A DNA stretch of 64,000 nucleotides, from NCBI RefSeq assembly GCF_023614235.1, contig NZ_CP094264.1:3534001-3598000 (forward strand). The letters are read 5' to 3'. This DNA comes from Streptomyces sp. MRC013. GTDB lineage: Bacteria; Actinomycetota; Actinomycetes; Streptomycetales; Streptomycetaceae. Below are positions 1 to 64,000 of the stretch, piece after piece; the first letter of the stretch is position 1, and each line of letters opens with the position of its first letter. The notes under the pieces were generated by a model, which was not told the origin of the DNA, made no database searches, and saw only the letters and a program-made list of their open reading frames with translations. The translations under genes and the position numbers were made by a program.

Positions 1-40
1 GGAGGCGAGACGGGCCCCAGGGCCGGCGAGGGCGGAGCGA

Positions 41-1348
41 ATGACGGGAACGGGCACGAGGTCGGCGCGGACAGCGGGCGCCGGCGGCTTCTCGTACACG
101 GCGGAGGACGCGGAGAAGCACCGCGGGGTACGCCGCATGAAGGCGACGGCGACGGCGCTGCTGCTCCTGGTGGCGGTGGTCTACGCGCTCGCGACCTGGG
201 CGGAGGCCTCCGGTGTGGCCGGCTGGCCCGGCTACGTGGCGGCGGCCGCCGAGGCGGGCATGGTGGGCGCGCTCGCGGACTGGTTCGCCGTCACGGCGCT
301 GTTCCGCCGCCCGATGGGCCTGCCCATCCCGCACACGGCGATCATCCCGACGAAGAAGGACCAGCTGGGCGAGGCGCTGGGCAGGTTCGTCGGGGAGAAC
401 TTCCTCTCGGCGGACGTCGTACGGGCCCGGCTGCACGCCCTGGACGTCGCCGGCCGCCTCGGGACCTGGCTGTCCGAGCCCGCACACGCCGGCCGGGTCA
501 CGGCGGAGCTGTCCACGGCGCTGCGCGGCGCCCTGACCGTCCTGCGGGACGCCGACGTCCAGGCCGTCGTCGGCGAGGCGATCACCCGCCGTGCGGAGGC
601 GGCGGAGATCGCGCCGGGCATCGGCAAGACCCTCGGCCGCGTCGTCGCCGACGGGGCGCACCGCCGGGCGGTCGACCTGGTCTGCGCCCGCGCCCACGAC
701 TGGCTGGTCGTGCACGGCGACTCGGTGATGGACGCCGTGCAGGGCGGCGCCCCGGGATGGACGCCGCGGTTCGTGGACCGGAAGGTCGGGGAGCGGGTCT
801 ACAAGGAGCTGCTGCGGTTCGTCACCGAGATGCGCGACATGCCGGGGCACCCGGCGCGGGGCGCGATCGACCGTTTCCTCGGGGACTTCGCGACGGACCT
901 CCAGGCGGACACCGAGACGCGGACGCGCGTGGAGCGCCTGAAGTCGGAGCTGGTGGCGCGGCCGGAGGTGCAGGACGTCATCGCGTCGGCGTGGGGGGCC
1001 GTACGCGCGATGATCGTGTCGGCGGCGGAGGACGAGCGGAGCGAGCTGCGGCTGCGGGCACGCGCCTCCCTGCTCTCCCTGGGCGCCCGGCTGACGACGG
1101 ACGCGCAGCTCCAGCGGAAGGTCGAGGGCTGGCTGGAGGACGCGGCGGCGTACGTGGTGACGACCTACCGGGGGGAGATCACCTCGCTGATCACCGACAC
1201 GGTGGCGAGCTGGGACGCCGACCAGACCTCCCGCAAGATCGAGGCGCACATCGGCCGCGACCTGCAGTTCATCCGCATCAACGGCACGGTGGTGGGCGCA
1301 CTGGCGGGCCTGCTGATCCACACGGTCTCCCACGCCCTGGGCGGATGA
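41..1348 (+). CDS. DUF445 family membrane protein
   Basis: Belongs to the DUF445 family, whose biochemical role is unknown. After a hydrophilic N-terminus there is a hydrophobic helix at about residues 36-53, then the family signature GALADWFAVTALFRRP and a PHTAIIP stretch near residues 75-105. A long amphipathic helical body follows, and the protein ends in a second hydrophobic segment (about 415-433). This matches membrane anchoring at both ends with a cytoplasmic middle. The length (435 aa) is normal for the family. The ATG at 41 has GGCGGAG just upstream; the ATG at 137 (before the first helix) is an alternative start. It converges with the next gene across a hairpin. Family assignment is firm, function is not. 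Confidence 0.9.
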   Translation: MTGTGTRSARTAGAGGFSYTAEDAEKHRGVRRMKATATALLLLVAVVYALATWAEASGVAGWPGYVAAAAEAGMVGALADWFAVTALFRRPMGLPIPHTAIIPTKKDQLGEALGRFVGENFLSADVVRARLHALDVAGRLGTWLSEPAHAGRVTAELSTALRGALTVLRDADVQAVVGEAITRRAEAAEIAPGIGKTLGRVVADGAHRRAVDLVCARAHDWLVVHGDSVMDAVQGGAPGWTPRFVDRKVGERVYKELLRFVTEMRDMPGHPARGAIDRFLGDFATDLQADTETRTRVERLKSELVARPEVQDVIASAWGAVRAMIVSAAEDERSELRLRARASLLSLGARLTTDAQLQRKVEGWLEDAAAYVVTTYRGEITSLITDTVASWDADQTSRKIEAHIGRDLQFIRINGTVVGALAGLLIHTVSHALGG

Positions 1349-1376
1349 CCGGACGCCCGCCCGGCACCCGCGGGGA

Positions 1377-1400
1377 GGCGCCCGCCGGTACGCGGGCGCC
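1377..1400. terminator. Hairpin between convergent genes
   Basis: Perfect 9-bp stem GGCGCCCGC / GCGGGCGCC around a 6-base loop, lying between the stop of the DUF445 gene (1348) and the stop of the minus-strand gene ending at 1415. No T-run, as is usual in Streptomyces; probably a bidirectional terminator. Confidence 0.6.
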
Positions 1401-1414
1401 CGGACCGGCGGGGG

Positions 1415-1717
1415 TCAGCCGGCGCGCCGGGTGACCGCCCAGGAGGCCAGGGCCATCCCGCCGGCGACGGAGAACACCGCCGGCCAGGCTCCGATCCTCT
1501 TCGCCAGCGGGTGCGACCCGGCGAACGCCGCGACGTACGCGGCACTCAGCCCGGCCGCCGCGGCGTTGCCGCCGCGCCGACGCCACTCCCGCGCGGCCAC
1601 CGCCCCCGCGGCGGCCAGCGCCACCCCGCCGAGCGGCCGCTTCTTCGTCCACCGGGCGACCCCGTACCCGCCGACGAGCCCGCCCGCGGCGACGACCGAC
1701 ACCGGAACCCTGGCCAT
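1415..1717 (-). CDS. Small membrane protein, unknown function
   Basis: A 100-residue protein with three or four hydrophobic segments (VSVVAAGGLVGGYGVA; VALAAAGAVAA; AAGLSAAYVAAFAGS; AWPAVFSVAGGMALASWA) separated by short basic loops (RWTKKRP, REWRRRGG). It is therefore a small integral membrane protein. The ATG at 1717 was chosen because AGGAGG lies 8 bases upstream; any longer reading frame has no such site and runs through non-coding sequence. I do not recognise a named family. The gene stands alone, convergent with DUF445. Confidence 0.75.
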   Translation of the reverse strand: MARVPVSVVAAGGLVGGYGVARWTKKRPLGGVALAAAGAVAAREWRRRGGNAAAAGLSAAYVAAFAGSHPLAKRIGAWPAVFSVAGGMALASWAVTRRAG

Positions 1718-2082
1718 ACGACAACCCTCCTGCCACATCGACGACCCCCCGAGGCTAACCCGCCCTTCCCGCGCCCCGGCCCGCCCCCGCCGCCGGGCCC
1801 GAGCCCCGATCGCCCCGCGCCCCGGGTCCGGGCCCCGAACCTTCGCCGTCGGGTCCGGGCCACCGCGCCCCTGTCGCCCCGGCCCGGGGACGGCTGCCCT
1901 CCGCGGCCCGCGGACGGCGGCGCCCGGCCGGGGCGGGGCGCGGTGAGGCGGCGGGACGGTGGGGACGCGGGGAACGGCGGTGCGGCGGTGCGGCGGTGCG
2001 AGGGGGGGAGGGGGCGGTGGCGGCCGTGGACGCGGGGGCGCGGTGGTGCGGGGTGGTGCGCGGTGGGACGCCCCCGTGGAGG
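1718..2082. other. Gene-free stretch
   Basis: About 365 bases of very GC-rich, G-run-containing sequence between two minus-strand genes. It holds short GCGGTGCGGCGGTGC-type reiterations around 1976-2000. I see no RNA gene, clear promoter or strong hairpin. Confidence 0.4.
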
Positions 2083-2604
2083 TCAGCCCTCGCAGCCGAC
2101 GCCGTCGCCGTCGCGGTCGAGGTGGCGGCCGTAGCCCGGGTCGCCGCGGTGGACCGGGGCGGCGCCGGCGGCGCGGGCCGCGGAGCAGTTGCCGTAGTAG
2201 GCGTCGCCATCGGACGCGCCGTCGCCCGACCCGCCGTACCCGTCGCCCGACCCGCCGCCGTCGGCCTCGCGGGCGACCGTGGCCGTCGCCGTGACGGTCG
2301 CCGTCGCGGTCACCGTCTCGGTGGCGGTGACCGTGGCCGCCGGGGCCGGTTCGGCGGACGGGGACGCGGTGAGGGTGGCCGTGGCGGTGGCCGTGGCGGT
2401 CACCGTGACGGCCGGGGACGCTCCAGCCGCCGCCCCACCGCCCGCGTCGCCCGCGTCGCCGGTCGCGCCGCAGCCGGCGCCGATCAGCAGCAGGAGCAGA
2501 CCGCCGCCCCACACGCGCTTCATGCGGCGCAGCGGCCGCTGCGTCCCCGGGACCGGGGGCGGGGACGGGACGGGGGGCTGGTGGTACGGATTGCTCATGG
2601 ACAC
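2083..2604 (-). CDS. Excalibur calcium-binding domain lipoprotein
   Basis: Secreted lipoprotein with a C-terminal Excalibur domain, an extracellular Ca-binding module related to EF-hand loops. The N-terminus has a basic patch (RRMKRVW), a hydrophobic helix and a lipobox ending LLIGAGC near residue 45, where lipid would be attached. The middle (about 60-115) is a low-complexity spacer of VTATAT/TVTATE repeats. The last 38 residues start YYGNCSAARAAGAAP and end in the signature DRDGDGVGCE, with the two conserved cysteines. The ATG at 2598 is an alternative to 2604. Stands alone; the region downstream on the minus strand is gene-free. Ligand and partner are unknown. Confidence 0.88.
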   Translation of the reverse strand: MSMSNPYHQPPVPSPPPVPGTQRPLRRMKRVWGGGLLLLLIGAGCGATGDAGDAGGGAAAGASPAVTVTATATATATLTASPSAEPAPAATVTATETVTATATVTATATVAREADGGGSGDGYGGSGDGASDGDAYYGNCSAARAAGAAPVHRGDPGYGRHLDRDGDGVGCEG

Positions 2605-2740
2605 AGGTCTCCCTCGCGCACACAGGACCGGGACGTGTGGGGGGAGGGTCGGGCCGGCCGACGGTGGTTCAGGATGAAACTACCGCGGACGGGTGGAACG
2701 TGAGGGGTGAACGGCCGCACTCGTGTCCGACGCCCGCGCC

Positions 2741-2852
2741 GTGCCCCCGGCCCTACGCCGTGCCCCCGGCCCTACGCCGTGCCCCCGGCCCTACGCCGTG
2801 CCCCCGGCCCTGCAACAGCACCCGGGGCCTTACGGCCGTGCCCCCGGCCCTT
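2741..2852. repeat. 19-bp tandem repeat (minisatellite)
   Basis: Unit GTGCCCCCGGCCCTACGCC is present three times perfectly (2741-2759, 2760-2778, 2779-2797), a fourth time for its first 14 bases (2798-2811) and again as a partial copy at 2838-2852. It lies just past the stop of the SEC-C gene. Function unknown; likely slippage-prone and perhaps part of the transcript end. Confidence 0.8.
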
Positions 2853-2871
2853 GTCACTGCGTTCCCCGGTC

Positions 2872-3888
2872 CTACAGCCGCATCCCGCCGTGGCAGTCGG
2901 CGTACGGGGTGTCCGAGCCGCACCAGCAGGGGGAGGTGCGCGGCGGGGGCCAGGGCAGGGCACGGCCCCGGGCGGCGAGGACCGTCGCGTACTGGGGGAG
3001 GAGCGCCGCGTGGGACGGGGAGGCGCCCTCGGACGCGGCGAACGCCTCGTACGACGGGACCGTGCCCCGCACGACGCCCAGGTTCGGGGTGCCCGCCGCG
3101 GCCAGTTCGCGCAGCGACGCCTCCAGGTCCGTCAGGTGCGCCTCGTGCGTCGGGTACTCGGCCTCCAGCTCCGGGTAGGCCGCCAGAAGCTCGGCCAGCT
3201 CCTCGCGCGGCCACAGCAGCACGGCGACCGGGAAGGGGCGGGACAGGGCCGAGCGGTACGAGCCGAGCTCGCTGCGCAGCCGGATGATCTCCGCCCGGAG
3301 CTCCGCCGGGTCCGACGACCCCAGCGCCCAGGTCCGCTTCGGGTCGTGCAGCTCGTCCAGCGGGACCGCGCCCGTGTGCAGCCGGTCCGCCAGGACGTCC
3401 CAGTCGTCGTGCTCCCGCCCCAGCAGGCGCCGCACCCGGTGGCGGGAGGTGAGCAGCGACTGCGCCGCGTACGGCACCTCCTGCTCGTGCGGCAGCGGCA
3501 CCAGCGCCCGCGCCGCCGCCGTGAACGTCTCCTCCGACGCCTCCAGCTCGTCGTGGGCCTCCAGCGCCTCCCCGGCGATCTCCCACGCCGCCGCGTCCGT
3601 CGGCGTCGTCGCCCGCAGGCCGTCGATGATGGCGCGGGCCTCCGCCTCGTGGCTGTACTCCCACAGGTTCGCCGCCTTCAGCGCCCGCACCAGGTGGGGG
3701 TCGTCCGGCCCGGGGGGCGTGGACAGCAGCGTGTCGTACAGCGTCGTCGCGCGGGCGCGGTCACCGGCCAGCTCCAGGTGCGCGGCCGCCCGCAGGAACA
3801 GCGGCTCGCGGTCCCCGGGGTACTGCTCCGCGGCGCGCAGCAGGCGCTCGGCTTCGTTGGTGTGGTCAGCAGGCGTGTCGAGGCGCAT
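2872..3888 (-). CDS. SEC-C motif protein with TPR-like N-terminus
   Basis: A 338-residue soluble protein. The first half is helical and TPR-like (EAERLLRAAEQYPGDREPL, then DRARATTLYDTLL and EARAIIDGLRA). The last 25 residues form a SEC-C zinc-binding motif (C-W-C-G-S-x3-Y-x2-C-H-G), the same small metal fold found at the end of SecA. Such proteins are widespread in Streptomyces; none to my knowledge has an assigned task. The ATG at 3888 fits the start of the conserved helix; a GTG nine bases upstream is possible, and neither has a good ribosome site. It is divergent from the gene at 4082. The domain call is firm, the function open. Confidence 0.85.
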   Translation of the reverse strand: MRLDTPADHTNEAERLLRAAEQYPGDREPLFLRAAAHLELAGDRARATTLYDTLLSTPPGPDDPHLVRALKAANLWEYSHEAEARAIIDGLRATTPTDAAAWEIAGEALEAHDELEASEETFTAAARALVPLPHEQEVPYAAQSLLTSRHRVRRLLGREHDDWDVLADRLHTGAVPLDELHDPKRTWALGSSDPAELRAEIIRLRSELGSYRSALSRPFPVAVLLWPREELAELLAAYPELEAEYPTHEAHLTDLEASLRELAAAGTPNLGVVRGTVPSYEAFAASEGASPSHAALLPQYATVLAARGRALPWPPPRTSPCWCGSDTPYADCHGGMRL

Positions 3889-4081
3889 GGTCACCACCGT
3901 ACTGCCGTGCGCCCCGCCCCCAGAGGGGGCGTGGGCGGACCGGCCGGGCACGCGGCGGGACACCCGCCCGGCCGGCGGGGAGGGCCCCGCGCACGTCCGG
4001 CCCGCCGGGCACCGGGGCGCCCGCCGGGTGAACTCCTGTACGGTGACGGGGAGAACAGCCGTCCGGAGAGGGGGAGGCCGC

Positions 4082-4375
4082 GTGTACGGGACGTTCCTGC
4101 GCCTGCTGCTGCCGCTCCTCCTCGCCGTCGCCCTTCTGACGGACGGGCCCTCCCTCCCCGCCGTGGCGCTCGCCGCCGCCGCACTCGTCGCCTGCGCCGT
4201 CGTCGGCGCCCGCGCCGTCCCGTCCGTGCCGCCCACGCGGGTGCGCACCGCCCTGCGCGACCGGGACCGGCGCACCGCGTTCCTGCCGCAGCGCGACCCC
4301 GACGCCTCGGGGCGCCGCCGTCCCAGGGCGCCCGGACGCCGTCTCCCGGCGGCGGTCGCGGCCACGACCCGCTGA
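4082..4375 (+). CDS. Small membrane protein beside a YidC homologue (DUF6412-like)
   Basis: A 97-residue protein with two hydrophobic segments (FLRLLLPLLLAVALL and PAVALAAAALVACAVVGA) followed by a basic, Arg/Pro-rich tail. The GTG start at 4082 is preceded by GGAGAGGGGGAGG. It lies 226 bases upstream of a YidC/Oxa1 insertase on the same strand; from memory, small DUF6412-type proteins sit in this position in Streptomyces. It may help that insertase, but this is inference from position. Confidence 0.65.
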   Translation: MYGTFLRLLLPLLLAVALLTDGPSLPAVALAAAALVACAVVGARAVPSVPPTRVRTALRDRDRRTAFLPQRDPDASGRRRPRAPGRRLPAAVAATTR

Positions 4376-4454
4376 CCCACCGGGCTTCACCGGCCCCGTC
4401 GAGGGTTCACCGGCCCATCGGGCTTCACCGGGATCCCGCGCGTGCTGAGGCGCT

Positions 4455-4486
4455 GGTCCGTCGGTCCGTCGGTCCGTCGGTCCGTC
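4455..4486. repeat. 8-bp tandem repeat (4 copies)
   Basis: GGTCCGTC is repeated four times without a mismatch in the leader region of the YidC-like gene, about 115-150 bases before its start. The sequence just before (4376-4440) also reiterates GGGCTTCACCGG. A slippage-prone tract; effect on expression unknown. Confidence 0.75.
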
Positions 4487-4601
4487 GACTGCGGGCGGGT
4501 GTTCCCCGCGCGCCCCGGGCCGCCCGCTCCGCCGCCACGCCGTGCGTTCCCCACTCCGGCCCGGCCGTCGGTACGACGGCACGACGACTCAGAGGTCTCC
4601 C

Positions 4602-5276
4602 TTGTCCGCCTTCGTGGATTTCCTGCTGTGGTTCTCCGGTTTCGTCCCGGCTCCCGCCGCGATCGTCCTGCTCACCGTTCTCGTACGCGCCGCCCTCCTC
4701 CCGCTCGCCGTCGCCGCCGCGCGCGGCCAGCGGGCCCGCGCCCGGCTCGCGCCGCAGGTCGCGGCGGTGCGGAAGAAGTACGCCCGCGATCCGGACCGCC
4801 TCCAGCGGGCCGTGCTCGACCTGTACGCGCGCGAGCGGGTGTCGCCGCTCGCCGGGTGCCTGCCGGGCCTCCTCCAGGTGCCGGTCTTCTTCCTGCTGTA
4901 CCACCTGTTCTCCCGTGACGAGCTGTCCGGCCACGCGCTGCTCGGGGCGTCGCTGGACGGCCGGTGGACCGACGCCCTCGCCCAGGGCGGTCCCCTCGGG
5001 TCGGCCGGACTGGTGTACCTGGCGCTGTTCGCCCTGGTCGCCGCCGTCGCCGCGTACACCTACCGCGCCACCCGGGCGCAGACGGCCGCGCTGGGGGCGG
5101 AAGCGGCCGCGCCCGGCATGGGGGCGCTGCTCAGGGTGATGCCGCTGATGCCGTTCGCCACTCTCCTGACCGTCGCCGTCGTCCCGCTGGCGGCCGCGCT
5201 GTACGTGGTGACCAGCACGACCTGGAGCGCGGCCGAACGGGCCGTACTGCACCGGCCGGAGCGGCCCGGCGCGTGA
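4602..5276 (+). CDS. YidC/Oxa1 family membrane protein insertase
   Basis: Insertase-type protein of 224 aa that helps membrane proteins enter the cytoplasmic membrane. Hydrophobic segments occur at about 3-45, 90-110 (CLPGLLQVPVFFLLYHLF), 150-170 (GLVYLALFALVAAVAAY) and 190-215 (MPLMPFATLLTVAVVPLAAALYVV), with the family's basic helical hairpin (RARLAPQVAAVRKKY) between the first two. It is shorter than the housekeeping YidC, which suggests a paralogue. The TTG at 4602 has AGAGG upstream and begins right at the first helix; the ATG at 4542 would add 20 residues unlike the family. Follows the small membrane protein at 4082. Confidence 0.85.
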   Translation: MSAFVDFLLWFSGFVPAPAAIVLLTVLVRAALLPLAVAAARGQRARARLAPQVAAVRKKYARDPDRLQRAVLDLYARERVSPLAGCLPGLLQVPVFFLLYHLFSRDELSGHALLGASLDGRWTDALAQGGPLGSAGLVYLALFALVAAVAAYTYRATRAQTAALGAEAAAPGMGALLRVMPLMPFATLLTVAVVPLAAALYVVTSTTWSAAERAVLHRPERPGA

Positions 5277-5467
5277 GCGTCGGCCGGGCGGACGGCGGTG
5301 CGGGGAACCGGCCGGTCCCGGCCCGTGCTCCGGCGTCCGGCCCGGGTCCCCGGCCCGGCCGGGTGCTGGGCCGATCGGGCGCATCGTGCCGTACGGGCGG
5401 AGAAGGGCCCCGCGCCGGTGGAAGACCTTCGGGGACGACCGGCCGGCGAGCAGCGGAGGCAGTCCCC

Positions 5468-6405
5468 ATGCGCGTACGTACCTCCCCGGCCGTCGCGGCG
5501 GCGCTGGCCGCCCTCGCGATCCCGTCGCTCCCGGCCCCGGCCCCGAGGCCCGCCGCGCAGGGCGTGTACGCCGGGAGGACCACGTACGCCGCGCACGCCG
5601 GGAGCACCGCCCACGCCGCATACGCCGCTGGGACCGAGCACACCGGTGGCACCGGGCACCTCGGCGGTGCCCGGCACGCCGGCGGCACCGCGTCCACCGG
5701 ACCGCGTGCCGGTGCGACGGTCGACGGCCGCGAACCGAGCTGCGGCGACCCGGAGGCCGCGGCCTTCCCGATCCGCACCCGCATCGCCGGCGGACCGGCG
5801 GTGTACGAGGCGGGCGCGGCACCCCGCACCTGGTACGTCGAGCTGACGAACACCACCCGGCGGCCGTGCCGCAACATCCACCCGGTGATCGTCCTCACCG
5901 ACGCCTCGGGCCGGCTCGCGCCGGCCTCGGTCCGCATGGCGTTCTCCACCGCACCGGGCGGACCCCCGCGCGCGGTACGGGCCGAGCACACCGACCACCG
6001 CGAGGTCGTCGGCGTCCTCGACGACGACACCGACCGCGCCTTCGGCGGCTTCACGGTCCCGCCGTCCGGCACGGTCCGCGTCCCGGTGCACCTCGCCTTC
6101 GCGTCCGGCACCCGCCCGGACGAGGTGACGGCCGCCGCGGCGGTGGTGCAGCGCAGGGGCGGCGACGGCGACTGGGTCGGCACGTCCCCGCCGTACCGCT
6201 TCGCCCTCACCGCCCCGGCCGCCGGCACCGGGCCCGGCACCCCGCCTCCCCCGGCCGCCTCCCCCGGGAACTGGCCGGTACGGGCCACCGCGCGGCGCCG
6301 GGCCTCCTCCCCCTCGCGGCGGTGTCGGCCGGCTGCCTCGTCCTCGGCGCCCTCTCCCTCCGTCTGGCGCGGAGGCGCGCCCGCGCGCACCCGCCCCGTC
6401 GCTGA
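5468..6405 (+). pseudogene. LAxTG-anchored secreted protein, frameshifted near the C-terminus
   Basis: Reads as a wall-anchored secreted protein of Streptomyces type. A signal peptide (MRVRTSPAVAAALAALAIPS) leads into a low-complexity HAG/GGT-rich segment (about 35-85), then a folded domain containing ELTNTTRRPCRNIHPVIVL and VVQRRGGDGDWVG. The sorting tail is present but in the neighbouring frame: E-LAGTG at 6268-6285, a hydrophobic helix and RRRARAHPPRR to the stop at 6405. One missing base in either of two five-C runs (6248-6252, 6261-6265) would join the parts. Without it the frame runs on into the next gene. Sortase attachment is inferred from LAxTG. Likely a sequence error rather than decay. 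Confidence 0.75.
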
Positions 6406-6455
6406 CGGGGGTTCGGGGCGTACCGGGCCGACGGGGCCCCCACCGCGCCCGGAAC

Positions 6456-6478
6456 GGTCCGCCGCGCCGCGGCGGACC
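6456..6478. terminator. Hairpin between convergent genes
   Basis: Perfect 10-bp stem GGTCCGCCGC / GCGGCGGACC with a 3-base loop, between the plus-strand stop at 6405 and the minus-strand stop at 6483. Probably terminates transcription from both sides. Confidence 0.7.
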
Positions 6479-6482
6479 GGGC

Positions 6483-7842
6483 TCACCCCGCCGGCGGGTG
6501 GGCGGGGTGGGGCCAGCGCGCCGCGATGCGGCTGCGGAGCCCGCGCAACTCGTGGCAGACGGTCGTCAGCGGAGTGGCCATCGCCTCCGCCAGTACGGAG
6601 GAGGTGATGGCGAGGGCGTCGTCGGGCTGCCCGGCGCAGGCGTGGCAGTCGGCCCGCCGCAGTGAGAGGAGTACGGCCGACGGCCGCTGACCGGCGGGCA
6701 CCAGCCGTATGGAGTACTCGGTGGCGCTCAGCGCGGCACGCGCGAGCCCGCGGTCCGCCGCGCAGACGGCGATGTCCCGCAGCGCCCCGCCGATGCCCGC
6801 CTCGACCAGGGCGCGGCCCCGCTCACCCGAGATCCACTCCGGTCCGTCCCCGTCGTCCGGGCCGCGCTCGTCCAGGAGGGCCCGCGCCCGGGCGACGTTG
6901 CGGGTGGTCTCCCCCAGGTCGCCGAGGGCGGCGTGACCGCGCGCGAGGTTCAGGTGGCCCAGCGCGCGGACCCAGACGCGGTCGCGGGCGGTCGCGAGGA
7001 GGGCCTCGGCGTACTCCACGGCACTGGCGCCGTCGTGCTCCATGCGGGCGAGGAGGTTCATGTCGCTGAGCAGGGCGGCCCGCTGGCCCACGTCCTCACC
7101 GTCCGCCGCCCACCGCAGCCCCCGGGTGAACAGCGCCATCGCGGCTCCGTGCTGTCCCCGGAGCATGCGCAGCTGCCCCGCGAGGGAGGCGTACGAGGCG
7201 GCCAGACGGTGCAGCGCCGTCCGGTACGGGCCCTCCGCCGACGCCAGCGCCCGCACGATCGGCCGGAGCACCGCCTCGACGGCGTCACCGCGGGGGAGGC
7301 CCTGCTCCGTGGCGGTGTGCAGGCGTACCGCCAGGTGGCCCGCCAGCACATGGACGGCGTCCGGCGCGGTGTGCCGGGCCGGATCCGACACGAAGGCGCG
7401 GTGGATCTCGGCGGCCCGTTCGGTCGGGGGGGACGGCGCAGTGGGCGGAGGGGTGCAGCGGGCAGTCGACGCCGTGGTGGGGCAACCGTACGGGCCAGGG
7501 GGCGTGGTCCGGTACGACCTGCGGGCCCTCACCGCCGCGGGAGGGGCCGGGCAGGCCGGGCAGCGGTTCCTCCCGCGGCGGCGTGCGGGACCGTCCGCCG
7601 TCGGCACCGGCCCAGTACCGGGCCAGCTCGCCGCCGGTGTCCAGGACGTGGTCGATGCGGCGGACCACGGCGAGGGAGGGCTTGCGGGCACCGGCCTCCC
7701 AGCGGCTCACCACACTGTGGTGGTAGCCGAGTTCCGCCGCGAGCCGGGCCTGGGACCAGCCGGACTGCCGCCGCAGACGGCGGAGCGAGGCCGCCAGCGG
7801 GGTCGCCGCCGGATCGGTCCCGTCCGTGACGGTAGCGGTCAC
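6483..7842 (-). pseudogene. XRE-type HTH regulator with TPR-like C-terminus, frameshifted
   Basis: DNA-binding regulator of the Streptomyces HTH-plus-helical-repeat type, about 450 aa. Residues 18-65 form an XRE helix-turn-helix (SLRRLRRQSGWSQARLAAELGY and VVSRWEAGARKPS). The C-terminal half is TPR-like (LAGHLAVRLHTATEQG; AGQLRMLRGQHGAAMALFTRGLRWA). The two halves are in different frames; removing one base from the seven-G run at 7426-7432 joins them. The GTG at 7842 has AGGAG upstream. Target and ligand unknown. A real null allele is possible, but the single-base homopolymer break suggests a sequencing artefact. Confidence 0.75.
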
Positions 7843-7919
7843 CGTTCACTCCTGCAGGGTGGGGGTGGAGCGGGGTCGCACGAGTGTGGCCCGGATGGCG
7901 CCCGGACACAACGCTCCCC

Positions 7920-8165
7920 GCCCCGGGGCTCCGGAGGCCCGGAGGCCCGGAAGCCCGAGGCCCCGGAGCCCAGGGGGTCCGGAGCGCCGAGCCCCGGAGG
8001 TCCGGAGCCCAGGAAGCCCGAGGCCCCGGAGGCCAGGAGGGCCGAAGCCCCCGAGCCCCCGAGCCCCCGAGCCCCGACGGCCCGGAGGCCCGAGGACCCG
8101 GAGCGCCGAGCCCCGACGGCCCCCGATTCCCGACGGCCCCCGAGCGCCGGCCGTCCGGCCCCCGC
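7920..8165. repeat. Degenerate GGAGGCCCGGAAGCCC repeat
   Basis: The 383-base gap between the regulator and the protease gene is filled by irregular reiterations of CCGGAGGCCCGG, GCCCCGAG and CCCGAGGCCC motifs. It has strong purine/pyrimidine patterning and no open gene structure. It sits just past the protease stop codon. No clean unit length; function unknown. Confidence 0.6.
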
Positions 8166-8225
8166 GCGGCACCGGCCGGGCGGGGGCGGGGGCGGTTCGC
8201 GCTCGACGGCCCGTGGCGGGGACCG

Positions 8226-10079
<1,854 letters not shown>

Positions 10080-10551
10080 GACAAATCGTGATCCTTCCAT
10101 GCCCTGTGTCTCGTACGGCTCCCGGTGCGGACACGCGGGGCGCGGCCCCTGAAGCCGGGCCCGGCCGACGTTGTGCGGAACCGTCGCACCCGGGAGGCCG
10201 ACTGGCAACCGGTGGGGCGGGCACCGCAAAGACCGGCAACCCTCGCCGTCGAGCGTCACGTCGGGTGACGGATCGGGGAGTCGTGCGCACCGTGCGTCAC
10301 CGTTCTGCGGGGGCATCGGCAAATCCCGGCAAGCCCGCGGGGGCGACGGACGACCGGCGCGGCCGACGGAGACAGCCGGAACCGCGACCGGCCGGCCCGC
10401 GGGCGGCTCCCGGGGACGCCGGAACGGTCCGGGCCGCCCCGGCCCCGGCCCGGGGCGGCGGCTTCGCGGCGCCGCCCGCGGGCCGGAACGAAGGCACCCG
10501 CCCCCGCACGGCGGCGGGGGGCGGGTGACCGACGGTGCGGTGGTCGCGCGG
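10080..10551. other. Gene-free stretch upstream of the protease
   Basis: About 470 bases holding the protease promoter region and the end of the upstream thioredoxin transcript. Apart from the hairpin at 10496-10526 I see no RNA gene or repeat. Confidence 0.4.
10496..10526 (-). terminator. Terminator of the thioredoxin gene
   Basis: Perfect 10-bp stem ACCCGCCCCC / GGGGGCGGGT, loop of 11 bases, 26 bases past the stop of the minus-strand gene ending at 10552. Confidence 0.65.
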
Positions 10552-11418
10552 TCAGCCGGCGGCCAGCACGGAGTCGACCCAGTCGCGGTAGGTCTGCGGC
10601 TGCCCGTTGTAGGCCAGGCGGCGGGCGATCTCCTTGCCGTCCACCAGGGCTATCAGCGTCGGGTAGCCCTTGATGAGGAAGCGCTTGTTCAGCGCGGGAT
10701 AGGCGTCGCCGTTGACCTGCCCGAGCAGCCAGGCCCCGTCGTCGTCCCGGGCGAACTGCTGCATGTGCGGCCTCAGCTCCTTGCACGCGCTGCACCAGGG
10801 GGCGCCGAACTGCAGGATCACGGGCTTCTCGTGGGACTTCCGCACCACCTCGTCGATGTTCTCCGTGGTGACGGTGACCTCGATGTCGGGGTCGGGCGGG
10901 TTGACCGGCGGGTAGTCGCCGTTCTTGACGTCCTGGGTCCAGTACCAGAGCTTCACCCAGTCGGCGGAGGTGTCGTTGTAGCCCACGAACCTGGGCACCA
11001 CGCCACTCTGGTCCTTGCCGTTGCGCAGCACCACCAGGGTGGGGAGCGTCGTGACGTCGAACCTGGCGTGCAGCTCCGGGAAGACCGCCCGGTCGACGCT
11101 GCCCACCATCCAGGCCCCGTTGGCGCGCTGCACCAGGTTGTGCAGGTCCTCGGCGAGCTTCTCGCAGCCCGTGCACATCTCGCTGCCGAAGTCGAGCACC
11201 ACCGGCTTCTCGAACGAGTACCGGACGATCTGCTCCCAGTTCTCCGGGGTGACGTCCGTCTCCACCGGGGTCTCGACGACGCGTGCCGCCGTGCCCGCTT
11301 CCCGGGGGGCCGCCGTCGCGGGCGCGGCGGACAGGCCCGCGCCGGCCAGCAGCACCGCGGCGGCGGCCACCCCGGTCAGGGACGTCCGCGCCAGGCGGAA
11401 AAGAGCGCGTAATTGCAT
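10552..11418 (-). CDS. Secreted protein with two thioredoxin domains
   Basis: A 288-residue exported protein. A signal peptide (MQLRALFRLARTSLTGVAAAA, cleavage near 37 after ATAA) precedes two thioredoxin folds. Domain 1 (about 52-150) has C82-T-G-C85 and the cis-proline segment TTLPT; domain 2 (about 178-285) has W-C209-S-A-C212 and KGYPT. Neither motif is the classical CGPC: CTGC lacks the preceding Trp and CSAC is unusual. The two domains share about one third of residues, consistent with an internal duplication. Extracytoplasmic thiol-disulfide exchange is the expected role; reductant and substrates are unknown. The ATG at 11418 has AAAGG upstream and starts directly with the signal peptide. 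No redox partner is adjacent. Confidence 0.87.
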   Translation of the reverse strand: MQLRALFRLARTSLTGVAAAAVLLAGAGLSAAPATAAPREAGTAARVVETPVETDVTPENWEQIVRYSFEKPVVLDFGSEMCTGCEKLAEDLHNLVQRANGAWMVGSVDRAVFPELHARFDVTTLPTLVVLRNGKDQSGVVPRFVGYNDTSADWVKLWYWTQDVKNGDYPPVNPPDPDIEVTVTTENIDEVVRKSHEKPVILQFGAPWCSACKELRPHMQQFARDDDGAWLLGQVNGDAYPALNKRFLIKGYPTLIALVDGKEIARRLAYNGQPQTYRDWVDSVLAAG

Positions 11419-11960
11419 CAGAATGCCCTTTCGGTCATGTCGAAGTGCTTCTGTGATCGGTGATGCGGTGATGGTTTCGTCCCGAGCGCGTTTCTCGGAA
11501 AGCGCCGCTGAGGCTGGCGTCCGCTCGGTGACGGCAGGGAATGCCGGCTGTGCGAAGGGGCACAGCGCTGTCGCTGGTATCGGAGAGTAAGGCGCGGTCA
11601 CGGTCTCGGGTAATGCCGCAGCGGTATGCCCGGGCGGCATACCGGACCTGCGGCGCTCCGCCGGAGGAACCCCCCTGTGACCTGCCGTACGAGCGGCACG
11701 CCGCCGCCTCCCGCCCCTCGGGGCAGGTCGGCGCGGAGGGGCGGGAAGGCCGGACGGCCGGGATGCGCGACCTTTGCGAAATCCTTCCGCCGGCGTGTTG
11801 TGAAATCCCGCCGCTCCCGGGGAGGAGAGGGGATCCGGTAATACCGGAACCGTGACCACATGACGGGCCGAATGTGTTTGCGGTCGAAAAGCAGGGTCGG
11901 TGTCCTGGTTCCGCTGCCGCGGTGGGCGCCGACGCCGACGCCGACGCCGACTCTGACGGC

Positions 11961-12026
11961 CCCGGCGTCCGGTACGGCCCCGTCACCCCGGCATCCCGGC
12001 GTCCGGTACGGCCCCGTCACCCCGGC
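11961..12026. repeat. 32-bp direct repeat, 2 copies
   Basis: A 32-base segment starting CCCGGCGTCCGGTACGGCCC occurs at 11961-11992 and again, identical, at 11995-12026 (period 34). Downstream sequence continues as weaker CCCCGGC reiterations. Non-coding. Confidence 0.75.
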
Positions 12027-12137
12027 GCCCGGTAGGACCCCGGCATCCCGGCCCCACCACCCCGGCGCTGACGCCCGGATGCCGACGGGGCGGTCAACCG
12101 GCGGGGCGGGACGGGTCGGGCCGAGGCGAGCCGGGTC

Positions 12138-12177
12138 GGGCGCTCGGGCCCGACAGCCGGTCGGCGGGGGGCGCGGC
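12138..12177. repeat. 40-bp dispersed repeat, copy A
   Basis: 40 bases beginning GGGCGCTCGGGCCCGACAGC, matched at 12836-12875 with two mismatches in the same orientation. The two copies bracket the small secreted-protein gene 12279-12743. Confidence 0.75.
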
Positions 12178-12217
12178 CGTGGAGTCACCGGCGTCGCCCG
12201 ACGCCGCCACCGGCTCG

Positions 12218-12249
12218 CCGGTCGACCGGAGACGACGCCGGTCGACCGG
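12218..12249. promoter_or_regulatory. Twin palindromes CCGGTCGACCGG
   Basis: The perfect 12-bp palindrome CCGGTCGACCGG occurs at 12218-12229 and 12238-12249, 8 bases apart, about 30-60 bases past the stop of the gene at 12279. Each can form a hairpin, or the pair can act as a protein site. A terminator role is equally possible. Confidence 0.45.
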
Positions 12250-12278
12250 CATGCCGCGGATCGTCCACGGCGCCACGC

Positions 12279-12743
12279 TCAGTCGAAGCGGACGCAGACC
12301 GACACGGGCAGCTTGGGCGACCAGGTGCCGGTGGCCGCGTCGTAGCCGCGGGCGTATCCGTTCTTGCCGGGCGGGCAGTGGTAGGGAATGTGGGTCTCGA
12401 CGTGGAACGTACCGCCGGGATTGCGCTGTCCGAGCCGCGCGACCACCCACTTGCCGTAGTGCGTGGCGCCTGAATTCAGCTTGACCACCACGTAGACCCG
12501 GCCGCCTACGGTGAAATTCCCGCCACCCAGTGAGAGGTGGTTGTTGTATCCGTAGCTGAACACGTATGGCTGTGCCCCCCTCGGCTGCTGCGCCGGGGCC
12601 GCGGCCGCCTCGGCGGCCTTGGTCGGCGTCGCCGGCCCGGCCAGGGCCGGCGGTGCCAGCGTGACGCCGACCAGGGCCGCGCCGGCGACGCCGACCGTGA
12701 TCCGACGCGAATGACGAGAGAGGGAGGGGAAGGGCGTACGCAT
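12279..12743 (-). CDS. Small secreted protein, unknown
   Basis: A 154-residue exported protein. A basic start (RHSRR) and hydrophobic core (ITVGVAGAALVGVTLAPPALA) form a signal peptide to about residue 35, then a short Ala/Pro linker. The mature part is about 100 residues, aromatic and glycine-rich (YVFSYGYNNHLSLGGGNFTV; VYVVVKLNSG) with just two cysteines (YHCPPGKNG and VSVCVRFD), likely one disulfide in a beta-rich fold. The ATG at 12743 has GAGGAA upstream. I do not recognise the family. The gene is flanked by a 40-bp direct repeat on both sides. Confidence 0.75.
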   Translation of the reverse strand: MRTPFPSLSRHSRRITVGVAGAALVGVTLAPPALAGPATPTKAAEAAAAPAQQPRGAQPYVFSYGYNNHLSLGGGNFTVGGRVYVVVKLNSGATHYGKWVVARLGQRNPGGTFHVETHIPYHCPPGKNGYARGYDAATGTWSPKLPVSVCVRFD

Positions 12744-13335
12744 GACTGTTCCTCGGTGAAACGTGGAGGTGACGGCACCGACCGGTTCACAGCACCCGCC
12801 GGCACGGGACGTTCGGGGCGGGGCCGACGGAGCTCGGGCGCTCAGGCCCGACAGCCGGTCGGCGAGGGGCGCGGCAGAATGCGCGTCAACGGGGCTGGCG
12901 GATCGACCACATCGACGTCGAGGGCAGCCCGGACAATCCTCTTTTACCGGGAGACCAGGCTACCAAGCCCTTTCCGGTCCCGCACCGCCGCGCCCGCCGG
13001 TCGCGTCCGTTCCTTCCCGGGGCAGGCGATTACCGGAAGGGAAAACGGATCGGTGCCCCCTTGGCGGGGTGGGCGCCGCGGCCTTCCTTCATTTCGCCAC
13101 GGTGGTCCTCAGGAGGTCCTCTGCTGATCGGAGGCCGTCCTGGATTTCCCGCGCCGTCTTCCCCCGGTAATCGGCGGCCGGCCCGAGGGTCCGGTTTCCC
13201 GTGCGTCCACGGCGTGTTTCCGCACCCGCTTCGCCGACCGGTCCGCAGCCGTCCCCCGCGCTTACCCTGGGAGCGTCGCCGCGGTGCCGCCGCGGCGCCC
13301 CGGCACGCGGTGTCCGTACGGCAGGAGTCCCGCCC
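12744..13335. other. 590-base gene-free region
   Basis: Divergent promoter space between a minus-strand secreted-protein gene and the plus-strand HAD gene. Contains repeat copy B (12836-12875) and an AT-richer interval at about 12900-13160 (for example CAATCCTCTTTTACCGGG). No RNA gene or convincing small frame seen. Confidence 0.4.
12836..12875. repeat. 40-bp dispersed repeat, copy B
   Basis: Direct repeat of 12138-12177 (38 of 40 bases identical), lying upstream of the gene at 12279-12743. Confidence 0.75.
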
Positions 13336-14115
13336 ATGGCAGAGCGCAGGCCGATCGAATCCTGGCTGACCGACATGGACGGCGTCCTCATCCACGAGGG
13401 CGTACCGATCCCCGGCGCCGACGCCTTCGTCCGGAGGCTGCGGGACCGCGGCAGGCCCTTCCTCGTCCTCACCAACAACTCCACCTACACCGCCCGCGAC
13501 CTGCACGCCCGGCTCTCCCGCATGGGCCTGGACGTGCCCGTGGAGAACATCTGGACGTCGGCGCTCGCCACGGCCCGGTTCCTCGACGACCAGCGGCCCG
13601 ACGGCACGGCGTACGTCATCGGCGAGGCGGGGCTGACGACGGCGCTGCACGACATCGGGTACGTCCTCACCGACCACGACCCCGACTACGTGGTCCTCGG
13701 CGAGACCCGCACGTACGGCTTCGAGGCGCTCACCAAGGCGATCCGCCTCATCCACGGCGGAGCCCGCTTCATCTGCACCAACCCGGACGAGACCGGCCCG
13801 TCCGCCGAGGGGCCGCTGCCGGCGGCCGGCTCGGTCGCCGCACTGATCACCAAGGCGACCGGACGCGACCCGTACTTCGCGGGCAAGCCGAACCCGCTGA
13901 TGATGCGCACCGGCCTGAACGCCATCGGCGCCCACTCCGAGACCAGCGCCATGATCGGCGACCGGATGGACACGGACGTACTGGCCGGCCTGGAGGCCGG
14001 GATGGAGACGTTCCTCGTCCTCACCGGGGTCACCGCGCCGGCGGACGTGGACCGCCACCCGTTCCGCCCGTCGGCGGTCGTCGACTCCATCGCCGATCTG
14101 GTCGACCGGGTCTGA
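13336..14115 (+). CDS. HAD-IIA family hydrolase (NagD-like phosphatase)
   Basis: Cytosolic phosphatase of 259 aa in the NagD/4-nitrophenylphosphatase group of the haloacid dehalogenase superfamily. All four motifs are visible: D13-M-D15-G (nucleophile and acid/base), TNN near residue 46, the lysine in FAGKPNPLM and the Mg-binding GDRMDTD near 207-213. The cap between motifs II and III is of C2 type in length. The ATG at 13336 follows GGAG at a short distance and matches homologue starts; the longer frame from 13201 adds Arg/Pro-rich sequence. Substrate cannot be read from sequence; sugar phosphates or nucleotides are typical. Confidence 0.93.
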   Translation: MAERRPIESWLTDMDGVLIHEGVPIPGADAFVRRLRDRGRPFLVLTNNSTYTARDLHARLSRMGLDVPVENIWTSALATARFLDDQRPDGTAYVIGEAGLTTALHDIGYVLTDHDPDYVVLGETRTYGFEALTKAIRLIHGGARFICTNPDETGPSAEGPLPAAGSVAALITKATGRDPYFAGKPNPLMMRTGLNAIGAHSETSAMIGDRMDTDVLAGLEAGMETFLVLTGVTAPADVDRHPFRPSAVVDSIADLVDRV

Positions 14116-14240
14116 TCGGGCCCGACCGGCCGGGATCCGGGGCCGCGCCCCGCTTACCGGGCGGTAGGGGGCGACCGGGGCGGCCACCGGGGATGCGCGG
14201 AGCGGGGATACGGGTGAATCTTTCCGGGAGGAGGTTCACG

Positions 14241-14618
14241 ATGCGTCCAGGTGTGATCGCTCTGCGTGCCGCGGCGGTGGCCGCCGTCCTCGCCCTCGCC
14301 CCGGCGGCCGGTCCCGCCCTGGCGGACGACCCGCCGGGGGCCGGCCGGGACCGGCCCGCCGCACCACCCGCCCCCGCGGAGCCGTACGCGCCGGACGGCG
14401 AGGCCGCCGACGCGGTGGCGCCCGGTGGGGACGGCGCGGTGGCGCCCGGTGGGGACGGCGCGGTGGCGAACGCGCCCAGCGTCGCCGGACACGGCCCGGG
14501 CACCCGGCACACGGTGACCGGCCTCGCCTTGGCCGGGGTCGCCGCCGTCGCGGTCGCCGTCCGCTCCGCGCACCGCGGCCGGCGCCCGGACGCGGACCCG
14601 GGCGTCGACGCGGACTGA
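14241..14618 (+). CDS. Small exported or membrane-anchored protein
   Basis: A 125-residue protein with a signal peptide (MRPGVIALRAAAVAAVLALA, cleavage near ALA-DD), a Pro/Ala/Gly-rich linker and a C-terminal hydrophobic helix (GLALAGVAAVAVAV) ending in a basic tail (RSAHRGRRPD). This looks like a surface protein tethered by its C-terminus. The linker carries AVAPGGDG twice, encoded by a 24-bp tandem repeat (14412-14435, 14436-14459, partial 14460-14468). A strong ribosome site (GGGAGGAGG) precedes the ATG. No family recognised. It converges with the next minus-strand gene 8 bases away. Confidence 0.75.
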   Translation: MRPGVIALRAAAVAAVLALAPAAGPALADDPPGAGRDRPAAPPAPAEPYAPDGEAADAVAPGGDGAVAPGGDGAVANAPSVAGHGPGTRHTVTGLALAGVAAVAVAVRSAHRGRRPDADPGVDAD

Positions 14619-14626
14619 CGTACGCG

Positions 14627-14967
14627 CTACCCGCCGTCGGCGTACGGCGGGATGCGCCGGGCGCGGCTCTCGCAGATGCGCAGGGCGTCGGTCAGGCACT
14701 CGGCCGGGCGCTGCGTGACGAAGTGGTACTCGTCCGCCGTGGCCGGCGTCTCCGCGTCGAGGAGCGCGCGCGACAGGCGCAGGACCGTGGCGGCCGTCCC
14801 CGTCCGCCGGGCCTCGACGGCGTCGGCCAGCAGGGACAGCCGGCTGGCGGTGCCGTCCGTGACGAGGAGGGCCGGGTTGCCCTCGGGCCCGTTCCGCGGC
14901 AGGAGGCGGACGTGGGAGGGGGAGGGGAGGGGGAAGGGGAGGAAGGGGACGCGGGCTCGTGGTTCAT
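14627..14967 (-). pseudogene. Conserved small protein, frameshifted
   Basis: The C-terminal 90 residues (RNGPEGNPALLVTDG, then LSLLADAVEARRTG and ECLTDALRICESRARR) belong to a small Streptomyces protein type often next to minimal GntR regulators; function unknown. The natural start is the ATG at 14967, which overlaps the upstream stop as ATGA and gives MNHEPASP, but that frame does not reach the conserved part. One missing base in the G/A-run region 14915-14950 would join them. Part of a two-gene unit with 14964-15242. Confidence 0.6.
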
Positions 14968-15242
14968 GCCGCCGCCTCCCACCAGTGGATGCCGTGGGCG
15001 CGTTCGTGGGCGGTGAGGTACGGGCGGACGAGCGGCACGTCCTCGCCGCGTACGAAATCGTGGCGGTGGCGGCGGAGGTCCCCCGCCCCGATCGCGCGGT
15101 GGGTGACGACCAACCGCCGCGTCGCCCCGCCCGCCGCACTCCGGGGGGCCGACACCTGCGGGGCCGGCCCCTGCGGGGCGAGGCGCCGCCTGCCGCGAGC
15201 GGGAAGGAAAACGGTCAGGAGGGCGGTGAGTGGGCTTCGCAT
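14964..15242 (-). CDS. Small protein in a GntR-linked pair, unknown
   Basis: A 92-residue protein with a hydrophobic N-terminal stretch (SPLTALLTVFLPA), a basic middle (RGRRRLAPQ) and a C-terminal part rich in charged residues (GDLRRHRHDFVRGEDVPLVR; AHERAHGIHWWE). The ATG at 15242 has AAGGAG 9 bases upstream. It is divergent from the minimal GntR gene at 15407 and translationally coupled to 14967. From memory this arrangement is common in Streptomyces and in integrated plasmid-like elements; no activity is assigned. Confidence 0.65.
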   Translation of the reverse strand: MRSPLTALLTVFLPARGRRRLAPQGPAPQVSAPRSAAGGATRRLVVTHRAIGAGDLRRHRHDFVRGEDVPLVRPYLTAHERAHGIHWWEAAA

Positions 15243-15383
15243 CGTCGGTCACTCCTTAGGTGATCGGCCATGCCCCGGGACCGCCTGCATCGGTCGCCGG
15301 GGTCCTTTCGTTGCGTGCTCTCAGGCAGACTTTACGCGATCTTACACAAGCGCGTTAACGCGGTAGCGCGGTAGCTGGATTTT

Positions 15384-15391
15384 GTGTATAC
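15384..15391. promoter_or_regulatory. Candidate GntR operator GTGTATAC
   Basis: GTGTATAC fits the GntR/HutC operator pattern GT-N-TA-N-AC and lies 16 bases upstream of the GntR gene start. A palindrome GCGTTAACGC lies near 15351-15360. Placement suggests autoregulation and control of the divergent pair. Confidence 0.5.
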
Positions 15392-15406
15392 GCGCAAAGT
15401 GAAGGT

Positions 15407-15637
15407 ATGAATCTTGATCGTTCCGTTCCCGTGTGGCCTCAGGTGGCCGACGAGTTGCGCCGAAGGCTGGACGCGGGGATGTACAAGCCCGGCGAACGTT
15501 TTCCGGGCACGGTGGACATCGCCGTCGAGTTCGAGGTCAGTCAGTCCACGGCCCAGAAGGCGGTGGTTGCATTGCGTGCGGAGGGTCGGCTCTACACCGT
15601 GCTGGGTCAGGGTTCGTTCGTGAAGGACGACAAGTAG
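15407..15637 (+). CDS. Minimal GntR-type winged-helix regulator
   Basis: A 76-residue protein that is almost only a GntR DNA-binding domain: VWPQVADELRRRLDAGMYKPGERFPG, the recognition helix around VSQSTAQKAVVALRAEG and the wing RLYTVLGQGSFV. There is no effector-binding domain, so it cannot sense a ligand in the usual way. Such short forms occur in Streptomyces chromosomes and integrative elements. The ATG at 15407 has GAAGG upstream. Regulation of itself and the divergent pair 15242/14967 is inferred from the GTGTATAC site. A strong hairpin follows. Confidence 0.85.
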   Translation: MNLDRSVPVWPQVADELRRRLDAGMYKPGERFPGTVDIAVEFEVSQSTAQKAVVALRAEGRLYTVLGQGSFVKDDK

Positions 15638-15714
15638 CGGGCGGGTGTGAGCAGGCGCGCGGTCGGGCCGAGCGCGACCGCCCCGCCTCGCCGCCCGCCC
15701 CCGGAAAACCGGAA

Positions 15715-15755
15715 GAGCCAGGCGGGGTGACTCCACGAGTCGTCCCGCCTGGCTC
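15715..15755. terminator. Strong bidirectional terminator
   Basis: Perfect 12-bp stem GAGCCAGGCGGG / CCCGCCTGGCTC, with a smaller GACT/AGTC stem inside the loop. It lies 77 bases after the GntR stop and 37 bases after the 3' end of the minus-strand tRNA-Lys, so it can serve both. Confidence 0.8.
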
Positions 15756-15791
15756 CCAGGTCAGTGATCGAACAGCGTTTCCGCTGATCAG

Positions 15792-15865
15792 TGCGCCGCC
15801 AGGGACTCGAACCCCGGACCCGCTGATTAAGAGTCAGCTGCTCTAACCAACTGAGCTAGCGGCGC
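15792..15865 (-). tRNA. tRNA-Lys (CTT), copy 1
   Basis: 74-nt cloverleaf: acceptor stem GCGCCGC/GCGGCGC, anticodon loop with CTT, T-loop GGTTCGAGTCC. Identical to the copies at 20223 and 30074, with the 8 bases before the 5' end (CTGCTGAC on the plus strand) also identical. CCA is not encoded. Confidence 0.97.
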
Positions 15866-15971
15866 CTGCTGACCGGACAACTGTACCCGACGCCGAGGAG
15901 TGCTTCCCGTCGTCCGGTCGCCCGTCCGAGGATTTCCCGTCCCCTCGCGCCTGTCGGATGGTCATTTTTTC

Positions 15972-15990
15972 CATTTTGGTGTTCAAAATG
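15972..15990. promoter_or_regulatory. AT-rich inverted repeat upstream of the NlpC gene
   Basis: CATTTTG-N5-CAAAATG, preceded by a T6 run, 44 bases before the NlpC/P60 start. It is the AT-richest spot in this part of the window. Outline resembles an operator or promoter element; I cannot match it to a named regulator. Confidence 0.45.
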
Positions 15991-16033
15991 CGGTATGCAC
16001 GGAGAGATCTCGTCGAATGTCGAGGGGAACCGT

Positions 16034-17324
16034 ATGACCGCTCCGGTCTTCGAGGAGTACGAACCGGCCGCCGACTGCCCCTGCCCCGGATGCGCCCGGT
16101 GGCGGCGGGAACTCGTGCTCCGCCGGGCCGTGCGGGCGGGCGGGCGCCCCGGAGCGCACGGCGCACGGCGTGCCCTCGTCCTGTTCACCGCGGCGGGCGT
16201 GGTGCTGGGCGGTGGCGTACCCGCCGCGGACGGCACCGCCCGCGCGGCGGGACCGCTCCCGCCCGCCGGGTGGGCGGACCGCGACGCGGCCGGACCCGAC
16301 CCGGACACTCCCCAGGGGGCGCGGCCGGGTTGTACGGCCTCCCCTTGGCCGGCCCGGCGGCCGGCTCCGTCGCGACGGCGCCGCTGCCCTCGACCACCCG
16401 CGCCGGCATCATCGCCCGGGCCGAGCGCTGGGTCGCGCAGAAGGTCCCGTACTCGATGACGAAGTACTGGACCGACGGCTACCGCCAGGACTGCTCCGGC
16501 TACGTCTCCATGGCGTGGAACCTGCCCGCCAACGAGTGGACCGGCAGCCTGCACCGCTACGGCACCCGGATCGCCTGGGCGGACCTCCAGCCGGGCGACA
16601 TCCTGCTGTTCCACAACACCGACAACCCCGCCAAGGACTCCCACGTCACGATCTTCGGCGGCTGGACGGACCAGCGGCGCACCCACTACATCGCCTACGA
16701 GCAGACGAAGCCGCACACCCGCCGGCAGGCGACACCGCTGGCGTACTGGACGAACTCCGACCGGTACGTGGGGTACCGCCGCCTCGGCGTCGTCGCGGAC
16801 GGCATCCTGTCGACGGCCTTCCCGGGGACCTGGCACTTCGGGCCGGGCGCGGTCAACGCGCACGTCACCCGCCTGGGCCGGATGCTCGTCGAGCGCGGCG
16901 GCGCCCGCTTCTACGGCGAGGGGCCGGACCCCCGGTGGTCGGAGGCGGACCGCAGGGCGACGGCGGCGTTCCAGCGGGCGCAGGGCTGGCGCGGCGCCGA
17001 GGCGGACGGCCTGCCGGGACCCCACACCTGGCGCCTGCTCGCCACCGGCCGGGGCAGGGACATCCCGCCGGCCGCGGGCCAGTCGCCGCCCCCGTACCCG
17101 GGGGGTCCCACTTCCGGCCGGGCCGGTCGAACCGGCACGTCGAGACGCTGGGCCGGCAGCTGGTGAGGCGCGGCTACGGCAAGCACTACCGCACCGGGCC
17201 GAACCGCCGCTGGAGCGAGGCGGACCGGCGCAACGTCCAGGACTTCCAGCGCGCCCAGGGCTGGCGCGGCGGCGCGGCCAACGGCCACCCGGGACCGGAG
17301 ACATGGAGGCGGCTCTTCCGATGA
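16034..17324 (+). pseudogene. NlpC/P60-type peptidoglycan hydrolase with two binding repeats, frameshifted
   Basis: About 430 aa once joined. N-terminus: cysteine-rich patch (DCPCPGCARW) then a hydrophobic signal/anchor (ALVLFTAAGVVLGGGV). Catalytic NlpC/P60-like domain: RAERWVAQKVPYSM, catalytic Cys in QDCSGYVSMAW, His in DSHVTIFGGW. Then two C-terminal peptidoglycan-binding-like repeats sharing RWSEADRR, FQRAQGWRG and PGP-TW. Frame breaks fall at G runs: 16315-16319 (one G missing gives QGGAAGLYG) and 17100-17105. The stop overlaps the next start (ATGA at 17321), so the SPFH gene is coupled. Probably trims peptidoglycan stems. Breaks are most likely sequence errors. Confidence 0.8.
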
Positions 17325-20173
17325 CCGAGCACCACACCCGCAGGACGCCCCCGCTCACGGGGGAGGTCCCCAACCTGCTGGAGCCGACCCCGTCCGTCGT
17401 GGTCGAGGCCCCCCACACGGATTCCCTGCCCCGGCCGCCGATGAGGAAGCGCCGACGGGGCAGGTCCCTCCTGCCGGGACGGTCCGACTCCGCCGTGCAG
17501 GCGGGGGCGCCGGGTTCCGGTCCGTCCGCCGTGCGGGCGAAGGCGTCACACCCCGGTCCGCCCGCAGCGCCCCGCGAGCCTGCGTCCCCCGCCCCGGTCG
17601 GCGGACCGGGCGCGGAGGCGCCCGCGCGGGCGGCACAGCCACCCGGGGCATCGGCCCTCGCGGCGGAGCGGTCGGCGCCCTCGACCTGCCCCGTGCCGGC
17701 GGGCGGCCCGGACTCCCCGGCCGCCTCCGCACTCCCGGCCGACGCCGTACCTCCGGCCGACCCCGTCCTCCCGACCGGCCCGGACTCGGCCGCCTCCGTG
17801 TCCGCAGACGACCCGCACGCGGTCGCGGCGACCGGCGAAACGAGGCCGGGGGAGCGGGCCGACGGGCCGGACCGGCGGCGACCGGCGGACGCGGAACGCC
17901 GTGCCGCCACCGCCCCGGACACCGCCGCGCACGGGCGTGAGCCGGGCTCCGGCCCGAGGGGCGCCACCGTGGCGGGCACCGGGCGTCCCGGGGACCTCAC
18001 CGCCACCGGCACGGTACGGGCGGACGAGTCGGCAGGGCGCGGGGCGGCGGACCCGGGCGGGCCGACGAGGGGCGGGGCAGCGGCTCCGGGGGGAACGGCG
18101 GGGGTCAAAGCGGCGGACCCGGGCGCCCCCGCCGGGTCGGCACGCCCCGGCACACCGGGCACCGGGGCGGCACGCTCCGGGAGCCCCGCCGACCCGGACG
18201 GGACGACCGCGGCGGGGACGGCGCCCTCCGGTGAACCGGGTCGTGCGGAGCCCGTACTCCCCGAAGGGGAACCCGCCCTCCGGTCCCCGGCCCCCGACGG
18301 GCGGGGGCAGGACCCGGCCGGGGGTACGGGCCGGCCGGTGCCCCCGGAGAGCACCGCCGCCGGCCACGCCGGCCATGTCGACCACGCCGATCATGTCGAT
18401 CACACCGGTCACGCCGATCGCACCGGTCACACGGACCACGCCGGCCACACCGGTCGAGAGGGCCATGACGGTCATGACGGCCACGAGGGGCCGGCTCGTT
18501 CCGGGGCCGTGCCCTTCGGGACGCCGGCCACCGGGACCGTGTACTTCGGGACACCGGCCGCGGGAACCGCGCGGACCGCCCCCGACGGGACCGCCGTCAC
18601 GGACGGACCGGCCACCACCGGCGGGGCGCGCCCGGGCGGAGCCGCCCCCGGGACGGACGACCCGGCCGCCCCCACCGGGGCGACCGCCGCCCCCGCCCCC
18701 CACCGGGACGACCGGAACCCCCGCCCCCTTCCCGCACCCCGACGGCCCCGCCACCCCGGCGGCGGACCTCGCCGGGACGGGCAGGACCGGGACGGGCAGG
18801 ACCGGGGTGAACGGGACCGGGACGAGCGGCACGGGAACGAGCGGGGCCGGGACGGCGCCCGCCCCGGGAGCGGCGCCGTGGACCGCCCCCGTCGAAGCCG
18901 TCCCTCCGCTGGGAACCGGCGGCGGGACCCGTGCCGGCGGGTCCGGCGCCGAGGCCCCGCCCGCCGCGCTCCCGGGGACCGGGGCCGGGACCGCGCCGGA
19001 CGGCGCCCTCCACCCGCTCCCACCGTGCCCGCGACGCGGCCGCCCCCGTACGGACCGGGACCGCGCCGGCCGTGGGCTTCCGGACCGGTGGCGCGCGGAC
19101 CGGCGGCACACCGGACGGCGGACCCGCCGGTGCGAGCGCCCCGGAGGCCGCGGCACGGGCATCCGAGCCCGGGACGCGGACCCCCGACCCCGGAACACGG
19201 GCGAAGGGTGCCCGGCGCGGGCGGCACGCCGGGGTGCGGCGGGGCTCGGTCCGGGCCGACGGGGGACCCGTCGAACGGGAGGGGGACCGCACTGCCCGGA
19301 TGGGCGGGGCTGGCCGCCGGGCTCCTGCTCCTCGCCGGGAGCGGGGTCCTCGCCTGGTGGACGGGGGCCCTGCCGGAGGACGCGGGCCGGCTGCTGGGCC
19401 TGTCGCCCCGGCCGTACCGGGGCCTGGTCCCCGCAGCCGTCGCGCCGCCGGCGGTGGGTGTGCTGCTCGCGCTGTTCGCGTTCGGCGGCCTGGTGCGCGG
19501 CCGGGTCGGGTACGCCTCCGTCCTCACCCTGTTCGGCGACTACCGGGGCACGGTGCGCCGCACCGGCCTGCTGTGGGTGAGCCCGCTGGTGGTGCGCCGC
19601 CGCCTCGACGTGCGCCTCCGCCACTGGCGCAGCGAACCGCTGCCCGCCGTCGACGCCGACGGCACGGCGCTGCGCGTGGTCGTGCTGGTGGTGTGGCGGA
19701 TCCGCGACACGGTCCGGGCGGCGCTCGCCGTCGCCGACCACGAACGGTACCTGCGCGAACAGGTGGAGGCGGCCCTCGTCCGCGTCCTGTCCCGGCTGCC
19801 CGCCGACGTGTTCCACGGCGGTTCCCCGACGCTGCGGGACGCGGACGCGGTGGGGGAGGCGATGACGCGGATGGTGGCCGACGAGTGCGCACCGGTCGGC
19901 ATCGAGGTCTTCACGGCGCAGCCGACCCGCATCGAGTACGCCCCGGAGATCGAGGCCGCCATGCGCCGCCGCCGGATCGCGGCGATCGACGCCCGGCACC
20001 GCGACGCGGTCCTCGGCTCGGTCGTGGACACGGTGGACGACATGGTGCGTCGCCTCGTCGAGCGGGGCCTGGTCGACCCGGACGACTACGAGCGCAAGGA
20101 CCTCGTGAAGGACCTGACCGTGGCGTTCGCCACCGGCCACGCTTCGCCGGCCGACGGGGAACGGGGCGCCTGA
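17321..20173 (+). CDS. SPFH/band-7 domain membrane protein with long disordered N-terminus
   Basis: Prohibitin/flotillin-type protein, 950 aa as read. The first ~650 residues are low-complexity, Pro/Ala/Gly/Thr-rich, with a histidine triplet repeat (GHAGHVDHADHVDH type, twelve His) at about 346-390. Two hydrophobic segments follow (GWAGLAAGLLLLAGSGVLAWW; VAPPAVGVLLALFAFGGLV), then the SPFH domain (GDYRGTVRRTGLLWVSPLV; LREQVEAALVRVLSRLP; ADECAPVGIEVFTAQPTRIEY) and a helical tail. SPFH proteins organise membrane microdomains or scaffold partners. Between about 18690 and 19270 the frame becomes Arg/Pro-rich while other frames read GTGTSG-like, so compensating indels are possible. Coupled to the NlpC gene by ATGA, suggesting a joint envelope role. 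Confidence 0.8.
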   Translation: MTEHHTRRTPPLTGEVPNLLEPTPSVVVEAPHTDSLPRPPMRKRRRGRSLLPGRSDSAVQAGAPGSGPSAVRAKASHPGPPAAPREPASPAPVGGPGAEAPARAAQPPGASALAAERSAPSTCPVPAGGPDSPAASALPADAVPPADPVLPTGPDSAASVSADDPHAVAATGETRPGERADGPDRRRPADAERRAATAPDTAAHGREPGSGPRGATVAGTGRPGDLTATGTVRADESAGRGAADPGGPTRGGAAAPGGTAGVKAADPGAPAGSARPGTPGTGAARSGSPADPDGTTAAGTAPSGEPGRAEPVLPEGEPALRSPAPDGRGQDPAGGTGRPVPPESTAAGHAGHVDHADHVDHTGHADRTGHTDHAGHTGREGHDGHDGHEGPARSGAVPFGTPATGTVYFGTPAAGTARTAPDGTAVTDGPATTGGARPGGAAPGTDDPAAPTGATAAPAPHRDDRNPRPLPAPRRPRHPGGGPRRDGQDRDGQDRGERDRDERHGNERGRDGARPGSGAVDRPRRSRPSAGNRRRDPCRRVRRRGPARRAPGDRGRDRAGRRPPPAPTVPATRPPPYGPGPRRPWASGPVARGPAAHRTADPPVRAPRRPRHGHPSPGRGPPTPEHGRRVPGAGGTPGCGGARSGPTGDPSNGRGTALPGWAGLAAGLLLLAGSGVLAWWTGALPEDAGRLLGLSPRPYRGLVPAAVAPPAVGVLLALFAFGGLVRGRVGYASVLTLFGDYRGTVRRTGLLWVSPLVVRRRLDVRLRHWRSEPLPAVDADGTALRVVVLVVWRIRDTVRAALAVADHERYLREQVEAALVRVLSRLPADVFHGGSPTLRDADAVGEAMTRMVADECAPVGIEVFTAQPTRIEYAPEIEAAMRRRRIAAIDARHRDAVLGSVVDTVDDMVRRLVERGLVDPDDYERKDLVKDLTVAFATGHASPADGERGA

Positions 20174-20183
20174 CCCCGAACAG

Positions 20184-20217
20184 CGGTGAGGCCCCCGCTC
20201 TGCGGAGGGCCTCACCG
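20184..20217. terminator. Terminator between SPFH gene and tRNA-Lys
   Basis: 11-bp perfect stem CGGTGAGGCCC / GGGCCTCACCG, 12-base loop. Can end the plus-strand SPFH transcript and the minus-strand tRNA transcript. Confidence 0.75.
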
Positions 20218-20222
20218 GTCTG

Positions 20223-20296
20223 TGCGCCGCCAGGGACTCGAACCCCGGACCCGCTGATTAAGAGTCAGCTGCTCTAACCAACTGAGCTAGCGGCGC
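20223..20296 (-). tRNA. tRNA-Lys (CTT), copy 2
   Basis: 74 nt, identical to copies 1 and 3, including the 8 bases flanking the 5' end. Followed by its own hairpin. Confidence 0.97.
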
Positions 20297-20473
20297 CTGC
20301 TGACAGGAGCAATACTACCCGGTCCCCAGCCGTGCTCCGACCACCGCTCCCGCGACCACCGGAACGGCCCGAACCACCGCCCTCGCGGGCGCCCGTGCCA
20401 CCGTCCCCGCCGGGACGGCCGGCGCCCGCCCCGCGGGGGTCCGGTCCGTACCGCCGCGGCCGGCCCCGCCGCC

Positions 20474-21232
20474 TCACAGCGCCAGCGACAGCACCACCGG
20501 GGCAGCCTTGCGGTTCAGCGCGTCCGCCGCCGAGCGCAGCCGGTGGGCGTGCTCGATCGGCAGGGACAGCGCCAGGCAGCCGACCGACGCACCCGCCGTC
20601 AGCGGCACCGCCGCGCACACCGTGCCCACGGCGTACTCCTGGAGGTCCAGGACGGGGACGGTCGGCGGCTGGCTGTCCAGCTTGGAGAACAGCACCCGCT
20701 CGTTCGTGATCGTCCGCGACGTCAGCCGGGCGATCTTGTGCCGGGCCAGGTGGTCCCGCCGCCCGTTCTGGTCGAGCTGGGTCAGCAGGCACTTGCCCAC
20801 CGCGCTGGCGTGCGCCGCCGAGCGGAAGTCCACCCACTCGTTGACCTTCGGCGCGTGCGGCCCGTCCACCATCTGCGTGATCTTGACCTCGCCGTCGATG
20901 TACCGGCTGATGTACACGGCCGCGCCGACCGAGTCGCGCAGCTCCGTGAGCGTCTCCTGGAGCTTGGCCTCCAGGGCCTCCCGCCGGGTCGCGCCCGAGC
21001 CGAGGAGCACCAGCGAGTCGCCCACGACGTACGCGCCGTCGGCGACCTGCTCCACGTACCCCTCCCGGCGCAGCATCCGCAGGAGCGGCGTCAGGTGCGC
21101 CGGGGGCAGCCCGGTCTCACGCGCGATCTGCGCGTCGGTGACCCCGCCGCCGTGCCGGGACACGGTCTCGAGGACGCGCAGGGCGTACTGCACCGAATGG
21201 AACGGCGCGGTCGGCTCGGGCTTCAGCGCCAC
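20474..21232 (-). CDS. IclR family transcriptional regulator
   Basis: Regulator of 252 aa. Residues 10-75 form the IclR winged helix (HSVQYALRVLETVSRHGGGVTDAQ, recognition helix LPPAHLTPLLRMLRREGYV). The rest is a GAF-like effector domain (VGAAVYISRYIDGEVKITQ; SAAHASAVGKCLLTQL; LQEYAVGTVCAAVPL) ending in LRSAADALNRKAAPVVLSLAL. The GTG at 21232 has GGGGGAA upstream. Effector and targets cannot be read; the neighbours give no enzyme set. A CCGGCATATGCCCG near-palindrome lies about 115 bases upstream. Confidence 0.92.
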   Translation of the reverse strand: MALKPEPTAPFHSVQYALRVLETVSRHGGGVTDAQIARETGLPPAHLTPLLRMLRREGYVEQVADGAYVVGDSLVLLGSGATRREALEAKLQETLTELRDSVGAAVYISRYIDGEVKITQMVDGPHAPKVNEWVDFRSAAHASAVGKCLLTQLDQNGRRDHLARHKIARLTSRTITNERVLFSKLDSQPPTVPVLDLQEYAVGTVCAAVPLTAGASVGCLALSLPIEHAHRLRSAADALNRKAAPVVLSLAL

Positions 21233-21712
21233 GGTTTCCCCCTACCAGGTTGTGACCGCAAGCTTTTCCACCACGATAACCGCCAAGCGTCTTTCCCGGG
21301 CCACCCGTTGGCGAGGCGGGCGCCCCACCCCGCCGTCTTCATCCTTCCGGCATATGCCCGAGGCAGGATCGGGTGAGAAGGGCGAGGTCACAGGGGTGCG
21401 CCGGGGAATCCACGCCTCCGTTCACGGTCCGGGGCGGGGGACGCCCCCTTCGGGGAACCGGGTCCGATCGCGCGCCCGGAGTCGGACATGGGCGCCTTGC
21501 CGGGGATGTTCCTGGCGGGATCCGTTCCGTGCGGACACGGCGGTGCCGTCCCCGCCCCCCGCACCGGGCCCCGACGCCGGCCGGCCCGGTCCCGGTCGGC
21601 CCGCCGCCCCGGGCGCCCGGGGCCGGGAGCGGGGACGGGCGGCGGACGCGCTGCCCGTCCCGGCCCGTCCGAGCGGGCACGTCCACGGGGAGTCGCGGAG
21701 GGCCCGTCGGGT
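21233..21712. other. 480-base gene-free region
   Basis: Upstream space of the IclR gene. An AT-richer patch lies at 21240-21300 (AAGCTTTTCCACCACGATAA) and a CATATG-centred near-palindrome at 21347-21360. The remainder (21400-21712) is GC-rich with no structure I can support. Confidence 0.4.
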
Positions 21713-21844
21713 TCACCGGTGCTGGACCCACCACACCAGGGCGGTGACCGCCGCTCCGCCGGCGGCGGTGGCGGCTCCGCGGATCAGGGAGAACAGCATC
21801 GTCCGGCGGAGACGGCGCAGCGTCCTGGTGTCGAGACTGCTCAT
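21713..21844 (-). CDS. 43-residue membrane peptide
   Basis: Short basic N-terminus (TRTLRRLRRTM) and one transmembrane helix (LIRGAATAAGGAAVTALVWWV), ending QHR. The ATG at 21844 has AAGAAGG about 6 bases upstream. It is divergent from the HTH/coiled-coil membrane gene at 21997. Too small for family assignment; could be a real small membrane protein. Longer readings upstream lack a start signal. Confidence 0.5.
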   Translation of the reverse strand: MSSLDTRTLRRLRRTMLFSLIRGAATAAGGAAVTALVWWVQHR

Positions 21845-21996
21845 GGGTGTGCCCTTCTTGCCGGTCGTTCCCTCGGGTTGTCCCGAACGGGTGGAGGCAC
21901 AGCCTGCGAGCTGGTGCAATTGTCCGCCAGGGCGAGGTGGCGAAAGCCCAGGTGGGGCGCGGACAACGCCGCGTTGGCCGTGGAAGGGGGCGGGGG

Positions 21997-23808
21997 ATGG
22001 CGAGGCCTGGACGTCCGATGAGGCCTGCTTCGGAGACCGAGGAGGCGGCCGGCCTGGCACGCTTCCTGCACGAGCTGACCGAGGACCTGACCCTCCGGGA
22101 CCTGGAGGAGCGGTTCCCGGCCGCGAGGAAGTCCTTGTGGGGTGAGTACCGGAAAGGCGCCAAGGACGTGCCGCTGGAGCTGCTCGCCCAGGTGATCAGA
22201 GCGCGGGTGCCCGTCCAGCGGCGGGAGCGGTTGCTGCGGCAGGCCGAGGCGCTCTGCCGGAAGGCGGAGGCCGCCCGGGCCGGCCGCGGACGCCTGCTGC
22301 CTGCTCCGGCGCCCTCCGCGGAAGCGGAGGCCGTGCAGGCGTACAAGGAGCTCTCCGCCGCCCTGCGCAGGCAGTTGCAGACGGAGGAGGCCCTGAAACG
22401 CAGCAACAACCTCGTGCACGTCCTGCTGTTGTCCATCGGCTCCCTGCGGTCCCGGGTCGAGGAGCTGACCGCCGAGCGGGACGCCCTGGTGCAGCAGCGG
22501 CGCGACGGCCGGCAACTGCAGCGGGTGCTCGGGGAGCGGGACGAGGCCCACGACCGACTGCTGCGCTACCGGGCCAAGCTCGAGCAGGCCCGGAGGGACC
22601 GGGACCAGGCCGAACACCTGCAGATGGTGGCGCAGCAACGTGCCGAGGAGTACCAGCGGAAGCTGGAGCGGTACGAGCGGCGCGACACCGGGGACCACAC
22701 CGGCGGCGGTGCCCTGGACGGTGCCCGGGTGTCCCGGCTGTCGCCGGAAGTGCCCCTGGACGAGTACGAGTACACCCTGGAGCGCATCTCCGAGGAACTC
22801 GACGCCAACGCGCAGGAGCTGAGCCTGCTGCGCCGGGACCTGGACGAGGCCGGTCGGCCCGGGACGGACCCGCGCGTTGTCCCCGGGGAGGTCGTGGACA
22901 ACGCGGACAACGACGCACCGGACCGCACGGGGCACGGGGACCGTGCTCCGCGGGGCTCGGACCCGTCCCGCTCGGCCGGGGGCGGTCCGCCCTCCGGGAA
23001 AGCGGACGGCGTCCGGCGCCGCACCGGGGAGGCCGCGGGGCCCATGCGGGTGGGCGCCTCGGCGCTTCGCTCTTTCCGGTCGGCGGAGGCCGGGGCGCGG
23101 CGGTCCCGCCCGAAGCGGTCGGCTCGGCGGGCCGGCCCGCCCTGGAGGAAGCTGGTGTGGCACACCGGGCTGGGGCGGGCGGTCGGGCTGACGCTCGGTT
23201 CGGTGGCCTGCCTTGCGGGAGCACACCTGGCCTTCGACGCCTATCAGGAGAACGCCCGGTACGAGGGGGCCCGGCCCTGCGCCCCGGGCGTGCGGGCGTC
23301 CGCGGAGCACGCCTGCATCGGTCGGGAGACCGGTCACGTGGTGGGCAGGACCGCTGGCTCCCCCGACCAGTCCCCTTCGCTGACCGTGGAACGGGCTTCG
23401 GGGAGAACCGAGGACCACGGGGTCAGCGACGCGCTGTACGAGGTCGCCCGGCCCGGGGCCGAGGCGGAGTTCACGATCTGGCGGAGCGGCGTCGTGGAGA
23501 TCGCCGTGGCGGGCAGGAGCAGTCGGGTCCACTCCGCGCAGTCGGTCCTCCTCCTGGTCTGGCCGTCGATCCTCATCGGCTACGGGGTCGGCCTGCTGCT
23601 CTCGTCCGTACTCGGGAGCGGAGCAATCCGGTGGATCTTCGCGATGGAAAAGATTCTCACATCGGGATTCATCGCGATGGGCACCTTCGGGGCGCTCTTC
23701 TTCTCCCTCGAATCGAGCAGCTGGTCGGTCTGGCTGACCTCGTTCGCCGTCTGGTCGGGGCTGGTGGCCTTCGTCGCGGAAGGGTTCAAGAAGGAGTGGG
23801 AGTTCTGA
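21997..23808 (+). CDS. HTH-like / coiled-coil / multi-pass membrane protein, unknown
   Basis: A 603-residue protein with unusual layout. Residues about 12-58 look like a divergent helix-turn-helix as found at the start of many Streptomyces proteins (LARFLHELTEDLTLRDLEERF; RKSLWGEYRKGAKDVPLELL). About 75-290 is long coiled coil with heptads (LQTEEALKRSNNLVHVLLL; RAEEYQRKLERYERR). A disordered basic linker leads to a helix at about 392-415, an extracytoplasmic loop with two cysteines (PCAPG, HACIG) and three more helices near 517-598. It could sense envelope state and act on nucleic acid or a partner near the membrane. The ATG at 21997 follows a G-rich run. No named family. Confidence 0.7.
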   Translation: MARPGRPMRPASETEEAAGLARFLHELTEDLTLRDLEERFPAARKSLWGEYRKGAKDVPLELLAQVIRARVPVQRRERLLRQAEALCRKAEAARAGRGRLLPAPAPSAEAEAVQAYKELSAALRRQLQTEEALKRSNNLVHVLLLSIGSLRSRVEELTAERDALVQQRRDGRQLQRVLGERDEAHDRLLRYRAKLEQARRDRDQAEHLQMVAQQRAEEYQRKLERYERRDTGDHTGGGALDGARVSRLSPEVPLDEYEYTLERISEELDANAQELSLLRRDLDEAGRPGTDPRVVPGEVVDNADNDAPDRTGHGDRAPRGSDPSRSAGGGPPSGKADGVRRRTGEAAGPMRVGASALRSFRSAEAGARRSRPKRSARRAGPPWRKLVWHTGLGRAVGLTLGSVACLAGAHLAFDAYQENARYEGARPCAPGVRASAEHACIGRETGHVVGRTAGSPDQSPSLTVERASGRTEDHGVSDALYEVARPGAEAEFTIWRSGVVEIAVAGRSSRVHSAQSVLLLVWPSILIGYGVGLLLSSVLGSGAIRWIFAMEKILTSGFIAMGTFGALFFSLESSSWSVWLTSFAVWSGLVAFVAEGFKKEWEF

Positions 23809-23905
23809 GGTTCGCGGCCCGACCCGTCCAAGGGCGCGTACGGCCGCGGCCCCGGGCACCCGGAGGGTTGCGGCGGCGGGTAGGCTCCGGCACCGGGAGG
23901 CCGTC

Positions 23906-24739
23906 GTGCGTGGACCGGAGGTGTTCGCCCGGGCGCTGCGGGGGGACCGGGCGAGCCTGGAGACCCTGCGGCGCGGCGCTCACGTGCTCTGCGTGGTGGA
24001 GCCGCTGTCGACCGTCCTCCGCGTCGTCGCGGAACCGGACGGAGGGCAGGAGGCGGTCCTGGCCACCGTCGGCGCCTCGGGCGGCGGAACCGTGCTGCGG
24101 CTGGCGGTGCCCCGCGCGTTCCGGATCGACGGAGCCGGGCACGACGCGACGCACCTCGTGCTCCGCGCGGTCGACGGCCGCACCGTACGGGCCACTCCCG
24201 GACAGTTCGGGACACACGTCCGGCTGCTGCCGCCCGATCACAACCCGCTGTACGAGGAGCAGTCGACCGAGGCGTTCCTCGCGGCCCCGCTGCTGCCCCG
24301 GGGCGACTGGCCCCCCGGACCGCACCCCTCCGGTGCGGGACGAGGGCCTCGGGGCGATCACCTTCGACCGGGACCTGGTGGATTACGGGGTCGCGGTCAC
24401 GCTCGACGGCCGGTCCCTGCGACTGTCGTTCGACGCCGCCGACGCCGGGAGGACCGCGGAACTGGCGCCCCACGGAGGAGGCTGGCGGAGGCGCTGCCCT
24501 CCATCGGGGCGGCCGGCGGGGAGTTCCTCCGGTCCCGGGCGGCGGACGGCACGGAGCCCGCGGAGGAGAAGGCGCGCTTCCTGGACGCGTTGCGGCCGGG
24601 CGGCCTGGTGGTGTACCGGTCGGGCGGCTTCGAGGTGCACTTCGACGACACCTCCGCCGACTACTTCCCGGAGGGCTACTGGCCCGCGGTGCGGTACCGC
24701 GCCGACCGGACACCGGTCTCCGTCTCCGTCGAGGCCTGA
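23906..24739 (+). CDS. Hypothetical protein with DUF2004-like segment, double frameshift
   Basis: 277 aa as read. N-terminal 130 residues: FARALRGDRASLETLRRGAHV and VLRLAVPRAFRIDG. The C-terminal 90 (ALPSIGAAGGEFLRSRA; GGLVVYRSGGFEVHFDDTS) look native. Between 24311 and about 24480 the reading becomes Arg-rich, while the next frame gives VRDEGLGAITFDRDLVDYG, similar to DUF2004/DUF2262-type domains. One extra C in the six-C run 24311-24316 plus one missing base near 24468-24485 explains it, and the net frame is kept. The GTG at 23906 has GGGAGG upstream. It follows the membrane protein by about 100 bases. Function unknown. Confidence 0.6.
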   Translation: MRGPEVFARALRGDRASLETLRRGAHVLCVVEPLSTVLRVVAEPDGGQEAVLATVGASGGGTVLRLAVPRAFRIDGAGHDATHLVLRAVDGRTVRATPGQFGTHVRLLPPDHNPLYEEQSTEAFLAAPLLPRGDWPPGPHPSGAGRGPRGDHLRPGPGGLRGRGHARRPVPATVVRRRRRREDRGTGAPRRRLAEALPSIGAAGGEFLRSRAADGTEPAEEKARFLDALRPGGLVVYRSGGFEVHFDDTSADYFPEGYWPAVRYRADRTPVSVSVEA

Positions 24740-25459
24740 AGCACACACGACGCGCCGCCCCACCCCACCGGCACCCCTGAGGTCCTTCGAGACCCTTGGG
24801 GGCTTTGGAGGCTTTGAAGGCTTTGAGGCCGCTGAGGTGGCGGGGGCCGTTGGGGCTGTTAGGACCGTTAGGGTCCTTGAGGTCCTTGAGGTCCTTGAGG
24901 TCCTTGAAGTCTCCGATGCCCTTGGGGCCTCTGAGGCCTCTGGGATCCCCGGGATCACTGAGGTCCTTGGAGTCCTTGAGGTTCTTGGGGTCTCTGAGGT
25001 TCTTGGTCTTCCTGCGTTCCCAGTGCTCCCGGTTGCCCGTCGTGTCCAGTACCCCGGCCTTCCGGTCTTCCGGTGCCTCGGGGAATGAGGACCCCGCGCC
25101 AGGGGTACCCGCGAACCGGGACCCGGGGCCGACGGCGAGACCGGCCCGTCCGGGTGCCGTGTCCGCGTACGCACGCGGCCCCGACGGACCGCCCCTCCGT
25201 GCGACGGGGCCGGGCGCCCGGTGCCCGGGAGCCGGGGTGCCCGCCGGCGGTGCCGGACCCCGACACGCCGGATGCCGCCGCGCCGAGGGGGCGACGGGCG
25301 GCGGCCCGTCGTTCCTGATTCCCTGTTGACTGTGGTGTCCGTGTCCGCGTCACCCGCGTTATCTGAATTGTCCGTGACCAACCGTACGAGCCGCGGGCGC
25401 GCGGTCGCCCGCCCCCGCGCGGGGCGGGCCCGACCGGTGCCCCGGGGACAGGAGGCTGC
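24740..25459. other. 720-base gene-free region
   Basis: The first 340 bases are the GT-rich 9-bp repeat tract described separately; the rest (25080-25459) is GC-rich with the promoter region of the gene at 25460. Frames covering the repeats have no ribosome site and change character at every indel. Confidence 0.5.
24778..25080. repeat. Degenerate 9-bp repeat tract, GT-rich
   Basis: Built from units such as GAGGTCCTT, GGGGCTTTG and GAGGCTTTG, perfect at 24876-24907 (GAGGTCCTT repeated). GC content is visibly lower than around it, and the plus strand is rich in G and T. Read on the minus strand, one frame gives Gly-Pro-Gln collagen-like triplets, broken by stop codons at about 24957 and 24869. 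Could be a decayed collagen-like gene or a non-coding satellite. Confidence 0.7.
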
Positions 25460-26149
25460 ATGACCACCGTCGGACTTCTCCGCCCGGAGGGTCACCCGGA
25501 GGACGACTACCGCCGTATCGAGACGCTGCTGGGCGGCGACATCCGCGTCGACCCCGTCGTGTACCAGGGACAGGGGCACGGCGCGGACCCGGGGCGGCTC
25601 ACCGCCGGGGCGGAGCGGCTGCGCCTGGCCGGCGCCGACGCGGTGGTGTGGGCGTCGGCGAGCGGGTCGTTCGCCCAGGGCTGGGACGCCGCGCGCGAAC
25701 GGGCCAGGTCGCTCGCGCTGGCGGCGGGCATCCCGGCGTCCAGTACGGCGATCGGCTTCGCGCACGCGGTGCGGGCGGTGGGCGCGACCCGCGTGGTGGT
25801 GGCCGGTACACGGTCCGAGGACCTCGCGGGGGCGGCCCGGTTCCTGGGCGCGGCCGGGGTCGAGGTGGTGGGCGAGTGGCGCGGGGCCGGCCGGCTGCCG
25901 TTGCCCGAGCTGGTACGGGCCGCCGACGACCCGCGCGCGGAGGCGCTGCTCGTCCCGGACACGGCCGTGCCGACCGTCGCGGAGGTGCCGGAGGCGGAGG
26001 CGGCGGTCGGGAAACCGGTGCTCACCGGGACGCTGGTCACGGTGTGGGAGGGGCTGCGGCTCGCGGAGCGGCACGGGGCGTGGGCGGACGAGCTGGGCGC
26101 GCTGTTCGTCCGGCGGGGCCCGCGCGACGTGTGGGAGCCCGGGGAATAA
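25460..26149 (+). CDS. Maleate isomerase / Asp-Glu racemase superfamily protein lacking cysteines
   Basis: A 229-residue protein with the layout of maleate cis-trans isomerase and arylmalonate decarboxylase-like enzymes: TVGLLRPEGHPEDDYRRIE start, AGADAVVWASASGSF loop, IPASSTAIGFAHAVRAVGATRV and LVPDTAVPTVAEVPEAEA. Members use one or two cysteines in the W-x-C-T-S-G-S and second-half loops. Here the first loop is ASASGS and the second is DTAVPT; the whole protein has no cysteine. Canonical isomerase or racemase chemistry is therefore unlikely; a decarboxylase-like or non-catalytic role is possible. The ATG at 25460 has AGGAGG upstream. Monocistronic. Confidence 0.8.
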   Translation: MTTVGLLRPEGHPEDDYRRIETLLGGDIRVDPVVYQGQGHGADPGRLTAGAERLRLAGADAVVWASASGSFAQGWDAARERARSLALAAGIPASSTAIGFAHAVRAVGATRVVVAGTRSEDLAGAARFLGAAGVEVVGEWRGAGRLPLPELVRAADDPRAEALLVPDTAVPTVAEVPEAEAAVGKPVLTGTLVTVWEGLRLAERHGAWADELGALFVRRGPRDVWEPGE

Positions 26150-26548
26150 CCGGACGCGCCCTCCCGTCGGCCGGTGGCGCAGGAGCGTCGGGTGCGGGAG
26201 GGGCCCCACAGGTGAGCGACGACGGGGCGGGTACGAGGGACCGCGGCGGGCGGGGCGATCCCGCGCCCCGGTCCGGCGTCCGCGGGCGGTGCGCCGGGCC
26301 GTACGGGTGGCCCCGGAGCACCCGTACGGTCCGGGGCGGGGCGCCCTCCCCGCGGAGCGGCCCCGTACCGCCCGCCCCGGTTCCCGTACGGGGGCGTCGT
26401 CCGCAGGCCCCGCCCCGTACGGGAGCGGCCCGTCCGGGAACCCCGGCCCCCTACGGGAGAGGCCCCGGCAGCCCCGATCCCCTACGGGATCGGCCCCAGT
26501 CGGCTCCGGCCCCCGTACGGGAGTCGCTGCGGGAATCCCGCCCGCCGT
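26150..26548. repeat. 400-base gap with CCGTACGGG-type reiterations
   Basis: Between the isomerase-like gene and the c-di-GMP gene (convergent). From about 26300 to 26530 it contains CCGTACGGG, CCCCTACGGGA and CGTACGGGAG many times at irregular spacing; the CCGTACGG core is palindromic, so many small hairpins are possible and could end both transcripts. Confidence 0.55.
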
Positions 26549-28297
26549 TCAGGTCCCCTCCGCACCGACGCGGATCATGTCGGCGATGCGTTCCGGGACG
26601 ACCGCCCGCGAGTACCACCAGCCCTGGCCCGTGTCGCAGCCGATCCTCCGCAGGCGGTCCGCCTGCCCGGCGGTCTCCACGCACTCCGCCGTCACCGTCA
26701 GCCCCAGCCGGTGCGCCAGGTCCACCATCGCCTCGACGATCACCTCGTCGGCCGGGTTGGGGGGCGTCTCCTCCTGGAACCCGCGGACGAAGGACCCGTC
26801 GAGCTTCAGCACCGACACGGGCAGCCGGCTCAGGTACGCGAGGTTCGAGTAGCCGGTGCCGAAGTCGTCGATGGCGATCCGCACCCCCATCTCACTGAGG
26901 GCCTGCAGGGCCCGCAGGGGGCGCCCGGCCGAGCCCATCACCGCCGACTCGGTGAGCTCCAGTTGCAGTAGCCCCGGCGCCAGCCCGGTCTCGTCGAGGA
27001 TCTGCGCGACGTCCGCGACCAGGTCGGAGTCCCACACCTGGCGCACGGCGACGTTGACGCTGACGAAGAGGGGCCGCGTGCCCAGGTGGTCGGTCTGCCA
27101 GCGGCGGGCCTGCCTGCACGCGGTCCGCAGGACCCACCGGCCCAGCTGCACGATGGAGCCGTCCTCCTCGGCGATCCCGATGAACCGATTCGGCGCCAGC
27201 GGGCCGAACCGGGGGTGGTTCCAGCGGACCAGTGCCTCGACGCCGCGCACCGTCCCGTCCGCCATGCCCACCAGCGGCTGGTACTCCAGCGTGAACTCGC
27301 CCCGCTCGACGGCGGGACGGAGCGTGGAGCTGAGCGCCTGCCGGGTCATGCGGTGGGCGTTGCGCTCGGGGTCGAACAGCGTCCAGCGGGCCCTGCCGTC
27401 CTCCTTCGCCCAGTACTGCGTGGTCTCGGCGGCCTGCATCAGGCCGTTGACCGTGGTGCCCGCCGCGAGCCGCTCGACGACGCCGATGGACGCGGACAGC
27501 GACAGCCGCTGCCCGGCCAGGTCGAACGGCCGCTGCACGCAGGCGAGGACGGCTTCGGCGAGGTCCGTGAGCTGCTCCGTACCGGTCGAGTCCTCGACGA
27601 GGATCGCGAACTCGTCGCCGCCGAGCCGCGCCACGAGGTGCTCGCCCCCGTGCGTGTCCGCGTCCCTCTCGGTGCACTCGGTGAGCCGGGCGGCGACGGC
27701 GGCGAGCAGCTGGTCCCCGATGCGGTGGCCGAGCGTGTCGTTGACGGCCTTGAAGCCGTCCAGGTCCAGGTAGCACAGGCCGATCCGGCCCGTCCCGCCG
27801 CCGCCGTCGTCGTGTGCGTCGTGGAAGTCGTACGACGCGTTCTCCAGCGCGGAGGTGAGGCGCTCGAAGAACAGGGCCCGGTTGGGCAGCCGGGTCACCG
27901 GATCGTGCATCTGGAGGTGGCGCAGCCGGGCCCGGAGGTCGCGGTGGGCGCTGACGTCGGCGACCGACAGCAGCAGGTGCCGGCTGCGGGGGACGGGCAC
28001 GACCGTGACCTCCGCCCACAGGGACCGCCCGTCGGGCCGCTTGACGCGGCGCGTGCAGCGGAAGTGGGGGCGGTGGCCGCGCAGCACCTCGCGGTAGGCC
28101 TGCCCGGAGCGGCTGTCGGCGGTCAGGTCGACGAGGTCCGCGGCGACCCGGCGGCGCAGGGACGCGGCGTCCGCGCCGACCAGGGCGGCCAGCCCGTCGT
28201 TCGCGCTGACCACCAGGCCGTCGGCGTCGACGACGGCCATGGGGAGCTGCGCGGCGTTGAACGCCGCGTGGACGTCGCGCAGCTCCGCCGCGGACAC
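26549..28297 (-). CDS. PAS-GGDEF-EAL c-di-GMP turnover protein
   Basis: Cytoplasmic, 582 aa: PAS (about 1-120), GGDEF (125-310) and EAL (320-570). GGDEF is intact (RLGGDEF, 226-230) with no RxxD inhibitory site just upstream. The EAL domain keeps EALVRWNHP (354-356), the Asn of VSVNVAVRQ, Glu of LELTES, DDFGTGYSNL, Lys of LKLDGSFV and AECVET, so both cyclase and phosphodiesterase activity are plausible. Streptomyces use such enzymes to control BldD and development. The GTG at 28297 is the only start codon before the upstream stop, and it has a poor ribosome site. Divergent from the M6 protease. Resembles CdgA/CdgF types; orthology not settled. Confidence 0.92.
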   Translation of the reverse strand: MSAAELRDVHAAFNAAQLPMAVVDADGLVVSANDGLAALVGADAASLRRRVAADLVDLTADSRSGQAYREVLRGHRPHFRCTRRVKRPDGRSLWAEVTVVPVPRSRHLLLSVADVSAHRDLRARLRHLQMHDPVTRLPNRALFFERLTSALENASYDFHDAHDDGGGGTGRIGLCYLDLDGFKAVNDTLGHRIGDQLLAAVAARLTECTERDADTHGGEHLVARLGGDEFAILVEDSTGTEQLTDLAEAVLACVQRPFDLAGQRLSLSASIGVVERLAAGTTVNGLMQAAETTQYWAKEDGRARWTLFDPERNAHRMTRQALSSTLRPAVERGEFTLEYQPLVGMADGTVRGVEALVRWNHPRFGPLAPNRFIGIAEEDGSIVQLGRWVLRTACRQARRWQTDHLGTRPLFVSVNVAVRQVWDSDLVADVAQILDETGLAPGLLQLELTESAVMGSAGRPLRALQALSEMGVRIAIDDFGTGYSNLAYLSRLPVSVLKLDGSFVRGFQEETPPNPADEVIVEAMVDLAHRLGLTVTAECVETAGQADRLRRIGCDTGQGWWYSRAVVPERIADMIRVGAEGT

Positions 28298-28811
28298 GGG
28301 GTCCGGGGGCGGATCGCAGCACGCCGCGTCCTCGCCGTGGCCGCGGTCGTCCTGCTCCCCCCGTCACGCTTCGTGATCGTGTGGAATGCGATGCAGGGCC
28401 GTGCGACTGCCGTGTGTCCCGGTCCTTCTGGAGTTCCGCTCACCGCTCGCTCCCGCAGGGCAGTTGTGACGTACAGATCTGGTCGGGCGAGATCGGCCGT
28501 GGAAAGCGTGCCGATCCTAGGGGCTGCCGTGGGGCCGTTCCAGTGACCCCCCTGACCTGTGGACAACGGCCGGACCGCCCATCGGACACGGACGATCGTT
28601 TCTGCGCGGGTGTGTCGGCGCCCGGCCTGGCCTGAACGGATGTGACTGTCGGTGAGAAGGCGCGGGCGGCCGGGCGAGTCACCGCTCACCCGGGTGGTGC
28701 AGCGGAACAGGACGCGGGCGACAAAACCACACAGGGTGAGGAGACGTCCCGTATCTCGCACCCGGAGGTCGACGTGGAGGGTCAGCAGTCGCTCGCGCAG
28801 CCGCCCGGGGA
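28298..28811. other. 514-base divergent intergenic region
   Basis: Promoter space for the c-di-GMP gene (minus) and metalloprotease (plus). Contains AT-richer patches (TGTGGACAACGG near 28558; GATCGTTTCTGC near 28593) but no element I can name. Frames here are shadows. Confidence 0.4.
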
Positions 28812-30017
28812 GTGCACCGGCCGGGCCCGCGCTCCGTGGCCGCGGGGGTGTTCTCCCTCGTCGCGATCGCCGCCACGGGCCTCGCCGCGGGCCCCGCCGC
28901 GGCCGACCACCCCGCGGGGCCGTGCGCCCTGCCCCGCACCGGGGCGCACCACTCCCTCGGACTGGACACCTGGAACGCGGCCTACCCGAAACCCGAGCGG
29001 GCGCTCGACGCGGTCATGGTCTTCCTGTCGTTCCCGGACGCGGTGCCCGCGCACACGACGCGGACGATCACCGCCGACTACGTCCCCGCCACCGGCGAGT
29101 TCTTCGAACGGGCCTCGTACGGGCGGTTCACGCTGCGCGTCCACCCGCACCACGGCTGGCTGCGGATGCCCCGCCCGTCCACGGAGTACGAGGTGCGCCG
29201 GGACTGGGCGGGCGACCGGCGGGCCGCCTACCTGCGGGACGCGCTGGCCGTGGCGGACCCGGTCGTCGACTTCTCGCGGTACGACATCGTCTACCTGGTC
29301 GCGGACCCGGACGCGCCGGGCGTCGACTCGGACGCGACGAAGGTCGTGAACCTCCACACCCCGCTGCGGGCCGACGGCACCGACATCGACCGGATGGTGA
29401 CCCTGTTCGAACGGCACCCGCCGGACCGCAACGTGCTGGCCCACGAGACGGGCCACGTCTTCGACCTCCCCGACCTGTACAACCGGCCCGTGGACGGCAA
29501 GGGCGACTGGGACACCCACGTGGGCGACTGGGACGTCATGGGCAGCCAGTTCGCGCTCGCCCCGGAGCCCTTCGGCTGGCACAAGTGGAAGCTGGGCTGG
29601 CTCGGCGGCCACCAGGTGCGCTGCGTGCGGGAGCCGCAGCCGGTGACCCTCCGGCCGCTGGCGGCGGAGGGCGGCGGCCCCGCCGCGCCGGGCACCCGCC
29701 TGGCGGTGGTCCGCACCGGCACGGGCAGCGCCCTCGCGGTCGAGGCGCGCGGGGCGGCCGGCAACGACCGGGACACCTGCACGGAGGGCGTGCTGGTCTA
29801 CCGGGTGCGCAGCGCGACGGAGTCGGGCGCGGGACCCGTGGAGGTGGTGGACGCCCACCCGCTGACGGAGGCGTGCCGCGGCCGCTCCGTGTATCCGCCG
29901 CTCGCGGACGCGCCGCTGGCGGAGGGGGAGGCGCTCACCGTGCCGGGGGAGGGCACCCGGGTGGAGGTCCTGGGCCGCACGGCGGCGGGCGCCTGGCGGG
30001 TGAGGATCACTCCGTGA
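28812..30017 (+). CDS. Secreted M6 family metalloprotease-domain protein
   Basis: Exported zinc protease-like protein of 401 aa. The signal peptide is VAAGVFSLVAIAATGLAAGP to about residue 31. The M6 (immune inhibitor A-like) signature is complete: HETGH (211-215) with Asp221 as third ligand, followed by DWDVMGSQFA, the usual Met-turn region of the family. A beta-rich tail follows (VTLRPLAAEGGG; LVYRVRSATESG). No repeats or PKD domains. The GTG at 28812 has GGGGA only two bases away, so the start is uncertain; a GTG at about 28836 is an alternative. Followed by a hairpin and tRNA-Lys copy 3. Confidence 0.88.
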   Translation: MHRPGPRSVAAGVFSLVAIAATGLAAGPAAADHPAGPCALPRTGAHHSLGLDTWNAAYPKPERALDAVMVFLSFPDAVPAHTTRTITADYVPATGEFFERASYGRFTLRVHPHHGWLRMPRPSTEYEVRRDWAGDRRAAYLRDALAVADPVVDFSRYDIVYLVADPDAPGVDSDATKVVNLHTPLRADGTDIDRMVTLFERHPPDRNVLAHETGHVFDLPDLYNRPVDGKGDWDTHVGDWDVMGSQFALAPEPFGWHKWKLGWLGGHQVRCVREPQPVTLRPLAAEGGGPAAPGTRLAVVRTGTGSALAVEARGAAGNDRDTCTEGVLVYRVRSATESGAGPVEVVDAHPLTEACRGRSVYPPLADAPLAEGEALTVPGEGTRVEVLGRTAAGAWRVRITP

Positions 30018-30034
30018 CCCGGTGACCGCACACG

Positions 30035-30066
30035 GAGAAGCCCCCCGCTTCCGCGAGGGGCTTCTC
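30035..30066. terminator. Terminator between M6 protease gene and tRNA-Lys
   Basis: 10-bp perfect stem GAGAAGCCCC / GGGGCTTCTC, 12-base loop; serves the plus-strand protease and the minus-strand tRNA. Confidence 0.75.
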
Positions 30067-30073
30067 CCGTCCG

Positions 30074-30147
30074 TGCGCCGCCAGGGACTCGAACCCCGGA
30101 CCCGCTGATTAAGAGTCAGCTGCTCTAACCAACTGAGCTAGCGGCGC
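30074..30147 (-). tRNA. tRNA-Lys (CTT), copy 3
   Basis: 74 nt, identical to copies 1 and 2. Its first 10 bases (30138-30147) are also the last codons of the upstream prim-pol-like gene on the same strand. Confidence 0.97.
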
Positions 30148-30809
30148 CTGCTGACGTCGTAGACACTAGCACCCCGTTCCGCGCGGGGAGAAATCGATAT
30201 CCGCACGTCACCGGCGGATGTGGCGCGCGCCACCCGCACGCAGGCCCACAGCACCACCTCCGGGCCCGGCAACCAGGGCGAGCGCGTGTCGGGGGCCACG
30301 AGCCAGCGCGGGCCCTCCCCGCCCCCGGGCGCCGGCGGCGGGACGGTGACCGCGTCCCCGACGCCGTGGCACAGCATCGGCGGGACCGCGTCGCCCCACT
30401 CCTCCCAGGCGAGCAGCGCGGGCAGCCGGCGGCTGGTGCCGGGGGCGGTGAACAGCAGCACCCGCCCGAGATGCGCGGCGACCGGTCCGGAACCGGGCCC
30501 CTCGTCCCACAGCCGGTCCAGGATGCGGCGCCCGAAGACCGCGGGGACGTTCACCACGTCGAAGACCGTGCCGCAGGGGAGGACGGCGGGGACCCCGGGG
30601 CGGACCTCCCAGGGCGCGAGCACGGAGGCCGGGTGCGGGGAGGCGGACGCGAGCCACTCGGCGCCGTCGGCGCTGATCTGCGAGGTGTGGCGCGGACCGC
30701 GGGTCCGCGCCTGCCGGGGGAGGTCGGCGCGGCACTCGGCGGCACCGGTGTGGACGCGGGCGGGGCTCTGAGGGGTCTCGTCTCGCAGCCAGGTACTCAT
30801 GAGGGGCAT
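30138..30809 (-). CDS. Bifunctional DNA primase/polymerase-like (prim-pol N-domain) protein
   Basis: About 223 aa of the small Streptomyces prim-pol-like type: GAEWLASASPHPASVLAPW, VLPCGTVFDVVNVPAVFGRRIL, GRVLLFTAPGTSRRLPALLAWEEW, GPRWLVAPDTRSPWLPGPEVVLWA and ending VYDVSRRR. I see no clear catalytic acidic triad, so polymerase activity is doubtful. The stop codon (30138-30140) lies inside the tRNA-Lys gene, so the mRNA and tRNA precursor overlap on the same strand. Start is uncertain: ATG 30809 or ATG 30800, neither with a good ribosome site. The nuclease-helicase operon is upstream on the same strand. Confidence 0.75.
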   Translation of the reverse strand: MPLMSTWLRDETPQSPARVHTGAAECRADLPRQARTRGPRHTSQISADGAEWLASASPHPASVLAPWEVRPGVPAVLPCGTVFDVVNVPAVFGRRILDRLWDEGPGSGPVAAHLGRVLLFTAPGTSRRLPALLAWEEWGDAVPPMLCHGVGDAVTVPPPAPGGGEGPRWLVAPDTRSPWLPGPEVVLWACVRVARATSAGDVRISISPRAERGASVYDVSRRR

Positions 30810-31158
30810 GTCTACCGAGGGTGACGTGTCGATTTCACAGGGTTTCCGAAAACGGGGACAGGAGGAGGGGCGAGGGGGTACCTTCCGCCCTCGGCATATG
30901 CCGAGGACGTGCCCGGTGCGCCCGCGCGACGGCACGCCGGGCATACCCGACGGGCCGGGGGCCGGGAGTCCGGCGACTCGGGGAGGTCCGGTGCGCCGGG
31001 TGTGCCCGGCGGCTCGGGGAGGCCCGGGGGTCCTGTACGACCGGTGTGCCCGGCGGCTCCGAGGCGGACGCGCCCGGGAGGGGACGTCCGGCGGTTCCGG
31101 GAGGCCGGAAGCCCCGTGTGCCGGGGAGGGGCGTGTCCGGCGCGCCCGGGAGGCCTGC
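30810..31158. other. 350-base gap with degenerate repeats
   Basis: 30930-31150 repeats GTGTGCCCGGCGGCTC, GGGAGGCCCGG and GGGAGGGG-type blocks irregularly. 30810-30930 contains the palindrome at 30889-30906 and is the leader of the prim-pol-like gene. Confidence 0.5.
30889..30906. promoter_or_regulatory. 18-bp perfect palindrome CCTCGGCATATGCCGAGG
   Basis: Perfect dyad about 80 bases upstream of the prim-pol-like gene. A related near-palindrome CCGGCATATGCCCG lies upstream of the IclR gene at 21347-21360. Likely a dimeric regulator site; regulator unknown. Confidence 0.5.
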
Positions 31159-31515
31159 TCAGCCGCCGTCGCCGGGGGCGCCGCCGCGCAGCAGGTCCCG
31201 GCCGAACTCGACCATCCTCCTCGCGTAGTCCTCGCCCCACTGCGCCCGCTCCGCGATGTCGGCGGTGGACAGCCGGTCGAAGCGGCGCGGGTCCGCGAGC
31301 TGCGCGGCCGCGATCGCCTGGTACTCGGCGGCCCGGTCGGCGGCCGCGCGGAAGGCGACCGTCAGCTCCGTGGACCGGGCGAGCAGCACGCGGGGGTCGT
31401 CGATGGACTCCAGGTCGAAGAAGTGCTCCGGGTCGGCGGCGGCCTCCGCAGGTTCGAAGAGCAGGGGCGCCGGCCTGAGCCGCCGCTGCTGCCCGCTCCG
31501 TTCGGTTTCCGCCAT
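31159..31515 (-). CDS. Small acidic helical protein, unknown
   Basis: A 118-residue protein, mostly helical: LLFEPAEAAADPEHFFDLESI, then AFRAAADRAAEYQAIAAAQL and ADIAERAQWGEDYARRMVEF. No membrane segment, no cysteine. The ATG at 31515 has GGAG in GGAGTCCTCC. On the same strand as the nuclease-helicase operon but 413 bases after its last stop, so it has its own transcript or a long leader. No named family; could be an accessory protein of the operon, an inference from position only. Confidence 0.65.
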   Translation of the reverse strand: MAETERSGQQRRLRPAPLLFEPAEAAADPEHFFDLESIDDPRVLLARSTELTVAFRAAADRAAEYQAIAAAQLADPRRFDRLSTADIAERAQWGEDYARRMVEFGRDLLRGGAPGDGG

Positions 31516-31928
31516 GGAGGACTCCGTTCCGCTCGCCGTGCCGTCGCCCCCGTCCGGTGGGCGGCCACCGCCCATTGTCCAGGCTCCCGCAAGACCGCGT
31601 GCGGGCCGCGCCCCGGCCGCCCGGGGCGGCGCACCGGGGGGACGCCGGGGGACGCCGGGGGCGCGGATGCCGCCGCCCTCGCCCCCGCCCGACCGCGCCG
31701 GCGGGCACGCCGCCCGCGCCGGCGGCCCCGGCGGGGGTCCGCCCGGCCCGTCGTCGGCCGCCACGGCGGCCACCACCACGGCCGGGCGGTCCGGCTCCGG
31801 TGCGGTCGGATCGTCGCGGTGCCCGCCTCCGGTCGTACGCGCCTCCGGCCGTACGCCTGCCCGGGTTTCGCGGTCTCCGGGGCGGCCCGCCACCGCACGG
31901 ACGCCGGGGCGCACCGCGCGCCCGCCGC
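31516..31928. other. 413-base gene-free region
   Basis: Very GC-rich spacer between the helicase stop and the small acidic protein. Frames through it are Arg/Pro/Gly-rich shadows. No clear hairpin or RNA. Confidence 0.4.
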
Positions 31929-33266
31929 TCAGGGGCGCAGGCGGACGCGGTGCTCCGACAGGTGCGAGAGGACCGCGTGGTTCGCCTCCCAGCCGTCCGG
32001 GAACCTGACCGTCACCCCCAGCTGGACCGGTTCCGTCGACGGGTGCTCGTCCAGCAGGTCCGCGACGCCCTCGCGGCAGACCACCACGCACGCGTGGCGG
32101 TGGCGGGACACCAGGACGCACAGCCGGCCCGTCTCCAGGTGGAACGCCGTCGCGTCGGGGCGGCCCGACAGGGGGTGCAGGACGACCGTCACGTCGTACT
32201 CGCGGCCCTGCAGCCGGTTCGCCGTGTCGACCGTCACGCCGGGGACCCCCAGGTCGGCGAGGGCCGCGCGGACGGCGGCCGCCTGGTCGCGGTGGGCGGT
32301 GCCGACCGCGACGCGGTCCGCCGTGACGGGCACGGGGTGCCCGGCGCGTTCGCTGACGGCCGCCGCGCCCCGGTCCAGCAGGCGCCGTACCACCAGCGCG
32401 CACGCCCGGACGGCCTCCGGGTCCGTGCGCGGCGTGTGGCGGGCCGGCAGCTCCAGCAGGCCCCAGCCGGACTCCGCCGCCTCGTCCAGCACCCGGTCGG
32501 CCGCCGAGCCGTCCGACGCCGCGCCGAACGCCAGCCGCCGGTCGCCGGGGCCGGTGCCCGCGCGGAACGGCGTGTACGGGTAGAACGCCTCCGACACGAG
32601 CGGCGCCGCCGAGGCGGGCAGCCGCCACGACACCGGCAACCGGTGCTGGGGCAGCTCCGGGTTGTGCGCCAGCAGCGTCGACACGGCGCTCGCCGACGGG
32701 TCGTACGACAGGCCCGCCCACTGCTCGGCGCCCACCACCGAGAACGGGTCCAGCTGCCCCGGGTCGCCCACGAACAGCGCCCGTTCGAACAACCCCGCCA
32801 CCGCCAGCAGCGCGTCCGACCGCATCTGGTACGCCTCGTCGACGATGGCGTGCCGCCACGGCCCGACGCCCTTCACGTGCGCCCACTTCGCCGCGGTGGA
32901 GACGACCACCGGCAGTCCGGCCAGGTCCGCCGCCTTCGCCGACTTCACGACCTGGTCCAGCCCGTCCAGCGCCTTGTCGTACGCGTCCGCGTCGCTCGCG
33001 TGCAGCCGCCCCACGGGCAGCTCGGGCTCCTTCTCGGCGATCCGCAGCACCAGGTCGTCGACCTGCGCGTTCGTCTGCGCGACCACCATCAGGGGGCGGC
33101 CCGCGGCGGCCAGCTCCAGCGCGGCGCGCACCACCAGCGTCGACTTGCCCGCACCGGGCGGAGAGTCCACGACGACGCCCCGCGCGCCCCCGCGGAGGGT
33201 GTCCTCCAGGATGGAGCGGGTCGCCGCGGCCGCCGCCGACGACGGGTCGGGCACTTCGCTTCTCAC
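31929..33266 (-). CDS. SF1 (DNA2/NAM7-like) helicase/ATPase, third gene of nuclease operon
   Basis: A 445-residue superfamily 1 helicase. Walker A SPPGAGKST (38-43 core), motif Ia VVAQTNAQVDDL, Walker B HAIVDEAYQM (DE 143-144), motif III GDPGQLDPF (167-174), motif IV-like VSWRLP, motif V TANRLQGREYDVTVV and motif VI CVLVSRHRHACVVV. This order is that of DNA2/Upf1-type enzymes that open or resolve nucleic acid using ATP. It is short, with no extra domains, so partners probably supply specificity. The GTG at 33266 overlaps the previous stop as GTGA, so translation is coupled to the 535-residue protein. Confidence 0.9.
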   Translation of the reverse strand: MRSEVPDPSSAAAAATRSILEDTLRGGARGVVVDSPPGAGKSTLVVRAALELAAAGRPLMVVAQTNAQVDDLVLRIAEKEPELPVGRLHASDADAYDKALDGLDQVVKSAKAADLAGLPVVVSTAAKWAHVKGVGPWRHAIVDEAYQMRSDALLAVAGLFERALFVGDPGQLDPFSVVGAEQWAGLSYDPSASAVSTLLAHNPELPQHRLPVSWRLPASAAPLVSEAFYPYTPFRAGTGPGDRRLAFGAASDGSAADRVLDEAAESGWGLLELPARHTPRTDPEAVRACALVVRRLLDRGAAAVSERAGHPVPVTADRVAVGTAHRDQAAAVRAALADLGVPGVTVDTANRLQGREYDVTVVLHPLSGRPDATAFHLETGRLCVLVSRHRHACVVVCREGVADLLDEHPSTEPVQLGVTVRFPDGWEANHAVLSHLSEHRVRLRP

Positions 33267-34870
33267 AGCACGTCCTCCGGGGTCACCGGGTCGGGCGCCT
33301 CCGCCGCGTCCGGGCGGGGCGGGCCGCCGTGGGTCCACGGCGTCTCCTCCGGGTCGGGCAGCTTCGGGCCCGCCCGCCGGTCGTGCTCGAACAGCGTCCA
33401 CACGGTCCGGTCGCCCACCTCCGGCACGGAGCCCTCCGCCGGCTCCCTCGACCGGCCCATCCGGTCCAGCAGCCGCAGCACCACCGTCCGGCCGCCCCCC
33501 GCGTCCCCGGCCTCCCCGTACCCGGCGAACTCCGCCGCCTGCGGACGCCCGTCCAGCGACCGGTACGCCCTCACGCCCGCGCCCAGGTGCGGCGCGTCGT
33601 CGGTCCGCACGGTCACCAGGGGGCGCGGCGACGGGCGCTTCGAATCCGTCCACGCCATCACCACCTCCACCACCTCCCCGGCGAACGCCTCGCCCGCGAG
33701 CCTCCGCCCCGCCATCACCAGCGGGTCGTCCAGCGCCTCCTGCGCCTCCAGCTGCGCCTGCGCGCTCTCCCGCGCGGCCAGTTTCCGCGCCGCCGTCACC
33801 GCGTCGTCCCGGCGCGGCTGCGGCGGCTCACCGGCCCGCACCCGGTCCCGGTGCCCGGTGAACGACCAGCGGTCCCGCGTCCAGCGGTCCGCGACGTGCC
33901 GCCCCGGCGGCAGCTCCCGCACCAGCTCCAGCGCCCGCCACACCGCGTCCCACGTCGGCCGCAGCTGCGCCAGGACCAGGCGCCTGACCTCCGCCTCCGC
34001 CCGGTGCAGCGCGTCCAGCCGCTCGTCGGCCGCCCCGCCGTCCTCCGCGGCGCCCAGCGCCTGCCGGGCCCGGTCGTACCGCTCGACGGCGGGCGCCAGC
34101 AGCCGGTTGTCGAACGCGGGGTCGGTCGCCGGGCCCGCGGGCGGGCACAGCAGCTGCCCGTCCCGGTCCCTGCCCAGCTCCGCACGGAGGGCGGCCGCCG
34201 CGCCGGACTCCCCGGCCGGGGGGTCGATCCAGGCGAGGAGCGCGCCCAGGTGCTGGTCCTCCAGGGAGGACTGGCCGGTCGCCCAGTGCCGGTTCAGCAG
34301 GTCCGTCGCCGCGACCAGCAGCGACGAGCCCGGCACCCGGGCCCGGTCCCCGTAGTGGGTCAGCCACCGGCCCAGCAGCGGCACGCGCGGCGGGGCGGGG
34401 AACGGCGCCCCCGGGTCCTCCTCGGCCGTCCGCCGGAACCGCGTGGACCGCCCCAGCAGCCGTACGTACTCGACGCCCGCGCGCCCGGGCACGACCAGCT
34501 GCGGCGCGTCCAGGCACAGCTCGACCTCGACCTTCACCTTCCTGCCGGTCTCCGGGTCGGTCTCGGACCTCTCGGCCGGCTCGACGGCGTCCGCGTACGC
34601 GTCGACGTGCGGCAGCACGGCCTCCGCCAGGTCGGCGAGGAACGCGAACCGCAGGTCCCGGTCGCGGGGCTGCGGCACGACCAGGAGCCGGGGCGCCCCG
34701 GGGTCCGTGCCGACCAGGGCGCCCAGCGGCGCGCCGGCCTCGCCGGAGGTGGTCAGCGGGACGAACACGAGCGGCCGCTCCGATACGTGGCGGTGGCGCA
34801 CGGTGGTCAGCGCGCGCGCCCGCCCGGCCTCGACCGCCTCCAGCCGCGCCAGGGTGGAGACCAGCGACAT
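33263..34870 (-). CDS. Unknown 535-residue protein, middle gene of nuclease-helicase operon
   Basis: Soluble protein with no domain I recognise. N-terminal part begins LVSTLARLEAVEAGRARALT and HVSERPLVFVPLTTSGEAG; a hydrophilic section carries SETDPETGRKVKVEVELCLD; the centre is long and helical (LRAELGRDRDGQLL; RRLVLAQLRPTWDAVWRALE; AARKLAARESAQAQLEAQEA), and the tail is beta-rich and acidic (VVEVVMAWTDSKRPSPRPLV; VWTLFEHDRRAGPKL). Starts at ATG 34870 overlapping the nuclease stop (ATGA) and ends overlapping the helicase start (GTGA), so the three products are made together. Probably a scaffold or nucleic-acid-binding subunit; inference from position. Confidence 0.8.
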   Translation of the reverse strand: MSLVSTLARLEAVEAGRARALTTVRHRHVSERPLVFVPLTTSGEAGAPLGALVGTDPGAPRLLVVPQPRDRDLRFAFLADLAEAVLPHVDAYADAVEPAERSETDPETGRKVKVEVELCLDAPQLVVPGRAGVEYVRLLGRSTRFRRTAEEDPGAPFPAPPRVPLLGRWLTHYGDRARVPGSSLLVAATDLLNRHWATGQSSLEDQHLGALLAWIDPPAGESGAAAALRAELGRDRDGQLLCPPAGPATDPAFDNRLLAPAVERYDRARQALGAAEDGGAADERLDALHRAEAEVRRLVLAQLRPTWDAVWRALELVRELPPGRHVADRWTRDRWSFTGHRDRVRAGEPPQPRRDDAVTAARKLAARESAQAQLEAQEALDDPLVMAGRRLAGEAFAGEVVEVVMAWTDSKRPSPRPLVTVRTDDAPHLGAGVRAYRSLDGRPQAAEFAGYGEAGDAGGGRTVVLRLLDRMGRSREPAEGSVPEVGDRTVWTLFEHDRRAGPKLPDPEETPWTHGGPPRPDAAEAPDPVTPEDVL

Positions 34871-36108
34871 CAGGCCGCCCCCGCCCCGGTGCGCGCGTCC
34901 GCCCCCGCGGCCTGCCCGGGCACGCCCGCGCCGCCCCGCGGTTCCGCGCCGGTCCCGGCGACCGCCTCCGCGCGCAGGGCCGCCGCGCGCCGCAGCGCCG
35001 CGACCGCCGGGTCGCCGGGGTCCCCCGCCTCGCCCCGGGCCGCCGCGAGCACGGCGCCGACCGTCGTCAGGCCGCCCAGCTCCCCGCGCACCGAACGGCC
35101 CAGGGCCTCCACCGCGCCGGCCGTGCGGGCCCGGTCGCGGCAGTGGAACGCCAGCTCGCACGCCGCCAGGCACTCCGGCGCGTACGCGTGCGGCACCGCG
35201 TCCACGGCCGCCGCCAGCTGCTCCGCCGAACACGCCGCCACGTCGAACGTCATCCCCCGCGGGACCTCCGCCGCGATGTCCTCCAAGCGGGTCAGGCGCG
35301 CCAGTTGACGGCGGGTCACCGAGAGCTGCCTGCGCACGTCGACGGGTGAGCCGGTCGGCTGGTTGGAGAAGTCCCTCGGGCAGACCAGCAGCACCGTGTG
35401 GTCCACCTCCGCCCCGTCCGTGACCGCGGCGATCCGCTCCAGCGCCAGGACGTACACCGCCGCCTGCCGGGCGGCCGCCCCGACCTTCGCCGCGTCCGCC
35501 GAACCGTCGATCACGGGAAAGGACTTGACCTCCACGACGGTCCACCGGCCGTCCGGCCGCACCACCACCGCGTCCGGCTCCAGGTACGCCGGCGAACCGG
35601 CCACCTCCAGCGCCAGCAGCGGGTGGTCGAGCAGTGTCCAGCCGCCCGCCGCCGTGGCCTCCCGCAGCGCCAGCGCCGTCCGCGCCGCCCGTCCCTCGGG
35701 ACCGGCCGCGGCCAGGTCGGGCGTGCGCACCCCGTCCGGCGCCTCCGCCCCGAGGAGCCGCAGCAGTTCGGCGCCCCCGTCGGCCTTGACCCTCGCCTCG
35801 AAGGCGTGGCCCCGCATGAAGGCGAACTGCGACTGCCCGAACCCGGACGGCGCGCCCAGCGCCGACGCGAGCCCGGTCTTGTCGACCCCCGCGCCGTCCA
35901 GCAGGGCGCGGCGGCGGCAGCCCGGGTTGGCGGCGAGGGCGGCCAGCGCGCGGGCGTCCAACGGGTGCGGTACCGCGGCGGGGCCGCGCAGTTCGGCCAG
36001 CCGGCGCCGCAGGGCCGCCCGCCGCGGGACCTCCGGCTCCTGCGGGGTCTGCCGGGTCTGCGGAGTTCGCGGAGCCGGACGCGGTCCGCTGCCCAGGGAA
36101 TCGCTCAC
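34870..36108 (-). CDS. RecB/Cas4-type PD-(D/E)XK nuclease with predicted 4Fe-4S cluster
   Basis: A 412-residue nuclease-like protein, first in a coupled operon. Visible RecB-family motifs in order: RGHAFEARV (Glu104), EPDAVVV (Pro178-Asp179), VVEVKSF (Glu193-x-Lys195) and the Q-x3-Y motif (Gln214, Tyr218). Cysteines follow the Cas4/AddB plan of one plus three: Cys64 ([10 protein letters not shown]) and Cys312, Cys316, Cys322 ([13 protein letters not shown]), suggesting a 4Fe-4S clamp. Such enzymes degrade or trim DNA ends. No cas1/cas2 or CRISPR is nearby. The GTG at 36108 has a weak ribosome site. Divergent from the histidine phosphatase gene 150 bases away. The nuclease call is strong; the biological role is open. 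Confidence 0.85.
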
Positions 36109-36257
36109 CGCGGAAGTCTCGCATCCACCACCGACAGACGGGACCGCCTCCCCTCCTCCCCGGCCGCTCCGCGCGTGTACGCGATGATGGCGGGTACCCG
36201 GCCGCACGCGCCGCCGCGTGCGGCCTCCCGCCCCGAGTCCCCCCAGGAGCAAGCCCC

Positions 36258-36855
36258 ATGGCACCCCGTATCCTGCTCGCCCGGCACGGTCAGACCGAGT
36301 GGTCGCTGCTCGGCAGGCACACCGGCCGGACGGACGTCCCCCTCCTCGCGGCGGGCCGGCGGGGCGCCGGGCTGCTGGGGGGAGCGGCTGCGCCGCGGCC
36401 CCTGGGCGGGCCTGGAGGGGTACGAGGTGCGGACGAGCCCGCTCGTACGGGCGCGCGAGACCTGCGACCTGGCCGGCTTCGGCGACCGCGCCGAGGAGTG
36501 GGACGCGCTCGTGGAGTGGGACTACGGCGCGTACGAGGGCCTGACCTCCGCCGAGATCCGCGCGTCCCGGCCCGGTTGGCTGGTCTGGCGCGACGGCGTC
36601 CCGGAGGGCGAGACCCCGGCGCAGGTGTCGGCTCGCGCCGACGGGGTGGTGGAGTGGGCCCGCTCCGCCGACCGCGACGTCCTGCTGTTCGCCCACGGCC
36701 ACTTCCTGCGGGCGGTCGCGGCGCGCTGGCTGGGCGAGGACATCGGGTTCGGCGCCCGCGTCCACCTCGACCCGGCGAGCCTGTCGGCCCTCGGCTGGGC
36801 GCACGGCGTGCCCGCGATCGCCCGTTGGAACGACACGGGCCATCTGGAGGGGTGA
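36258..36855 (+). pseudogene. Histidine phosphatase (phosphoglycerate mutase-like), frameshifted
   Basis: About 198 aa once joined. Start [19 protein letters not shown] with the catalytic RHG (phospho-His) and C-terminal [14 protein letters not shown], the second histidine motif; the middle has [16 protein letters not shown] and [11 protein letters not shown]. The frame breaks in the six-G run at 36377-36382: removing one G turns LLGGAA into [11 protein letters not shown] and restores the family sequence. The ATG at 36258 follows AGGAGCAAG. A phosphomonoesterase or mutase-type activity is expected. The break is most likely a sequence error. Divergent from the nuclease operon. Confidence 0.85.
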
Positions 36856-36979
36856 CCCCGCCCCGCCAGGCCGCCCCCGCCCCACCCGGCCGCCCCCGGG
36901 CCGTCGCCCCGCCCCGTCCCGGCGGGGGACCGGGAGGCGGGTGGTTCCGGCCGCGGGCGCCGGCTGCGTCCCGCCCCGA

Positions 36980-37525
36980 CGGGGCGCCAGGGGGCGGCGG
37001 CGGGCGAGGAACGCGGCGACCCGCGGGGCGGTCCGGTGGGGGTGCAGGAGGCGGGCCGTCCCGGCGAGCATCGACTCGACGCGGGCCGACCGGACGTCGC
37101 CGAGCAGGCCCAGCACCCGGCACCCGGCCGCCGACCGCCGCCGCCTCCTCCGGGGCGCCGTCCCGGGCGAGGTCGGCGGCGAGCCGGGCGCGGTACAAGG
37201 CGAGGTTCCTGGCGAAGTGCGGGTCGTCCAGTGCGGCCGCCCGGCGGGCGTGGCGCACCGCGCGGGCCGGATCGCCCAGCAGCGACCAGCACCGGGCCTC
37301 CAGGAACTCCAGTTCCGGCTCCCCGAAGAACGACATCCACTCCGGGTCCGCGTCCGAGGGCCCGCGCCCGAAGAGGGAGTGCGCCCGCCCCAGCGCCTCC
37401 CGGCACGCCGCCCGCTCCCCGATCTCCCGGGCGGCCCGGCGTACCGCGGCGGCGAACTCCGCGGGGGAGCGCCGCCCCCGCAGGCGGCGGAAGGCGAGGT
37501 TCGGAACCGCCCGCGACGAGGCCAC
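36980..37525 (-). pseudogene. Remnant of XRE/TPR regulator with internal deletion
   Basis: Starts like a large Streptomyces XRE-type regulator ([38 protein letters not shown]) but jumps after residue ~44 straight to the family's C-terminal TPR part ([55 protein letters not shown]). The recognition helix region and some 250 residues are missing. Near 37130-37150 the frame also shifts (GRVPGAG versus [18 protein letters not shown]), and no stop follows in any frame before the phosphatase gene. The GTG at 37525 keeps a good site (AGGAGAGGG). Probably non-functional. Family reading is from memory of homologues. Confidence 0.7.
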
Positions 37526-37616
37526 GGTGAGCCCTCTCCTACGCGCTGCCGATGCTCCGGCGGAGCACGGACGCACCCGCCGCGGTGAGACCCCCGTCCC
37601 CGGTTTGGTTGCACAA

Positions 37617-37631
37617 CGGATGTCTCATCCG
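37617..37631. promoter_or_regulatory. Inverted repeat CGGATG-N3-CATCCG in divergent promoter
   Basis: Six-base arms, three-base spacer, in the AT-richer 230-base gap between the degenerate XRE regulator and the gene at 37758. A near-palindrome GGCGAGATATCGCC follows at about 37660-37673. Candidate operator of the original regulator. Confidence 0.4.
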
Positions 37632-37757
37632 CTATCCGCCATGAAGCGCCATCCTTTGCGGCGAGATATCGCCGTAGCCGTTGACGCCCGGCGCCGTTGA
37701 ATCGTGCGGAGGGGTGCGACGCGCCCCGTCCGGAAACCCGAGCGAGGAGGGGACCCC

Positions 37758-38273
37758 TTGTCGGAGGTCGTCACGGAGGCCGGCCCGCGCGACGAAGGCG
37801 AGCCGCAGACCACCCTGCGGCACGCGCCCACACGGGACGAGAGCGCACGCCCCCCGGCGGGGCGGGAGGGCGGCGCCCGGGTCCGGGAGCACCCCGTGGA
37901 CCAGGCGTGCGACCTGGTGACGGTCCCCGCCCGCCAGGGACTGGAGGCGGTCGACATCCTGCGCCGCGGTGCCCCGGCGGTCGGCCCGGTCCTGCACGAC
38001 GGCGCCGGCGACACGCTCGGCTTCGTCGTCCCGCCGGGCACGGCCGCCGACTGGGACGTCCCGGGCAGCGCCTGCACGCGGACGGACGGGCGCGGTCTGC
38101 GCCTGCCCGGCGGCCCGGCCGCCCCGGGGGGCGCGGTGCCGGAGCCGCCGGTGCCCGGCAGCGGCTGGCTCCTCCCGCCGGCCGACGCGGACCCGGTCAC
38201 CGACCCGGCGCTGCTGCGCGAGGCCCTCGGCGAGGCGGCCCGCCTGCTCAGGGCCGCCGACGACTGCGGCTGA
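37758..38273 (+). CDS. Hypothetical protein divergent from XRE-type regulator
   Basis: A 171-residue soluble protein: EVVTEAGPRDEGEPQTTLRH, then VDQACDLVTVPARQGLEAVD, ILRRGAPAVGPVLHDGAGDT, LGFVVPPGTAADWDVPGS and a Pro/Gly-rich end leading to LLREALGEAARLLRAADDCG. It is a recurrent Streptomyces protein encoded opposite XRE-type regulators; no activity assigned, and I know of no domain name. The TTG at 37758 has GAGGAGGGGA upstream and gives the usual N-terminus (SEVV). Two possible partners: the now broken regulator, or a free role. Confidence 0.7.
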   Translation: MSEVVTEAGPRDEGEPQTTLRHAPTRDESARPPAGREGGARVREHPVDQACDLVTVPARQGLEAVDILRRGAPAVGPVLHDGAGDTLGFVVPPGTAADWDVPGSACTRTDGRGLRLPGGPAAPGGAVPEPPVPGSGWLLPPADADPVTDPALLREALGEAARLLRAADDCG

Positions 38274-38334
38274 CCGCGCGCCGGGGCCCGCCCCGCCGGG
38301 CGCGCACCGCGCCCGCCCCGCCGATAATGGGCGG

Positions 38335-39270
38335 GTGGCGAGGAACAGGCGGCAGGGCGGGCGGGCGGCGGAGACGGTCAGCGAGGTCGTCGACGGCGGC
38401 GTCGCCGAGCTGGTGCCCGACCGGGAGCGGCCGCGGGCGTGGACGCTGCTCGTCGACGGGGCCCCGCAGTCGCACGTCGACCTCGACGACCCCGCGCGCC
38501 TCGACTTCGCGTACCAGCGCCGCCTCGGCCACGTCGTCGACCTCGCCGCCCCGTCCGGGCGCCCCCTGCGCGCCGTGCACCTCGGCGGCGGGGCGTTCAC
38601 CCTCGCCCGGTACGTCGCCGCCACCCGGCCCCGCTCCACCCAGCAGGTCGTGGAGATCGACGCGCCGCTCGTGCGGTTCGTGCGGCGGGTCCTGCCGCTC
38701 GACCCGGCCGCCCGGATACGGGTGCGCGGCGGCGACGCCCGGGCCGGACTCGCCAGGCTGCCGGACGGCTGGGCGGACCTGGTGGTCGCGGACGTGTTCA
38801 GCGGCGCCCGCACCCCCGCGCACCTCACCAGCACCGGGTTCCTCACCGAGGTGCGGCGCGTCCTCGGACCCGGCGGGCAGTACGCCGCGAACCTCGCCGA
38901 CGGGCCGCCGCTGACCCACCTGCGCGGTCAGATCGCCACCGCGGCCGCCCTCTTCCCCGAACTGGCGCTCGCCGCCGATCCGGTGGTCCTGCGCGGCCGC
39001 CGCTTCGGCAACGCCGTCCTGCTGGCCTCCGCCGCGCCGCTGCCCGTCGCGGAGTTCACCCGCCGCGTGGCGGGCGACCCGCACCCGGGCCGGGTCGAGC
39101 ACGGGCGGGCGCTGGCCGATTTCACGGGAGGCGCCGCCCCGGTGACGGACGCCGCCGCGAAGGACTCCCCGCAGCCGCCGCCCTCGGTCTTCCGCGACCA
39201 GCACGGGCGCGGCCCGTCCCGTACGGCGTCCGCCTCCCTCCCCCCGCGGCCTCCCGGCCCGGCTGGGTGA
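38335..39270 (+). CDS. Spermidine-synthase-like SAM-dependent methyltransferase-fold protein
   Basis: A 311-residue protein with the spermidine/spermine synthase Rossmann core: VHLGGGAFTLARYVA (cofactor loop), VVEIDAPLVRFVRRVLPL, IRVRGGDARAGLARL, LVVADVFSGARTPAHLTSTG and FLTEVRRVLGPGGQYAANLA. Actinobacterial members like this usually lack proof of polyamine synthesis, so the substrate is unknown. The last ~35 residues after SPQPPPSVFR are low-complexity and unlike the family, so the true stop may have been lost by an indel. The GTG at 38335 has a weak site. No polyamine genes nearby. Confidence 0.85.
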   Translation: MARNRRQGGRAAETVSEVVDGGVAELVPDRERPRAWTLLVDGAPQSHVDLDDPARLDFAYQRRLGHVVDLAAPSGRPLRAVHLGGGAFTLARYVAATRPRSTQQVVEIDAPLVRFVRRVLPLDPAARIRVRGGDARAGLARLPDGWADLVVADVFSGARTPAHLTSTGFLTEVRRVLGPGGQYAANLADGPPLTHLRGQIATAAALFPELALAADPVVLRGRRFGNAVLLASAAPLPVAEFTRRVAGDPHPGRVEHGRALADFTGGAAPVTDAAAKDSPQPPPSVFRDQHGRGPSRTASASLPPRPPGPAG

Positions 39271-39458
39271 ACGGCGGTGCCGCGGAGGCGTCCTGACCCG
39301 AGGTCAGGCGGCTTCGGCGACTTCCCGGCGGCGCGGCCGGGCCGCCCGGCGGGCCGCGCGGGAGGGGCCGGGCGGGCCGCGGGTTCAGGACAGTGTGGGT
39401 TCCGCTTCTTCTCGCGGAGCCCTCCGCCTGCCAGGATCGGTCCGACGGAGGGCGGACG

Positions 39459-40415
39459 ATGGACGTTGCAGAGCAGTACAGGCGCTTCGTGGTGAGAGAG
39501 GTCCGCGGGCACTCCGCGGTCTACGAGGAGACGGCGGAGCGGATCGCCGGCGACCCGGAGCTGATCGCCCTGATCGAGGGGCTGCCCCAGCCGAAGCGGC
39601 AGCCGAACCTGCTGCTGGCGTCCGTGCGGTTCCTGGGCGGACCCGTCGGGGACTACCCGGTCTTCCGGACGTGGCTCATCACCCACTGGGACCGTGTGCG
39701 CGCGACCGTGCTGCGGCACCGCACGCAGACCAACGAGGCCGGCCGGTGCGCCGTGCTGCTGCCGCTCCTGGCGTCCCTGCCCCAGCCGCTCGCCCTGATC
39801 GAGGTGGGCGCCTCGGCGGGCCTGTGCCTGTACCCGGACCGGTACCGGTACCGGTACGACGAGCGCCCCCCGCTCGGCCCGGCCGACAGCCCCGTCTCCC
39901 TGCCCTGCCGCACCACCGGCCCCGTGCCCTTCCCCGAGCGGCCGCCTTCCGTCGTCTGGCGGGCCGGCGTCGACCTGAACCCGCTCGACGTCCGCGACGC
40001 CGACCAGGTCCGCTGGCTGGAGTGCCTGATCTGGCCGGAGCAGACCCACCGGCTCGACCGGCTGCGCGACGCCGTCCGGATCGTCCGGGCCGAGCCCCCG
40101 CACCTGGTCCGCGGCGACCTCAACCGGACGGTGCGGGAGCTGGTCGCCCGAGTGCCCCGGGGCGCCACGCCGGTGGTCTTCCACAGCGCGGTGATGCCCT
40201 ACCTGTCCGACGCGGAGCGGGAGGCCTTCACCGAGACGGTGCGGAGCCTGCCCGGCCACTGGATCTCCAACGAGTCGCCGCGCCTCTTCCCGTCCGTGGA
40301 GGCGCGGCTGCCCCGCGCGGTGTCCGCGGACCGCGCGGTCTTCGCCCTGGCCCTGGACGAGCGGCCGGTGGCCCTCGGCAGCCCGCACGGCCAGTGGCTG
40401 GAGTGGTTCGACTGA
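39459..40415 (+). CDS. DUF2332 family protein
   Basis: A 318-residue protein of the DUF2332 family, common in Actinobacteria and of unknown function. The family pattern is clear: AEQYRRFVVREVRGHSAVYE at the start, QTNEAGRCAVLLPLL, LALIEVGASAGLCLYPDRY (resembling a SAM-binding loop), GVDLNPLDVRD, LECLIWPEQTHRLDRL and a C-terminal GSPHGQWLEW. A methyltransferase-like fold is plausible. The ATG at 39459 has GGAGGGCGG upstream. Stands alone before tRNA-His. Confidence 0.9.
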   Translation: MDVAEQYRRFVVREVRGHSAVYEETAERIAGDPELIALIEGLPQPKRQPNLLLASVRFLGGPVGDYPVFRTWLITHWDRVRATVLRHRTQTNEAGRCAVLLPLLASLPQPLALIEVGASAGLCLYPDRYRYRYDERPPLGPADSPVSLPCRTTGPVPFPERPPSVVWRAGVDLNPLDVRDADQVRWLECLIWPEQTHRLDRLRDAVRIVRAEPPHLVRGDLNRTVRELVARVPRGATPVVFHSAVMPYLSDAEREAFTETVRSLPGHWISNESPRLFPSVEARLPRAVSADRAVFALALDERPVALGSPHGQWLEWFD

Positions 40416-40600
40416 GGGGCCGTCACACCGGGACGCGCGGGGCCGCCGGGAGCCGGGTGAACCGCTCGCGCCGCGGTCGGACGGGGACGGTGCGCGGGTG
40501 CCCGCCCCGGGCCCGGCGCGGGCGGCGGCCGGCGTGACCGTCCGGGCACGCGGCCCGGAAGCGGGGCGGGCGGTGCGCCGTCCGCACGGGCGGGAACGGG

Positions 40601-40630
40601 GAAGGGCCGGCCCTCGCGGACCGGCCCTTC
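40601..40630 (-). terminator. Terminator after tRNA-His
   Basis: 10-bp perfect stem GAAGGGCCGG / CCGGCCCTTC with a 10-base loop, 9 bases past the tRNA 3' end; may also end the plus-strand DUF2332 transcript. Confidence 0.75.
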
Positions 40631-40638
40631 TCGATCAG

Positions 40639-40711
40639 GGTGAGTGACGGGACTCGAACCCGCGACATCCTGGACCACAACCAGGTGCTCTACCAGCTGA
40701 GCTACACCCAC
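40639..40711 (-). tRNA. tRNA-His (GTG)
   Basis: 73-nt cloverleaf with acceptor GTGGGTG/CACTCAC (one G-U pair), anticodon loop TTGTGGT reading GTG, T-loop GGTTCGAGTCC, discriminator C. An encoded G at -1 (40712) can pair with C73, the histidine identity element. Located downstream of orn, as in other Streptomyces. Confidence 0.97.
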
Positions 40712-40825
40712 CGCGACCGGTCCTTCTCCTGACCGGCCGAGAAAAAGTGTACAGGGTCCGGGAGGGTGCTCGCGCACCCGTTTCCGCGCGGTCCGCCCGG
40801 GGGCGCCCGGAGTCGTGCGCCGCCC

Positions 40826-41437
40826 CTATCCGGCGGGTTCCGCGGGGAGGACGTGGCGGGCCGCGATGGTCTTCGCCGTGTCCGAGTCGGGGCCGGGCTG
40901 CGGGACGAAGATCGCCTCGCGGTAGTACCGCAGCTCCGCGATGGACTCGCGGATGTCGGAGAGCGCCCGGTGGCTGCCGTTCTTCTCCGGGCTGTTGTAG
41001 TACGCCCTCGGATACCAGCGGCGCGCCAGCTCCTTGACGGAGGAGACGTCGACGATCCGGTAGTGGAGGTACTTCTCCAGCGCGGGCATGTCCCGCGCGA
41101 GGAAGCCCCGGTCGGTGCCGACGGAGTTGCCGCACAGCGGCGCCCTGCCGGGCTCCTTGACGTGCTCGCGGACGTACGCCATGACCCGCGCCTCCGCGTC
41201 CGCGAGGGTGGTGCCGCCCGCGAGCTCGTCGAGGAGCCCGGAAGCGGTGTGCATCTCGCGCACCACGTCCGGCATCGTCTCCAGCGCCGCGTCCGGCGGG
41301 CGGACGACGATGTCCACGCCTTCGCCGAGCACGTTCAGTTCCGAGTCGGTGACCAGCGCGGCCACCTCGATGAGTGCGTCGTCCGCCAGCGAGAGCCCGG
41401 TCATCTCGCAGTCGATCCACACCATGCGATCGTTCAT
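40826..41437 (-). CDS. orn: Oligoribonuclease
   Basis: 3'-5' exonuclease of the DEDD family (203 aa) that finishes RNA decay by degrading 2-5-nt oligomers and pGpG from c-di-GMP breakdown. The exonuclease I motif WIDCEMTG carries Asp9 and Glu11; later [17 protein letters not shown], and [20 protein letters not shown] holds the catalytic His and Asp. Length and order are standard. The ATG at 41437 has AAGGTGGA upstream. It lies 83 bases after adpA on the same strand, matching the known adpA-orn arrangement, so some expression probably comes from adpA transcription. The link to c-di-GMP fits the PAS-GGDEF-EAL gene in this window. Confidence 0.97.
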
Positions 41438-41519
41438 GCGTCCACCTTAAAGGGGCCGCCGGGTGGCGGGGCGGTCTCGCGCCCCCTCACCGGCGGCCCC
41501 TCCGGGACGTGCCGTGCGA

Positions 41520-42707
41520 CTACGGCGCGCTGCGCTGGCCCGGCAGCGAGGCCCGGCCGGACGTCAGCGCGTCCACGTGCTGCTTGCCCGGCTCGCCGCC
41601 GCCCACGCCGACCGCCGCGGGACGCCGCAGACCGGGGCCGTGCCCGCCCTGCGGCGGCACGACCGGCTCGGCGACCGGCGGCACCCCGTCGCCCTGCGGG
41701 CGGCGCGCCCGGTAGGCGGCCCGGTACGCGGCCGGGGACGAGCCCAACTGGCGCCGGAAGTGGCCGCGCAGCGCCACGGGCGAGCGGAAGCCGCAGCGCC
41801 CGGCGACCTCGTCGACCGAGTAGTCGGAGGTCTCCAGCAGCCGCTGGGCCTGGAGCACCCGCTGGGTGATCAGCCACTGCAGCGGCGCGCTGCCGGTGAG
41901 CGAGCGGAACCTCCGGTCGAAGGTCCGCCGGCTCATGTACGCCCGGGCGGCGAGCGTCTCCACGTCGAACTGCTCGTGGAGGTGCTCCAGCGCCCACGCC
42001 ACCACCTCGGCCAGCGGGTCGGCGCCGATCTCCTCGGGCAGGGACCGGTCCAGGTACCGCTCCTGGCCCCCGGTGCGGCGCGGCGGCACGACGAGTCGCC
42101 GGGCGAGCGCGCCGGCGGCCTCCGTGCCGTGGTCGGTCCGCACTATGTGAAGGCACAGGTCGATGCCGGCCGCCGTCCCCGCGGACGTCAGCACGTCGCC
42201 GTCGTCGACGAACAGCTCCCGCGGGTCCACGTGGACCGACGGGTAGCGCTTGGCGAGCGTCGGCGCGTACATCCAGTGCGTGGTGGCGGGCCGCCCGTCC
42301 AGTAAACCGGCGGCGGCCAGTACGAAGGCGCCGGTGCACAGGCTGACGATCCTGGCGCCCTCCTCGTGCGCGCGGCGCAGCGCGTCGAGCGCCTCGGCGG
42401 GCGGCGGCGACGTGATCGACCGCCATGCCGGCACGACGACGGTGCCCGCTCTGCTGATCGCCTCCAGGCCGTACGGTGCGGAGAGTTCGAGTCCCCCGGT
42501 CGTGCGCAATGGCCCTTCCTCGCCCGCGCAGACCAGCAGCCTGTAGCGCGGGACTCCGGCGTCCTGGCGGTCAACCCCGAACACCGAAAGTGGGATGGAA
42601 CTCTCGAAGATGGGGCCGCCGCTGAACAGCATGACGGCGACGACCTCGCGACGGCGGCGCCCGGACAGTCTGCGTCCGGTCTCCGGTGCGGCGGAGTCCT
42701 GGCTCAT
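41520..42707 (-). CDS. adpA: AdpA, pleiotropic AraC-family developmental regulator
   Basis: Central activator of morphological development and secondary metabolism (395 aa). Residues ~20-190 are the DJ-1/PfpI-like dimerisation domain (VAVMLFSGGPIFESSIPLS; VSLCTGAFVLAAAGLLDGR); ~230-335 is the AraC DNA-binding domain with two helix-turn-helices (VETLAARAYMSRRTFDRRFR; VDEVAGRCGFRSPVALRGHF). The C-terminal 60 residues are a variable Pro/Gly-rich tail. Leu135 is encoded by TTA (42303-42305), the rare codon read by the bldA tRNA, so translation should depend on bldA. The ATG at 42707 is standard. Followed by orn. Confidence 0.97.
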   Translation of the reverse strand: MSQDSAAPETGRRLSGRRRREVVAVMLFSGGPIFESSIPLSVFGVDRQDAGVPRYRLLVCAGEEGPLRTTGGLELSAPYGLEAISRAGTVVVPAWRSITSPPPAEALDALRRAHEEGARIVSLCTGAFVLAAAGLLDGRPATTHWMYAPTLAKRYPSVHVDPRELFVDDGDVLTSAGTAAGIDLCLHIVRTDHGTEAAGALARRLVVPPRRTGGQERYLDRSLPEEIGADPLAEVVAWALEHLHEQFDVETLAARAYMSRRTFDRRFRSLTGSAPLQWLITQRVLQAQRLLETSDYSVDEVAGRCGFRSPVALRGHFRRQLGSSPAAYRAAYRARRPQGDGVPPVAEPVVPPQGGHGPGLRRPAAVGVGGGEPGKQHVDALTSGRASLPGQRSAP

Positions 42708-43797
42708 GACGCTAAGCCCCCCTCGGTGTTCGCGTCTCCTAGGTCCTGTCGCTCCTGCACGTTTCCCCTCGGTTTTGCACGAGACCCCGTTCTCCGACTA
42801 GTCATGATCGAATCTACTGGGTCCCGAAGCGCCGGAGTGCCAAGTTCCGCATCCGGCGCTATGTCGACAAGGCAACTTGGCGCGAAGCATTCGATCACGA
42901 AGCGTTGCACCTCGGGGCCCCCAGGGAAGGGCGTCCCGCGCTCATGGCCCATCCGCGTAGGGTGCGCGAGACCCCTGCGGCCCTTATCCCGCAGGTGGCA
43001 AGGGGGCCCGCAGGCCATTCCGGTAAGGATAGACGGGTTCGCTGAAGTTGGCTGAAAACATATGGGTCCGCCTGTGCGAATCCTTGGGCTCGGCAGCGCG
43101 CGCGGCGCCCCCGCTTGCAGCGCGAGGGCCGTGGCACGCCCCCGGCGGCCCCCGTCGGCGCCCGTAGCGCCCCTACCCGCGACCCGGCGCGGCACGCGCC
43201 CCGCCGCAGGAGCGGTCCGGCGCGGGGGCCGTGCGGCGCGGTGGGCCCGGGCCCGGATCCGGGGCGGGGGTGCCGAGGGTGCCGGGGCGACACCGGGCGG
43301 CGGGAGGGGTGCCGCCCCGGGAGGGACCGGGCCCTCGACGGGGCGCTTCGTCCGGCGCCCGGCCGCGCCCGCCCCGGCCGCGCCCGCCCGGCGGGCGGCC
43401 GGCGGGCGGGTCGGCGGGATGTCCGGGCGAGGGGTCGGCGGCCCAGGAGAACCGGGCCGTTCCTCCCGCGCCCCGTGGGCCACCCGGCGGGCCGCGCCCC
43501 GCACCGCACCGGGCGGACGGAGGCGCCGAGGGGGCCCGCGGGACCGCTCCGGAAGGGGCTCGCGGACCGGGTCCGGGCGGCCGGCCGGGACCGCTGTAGG
43601 GGCCAACCGGCGTTGCGCCGGGCAACGGGCTCGTGCATGCTCCCTGGGTCGCCGCGGGCACCGCGGCGACCCTGGGCGGGAGAAGGGCGGCGCCGTACCC
43701 TTGAGGGTGTGGGGCCGGGAAGAGGCATTCCCGGACGCAGCCCCCACCGCCGGACGCCCTGCCCCTTCCCACGAGGACCCTCTTCGCCGAGACACCC
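42708..43797. other. 1.1-kb adpA upstream region
   Basis: Large gene-free interval between adpA and the divergent universal stress gene. 42710-43080 is less GC-rich and holds the likely adpA promoter region and operators; 43090-43790 is extremely GC-rich without coding character. A long adpA upstream region is typical of the genus. Confidence 0.6.
42839..42887. promoter_or_regulatory. Inverted repeat and AdpA-like site upstream of adpA
   Basis: GCCAAGTT (42839-42846) and AACTTGGC (42874-42881) form an inverted repeat with a 27-base spacer. Overlapping the second arm, TGGCGCGAAG (42878-42887) matches nine of ten positions of the AdpA consensus TGGCSNGWWY. It lies about 130-180 bases before the start, suggesting autoregulation. 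Confidence 0.45.
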
Positions 43798-44319
43798 ATG
43801 GCCGGTCACGAACTCCCCGAACCAGCCGACCGCAGGCGGATCGCCGATTCGGCGGTGGACCCCCTGGCGGCGGCAGACGCGCGTCACGCGTGTGACCCCG
43901 CTTTCCGGCACGGCGTCGTGGTCGGCTTCGACGGGTCGACCTCCAGCGAGCGGGCGCTCGCGTACGCGGTCGGCATGGCGCGCCGCTCCGGCTCCGGTCT
44001 GATCATCGTGCACGTCGCGAACCGGCTCCCCACGACCGTGTGGGCCGGCTGCGAGCCCCCGGTCTTCGTCGACGTGCCCGACCACCGCACCGAGCTCCTG
44101 GGGCTGGAGCTGGCCTGCGCCGACCATCTGTCCGAGGTGCCCTGGATCCTCGTCGAGCGCGGCGGCGACATCTGCCACGAGCTGGAGGAGGTCGGCCGGG
44201 AGTACTGCGCCGACGCCATCGTCGTCGGCTCCACGCAGGGCGTCGTCGGGCGCGTCTTCGGCTCCGTCGCCGGCCGGCTCGCGCGCCGTGCGCAGCGGCC
44301 CGTCGTCGTCATCCCGTAG
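43798..44319 (+). CDS. Universal stress protein family
   Basis: A 173-residue single-domain USP. The fold starts after ~38 residues: VVVGFDGSTSSERALAYAVG (first strand with the conserved Asp), SGLIIVHVANRLP, and the nucleotide loop AIVVGSTQGVVGRVFGSVAG ending RPVVVIP. The G-x3-G-x2-G...GS spacing is close to, not identical with, the ATP-binding signature, so nucleotide binding is uncertain. The first 35 residues (LPEPADRRRIADSAVDPLAA) are an extra leader. ATG at 43798; weak ribosome site. Divergent from adpA. A stress or dormancy role is typical of the family. Confidence 0.92.
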   Translation: MAGHELPEPADRRRIADSAVDPLAAADARHACDPAFRHGVVVGFDGSTSSERALAYAVGMARRSGSGLIIVHVANRLPTTVWAGCEPPVFVDVPDHRTELLGLELACADHLSEVPWILVERGGDICHELEEVGREYCADAIVVGSTQGVVGRVFGSVAGRLARRAQRPVVVIP

Positions 44320-45018
44320 CGCATCTCAAATAGTTCACGAATAAATCAAGCCACCGCCCGAGAGACTTGTGTGCTTGTGAAGAGCCGATGGGGGCGGAGG
44401 GCGGTGTGACCGCGCCCGGAGCCCTCGGCGGGCGGGCCGCCCCGGGGGAGGGCCGCCCGCGGACCCGCTTCCGGAGAGGGCCGCCCCGCGCCCCGCCCGC
44501 GCCCGCTTCCCCGCGTCCGCCTCTTCCGCGCCGACAGCCCCCGCGCCGGCCCCTCCCGTGCGGGCTCCTCCGTACGGGTCCCTGCGGTGCGCCCGCCTTC
44601 CGCGCCACCTCCGGCGGGTCCGCCCCCGCCCCGCCTCCCCGCGCCCGTCCTCCGCGGGCGGGGCGCTCGCGCGGAGTGCGCGGCCCCGGCCGAGCGGCCC
44701 CGCCTCGCCGTACGGGGACCGGCGCCCCGCCTGCCGGCCCGGACCGGAGCCCCGACGAAGGTCCCGCCCGCGGGGGCGGGCCGTCCGCCGTCCCGCACTC
44801 CTCCCGCGCCGCGGGAGGTCCCCCGGGCGCGGACGGGCCGGCGGGCACCCGCGCGGCCGGTGCGCCGCAGCGCTCCCGCGGCTCCGGCTGCCACCCCGGT
44901 CGTACGCCGACGATCCGTCAACCGACTCAGGGACTACGGGATAGTCGGCCACCGGGCGGACCGGGTCCGGACGGAGGACTGACGCGCGGGGCCCCGGCCC
45001 CGGCCTAGCGTCCTCCCC
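44320..45018. other. 700-base gene-free region
   Basis: Starts with a 40-base AT-rich patch (TCAAATAGTTCACGAATAAA) right after the USP stop, then CTTGTGTGCTTGTG, then about 550 bases of C-rich, GC-rich sequence with no ribosome sites or stable gene structure. The last 60 bases hold the promoter of the esterase gene. Confidence 0.45.
45005..45010 (+). promoter_or_regulatory. Putative -10 box for a leaderless transcript
   Basis: TAGCGT (TANNNT type) ends 8 bases before the ATG at 45019, with no ribosome site in between, so transcription probably starts at or just before the ATG. GGACTGACG about 18 bases further upstream could serve as -35. Confidence 0.4.
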
Positions 45019-46236
45019 ATGACGTCGCCACGCACCCTGCGTACGGCCGCCGCCGCGGCCCTCCTCCTCGCCCTCACCCCCGCTCCGGCGGTCGCCCAGG
45101 CCCAGCCCGCCGCCACCGCCGCTCCGGCGGTCGCCCAGGCCCAGCCCGCCGCCGCCCCGCAGTCCGTCCGGGGGGTGCTGCTGCCCCGGCCCACCGGCGC
45201 CTCCCCGGTCGGACGGGAGACCCTCCACCTCGTCGACCGGTCGCGCGCCGACCTGTGGGTGCCCGAGCGGCCCCGCGAGCTGATGGTGGACCTGTACTAC
45301 CCGGCGCGGTCCGCCGCCGGCACCCCCGCCCCGTACGCGGGCCCGCGCGAGGCGTGGCTGCTGCTGGAGGACGCGGGGGGCGGCGACCCCGGCGCCCTCG
45401 CCAAGCTGAGCGCCACCCGCACCCACAGCGTCGCGGGTGCCCGCCCGCAGCGCGGCAAGCACCCGCTCGTCGTCCTGTCGCCCGGCTTCGGCGGGCCCCG
45501 GTACACGCTGACCACCCTCGCCGAGGACCTCGCCAGCCGGGGCTACGTCGTCGCCCTCGTGGACCACGCCCACGAGTCGCTGGGCACGGTCTTCCCCGGC
45601 GGCCGGGTGCTCACCTGTGTGGCCTGCGAGAAGGCCGAGACGCTGGAGGACATGCGCAAGGCGACCGTGCAGCGCGGCCAGGACGTCTCGTTCCTGCTGG
45701 ACCGGCTGACCGGGCCGCGCCCCGCCTGGCGGCACGCCGCCGTCGTCGACCGCAAGCGGATCGGCGCCTCCGGCCACTCCCTCGGCGGCGCGGCCGCCGC
45801 TTCCGTGATGGCGCAGGACGCGCGCGTGCTGGCCGGCGTCAACATGGACGGCACGTTCGGCGACCCCGTACCGGCCGGCGGGCTCGGCGGGCGGCCCTTC
45901 ATGATGCTCGGCACCCACACCGACGTGCACCTGCCCGGCGGCGAGGACGCCAGCTGGGGCGAGGCGTGGCGGAACCTCGACGGCTGGAAGCGCTGGATCA
46001 GCGTGGAGGGCACCGACCACCTGACGTTCTCCGACGCGCCGCTCCTCTTCGACCAGCTCGGCATCCCGTACGACTCGCCCACCCCGTCGACGATCCGGCC
46101 CGAGCGGGCGGTGGAGCTGGTCCGCGCCTACACGGCGGCCTTCTTCGACCTCCACCTGCGCGGAATTCCGCAGCCGCTGCTCGACGGCCCCGCGGCGGCC
46201 GACCCCGAGGTGCACTTCAACGCCCCGGCCGACTGA
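45019..46236 (+). CDS. Secreted alpha/beta hydrolase (PAF-acetylhydrolase-like esterase)
   Basis: Exported esterase/lipase-type enzyme of 405 aa. The signal peptide covers about 1-26 (LRTAAAAALLLALTPAPAVA), then a 39-bp tandem duplication encodes APAVAQAQPAA twice (45082-45114, 45121-45153). The catalytic core has VVLSPGFGGPRYTLTTLAED (oxyanion region), ASGHSLGGAAAAS (nucleophile Ser), GVNMDGTFGDP with the likely acid and EGTDHLTFSD with the catalytic His. This resembles platelet-activating-factor acetylhydrolase-type Streptomyces lipases. Two cysteines in VLTCVACEKAE may form a disulfide. A strong terminator follows. Confidence 0.88.
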   Translation: MTSPRTLRTAAAAALLLALTPAPAVAQAQPAATAAPAVAQAQPAAAPQSVRGVLLPRPTGASPVGRETLHLVDRSRADLWVPERPRELMVDLYYPARSAAGTPAPYAGPREAWLLLEDAGGGDPGALAKLSATRTHSVAGARPQRGKHPLVVLSPGFGGPRYTLTTLAEDLASRGYVVALVDHAHESLGTVFPGGRVLTCVACEKAETLEDMRKATVQRGQDVSFLLDRLTGPRPAWRHAAVVDRKRIGASGHSLGGAAAASVMAQDARVLAGVNMDGTFGDPVPAGGLGGRPFMMLGTHTDVHLPGGEDASWGEAWRNLDGWKRWISVEGTDHLTFSDAPLLFDQLGIPYDSPTPSTIRPERAVELVRAYTAAFFDLHLRGIPQPLLDGPAAADPEVHFNAPAD

Positions 46237-46562
46237 GCCGGCCGAACCCACCGGGCCGGGCGCCCGGATCCGCTCACCGGACCGGCCGACCGGGCCGGGC
46301 GGCGGCCGGAGGCGCGGTCCGCGCCGTTCCGCTTCCGCCGAACGCGCTGGAGCGGACGGGGGCCCCGGCCGGTCCGCAGGTCGGCCGGGGCCCCGGGACG
46401 GCCGGAAGGCGGCGGACCCGGGGGAGCGGCACTTGTACCGGGGCCGGTGCCGCTGGGAGTCTTCCTGCGCGCCCTGCGGCGGCCGGGGCACGGGACGGAC
46501 CCCCGGCCGGCCCCTCACCCGCTGGTTCCGCCCGCCGGACGACCGATCAGGAGTGCCCTCCC
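46237..46562. other. 326-base gap with terminator
   Basis: Contains the strong hairpin at 46359-46394 and, after it, the promoter and leader of the Cys-repeat protein (ribosome site AGGAG at 46549-46553). No gene. Confidence 0.5.
46359..46394 (+). terminator. Strong terminator after esterase gene
   Basis: 13-bp perfect stem GGGGCCCCGGCCG / CGGCCGGGGCCCC, 10-base loop, about 120 bases after the esterase stop. Confidence 0.7.
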
Positions 46563-47108
46563 ATGCTGCGAACGACCTCGCGCACGCTGCTCGCCGCCGC
46601 GGCCACCGCCGCCCTCGCCGTCACCACGGCGGTCACCCCGGCCGCCGCCTCCGCCCCGGCCGCCCCGGTCGTCGCGGCCGTCCCGGCCGCCGGGACCGCC
46701 TCCGCGCCGGAGAAGGCCCCCGCCGCCTCCCCGCCCGTCGCCGAGGGCGCCGCCTCGGCGTTCTGGTCCTGCTCCGTCCCGCCCGGCCACACGTACACCA
46801 TGGTCCGCAACTCGTACACCTGCTCCGGGGGCGGCAGCTTCCTGACCACCGAGTTCTACGTCCAGCCGCCCGAGGAAGGCATGTGGGCGTGCACCACCGT
46901 GCCGGGGTACACCCACACCGCGGTGCAGAACAGCCACGCGTGCTCCGGCGCGAGCTACACCAAGACCGCGTTCCTGCTCTACAAGCCCGTGACCGGCATG
47001 TGGGCCTGCTCGGTGCCGTCCGGGTTCACCTACACGGCCACCCAGGCCTCCTACGCGTGCTCCGGCGCGAGCTACACCAAGACCGCGTTCCTGCTGCGGG
47101 CCCTGTAG
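46563..47108 (+). CDS. Secreted protein with three Cys-pair repeats
   Basis: A 181-residue exported protein. Signal peptide MLRTTSRTLLAAAATAALAV to about 30, Ala/Pro linker to about 65, then three tandem repeats of about 40 residues. Each repeat has the pattern W-x-C-(S/T)-x-P-G-(H/Y/F)-T-(Y/H)-T, then NS(Y/H)xC-SG, then a hydrophobic T-x-F-x-(L/V) strand: WSCSVPPGHTYT, WACTTVPGYTHT and WACSVPSGFTYT. Each repeat has two cysteines, so three intra-repeat disulfides are likely. Repeats 2 and 3 end identically (CSGASYTKTAFLL), pointing to recent duplication. Family not recognised; adhesion or wall binding is a guess. The ATG at 46563 has AGGAG upstream. Confidence 0.82.
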   Translation: MLRTTSRTLLAAAATAALAVTTAVTPAAASAPAAPVVAAVPAAGTASAPEKAPAASPPVAEGAASAFWSCSVPPGHTYTMVRNSYTCSGGGSFLTTEFYVQPPEEGMWACTTVPGYTHTAVQNSHACSGASYTKTAFLLYKPVTGMWACSVPSGFTYTATQASYACSGASYTKTAFLLRAL

Positions 47109-47118
47109 GCGCCGAGGG

Positions 47119-47164
47119 CCCGGGGCCCGGGGCGCCGGGAGGCGGCCGGACCCCGGGCCCCGGG
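47119..47164. terminator. Long hairpin between convergent genes
   Basis: 14-bp stem CCCGGGGCCCGGGG / CCCCGGGCCCCGGG, 18-base loop, between the Cys-repeat gene stop (47108) and the glmS stop (47186). Confidence 0.7.
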
Positions 47165-47185
47165 GCGCGTGCGGGACGTACCGGC

Positions 47186-49003
47186 TTACTCGACCGTGAC
47201 GGACTTGGCGAGGTTGCGCGGCTTGTCGATGTCGCGGCCCATGGCGAGGGCCGTGTGGTAGGCGAACAGCTGGAGCGGGATGCCCATGAGGATCGGGTCC
47301 AGCTCGTCCTCGTTCTTCGGCACCACGATCGTGTGGTCGGCCTTCTCCTGCTCCCGGTGCGCGACGGCGAGGATGCGGCCGCTGCGGGCCTTGATCTCCT
47401 CCAGCGCGGCGCGGTTCTTCTCCAGCAGAGCGTCGTCCGGGACGATCGCGACGGTCGGCAGCGCCGGCTCGATCAGCGCCAGCGGGCCGTGCTTCAGCTC
47501 GGACGCCGGGTACGCCTCGGCGTGGATGTACGAGATCTCCTTGAGCTTCAGGGAGGCCTCCAGCGCCACCGGGTAGCCGCGCACCCGGCCGATGAACATC
47601 ATCGACTGGGCGCCCGCGTACTCGGCGGCCAGCTCCTTGATCTCGTCCTCCAGCTCGAGGATCTCGCTGATCTGCTCCGGCAGCCTGCGCAGGCCCTCGA
47701 TGATCCGCCTGCCGTCCGTGACGGACAGGTCGCGGATGCGGCCGAGGTGGAGGGCGAGCAGCGCGAAGGCGACGACCGTGTTGGTGAAGCACTTGGTGGA
47801 GACCACGCAGACCTCCGGCCCGGCGTGGACGTACACGCCGCCGTCGGCCTCGCGGGCGATGGCCGAGCCGACGACGTTGACGACGCCGAGGACGCGGGCG
47901 CCCTTGCGCTTCAGCTCCTGGACGGCGGCCAGCACGTCGTAGGTCTCACCGGACTGGGAGACGGCGATGTAGAGGGTGTCGGGGTCGACGACCGGGTTGC
48001 GGTAGCGGAACTCGGAGGCCGGCTCGGCGTCGGCGGGGATGCGCGCCATGGACTCGATGAGCCCGGCGCCGATCATGCCGGCGTGGTACGAGGTGCCGCA
48101 GCCCAGGATCTTGATCCGGCGGATCGTGCGGGCCTCGCGGGCGTCCAGGTTCAGGCCGCCCAGGTGGACGGTGGAGAACCGGTCGTCGATGCGGCCGCGC
48201 AGCACGCGGTCCACCGCGTCGGGCTGCTCGGAGATCTCCTTGTGCATGTACGTGTCGTGGCCGCCCATGTCGTAGGAGGCGGCCTCCCACTCCACGGTCT
48301 CCGGGGTGGCGGTGGTCCGCGTGCCCGTCGTGGTGTACGTGCGGAAGTCGTCGGCCTTCAGCGTGGCCATCTCGCCGTCGTCCAGGGTGACGACCTGACG
48401 GGTGTGGGCGACCAGGGCGGCGACGTCGGAGGCGACGAACATCTCCTTCTCGCCGATGCCGAGGACGACCGGGGAGCCGTTGCGGGCGACCACGATGCGG
48501 TCGTTGAAGTCGGCGTGCAGCACGGCGACGCCGTAGGTGCCCTCGACGACCTTCAGCGCCTCGCGGACCTTCTCCTCCAGGGTGGTCGCCTGGGAGCGGG
48601 CGATCAGGTGGGTGAGGACCTCGGTGTCCGTCTCCGACGCGAAGACGACGCCGTCCGCCTCCAGCTTGGCGCGCAGCTCGGCGGCGTTGTCGACGATGCC
48701 GTTGTGGACGACCGCGACCTTGTTCTCGGGGTCCATGTGCGGGTGCGCGTTGTGGTCGCTCGGCGCGCCGTGGGTGGCCCAGCGGGTGTGGGCGATGCCG
48801 GTGGTGCCGGCGAAGCGCTTGGGGACGCGCGCCTCCAGGTCGCGGACGCGGCCCTTGGCCTTGACCATCTTCAGGCCCGAGGACTTCGGGCCGGTGATCA
48901 CGACGCCCGCGGAGTCGTACCCGCGGTACTCCAGCCGCTGCAGACCCTCCAGCAGCAGCGGGGCGACGTCGCGCTTGCCGATGTAACCGACGATTCCGCA
49001 CAT
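47186..49003 (-). CDS. glmS: Glutamine-fructose-6-phosphate aminotransferase
   Basis: Makes glucosamine-6-phosphate from fructose-6-phosphate and glutamine, the first step to UDP-GlcNAc for peptidoglycan. Cys2 of MCGIVGYIGKRD is the glutaminase nucleophile; the N-terminal amidotransferase domain includes RWATHGAPSDHNAHPH and FASETDTEVLTHLIARSQ. Two SIS domains follow (ILGCGTSYHAGMIGAGLIE; VCVVSTKCFTNTVVAFALL; MFIGRVRGYPVALEASLKLKE), ending AYHTALAMGRDIDKPRNLAKSVTVE, the standard C-terminus. Length (605 aa) is normal. The ATG at 49003 has AGGAGGG upstream. Its position next to adpA and the des cluster matches the second glmS copy in Streptomyces. Confidence 0.97.
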   Translation of the reverse strand: MCGIVGYIGKRDVAPLLLEGLQRLEYRGYDSAGVVITGPKSSGLKMVKAKGRVRDLEARVPKRFAGTTGIAHTRWATHGAPSDHNAHPHMDPENKVAVVHNGIVDNAAELRAKLEADGVVFASETDTEVLTHLIARSQATTLEEKVREALKVVEGTYGVAVLHADFNDRIVVARNGSPVVLGIGEKEMFVASDVAALVAHTRQVVTLDDGEMATLKADDFRTYTTTGTRTTATPETVEWEAASYDMGGHDTYMHKEISEQPDAVDRVLRGRIDDRFSTVHLGGLNLDAREARTIRRIKILGCGTSYHAGMIGAGLIESMARIPADAEPASEFRYRNPVVDPDTLYIAVSQSGETYDVLAAVQELKRKGARVLGVVNVVGSAIAREADGGVYVHAGPEVCVVSTKCFTNTVVAFALLALHLGRIRDLSVTDGRRIIEGLRRLPEQISEILELEDEIKELAAEYAGAQSMMFIGRVRGYPVALEASLKLKEISYIHAEAYPASELKHGPLALIEPALPTVAIVPDDALLEKNRAALEEIKARSGRILAVAHREQEKADHTIVVPKNEDELDPILMGIPLQLFAYHTALAMGRDIDKPRNLAKSVTVE

Positions 49004-49071
49004 AGAGTTGGTGACCCTCCTGGTCTCGGGTGTGTGCCCGGCGGTTTCCCGGCCGGACCGGTCCGGCCGGT

Positions 49072-49347
49072 TCAGCCGTAGACGATGCGGCGCAGCTGCC
49101 GGAGCGAGAGCTCCGGCGGCGCCACGGCGCGGTGCGGCAGCTCCGCCGCGATGTGCTCGAAGATCTCCGAGTTCACCGCGCCGGCCGCCTGCAGTTCCCG
49201 ATGACGGCGACGGACGAACTCCTCCGTCGTCTCGTCGAAGTACGCCAGCACGTCGAGCACCACCCGGGCGGCCTCACCGCGCCGGAGCGCGGTGCTGCGC
49301 ACCAGGTGGTCGACGAGGTCGTCGTGTGACGGGCGGCGATCGAGCAC
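49072..49347 (-). CDS. Small conserved hypothetical protein
   Basis: A 91-residue helical protein (LDRRPSHDDLVDHLVRST; RVVLDVLAYFDETTEEFVRRRHREL; IFEHIAAELPHRAV; LSLRQLRRIVYG). No membrane segment or cysteine after the first few residues. The GTG at 49347 was chosen because a -35/-10 pair ends 6 bases before it, implying a leaderless mRNA; a TTG at 49383 would add 12 residues but overlaps the -35 box. Lies 69 bases upstream of glmS on the same strand, so it may share transcription with it. Function unknown. Confidence 0.65.
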   Translation of the reverse strand: MLDRRPSHDDLVDHLVRSTALRRGEAARVVLDVLAYFDETTEEFVRRRHRELQAAGAVNSEIFEHIAAELPHRAVAPPELSLRQLRRIVYG

Positions 49348-49353
49348 CCGTAG

Positions 49354-49383
49354 ATACTGAAGGCACAGGGGCCGGTTTCGCAA
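49354..49383 (-). promoter_or_regulatory. Housekeeping-type promoter, leaderless
   Basis: On the minus strand: TTGCGA (49383-49378), 18-base spacer, CAGTAT (49359-49354), then 6 bases to GTG at 49347. Confidence 0.5.
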
Positions 49384-49591
49384 GAAAACTGCCCGGAATC
49401 GGGCAGGCGCCTTCAGGATCGGGTGTCGGAAACGGTTCGCTCTGGGGTGTTGTGTCCGGAAGTAACAGTTCCGGAAACCGGCGGCTGCGAAGGGGCCGCT
49501 CCGGAGGGGACGGGGCCGGGCCCGGCCGGAACGGGGCCGGGGCCCGGCGGAGGACCGTACCCCCCGGGCCCCGGCCGGTCCGGGTACGCCC

Positions 49592-51385
49592 CTACGGGCG
49601 GTGTCCGGCGAGCGGGTTGCGCAGCGTCCCGACCAGCTGGAGCGCCGCCGACGGGTCCGCCAGGTCCACCATCTGCCGGTTGTCGCGCAGCTGGAGCCGG
49701 TTCAGGCAGGAGAGCGCGAACTCCTCCGCGAAGAGGTCGTACCGGGCGAACCGCTCCGCCAGCTCCGGACGCGACTTCTGGTACGCCGTGACGCACTCGG
49801 CGACCGTCGCCCAGAACATCCCCTCGTCCAGCACGCCCTCGGCGTCCAGCGTGGCGCCCAGGAAGCGGAAGAAGCAGTCGAAGACGTCCGTGAAGACCGA
49901 CAGCGCCTTCTGATCCTCGGGGACCTCGGCCCGGATGCGCTCCACGGCCGGCGGCAGCACCGCGTCCGGGTCCATGACGACGATCTCCTCGGCGATGTCC
50001 TTGAAGATCGCCCGCTGGACCGTGCCGCCCTCGATGACGAGGATCACGTTCTCGCCGTGCGGCATCCACGCCAGGTCGTACGCGTAGAAGGTGTGCAGGA
50101 TCGGCAGCAGGTACGCGTCGAGGTAGCGGCGCAGCCACCGGTCGGGGGCGAGCCCCGACTCCGCGATCAGCGCGCCCGCGAACGAGGCGCCCTCGTGGTC
50201 GGTGTGCAGCAGCGACGCCATGGTGGCCAGCCGCTGCCCCGGTTCGAGGGACGGCACCGGGCTCTCCCGCCACAGCGCGGCCAGCATCTTGCGGTACGGC
50301 GAGTACCGGTCGGTGGCCGCCTCGTACTCCAGGTGCCGGTAGCCGACCGCCGCGCGCTCCCGGATGATCGAGAAGCGGGCCGCGCGCAGCACCTCGTCCC
50401 GGTCGATCAGCTTCGCCAGCCAGTCGTTGATGGCGGGGGTGGCCTCCATGTACGCGGCGGACAGGCCCCGCATGAAGCCCATGTTCAGCACGGACAGGGC
50501 CGTCTTGACGTAGTGCTTGGCCGGGTCGGAGGTGTTGAAGAAGGTGCGGATCGACTGCTGGGCCAGGTACGCGTCGTCGCCCTCGCCGAGGTACACCAGC
50601 CGCTGCCGGGCGATCTCCGCGGCGAAGGTCACCGTCAGCTTGTTCCACCACTGCCAGGGGTGGACCGGCACCAGCAGGTAGTCGGCCATGTCCAGGCCCC
50701 GCCCGGCGAGCGTGCGGGCGAAGCGGTCGACGGCCTCGTCGCCCAGTTCGGACCGGATGAACGTGTCGTACTCGACGTCCTCGCCGGCCGTGAAGGCGGT
50801 GCGGTCCCGGTGCGCGGCCAGCCAGACGAGCCGCAGCGGGCTCGCCGCCTCCGGCGCGTAGGCGTGGTACTCGTCGCCGCCGAAGCCGAGGCGGCCGTTG
50901 TTGGCGACGAAGCAGGGGTGGCCCTCGGTCATGCCCGTCTCGACGGCCTGGAAGTCCGACTTCGCCAGCTCGGCGGCGGTCACCCGGGGCTTGGCGGACT
51001 TGTACGCCGTGCCGGCGAGCGTCGAGGAGATCTCCTCCAGGTACACGGGGAGGATCTCGTCGCTCAGGCCCAGCGCGCCGCGCAGCTCGATGACGAACTC
51101 CAGCGCGTCGAGCGGCAGCTCGGCGCCGTCGCGGTGGCGGCTGACGGAGTCGGCGTACACCTGCCAGTGGTCCAGGGCGAACCGGCCGGCGGTGAAGCGG
51201 TACTCGGTGGCGCCGTCGTCGCTGAGGACCCGGTAGCGGCCCTCGCCCAGCGGCTGCGGGTCGAGCAGCCGCTCGTGGGAGAACTCGGCCAGCGCCTTGC
51301 GGACGAGGAGGCGGTTGGCGTGCGCCCAGCGCTCGGGGGTGAGGTGGGCGACGGCGTCGGCCGTGCGGTGGTCGGCGGTGTTCAT
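49592..51385 (-). CDS. desD: DesD, NIS synthetase (desferrioxamine macrocyclisation)
   Basis: IucA/IucC-type NRPS-independent siderophore synthetase, 597 aa. It uses ATP to join and cyclise N-hydroxy-N-succinylcadaverine units to desferrioxamine E or B precursors. Family motifs are visible: GHPCFVANNGRLGFG, VPVHPWQWWNKL, SIRTFFNTSDPAKHYVKTAL, MGFMRGLSAAYM, DHEGASFAGALIAE and the FhuF-like end YDLFAEEFALSCLNRLQLRD. The ATG at 51385 overlaps the desC stop (ATGA), so it is coupled to desC. Last gene of desABCD. A gene-free 208-base stretch separates it from the small gene upstream of glmS. Confidence 0.97.
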   Translation of the reverse strand: MNTADHRTADAVAHLTPERWAHANRLLVRKALAEFSHERLLDPQPLGEGRYRVLSDDGATEYRFTAGRFALDHWQVYADSVSRHRDGAELPLDALEFVIELRGALGLSDEILPVYLEEISSTLAGTAYKSAKPRVTAAELAKSDFQAVETGMTEGHPCFVANNGRLGFGGDEYHAYAPEAASPLRLVWLAAHRDRTAFTAGEDVEYDTFIRSELGDEAVDRFARTLAGRGLDMADYLLVPVHPWQWWNKLTVTFAAEIARQRLVYLGEGDDAYLAQQSIRTFFNTSDPAKHYVKTALSVLNMGFMRGLSAAYMEATPAINDWLAKLIDRDEVLRAARFSIIRERAAVGYRHLEYEAATDRYSPYRKMLAALWRESPVPSLEPGQRLATMASLLHTDHEGASFAGALIAESGLAPDRWLRRYLDAYLLPILHTFYAYDLAWMPHGENVILVIEGGTVQRAIFKDIAEEIVVMDPDAVLPPAVERIRAEVPEDQKALSVFTDVFDCFFRFLGATLDAEGVLDEGMFWATVAECVTAYQKSRPELAERFARYDLFAEEFALSCLNRLQLRDNRQMVDLADPSAALQLVGTLRNPLAGHRP

Positions 51386-51939
51386 CGGGCGGCTCCCACG
51401 GCGGCCTCGAACGCCTCGCGGGTGCAGACGCTCAGCAGGGCCTCCTTCTCCGGCTTGGCGATCTTGTCGACCGGGACGAAGCCGACGGCCTCGTTGAGGG
51501 CGTGGACGGCGGTGTTGCGCACGTCCGGCTCGACGACGACCCGCCTCACGGCCGGGTCGCGGAACAGCTCGGCCATCACGGCGGTGATCACCGCGCGGGT
51601 GAAGCCGTGGACGGGCGTGTCGGTCGGGGCGACCAGGAAGTGCATGCCCACGTCGCCGGGGAGCGGGTCGTACAGGCCGACCAGCTCGACCTCGGCGGGG
51701 TCGTAGCGCTCCATCAGGAACGCCGGCTCCCCGTCGTGGAGGCCGAGGAAGGCGTCGTGGTGCGGGTGCGCGGCGATGGCCGTGTAGTCCCGCTCGACGT
51801 CCTCCAGGCGGTGGTCCTGCATCAGCCAGTACGCCGCCTTGGGGTGGGTCACCCAGCGGTGCACCAGCTCGGCGTCGGCGAGCGGGTCGAGCGGGCGGAA
51901 CGCGAGCGCGCCTATGCCGGAGGCGCCGGTGGTGCTCAT
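51382..51939 (-). CDS. desC: DesC, N-hydroxycadaverine acyltransferase
   Basis: GNAT-fold acyltransferase (185 aa) that acylates N-hydroxycadaverine with succinyl- or acetyl-CoA. It is of the IucB/RimJ-like siderophore type: [59 protein letters not shown] and [29 protein letters not shown]. The ATG at 51939 overlaps the desB stop, and the stop overlaps desD. Acyl-CoA preference decides between ferrioxamine types; it cannot be read here. Confidence 0.96.
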
Positions 51940-53210
51940 ACGGTGAACTCCTGGAACGCGATGGACTTCTCGACGGGGTAGTACTCGGTCCCCAGCAGCT
52001 CGCGGATGATGTAGGAGTTGCGGTACGCCCCCATGCCCAGGTCCGGCGAGGTGACCGAGTGGGCGTGCACGCCGGCGTTCTGGAGGAAGACCCCGCGGCC
52101 GGTGACGTCGATCGCGTAGTTGCGGGCGATGTCGAACCGCCCGCGCCCGTCCCACTTGAGCCGGTCGCGTACGGGCTCCAGGAAGTCCGGGACGCTGTAC
52201 TTGTAGCCGGTGGCCAGGACGAGGCCCTCGGTGCGGATCTCGTAGTCCTTGCCCTGCTCCTCCTGGCGCAGCCCCAGGGTGTAGGTGCCGCTCCCCTCGT
52301 CGTACGAGGCGGTGTTCAGCGACGAGTTGGTGAGCAGGCGCGTGGGGACCGGGCCGCCGTTCTCGACGCTCTTCTGGTACAGCAGGTCGAAGATGGCGTC
52401 GATGAGGTTGCCGTTGATGCCCTTGAAGAGGCCCTTCTGCTGGGTCTCCAGCCGGTAGCGGGTCTCCTCGGGCAGGGCGTGGAAGTAGTCGACGTACTCG
52501 GGGGACGTCATCTCCAGGGTGAGCTTGGTGTACTCCAGCGGGAAGAAGCGCGGGGAGCGGGTCACCCAGTTCAGCCGGTAGCCGTGGACGTCGATCTCGG
52601 AGAGCAGGTCGTGGTAGATCTCCGCGGCGCTCTGGCCGCTGCCGACGACGGTGATCGACCGCTTGGCCTTGAGGGCCTCGCGGGCCTGCAGGTAGCGGGA
52701 GTTGTGGAGCAGGTCGCCGCCCAGGCCCCGGCATGCCTCGGGGACGTACGGCGGGGTGCCGGTGCCGAGTACGAGGTGGCGGGCGCGGAAGGTGTCGCCG
52801 CCGTCCGTGTGGACCTCGTACACCTCGGCGGCCTCGTCGTACTCGACGCGGGTGACGGTCGTGCCGAAGCGGACGCCGTCCAGCTTCCCGGCGGCCCAGC
52901 GGCAGTAGTCGTTGTACTCGGCGCGCAGCGGGTAGAAGTTCTCGCGGATGTAGAACGAGTACAGTCGGCCCTTCTCCTTCAGGTAGTTGAGGAAGGAGTA
53001 CGGCGAGGTCGGGTCGGCGAGCGTCACGAGGTCCGACATGAACGGCGTCTGCAGGTGGGCGCCCTCCAGGAACATCCCCGAGTGCCACTCGAAGTCGGGC
53101 TTCGACTCCAGGAACAGGCCGTCGAGTTCCGCGATGGGCTCGGTCAGGCAGGCCAGGCCCAGGTTGAACGGACCCAGTCCGATCCCGATCAGGTCAAGAG
53201 GCGTGGACAA
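51936..53210 (-). CDS. desB: DesB, cadaverine N-monooxygenase
   Basis: Flavin-dependent N-hydroxylase (424 aa) converting cadaverine to N-hydroxycadaverine with NADPH and oxygen. The FAD loop [13 protein letters not shown] is at the N-terminus, [18 protein letters not shown] follows, NADPH loop [15 protein letters not shown] sits in the middle, and [15 protein letters not shown] is the ATGY motif near the C-terminus; the end [20 protein letters not shown] is typical of IucD/SidA types. The TTG at 53210 follows GGGAGAG and overlaps the end of desA by 17 bases; no ATG fits better. Confidence 0.97.
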
Positions 53211-54636
53211 GGTTCTCTCCCAGGTACTGCTCGGCGTGGCCGGCTATCAGATCGAGGACGGCGGCGATGTCGTGCGCGGTCGTCTCGGGGTTGAGCAGGG
53301 TGAACTTCAGGTACTGGCGGCCGTCGACCTTGGTGCCGGCGACGACGGCCTCGCCGGAGGCGAACAGCGCCTTGCGGGCGTGCAGGTTGGCGCGGTCGAC
53401 CTGCTCGGGGTCGGCGCCGGCGGCCGGGGCGTAGCGGAAGACCAGCGTGGACAGCGACGGCCGGACCACCACGTCGTAGCGCGGGTCGGCGGCGAGCAGG
53501 TCGAAGCCGTCCGAGGCCAGGTCGCACACCTCGTCGAAGAGCTGCCCGACGCCGTGGGCGCCCATGGTGCGCAGCGTCAGCCAGAGCTTGAGCGCGTCGA
53601 AGCGGCGGGTCGTCTGGAGCGACTTGTCGACCTGGTTCGGGATCCGCTCCTCGACCGTGTGGCGCGGGTTGAGGTAGTCGGCGTGGTAGGTGGCGTGGCG
53701 CAGCGTCGCCGCGTCCCGGACGAGGACGGCGGAGGAGCTGACGGGCTGGAAGAACGACTTGTGGTAGTCGACGGTGACGGAGTCGGCGCGCTCGATGCCG
53801 TCCAGCAGGTGGCGGCGGGTGGGGGAGGCGAGCAGGCCGCAGCCGTAGGCGGCGTCGACGTGCATCCAGGCGCCGTACTCGGCGGCCAGCGCGGCGATCT
53901 CGGGCAGCGGGTCGATGGAGCCGAAGTCGGTGGTGCCGGCCGTGGCGACGATCGCCATCGGCACCAGGCCCTCGGCGGCGCAGCGGGCCAGCTCGGCGGC
54001 GAGGACGACGCTCTGCATGCGCTTGTCGGCGTCGCAGGGGATGGACACGACGGCGGACCGGCCGAGACCGAGGAGCTGCGCGGACTTCTGGACGCTGAAG
54101 TGGCTGCACTCGGAGGTGAAGACGCGCAGCCTCGTCAGGTCGTCGGTCTTGGCCTCCTCGCGGGCGAGGAGCAGTGCCTGGAGGTTGGACTGGGTGCCGC
54201 CGCTGGTGAAGACGCCGTCGGCGGTCGGGCCGAGGCCGACGCGGTCGGCGGTCCAGTCGACGAGGCGGCGCTCGATCAGGGTGCCGCCGGCGCTCTGGTC
54301 CCAGGTGTCCAGGGAGGAGTTGACCGCCGAGAGGACGGCCTCGCCGACCAGGGCGGGGATGACGACGGGGCAGTTGAGGTGGCCCAGGTAGCGGGGGTGG
54401 TGGAAGTAGACCGCGTCCCTGAGGTAGAGGTCCTCCAGCTCCTCCAGGGCGGCGGAGGTGTCGCCGAGGGGCCGGTCGAGGTCGACGGCCGAGACGGCCG
54501 GCGCGAGGTCGTCGGGGGTGACGCCGGTGAACGGGCGCCGGGTGGTGGCGAGTCTGCGCGCCACCCGCTCGACTCCTTCGGTGACGGAACGTCGGTACTG
54601 CTCCGCCGTCGCGTCGTTGAGCAGGTGCGAGCGCAT
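53194..54636 (-). CDS. desA: DesA, lysine decarboxylase
   Basis: PLP-dependent group II decarboxylase (480 aa) making cadaverine from lysine, the committed step of desferrioxamine synthesis. The PLP lysine is Lys293 in [17 protein letters not shown]; upstream are [40 protein letters not shown] and [18 protein letters not shown] with the Asp that binds the pyridine nitrogen. The ATG at 54636 has GGGAGGA. It heads desABCD; the iron box at 54707-54725 lies about 70 bases upstream. Confidence 0.97.
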
Positions 54637-54706
54637 GCGACATCCTCCCGGATGCGGGGACGTGGGCGTTCCTCTGGGGACAGGGCGGGCGAGGTACGCT
54701 GTTTGG

Positions 54707-54725
54707 TGAGGTTAGCCTAGCCTAA
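54707..54725. promoter_or_regulatory. Iron box controlling desABCD
   Basis: Minus-strand reading TTAGGCTAGGCTAACCTCA against the DmdR1/IdeR consensus TTAGGTTAGGCTAACCTAA (two mismatches). Located upstream of desA, so transcription should be repressed by iron-loaded DmdR1. Confidence 0.85.
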
Positions 54726-54796
54726 GTTGACGTTGCCGTGTCGCCGATCCCCGCTCATGCGGCGCGAACCGCGGCGGCGGGCACGGCGGTCGGGGG

Positions 54797-55681
54797 CTAC
54801 GCGCCGGCCGCGGCCCCGGTCTCGGGCTCGGTCTCGGGCTCCGGGGCTTCGCGCAGGGCGTCCTCGCTCAGGCCCCTGCGCCAGTACCCGACGAACGTGA
54901 CGCGGCGGCGGTCGAGCCGGCGTTCGTTCACGAAGTGCCGGCGCAGCGCCTTCACCGAACCGGACTCCCCCGCCAGCCACACGTACGGCGCCGAACCGGT
55001 CACCTCGGCCGCGCGGACCGCCTCGACGGCCGGCGGCGCGCCCTCCTCCCGCACGAGCCAGGTCACCGAGGCGTCCGCCGCGGTGCGCGGCTCGATCCGG
55101 TCACCGGCGTGCGGGACCTCCAGCCACACCCGGGCCCTCGTCCCGGCCGGCAGCCACTCCAGGATCGCCGAGGCGGCGGGCAGCGCCGTCTCGTCGGCCC
55201 ACATCAGCACCTCGTCGGCGTCCGCGGGCAGGTGGAAGCGGACGCCGGTGTTCTCCCGCGAGGTGGGCCCCAGGACGGCCACGCGGTCGCCCACGGTCGC
55301 GCCCAGCGCCCAGCGGCAGGCGGGTCCGCCGTCCTCGTGGACGGCGAAGTCGATGTCGACCTCGGTCGTCCCGTCGCCGGCCCGGCGCTGCCCGCGCACG
55401 GTGTACGAGCGCATGACGGCCCGCACGTCGTCCGGCATGGCCCGCCACGCGCCCAGCGTCCCGTACAGGTCGCCGTCGACGACGGGCGGCAGGACCGGCT
55501 CGGGCTGGCCCGGGTGCGGAAGGAACAGCGACAGGCTCTGGTCGCGCCCGCCGGAGGCGAAGCCCGACAGGTCCTCGTCGCCGGCGCCGGCGAAGGTCGT
55601 GCGGATCATCGACGGGCCGAGCCTCCGCACCCGTACGACCCGCAGGTTGAAGAAGCCGAACGGCGGTGCGGCGGTCGTCAT
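54797..55681 (-). CDS. desF: DesF-like siderophore-interacting flavoprotein reductase
   Basis: Siderophore-interacting protein (294 aa), a cytosolic NAD(P)H-flavin reductase that releases iron from ferrioxamine. The FAD-binding domain has VMRSYTVRGQRRAG (R-x-Y-T-V motif) and VDIDFAVHEDGGPACRWALGA; the substrate-binding part has MWADETALPAASAILEWLP and the C-terminal VWLAGESGSVKALRRHFVN, YWRRGLSEDA, typical of ViuB/SIP proteins. The C-terminal tail is Glu/Pro-rich (EPETEPETG). Starts at ATG 55681, four bases after the desE stop, so both form one transcript. Confidence 0.93.
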   Translation of the reverse strand: MTTAAPPFGFFNLRVVRVRRLGPSMIRTTFAGAGDEDLSGFASGGRDQSLSLFLPHPGQPEPVLPPVVDGDLYGTLGAWRAMPDDVRAVMRSYTVRGQRRAGDGTTEVDIDFAVHEDGGPACRWALGATVGDRVAVLGPTSRENTGVRFHLPADADEVLMWADETALPAASAILEWLPAGTRARVWLEVPHAGDRIEPRTAADASVTWLVREEGAPPAVEAVRAAEVTGSAPYVWLAGESGSVKALRRHFVNERRLDRRRVTFVGYWRRGLSEDALREAPEPETEPETGAAAGA

Positions 55682-55685
55682 GGGG

Positions 55686-56726
55686 TCAGGCCACCTTCTT
55701 CGCGTTCTCGATCGCCTCGGCGAGGTCCTCCAGCAGCGGGGCGCACTTCTCGTACGAGTAGACGGGCTCCGTGACGCGCGGGACGACCTGGCCGGCCTTG
55801 ACGGCGGGCAGCCGGGCCCAGGTCGGCTTGGAGGCGAGGTCCTTGGGCTGGATGGCGGAGCTGCGGTTGTCCATCATGATGACGTCGGCCGGGTACTTGT
55901 CGACGTTCTCCCAGCTGAGGGACTCGAACCAGCCGCCCTGGTCGAGCTTGCCGGGCACGACGAGGTTCACGCCGAGCTCCTTGAAGTACAGGGTGTCGGT
56001 GGGGCGGTCCGGGGTGGAGACGTAGAACAGGTCGGCGCTGGCGGAGCCGATGAGGACCCTGATCTCCGGCTTGGCCTTGGCGGCGGCGCGCAGCCGGGCC
56101 GCGGCCTTCTCGAAGCGGGCCTTGCTGTCGGCGACCGCCTTGGACCCCACGTCGCCGCCGAGGCTCTCGGCCAGCTCGGCGTGGCGCCGGATCACCTTCG
56201 GCATGGACCGGTCGGCGGCCCACAGGGCGACGCTCGGGGCCAGCTTGAGGATCGTGTCCTTGGACTCGTCCGGCACGTACCAGAGCGCGTCCTTCTCCCA
56301 CATGTCGGTGATGAGGACCTCGGGCTGGAGCTTGACGTACTCCTCGATGTCGAACTCGCCCCAGACGTTGCCGATGATCTCGACCTTGTTCACGTCGAGG
56401 TCGCCGGCCTGGACGTCGGGCTTGCCGTCGGCGGTCTTCGTGGGGCCGAAGACGCCCTTCACCTCGACGCCGAAGTCGTGCAGCGCGGCCGCCATGCCGG
56501 TGAAGGCCACGATGTTCCCCGGCGTGGCCTTCGCCTCCGCCGTGACGCCGCGGTCGTCGGTGAACCTCCACGGGCCCGACCCCGCCGCGGGGTCCGCGTC
56601 GCCCGGCTTCCCGGAGGGCTTCTCCTCGCCGCCGCACGCGGCGAGCGCGGCGCCCAGACCCAGGGCGCCTCCCGCGGCGAGGAGTCCACGGCGGGTCAGA
56701 CGGGTGGCTCGGGCGTTGCTGGGCAT
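55686..56726 (-). CDS. desE: DesE, ferrioxamine-binding lipoprotein
   Basis: Periplasmic-binding-type siderophore receptor (346 aa) that delivers ferrioxamine to an ABC importer. Twin-arginine-like start (ATRLTRRGLLAAGGALGLG) and a lipobox (AALAACGG, Cys at about 31) give a membrane-anchored lipoprotein. The fold has GNIVAFTGMAAALHDFGVEV, GEFDIEEYVKLQPEVLITDM and FYVSTPDRPTDTLYFKELGV. The ATG at 56726 is the start that gives a complete signal peptide; its ribosome site is weak. No permease genes are beside it. Iron box 56778-56796 lies upstream. Confidence 0.92.
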   Translation of the reverse strand: MPSNARATRLTRRGLLAAGGALGLGAALAACGGEEKPSGKPGDADPAAGSGPWRFTDDRGVTAEAKATPGNIVAFTGMAAALHDFGVEVKGVFGPTKTADGKPDVQAGDLDVNKVEIIGNVWGEFDIEEYVKLQPEVLITDMWEKDALWYVPDESKDTILKLAPSVALWAADRSMPKVIRRHAELAESLGGDVGSKAVADSKARFEKAAARLRAAAKAKPEIRVLIGSASADLFYVSTPDRPTDTLYFKELGVNLVVPGKLDQGGWFESLSWENVDKYPADVIMMDNRSSAIQPKDLASKPTWARLPAVKAGQVVPRVTEPVYSYEKCAPLLEDLAEAIENAKKVA

Positions 56727-56777
56727 GGCGGAGTCGCTTTCGTACGGCCGAGTTCCGGCCACCGGGCACGTTCGAAG

Positions 56778-56796
56778 GTAGGTTAGCCTAACCTCA
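56778..56796. promoter_or_regulatory. Iron box controlling desEF
   Basis: Contains the perfect dyad AGGTTAGCCTAACCT (56780-56794) matching the TTAGGTTAGGCTAACCTAA consensus almost fully. About 55-70 bases upstream of desE. Confidence 0.88.
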
Positions 56797-57143
56797 GACG
56801 CTGTCCAGGGGGCGGCCCCGCCTCCCGCTGTCGCCTCCGTCACGCCGCCGCGGCGGACGGGGCCCCGGTGGTGGACCCGCCGGAGCAGCGCTTCACGGGG
56901 TCCGTCCGCGCACCGCGTCCAGCAGCGTCCGCGGAGGGCCTTCCCCGGGCCCGACCGTCCGGCGGATCGCGCCGCTGGCCACCGGCCTGCACGCGGTGCG
57001 GAGTCCCGCCGGCGGTCCCGCCACCGGCCACGGCGCCTGTCGCCGGCCGGCGGGGACGGCCGCAGCCGTGCCCGCCCGGCGCCCGTCGGGCCGCCCCGCG
57101 CCGGCGGCCCGGGGCGGGGCGGCCACCCGGCCGGCCGCGAGTC
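56797..57143. other. 350-base gene-free region
   Basis: GC-rich spacer between the desE promoter and the end of the acyl-CoA dehydrogenase gene on the same strand. Contains several CCGGCCGGCGG-like dyads that may terminate the catabolic operon. No coding frame with a ribosome site. Confidence 0.4.
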
Positions 57144-58304
57144 CTAGGCGGAGAAGCCCAGTTCGCGGGCGATGAGCATCCGCTGCACCTCGCTGGTGCC
57201 CTCGCCGATCTCCAGGATCTTGGAGTCCCGCCACATGCGCGCGACCGGGTACTCGTTCATGAAGCCGTACCCGCCGTGGATCTGCGTCGCGTCACGGGCG
57301 TTGTCGACGGCGACGGTCGACGAGTACAGCTTCGCCACCGCCGCCTCCTTCTTGAACGGCTCGCCCAGCACCAGCCGCGACGCCGCGTCCCGCCAGCCGA
57401 TCCGGGCCATGTGCGCCCGCGTCTCCATGTCGGCCAGCATGAACTGGACGGCCTGGTTGTCGCCGATGGGCCGGCCGAAGGCGTGACGTTCCTTCGCGTA
57501 CTTCACCGACTCGTCGACGCAGCCCTGGGCCAGGCCGGTGGCCAGCGCCGCGATGGCGATCCGGCCTTCGTCCAGGATGCGGAGGAACTGCGCGTACCCG
57601 CGGCCCTCCTCGCCCAGCAGGTTCGCCGCGGGCACGCGGACGTCGGAGAACGACAGCTCACGGGTGTCCGAGGCGTTCCAGCCGACCTTCGAGTACGGCG
57701 CGGCGACCGTGAAGCCCGGCGTGCCCGAGGGGACGATGATGGACGAGATCTCCGGGCGCCCGTCCGGCTTGCGGCCCGTCACGGCGGTCACCGTGACCAG
57801 GCCCGTGATGTCCGTGCCGGAGTTGGTGATGAAGCACTTGGTGCCGTTGATCACCCACTCGTCGCCGTCCCGCACGGCCGTGGTGCGCGTCCCGCCGGCG
57901 TCCGAACCGCAGTCCGGCTCGGTCAGGCCGAACGCGCCCAGCACCTCGCCGGAGCACAGCTTCGGCAGCCACTCGCGCTTCTGCTCCTCCGTGCCGAACC
58001 GGTAGACCGGCATCGCGCCCAGCGAGACGCCCGCCTCCAGGGTGATGGCCACCGACGAGTCGACGCGGGCCAGCTCCTCCAGGGCGATGCCCAGGGCCAG
58101 GTAGTCGCCGCCCATCCCGCCGTACTCCTCCGGGAACGGCAGGCCGAACAGGCCCATGCGGCCCATCTCCCGCACGATCTCGTACGGGAACTCGTGGCGC
58201 TCGTAGAGGTCGCCGATCTTCGGGGCCACCACGTCGTGGGCGAACTCCTCGACGGTGCGGCGCAGTTCCTCGTGCTCGGCGGAGAGCCGGTGGTCCAGGG
58301 ACAT
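57144..58304 (-). CDS. acdH: Acyl-CoA dehydrogenase (branched-chain type)
   Basis: FAD enzyme of 386 aa oxidising acyl-CoA to enoyl-CoA, here probably branched short-chain substrates from valine, isoleucine or leucine. Conserved parts: MGRMGLFGLPFPEEYGGMGG, GAFGLTEPDCGSDAGGTRT (FAD loop), VGWNASDTRELSFSDVRVP, QIHGGYGFMNEYPVAR and ILEIGEGTSEVQRMLIAREL. Glu368 in the EGT stretch is the catalytic base position of short/medium-chain enzymes; isovaleryl-CoA dehydrogenases have a non-Glu there, so the substrate is likely not isovaleryl-CoA alone. The ATG at 58304 has AAGGAG. Last gene of the operon. Similar to AcdH of S. coelicolor and S. avermitilis. Confidence 0.93.
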   Translation of the reverse strand: MSLDHRLSAEHEELRRTVEEFAHDVVAPKIGDLYERHEFPYEIVREMGRMGLFGLPFPEEYGGMGGDYLALGIALEELARVDSSVAITLEAGVSLGAMPVYRFGTEEQKREWLPKLCSGEVLGAFGLTEPDCGSDAGGTRTTAVRDGDEWVINGTKCFITNSGTDITGLVTVTAVTGRKPDGRPEISSIIVPSGTPGFTVAAPYSKVGWNASDTRELSFSDVRVPAANLLGEEGRGYAQFLRILDEGRIAIAALATGLAQGCVDESVKYAKERHAFGRPIGDNQAVQFMLADMETRAHMARIGWRDAASRLVLGEPFKKEAAVAKLYSSTVAVDNARDATQIHGGYGFMNEYPVARMWRDSKILEIGEGTSEVQRMLIARELGFSA

Positions 58305-58309
58305 GGGGG

Positions 58310-59245
58310 TCACTCCTTGTGGGAGAGGGCGCGGACGGTACGTGACGGGCTCGGGCGGCCCAGCTCCTCGGCCAGCCACACACTGGTGGCGGTCAGCCGG
58401 CCCAGGTCGACCCCGGTCTCGATGCCGAGGCCGTGGAGCATCCACACGAGGTCTTCGGTGGCGAGGTTCCCGGTGGCGGACTTGGCGTAGGGGCAGCCGC
58501 CGAGCCCGCCCGCGGAGGCGTCGACGGTGGTCACGCCGTGCCGGAGCGCGGCGAGCGTGTTGGCGAGGGCCTGCCCGTACGTGTCGTGGAAGTGCACGGC
58601 CAGCCGGAACGCGGGCAGCCCCGCGTCACCGAGCGCGGTCAGCAGCGCCTCCACGTGGCCGGGCGTGGCCACGCCGATGGTGTCGCCGAGGCTCAGCTCG
58701 TCGCAGCCCAGGTCGGCCAGGCGGCGCGTCACCCGCACGACCCGGTCGACGGGGACGGGGCCCTCCCACGGGTCGCCGAAGCACATCGACAGGTATCCGC
58801 GCACGCCCAGCCCCTCGGCCTTCGCGCGGGCGACGACCGGCTCGAACATGGCGAGCGCCCCGTCCACCGTGCGGTTCAGGTTGGCCTTGGCGAACGACTC
58901 GGTCGCGCTGGCGAACACGGCGACCTCGCGGGCCCCGAGCGCCAGCGCCCGGTCCAGCCCGCGCTCGTTCGGCACGAGCACCGGCAGCCGCACGTCCAGG
59001 TCGCTCACCAGCGGGAACAGCCTCTCGGCGTCGGCGAGCTGCGGCACCCACTTCGGGTGGACGAAGCTGGTCGCCTCGACCGTGTCCAGGCCGGCGCCGG
59101 CGAGGCGGCGGATGAACTCGGCCTTCACCTCGGTCGGTACGACGCCCTGCTCGTTCTGCAGGCCGTCGCGCGGGCCGACCTCGTGGATCCGCACCCGCGC
59201 GGGGAGCCCCGGCGCGGGCACGGCCATCGGCAGTCCGTCGGTCAC
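58310..59245 (-). CDS. Hydroxymethylglutaryl-CoA lyase
   Basis: Cleaves HMG-CoA to acetyl-CoA and acetoacetate, the last step of leucine breakdown (311 aa, TIM-barrel aldolase fold). [14 protein letters not shown] holds the catalytic Arg and metal-binding Asp; [43 protein letters not shown] (metal His) and [14 protein letters not shown] (mobile-loop Cys) are all present. The GTG at 59245 overlaps the carboxylase stop as GTGA. It ends 5 bases before the dehydrogenase start. Confidence 0.96.
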
Positions 59246-61200
59246 TTCGCGTCCTCCTGCGCGGCGTGCGGCTCGACCACGGCGAGCACCTGGTCCATGG
59301 CGACCGTCGTGCCGGGCGTGACGTCCAGCTCGACGACGGTGCCGTCGTGCGGCGCGGAGATGACGTGCTCCATCTTCATCGCCTCCACCACGAGCAGCCC
59401 CTGCCCGGCCGCGACCTCGTCGCCCACGGCCACCTTCACCACCGTGACCGTGCCGGGCATCGGCGCGGTCAGCGAATCCGCCCCGGCGTGCGCCGAACCG
59501 GTGAGGGAGGCCGCGACCGGGTCGTGGTCCAGGACGTTCCAGCCGTCCCCGTCCCGGCCGAGCCAGGTGCCGGCGCGGTGGAACGTGTGGGTGACGCCGT
59601 CCAGCGTGACCGTCACCCGGTCGGCGGTGACGGTGCGGCCGGTCGCCCGCACGCGGTGGGCGACGGGGTCGAGGCCCGCGATCCGCAGGTGGTGGGTGAC
59701 CGGCAGCCGCTCGCCGCCGATCCGCCACCCGCTCGGCACGGAGAACGGGTCGGTCCAGCCGCGCCCGTCGGGCCGCGCGGCGAGCGCCTCCTCGCGCACG
59801 GCCGCGGCCGCCTCGTACACCTCCTCCGGCACCCCGTCCGGGACCAGCGCGTCGGCCTCCCGCTCCACCAGGCCCGTGTCCATGTCGCCCGACACGACGG
59901 CCGGGTGGGCCAGCAGGCGGCGCAGGAACCCGGCGTTCGTCGGCACGCCGAGCGTGACCGTGTCGGCGAGGGCGGCGCGCAGCCGGCGCAGGGCGGTGGC
60001 CCGGTCGGGGCCGTGGACGATGACCTTCGACAGCATCGGGTCGTACAGGCTGGACACCTCGGTGCCCTCGCTGAGCCCGGAGTCCGTCCGCACCCCCTCG
60101 CCCTGCGGCTCGCGCAGCGCCAGGACCGTGCCGCCCGAGGGGAGGAAGCCGCGGGCCGGGTCCTCGGCGCACAGGCGGGCCTCCACCGCGTGCCCGGTGA
60201 GGGTGACGTCGTCCTGCCGGAACGCCAGCTCCTCGCCGGCCGCCACGCGCAGCTGCCACTCCACCAGGTCCAGGCCCGTGACCAGCTCGGTCACCGGGTG
60301 CTCCACCTGCAGGCGGGTGTTCATCTCCATGAAGTAGTACTGCGACGGGTCGCCGCCCGGGACGATGAACTCGACCGTGCCCGCGCCCCGGTAGCCGCAG
60401 GAGCGGGCCGCCTGGACGGCCGCCTCGCCCATCGCCGCCCGCGTCGCCGCGTCCAGCAGGACCGACGGCGCCTCCTCGATGATCTTCTGGTGGCGGCGCT
60501 GGAGGGAGCACTCGCGCTCCCCGAGGTGCACGACGTTGCCGTGGCCGTCGGCGAGGACCTGGATCTCGATGTGCCGGGGCCGGTCGATCCACCGCTCCAC
60601 CAGCAGCGTGTCGTCGCCGAACGACGCCCGCGCCTCCCGGCGGGCCGCCGCGATCTCGTCCGCCAGCGCGGCCTCGTCCCGCACCAGGCGCATGCCCTTG
60701 CCGCCGCCGCCCGCCGAGGGCTTCAGCAGCACCGGCATGCCGATCTCGCGGGCCGCCGCAGCCAGCTCCCCGTCGGACAGGCCGCTGCCGGAGGAACCCG
60801 GCACGACGGGCACGCCCGCCGCCCGCACGGTCTCCTTCGCCCGGATCTTGTCGCCCATCAGGGCGATCGCGTCGGCGGGCGGCCCGATGAAGACCAGCCC
60901 GGCCTCGGCGCAGGCCCGCGCGAACGCGGCGTTCTCCGCGAGGAAGCCGTACCCGGGGTGGACCGCCTGCGCGCCCGTGCGGGCGGCGGCCTCCAGCAGC
61001 CGGTCGACGCGCAGGTAGCTCTCGCCGGCCGCCGGCGGGCCGATCCGGACGGCCGTGTCGGCCTCCCGCACGTGCCGCGCCCCGGCGTCGGCGTCGCTGA
61101 ACACGGCGACCGAGCGCACCCCGAGGGCGCGCAGCGTCCGGATGACGCGTACCGCGATCTCGCCGCGGTTGGCGACGAGGACAGTGTCGAACATCGTCAT
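59242..61200 (-). CDS. Acyl-CoA carboxylase alpha subunit (biotin carboxylase and carrier), methylcrotonyl-type
   Basis: Biotin carboxylase with its own carrier, 652 aa. Residues 1-450: ATP-grasp carboxylase ([70 protein letters not shown]). A middle domain links to the C-terminal carrier with EAMKMEH, biotin on Lys609. With the beta subunit it carboxylates an acyl-CoA; gene context points to 3-methylcrotonyl-CoA in leucine catabolism, as reported for the S. coelicolor counterpart. The ATG at 61200 has GAGGGA upstream, 14 bases after the beta-subunit stop; the ATG at 61194 is an alternative. Confidence 0.94.
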
Positions 61201-61214
61201 GGTCGTCAGGTCCC

Positions 61215-62846
61215 TCACATCCGGAAGACGCCGAAGGCGGGCGCCCCGGGCTCCCGCTGGGGGAGGGGGGCGTTGGCACAGGCGGTCAGGGCCAGTCCCA
61301 CCACCTGGCGGGTGTCGAGCGGGTCGATGACCCCGTCGTCCCACAGCCGGGCCGACGCGTAGTACGCGCTGCCCTGCCGCTCGTACTGGGCGCGGATCGG
61401 GGCCTTGAACTCCTCCTCCGCCTCCGCGGGCCACTCCTCGCCGCGCGCCTCCATCTGGTCGCGCCTGACGGTGGCCAGCACGGACGCGGCCTGCTCACCG
61501 CCCATGACGGAGATCTTGGCGTTGGGCCACATCCACAGGAAGCGGGGGCTGTAGGCCCGGCCGCACATCGAGTAGTTGCCCGCGCCGTAGGAGCCGCCGA
61601 CGACGACCGTCAGCTTCGGCACCCGGGTGCAGGCCACGGCCGTGACCATCTTCGCGCCGTGCTTGGCGATGCCGCCCGCCTCGTAGTCCCGGCCCACCAT
61701 GAAGCCCGAGATGTTCTGGAGGAACAGCAGCGGGATGCCGCGCTGGTCGCACAGCTCGATGAAGTGGGCGCCCTTCTGGGCGGACTCGGCGAAGAGGATG
61801 CCGTTGTTGGCGACGATCCCCACCGGGTGCCCGTGGATCCGGGCGAAGCCCGTCACCAGCGTCTGCCCGTACTCGGACTTGAACTCGGCGAACCGCGAGC
61901 CGTCCGTGATCCGCGCGATGACCTCCCGCACGTCGTACGGCGTGCGCGGGTCGACCGGCACCGCCCCGTACAGCCCCGCCGGGTCGACCTTCGGCTCCTC
62001 GACCGGCTCGACCGTCCACGGCAGCGGCCCGCGCGCGGGCAGGGTCCCCACGATGTTCCGCACGATCCGCAGGGCGTGCGCGTCGTCCTCGGCCAGGTGG
62101 TCGGTCACGCCGGAGGTGCGGGAGTGGACCTCGCCGCCGCCCAGCTCCTCGGCGGTGACGACCTCGCCCGTGGCGGCCTTCACCAGCGGCGGGCCGCCCA
62201 GGAAGATCGTGCCCTGGTTCCGGACGATGACGGCCTCGTCGCTCATCGCCGGCACGTACGCCCCGCCGGCCGTGCACGAGCCGAGGACGGCCGCGATCTG
62301 CGGGATGCCCGCGCCCGACATGCGGGCCTGGTTGTAGAAGATCCGCCCGAAGTGGTCCCGGTCGGGGAACACCTCGTCCTGCATCGGCAGGAACGCGCCG
62401 CCCGAGTCCACCAGGTACACGCAGGGCAGCCGGTTCTCCAGGGCCACCTCCTGCGCGCGCAGGTGCTTCTTGACGGTCATCGGGTAGTACGTGCCGCCCT
62501 TGACGGTGGCGTCGTTGGCGACGACGACCACCTCGCGGCCGCCGACCCGTCCGATGCCGGCGATCACCCCGGCGGCGGGGGCCTGGTCGTCGTACATGCC
62601 GTTCGCCGCGAGCGGTGCCAGCTCCAGGAAGGGCGAGCCCGGATCCAGGAGCGTGTCGACGCGGTCGCGCGGCAGCAGCTTGCCGCGCGCGGTGTGCCGG
62701 GCGCGTGCCTTCTCGCCGCCACCGAGCCGGACGGCGGCGAGCCGCGCCCGGAGGTCGTCGGACAGTTCCCGGTGCGCCGTCTCGTTGGCCCGCCAGGCCG
62801 CCGACGCGGGATCCGCCGCGCTCGTCAGCACAGGTGCCTGCTGCAT
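61215..62846 (-). CDS. Acyl-CoA carboxylase beta subunit (carboxyltransferase), methylcrotonyl-type
   Basis: Crotonase-fold carboxyltransferase (543 aa). The N-terminal half has [40 protein letters not shown] and [20 protein letters not shown]; the C-terminal half has [20 protein letters not shown] and [40 protein letters not shown]. The MxxGG and SGFMVG elements match methylcrotonyl-CoA carboxylase beta rather than propionyl types. The ATG at 62846 has GACACGATG context and a weak ribosome site. First gene of the operon; the TetR double operator lies just upstream. Confidence 0.94.
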
Positions 62847-62874
62847 CGTGTCGAGTCCCCTTGACCGTACGAGA

Positions 62875-62922
62875 GCGTTAATGAGCGTTAACGTGCATCG
62901 CCAAGGTTAACGAGCGCTAACC
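62875..62922. promoter_or_regulatory. Double TetR-type operator in divergent promoter
   Basis: Two related dyads: GTTAATGAGCGTTAAC (62877-62892) and GGTTAACGAGCGCTAACC (62905-62922), consensus GTTAA-Y-GAGCG-YTAAC, 12 bases apart. The second overlaps the -35 (TTAACG, 62907-62912) of the TetR gene; its -10 is TAGAAT at 62931-62936, six bases before the ATG, so the TetR mRNA is leaderless. Confidence 0.75.
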
Positions 62923-62942
62923 ACCTTGTCTAGAATCGGTCC

Positions 62943-63545
62943 ATGACGACCAGGACCGACGCCCCGACCCGGCGCGAGCAGATCCTGCGGGAGGCCGCCC
63001 GCCTCTTCGCCGAGCGCGGTTTCCACGGCGTGGGCGTCGACGAGATAGGCGCGGCGGTCGGCATCAGCGGTCCGGGCCTCTACCGGCACTTCGCGGGCAA
63101 GGACGCCATGCTCGCCGAGCTGCTCGTCGGGATCAGCGAGCGCCTCCTCGACGGCGGCCGCCGCCGCGTCGCCGAGTCCGGCGGCGACCCCGAGGCGCTG
63201 CTGGCCGCCCTGATCGACGGCCACATCGACTTCGCGCTCAACGACCGGTCGCTCATCACCCTCCACGACCGCGAGCTGGACCGCCTGCGCGACGCCGACC
63301 GCAAGCGCGTCCGCCAGTTGCAGCGCCAGTACGTCGAGCTGTGGGTCGACGCGGTGCGCGAGGCGTACCCGACGCTGGACGAGGCCGACGCCCGGGCGGC
63401 CGTCCACGCGGTGTTCGGCCTGCTCAACTCCACCCCGCACCTCGCCGGCGCCCTCACCGGCCGCCCCTCCACGGGCCCCCTGCTCCACCGCCTCGCCCGC
63501 GGCGCCCTCGCGGCGGCGGCCCCCCGGGACCCGGAGGGCCGCTGA
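62943..63545 (+). CDS. TetR family repressor of the acyl-CoA catabolic operon
   Basis: A 200-residue TetR regulator. Residues 8-55 are the DNA-binding domain: REQILREAARLFAERGFHGV, GVDEIGAAVGISGPGLYRHF (recognition helix), AGKDAMLAELL. The ligand domain is helical (ALIDGHIDFALNDRSLITLH; KRVRQLQRQYVELWVDAVREA; HAVFGLLNSTPHLAG). Divergent from the carboxylase operon across the double operator, so it most likely represses both directions and responds to an acyl-CoA. The start has no ribosome site but fits a leaderless mRNA. Confidence 0.92.
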   Translation: MTTRTDAPTRREQILREAARLFAERGFHGVGVDEIGAAVGISGPGLYRHFAGKDAMLAELLVGISERLLDGGRRRVAESGGDPEALLAALIDGHIDFALNDRSLITLHDRELDRLRDADRKRVRQLQRQYVELWVDAVREAYPTLDEADARAAVHAVFGLLNSTPHLAGALTGRPSTGPLLHRLARGALAAAAPRDPEGR

Positions 63546-63553
63546 ACCCGCCG

Positions 63554-63579
63554 CCCGCGCGGGCGCACGCCCGCGCGGG
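63554..63579 (+). terminator. Terminator after TetR gene
   Basis: 12-bp inverted repeat CCCGCGCGGGCG / CGCCCGCGCGGG nearly without a loop, so about 11 bp would pair in RNA; 9 bases after the TetR stop. Confidence 0.65.
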
Positions 63580-63731
63580 TCGGAAGGCCCCGGCGCGGGC
63601 GCGCGGGCGCGCGGAGGGGCCGGCCGCGGCGGTCCGTGTGCCCGCGCGGCCGGCCCCTCGATTCCCCCCTCGGGCCTCCTCCGATTCCCCCCTCGGCCCC
63701 CCTCGGGCTCCGGTCCGGGCCGGTGCCCGGG

Positions 63732-64000
63732 TCAGCAGGCGTACGTCGTGCCGTCCGCCGCGAGGTTCCAGTTGCAGGAGCTGACGGAGCCGGTGGACGT
63801 GTTGTCGTCCGGGCTCCCCGGCTTCTTCAGCCGCAGGTCGGGGGTGCGGGACCGGGCGTCGTTGGGCAGGACGTGCCGCGCGTAGCCCCGGTAGAGGTGG
63901 TGCCAGCCGCTGCCGTCCCGGTGGTTGGTGCCGCTGCCGGTGTGCACGTACGCCTTGGCGCCGGCGGGCAGGTCGTACGAGGGCAGCACGCGACCGTAGG
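63732..64000 (-). CDS. Lamin-tail-domain secreted protein, C-terminal part
   Basis: The C-terminal 89 residues of a gene that continues past the right edge. YGRVLPSYDLPAGAKAYVHTG, GSGTNHRDGSGWHHLYRGYAR and the end VSSCNWNLAADGTTYAC fit the lamin-tail (LTD) Ig-like domain of Streptomyces exported proteins; the closing Cys pair likely forms a disulfide. The start lies outside the window. Stop at 63732. Function of these secreted proteins is not established. Confidence 0.8.
   Translation of the reverse strand, partial: YGRVLPSYDLPAGAKAYVHTGSGTNHRDGSGWHHLYRGYARHVLPNDARSRTPDLRLKKPGSPDDNTSTGSVSSCNWNLAADGTTYAC

Follow-up and report, generated by a model that had tools for sequence, protein, structure and literature searches.

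Eukaryotic DNA2 is a single polypeptide in which an Fe-S nuclease is followed by a barrel and stalk and then by an SF1B helicase. The end-resection enzymes AddAB and AdnAB also combine a nuclease of this fold with an SF1 motor, and their helicases are UvrD-like and share a polypeptide with the nuclease. A fused bacterial DNA2-like enzyme, Bad from Geobacillus stearothermophilus, has been purified and, according to the parts of its published description drawn on here, is a monomeric polypeptide of 1245 aa with 5'-3' helicase activity, an Fe-S cluster and a nuclease, sporadic in bacteria, encoded in Geobacilli next to a type III-like methyltransferase gene and containing a central domain of unknown structure (PMC7430649). 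The same parts of that description mention a second class in Mycobacteria and Rhodococcus and do not mention a split form (PMC7430649). Here we compare these systems with three overlapping genes in our window, the stretch of 64,000 nucleotides of Streptomyces sp. MRC013 DNA that was analysed. A literature search found no published description of this trio.

Three overlapping genes and their products

The original prediction, made from the DNA letters, described a coupled unit of a RecB/Cas4-type nuclease, an unrecognised protein and an SF1 helicase. The unit holds up and no assigned function was found for it; all three ORFs lie where they had been placed, with products of 412, 535 and 445 aa, as does the GTGA overlap between the second and third genes. 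The overlap between the first two, which had been read as ATGA at 34870, is in fact TGATG, with a single shared nucleotide. The features of the locus are as follows.

34870..36108, minus strand: subunit 1, Fe-S (iron-staple) RecB/Cas4-type PD-(D/E)XK nuclease, 412 aa
35917-35919, minus strand: nuclease C64, fourth cysteine of the predicted Fe-S cluster
35524..35574, minus strand: putative catalytic residues of the nuclease, D179 and E193-x-K195 (in LEPD ... VEVKSF; codons counted from 36108)
35140..35172, minus strand: nuclease C-terminal cysteines C313, C317 and C323 of the predicted Fe-S cluster
34870..34870, minus strand: TGATG stop/start overlap from nuclease to mid, 1 nt, read in the sequence
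33263..34870, minus strand: subunit 2 ("mid"), 535 aa, unannotated
33881..34780, minus strand: mid residues ~31-330, predicted fold moderately similar to the 3'-5' exonuclease region of family B DNA polymerases
33386..33808, minus strand: mid residues ~355-495, predicted helical stalk and beta-barrel
33263..33266, minus strand: GTGA start/stop overlap from mid to helicase, 4 nt, read in the sequence
31929..33266, minus strand: subunit 3, SF1B (UPF1/IGHMBP2/DNA2-like) helicase core, 445 aa

Motif residues were counted in the proteins of loci L001-L130, a set in which two genomes (G151 and G215) are each counted twice and from which missing, cut or in-frame-stop genes were excluded. For the nuclease, the 118 proteins remaining after L046 and the truncated L096 were dropped bear out the full motif set that had been claimed, and its conservation among homologues: C64, C313, C317, C323, D179 and Y219 are each present in 118/118, Q215 in 117, K195 in 116 and E193 in 115. 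By analogy with RecB-family motifs, D179, E193 and K195 would be catalytic, and the four cysteines, arranged in the pattern of Cas4, AddB and DNA2, would hold an Fe-S cluster. With its RecB-family motifs and four strictly conserved cysteines (an iron staple), subunit 1 agrees with DNA2-like enzymes and Bad. In fold it belongs with DNA nucleases, among them Cas4, RecE and Exo5, and it has both the fold and the four cysteines of Cas4; unlike CRISPR-associated and solo Cas4, it shares an operon with mid and the helicase. In the predicted model, pLDDT falls below 50 at residues 1-10 and 390-412. An NCBIfam scan of subunit 1 gave no match, the curated cut-off of TIGR03491 (TM0106 family RecB-like nuclease) not being reached, and a search of its profile against PDB sequences retrieved two designed proteins and one weak match, which we judged to be composition artefacts.

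The helicase contains AAA_11/AAA_12 domains, with AAA_30 and Viral_helicase1 also over cut-off, and its profile retrieved IGHMBP2 (3.7e-11), DNA2 (4e-10) and UPF1 (2.6e-5) from the PDB. All of the SF1 motifs are present, as had been stated, with K41, D143, E144, D168, Q171 and R215 found in 127/127 proteins, R388 and R390 in 125/127 and R355 in 123/127. Judged by its sequence, it is an SF1B helicase of the UPF1/DNA2 kind; the UvrD-like SF1A type of AddAB and AdnAB was represented by a sub-threshold UvrD_C_2 match only. PADLOC returned weak matches of the helicase to two Mokosh subunits, MkoC (7.9e-10) and MkoA (2.9e-7). Its best NCBIfam match was to the PLuB system, for which the literature search found no paper; the match lies far below the cut-off and is shared by 18/19 A3 members.

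Mid proved as unrecognised by sequence as had been claimed, with no Pfam, NCBIfam or PADLOC family above cut-off and no match of its profile to PDB sequences. Its relatives number 3757 database proteins at E <= 0.001, and nearly all of the 120 listed are named "hypothetical protein". It was not matched in phage records, and a pattern-limited scan of IMG/VR contigs yielded 62 stretches that fit the pattern, none of which was confirmed as mid. The AF2 model of mid (pLDDT 87.9, pTM 0.85) places a region of about 300 residues ahead of the stalk and barrel. This region has the polymerase-exonuclease match listed above; its first strand (34-40) carries no acidic residue, and it is therefore probably not an active exonuclease of the family B polymerase kind. 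The C-terminal stalk and barrel resemble, with moderate scores in the fold comparison, the part of IGHMBP2 and Dna2 that precedes the ATPase core, and Senataxin and Sen1 are among the matches of the barrel. The absence of a family from the VIA lists was not counted as a sign of differing folds. We propose from these predicted folds that residues ~355-495 may be the equivalent of the stalk/1B region ahead of motif I in SF1B helicases. The helicase polypeptide begins 34 residues before motif I, which leaves no room there for a stalk and barrel of its own. Since the predicted C-terminal fold of mid matches, at moderate Z, the very elements missing from the helicase, mid is probably not a bystander.

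Comparison with DNA2, Bad and the fused TIGR03491 proteins

Alignment to eukaryotic Dna2 follows the gene order. Residues 20-333 of the nuclease cover Dna2 20-412 and residues 325-498 of mid cover Dna2 269-569, both as outer ranges and overlapping each other on Dna2, and residues 27-185 of the helicase match Dna2 642-807. IGHMBP2 is divided in the same manner, with its residues 10-140 aligning to the end of mid and the helicase aligning from its residue 205 on, which puts the gene boundary between the barrel and motif I. The trio differs from DNA2 in that the latter is one polypeptide and offers, in this comparison, no counterpart of the N-terminal ~330 residues of mid. With Bad as published, the trio shares the four-cysteine iron-staple nuclease of the RecB family and the SF1B helicase, and the additional region of mid may be comparable to the central domain of Bad; it differs in being three proteins, whereas all parts of Bad lie in one chain. 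In the loci that we examined, nuclease and helicase are separate ORFs. An apparent fusion of nuclease and mid in L046 was rejected, as the two genes are separated there by a run of N.

In other Actinobacteria, single-chain proteins of the TIGR03491 family (1105-1274 aa in 20 fetched ORFs) carry a helicase related to subunit 3 (hhalign, 99.5%, E 3.7e-23), and the three that were scanned show a nuclease region, then RNase_H_2, then an AAA_11/AAA_12 helicase. Mid showed no relation to their middle part in hhalign, even with 248 mid sequences; an alignment by hand of the first strands of mid to RNase_H_2 was not statistically supported, and we place no weight on it. TIGR03491 scored over cut-off in 99/296 genomes of the class, only 2 of which (G031, G249) also hold the trio, and in three further trio genomes (G101, G153, G163) its matches were weak and below cut-off. 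Two families taken together (f17 and f18) include 17 genomes with the trio, 27 with a fused TIGR03491 protein over cut-off and 0 with both. The window's own genome gave no TIGR03491 match, and for TM0106 no relevant paper was found in the literature search.

Distribution, neighbours and the question of defence

In an even draw of 296 genomes of the class, the same 48 yielded the nuclease at E <= 1e-6, mid at E <= 1e-3 and the helicase at E <= 1e-30, with one further weak mid fragment outside them (G217). Second copies of all three genes occur in the same 4 genomes (G101, G123, G199, G243). All three genes were matched in one order in 75/80 named Streptomyces loci, a count that includes one locus (L096) where the nuclease match is only its end; in the remaining 5, the contig ends before the nuclease. 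This shared order and the co-occurrence in 48/296 genomes argue that the arrangement is not due to chance. The three genes need not form an operon: two genomes of one genus have retained the helicase at a distance of ~36 and 49 kb from the nuclease and mid. A mirror-tree correlation of 0.95-0.97 (115 loci) was not counted in favour of an interaction because shared ancestry alone yields high values. Within Streptomyces, the nuclease was found in 143/150 genomes (including G400, at E 8.6e-5 only) and the core locus is syntenic. In its spread, the trio resembles the universal housekeeping unit against which the original prediction had been set; no function has been assigned to it.

Extra copies in other Streptomyces carry a fourth gene, whose product of ~250-290 aa has a coiled-coil-like start and 2656 relatives in the database, nearly all of the 120 listed being named "hypothetical protein". 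We located accessory loci through gene 4, second copies in the class draw or plasmid matches, a route that copies without gene 4 could escape. In 18/18 Streptomyces accessory loci examined, the genes divergently upstream encode SbcCD (13) or components of the pPIWI-RE system (Ppr; 5), and in 5/18 Wadjet genes, of the Wadjet I or Wadjet II kind, lie downstream. These are separate systems that neighbour the accessory version. In other families, 1/8 loci with the fourth gene lies beside SbcCD, Wadjet or pPIWI-RE genes, namely L126 of G249, with SbcCD and Wadjet II; none were present in the 14 kb stretches of L111, L116, L119, L120, L121, L129 and L130. Fifteen other-family chromosomal loci likewise gave no SbcCD, Wadjet or Ppr match, and six of the neighbours of such loci had no PADLOC match at E <= 1e-5 save a subtilase in L120. 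Neither the window nor the 80 core Streptomyces loci, some of them cut by contig ends, gave a match to SbcC, SbcD, JetA-D, Ppr or the other neighbour proteins (tblastn, E <= 1e-8).

The anti-phage role suggested in the original prediction thus agrees with the neighbourhoods of the Streptomyces relatives and not with that of the window locus or of 7/8 other-family loci. That the trio, Streptomyces core copy included, is an independent anti-phage or anti-plasmid defence system seems unlikely to us. The neighbours of the accessory relatives and the weak Mokosh matches of the helicase speak for it, but the core nuclease is nearly universal in Streptomyces, syntenic and free of such neighbours, whereas typical defence genes are patchy, and mid had no match in phage records and none confirmed in the pattern-limited scan of IMG/VR contigs.

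A proposed split helicase-nuclease

The substrates of UPF1, Senataxin and Sen1 are RNA or RNA-DNA hybrids. A complex directed at RNA or R-loops, which would clear R-loops or transcripts while the N-terminal domain of mid grips hybrids, could accommodate the Senataxin and Sen1 matches of the barrel and the 5/18 accessory copies paired with pPIWI-RE-system genes, as action on RNA-DNA hybrids has been proposed for that system in the portion of the source used here (PMC3702460). We consider this rather improbable, as the nuclease fold is that of DNA nucleases and the commoner partner, SbcCD, is a DNA-end enzyme. The AddAB-like composition of the original prediction, taken as a compact AddAB/AdnAB-like end-resection enzyme in which nuclease and helicase would do the work of AddAB and mid would be an unrelated adaptor, is in our estimate distinctly improbable. 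The trio's helicase is UPF1/IGHMBP2/DNA2-like, not UvrD-like, which makes DNA2/Bad the nearer model; the main activity of this type in Streptomyces is already AdnAB, according to the part of the literature consulted (PMC5869714). There is a very slim chance that the genes share only their regulation and that a solo Cas4-like nuclease and a helicase, each with its own task, have been inherited as an operon. The moderate fold matches of mid and the predicted nature of the trio's interaction would allow this. Against it stand the all-or-none occurrence in 48 genomes, duplicates included, the retention of all three genes in spite of distances of 36 and 49 kb to the helicase, and the helicase's want of a stalk and barrel, which mid seems to provide.

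We conclude that the trio is probably a DNA2/Bad-type helicase-nuclease split over three polypeptides that should form one enzyme; its assembly, polarity, substrate and biological role as given here are what we infer. Subunit 1 would be the Fe-S nuclease of the assembled enzyme, and subunit 3 its ATP-driven SF1B motor, expected to travel along single-stranded DNA in the 5'-3' direction. Subunit 2 would give the motor its missing stalk and 1B barrel and add a large N-terminal domain, thereby linking motor and nuclease. The enzyme would be expected to load where single-stranded meets double-stranded DNA or at a free 5' end, to unwind the duplex and to cut the strand threaded through it, which would amount to DNA-end or flap processing. 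The Streptomyces core copy would have a core-genome function, probably in DNA maintenance, and the four-gene version in Streptomyces islands probably degrades or resects ends made or found by SbcCD (Mre11-Rad50), pPIWI-RE and Wadjet.

More tentatively, Actinobacteria may possess two split-DNA2 forms. One would be a core DNA-maintenance enzyme in Streptomyces and its relatives; the other, a mobile cassette of four genes, would by pairing with SbcCD give a bacterial counterpart of the end-resection pair Mre11-Rad50/DNA2 of eukaryotes. Beside Wadjet or pPIWI-RE, this cassette might destroy the DNA that they cut, with Wadjet cutting circles, SbcCD finding the ends and split DNA2 degrading from them.

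If the split-enzyme reading is right, a near-universal unnamed operon of Streptomyces encodes a key repair enzyme of eukaryotes in a version with three subunits, with motor, barrel and nuclease separately removable in a genetically tractable bacterium. It would also give meaning to two protein families, mid and gene 4, whose listed members are nearly all hypothetical. The accessory cassettes would point to an exchange of modules for DNA-end resection among defence systems, and the fate of a plasmid after linearisation by Wadjet could be explained.

Gene order and co-retention of the three-gene operon

The genome carrying the window is a single contig of 5.33 Mb. Inspection of the ORFs and their junctions bore out the gene coordinates of the original prediction, which described a coupled operon of an Fe-S RecB/Cas4-type nuclease, a 535-aa protein (here mid) and an SF1 helicase. 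As for its start/stop overlap motifs, GTGA between mid and helicase was read correctly and the first junction, actually TGATG, had been misread.

Features of the operon
34870-36108, minus strand: nuclease, 412 aa, first in order
nuclease/mid junction: TGATG, 1-nt overlap
33263-34870, minus strand: mid, 535 aa, second in order
mid/helicase junction: GTGA, 4-nt overlap
31929-33266, minus strand: helicase, 445 aa, third in order

The nuclease was detected in 143/150 Streptomyces genomes (E <= 0.001; G400 at 8.6e-5 only), or 141/147 of those at least 90% complete. Among 296 genomes drawn from the class, nuclease, mid and helicase each occur in the identical 48, 27 of them from the window's genus, with one additional weak mid fragment in G217, and second copies of all three genes fall in the identical four genomes (G101, G123, G199, G243). 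The single genome of this genus listed as lacking mid is G234; the nuclease is missing there too, and the helicase search gave nothing at 1e-30, just a short match at 3.3e-4. In G095 and G196, both from a single other genus, the helicase has been kept at ~36 and ~49 kb from nuclease-mid, so co-retention of the trio is independent of adjacency. Between these genes, G196 has a broken helicase piece (C4:1351866-1352255, E 2e-21, one stop) and G095 just a doubtful helicase match (1.2e-4).

Gene order is constant across 80 named Streptomyces loci, with all three genes matched in 75 and five loci stopping before the nuclease. Several of these loci are cut by contig ends, and with that reservation the trio is accompanied by a small downstream ORF in 78/80, a histidine phosphatase gene in 72/80, a peptidase-like gene in 68/80 (window 28812-30017; 401 aa, HExxH-like stretch HETGH, unmatched in Pfam) and a PAS-GGDEF-EAL gene in 67/80 (window 26549-28297). 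GGDEF-EAL genes also lie near nuclease-mid at L113 and L114.

The helicase and its relation to single-chain enzymes

The helicase has AAA_11/AAA_12 domains, and its top PDB matches by profile were IGHMBP2 (3.7e-11), DNA2 (4e-10) and UPF1 (2.6e-5). The motif residues counted are kept in 123-127 of 127 sequences, and the best 80 relatives in named genomes are all from Streptomyces. Motif I is preceded by 34 residues; the corresponding stretch of IGHMBP2 begins at residue 205. At three Streptomyces loci the last ~23 helicase codons are repeated less than ~300 nt downstream of the intact gene (L049 3113-3318, L099 9356-9424, L100 9427-9495), and a longer piece lies about 1.1 kb downstream of the gene at L070 (10346-10641).

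The fused proteins of TIGR03491 (TM0106 family), three of which were scanned, join RNase_H_2, AAA_11/12 and a nuclease region in one chain, the last called as PDDEXK_1 by Pfam in two of the three. Their helicase is akin to that of the trio (profile comparison, 99.5%); no convincing profile relation was found between the two nucleases (5%) or between the fused middle region and mid (0.3%). The fused form exceeded the cut-off in 99/296 class genomes, and G031 and G249 alone hold it together with the trio, two genomes versus ~16 expected under independence, a comparison that does not amount to a statistical test, the genomes being related. Weak, sub-cut-off matches to the fused form occur in three more trio genomes. 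In families f17 and f18 the trio was found in 17 genomes and the fused form in 27, with no genome carrying both. Bad, a purified fused enzyme, combines a helicase of 5'-3' polarity with a nuclease and an Fe-S cluster; the structure of its central domain is given as unknown, and its authors name a further class from Mycobacteria and Rhodococcus (PMC7430649).

Accessory copies and their neighbours

In second copies of the trio in Streptomyces, as in loci of families f17, f4 and f46, the nuclease is immediately preceded by a fourth gene, gene 4. Its product is ~250-290 aa long with a coiled-coil-like start and matched no family above the cut-off. It was found in 15/296 class genomes, directly adjoining a trio copy in 13, and in 14/150 Streptomyces genomes at 16 places; the genome carrying the window gave no match. 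The remaining two of the 15 are G269, with a short match (1.6e-11) apart from its trio, and G087, where the trio was not found, with a partial relative (C44:290877-291500, 7.5e-32).

We examined the accessory set at 18 separate Streptomyces loci, taking a single locus from each gene 4 genome (14) plus G199, G243 and two plasmids, the second gene 4 places of G343 and G417 lying outside this set. As most of them came to light by way of gene 4, any copy lacking it could have escaped detection. All 18 have a divergent upstream neighbour of gene 4, which is SbcCD in 13/18 (fragmentary in the WAC00288 plasmid, SbcD seen in part only at L202) and PprPDDEXK-PprRE-PprDinG of the pPIWI-RE system in 5/18 (L199, L200, L209 (= L197), L123, L124; the PIWI gene was outside this search). 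Wadjet genes directly follow the helicase in 5/18, of type I at L194, L195 and L201 and type II at L202 and L208. Plasmid locus L194 (NZ_CP108489.1, 6093-22426) reads SbcC-SbcD divergent to gene 4 - nuclease - mid - helicase - JetA-B-C-D, and L195, also a Streptomyces plasmid (NZ_CP027023.1, 1-14021), has the same layout with SbcCD in pieces; in both, JetA to JetD lie ~150 bp downstream on the accessory set's strand. Among eight gene 4 loci of other families, SbcCD and Wadjet II adjoin one (G249, L126), and no SbcCD, Wadjet or Ppr neighbours were found at the rest (L111, L116, L119, L120, L121, L129, L130), nor at 80 core Streptomyces loci (the syntenic chromosomal trio), eight more other-family loci or the window. 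Two further gene neighbours were seen at the helicase end: a DEAD/DEAH helicase immediately behind that of the accessory set in two genomes of Streptomyces (L127 2672-5584; L128 8910-11150, with helicase-associated (HA) domains by Pfam in the L128 protein) and an MmyB-like XRE regulator (MLTR_LBD, HTH_31) in family f17 (L111 3301-4374, L130 4273-5223).

Gene 4 lies ~24 kb from both chromosome ends in G343 (C1:24151, 10652172) and G417 (C1:24346, 8507423), positions mirrored like terminal repeats. It is 4.7 kb from an end in G383 (C1:4730), and the accessory set is ~11-16 kb from an end of the linear NBC_01244 plasmid. Three sets lie away from ends: that of G304 at 2.9 of 9.4 Mb, that of G330 at 1.55 Mb within a contig of 4.5 Mb, and that of G398 0.5 Mb short of the end. 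Core Streptomyces copies form one clade in the mid and helicase trees (100/100), and the accessory Streptomyces rows (four and three, respectively) take two separate positions, consistent with two separate gains, a reading weakened by long branches.

Proposed roles

We found no published description of the trio or of the island pairing in a literature that was mostly open-access and excluded preprints. The accessible portion of a Cas4 phylogenomics study describes UvrD-Cas4 fusions and unfused pairs and not this gene set (PMC5704561), and that of the pPIWI-RE paper describes the triad and not the accessory set as its neighbour (PMC3702460).

The parsimonious reading is that the three proteins make up a single enzyme whose parts follow the order of DNA2. 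Its motor should run 5'-3' and pass single-stranded DNA to the nuclease, with mid probably completing the motor and bridging it to the nuclease. For the accessory islands, a division of labour in which DNA would be cut, its end found and the DNA then degraded is plausible, since in eukaryotes DNA2 partners Mre11-Rad50 in end resection. Further grounds come from PMC10586767: Wadjet cleaves circular DNA and leaves linear DNA uncut, and DNA ends are detected and processed by the Rad50 complex, which in bacteria is SbcCD. AdnAB is the main helicase-nuclease of Streptomyces (PMC5869714), and for the core copy we favour a function in DNA maintenance alongside it, because this copy is near-universal and syntenic.
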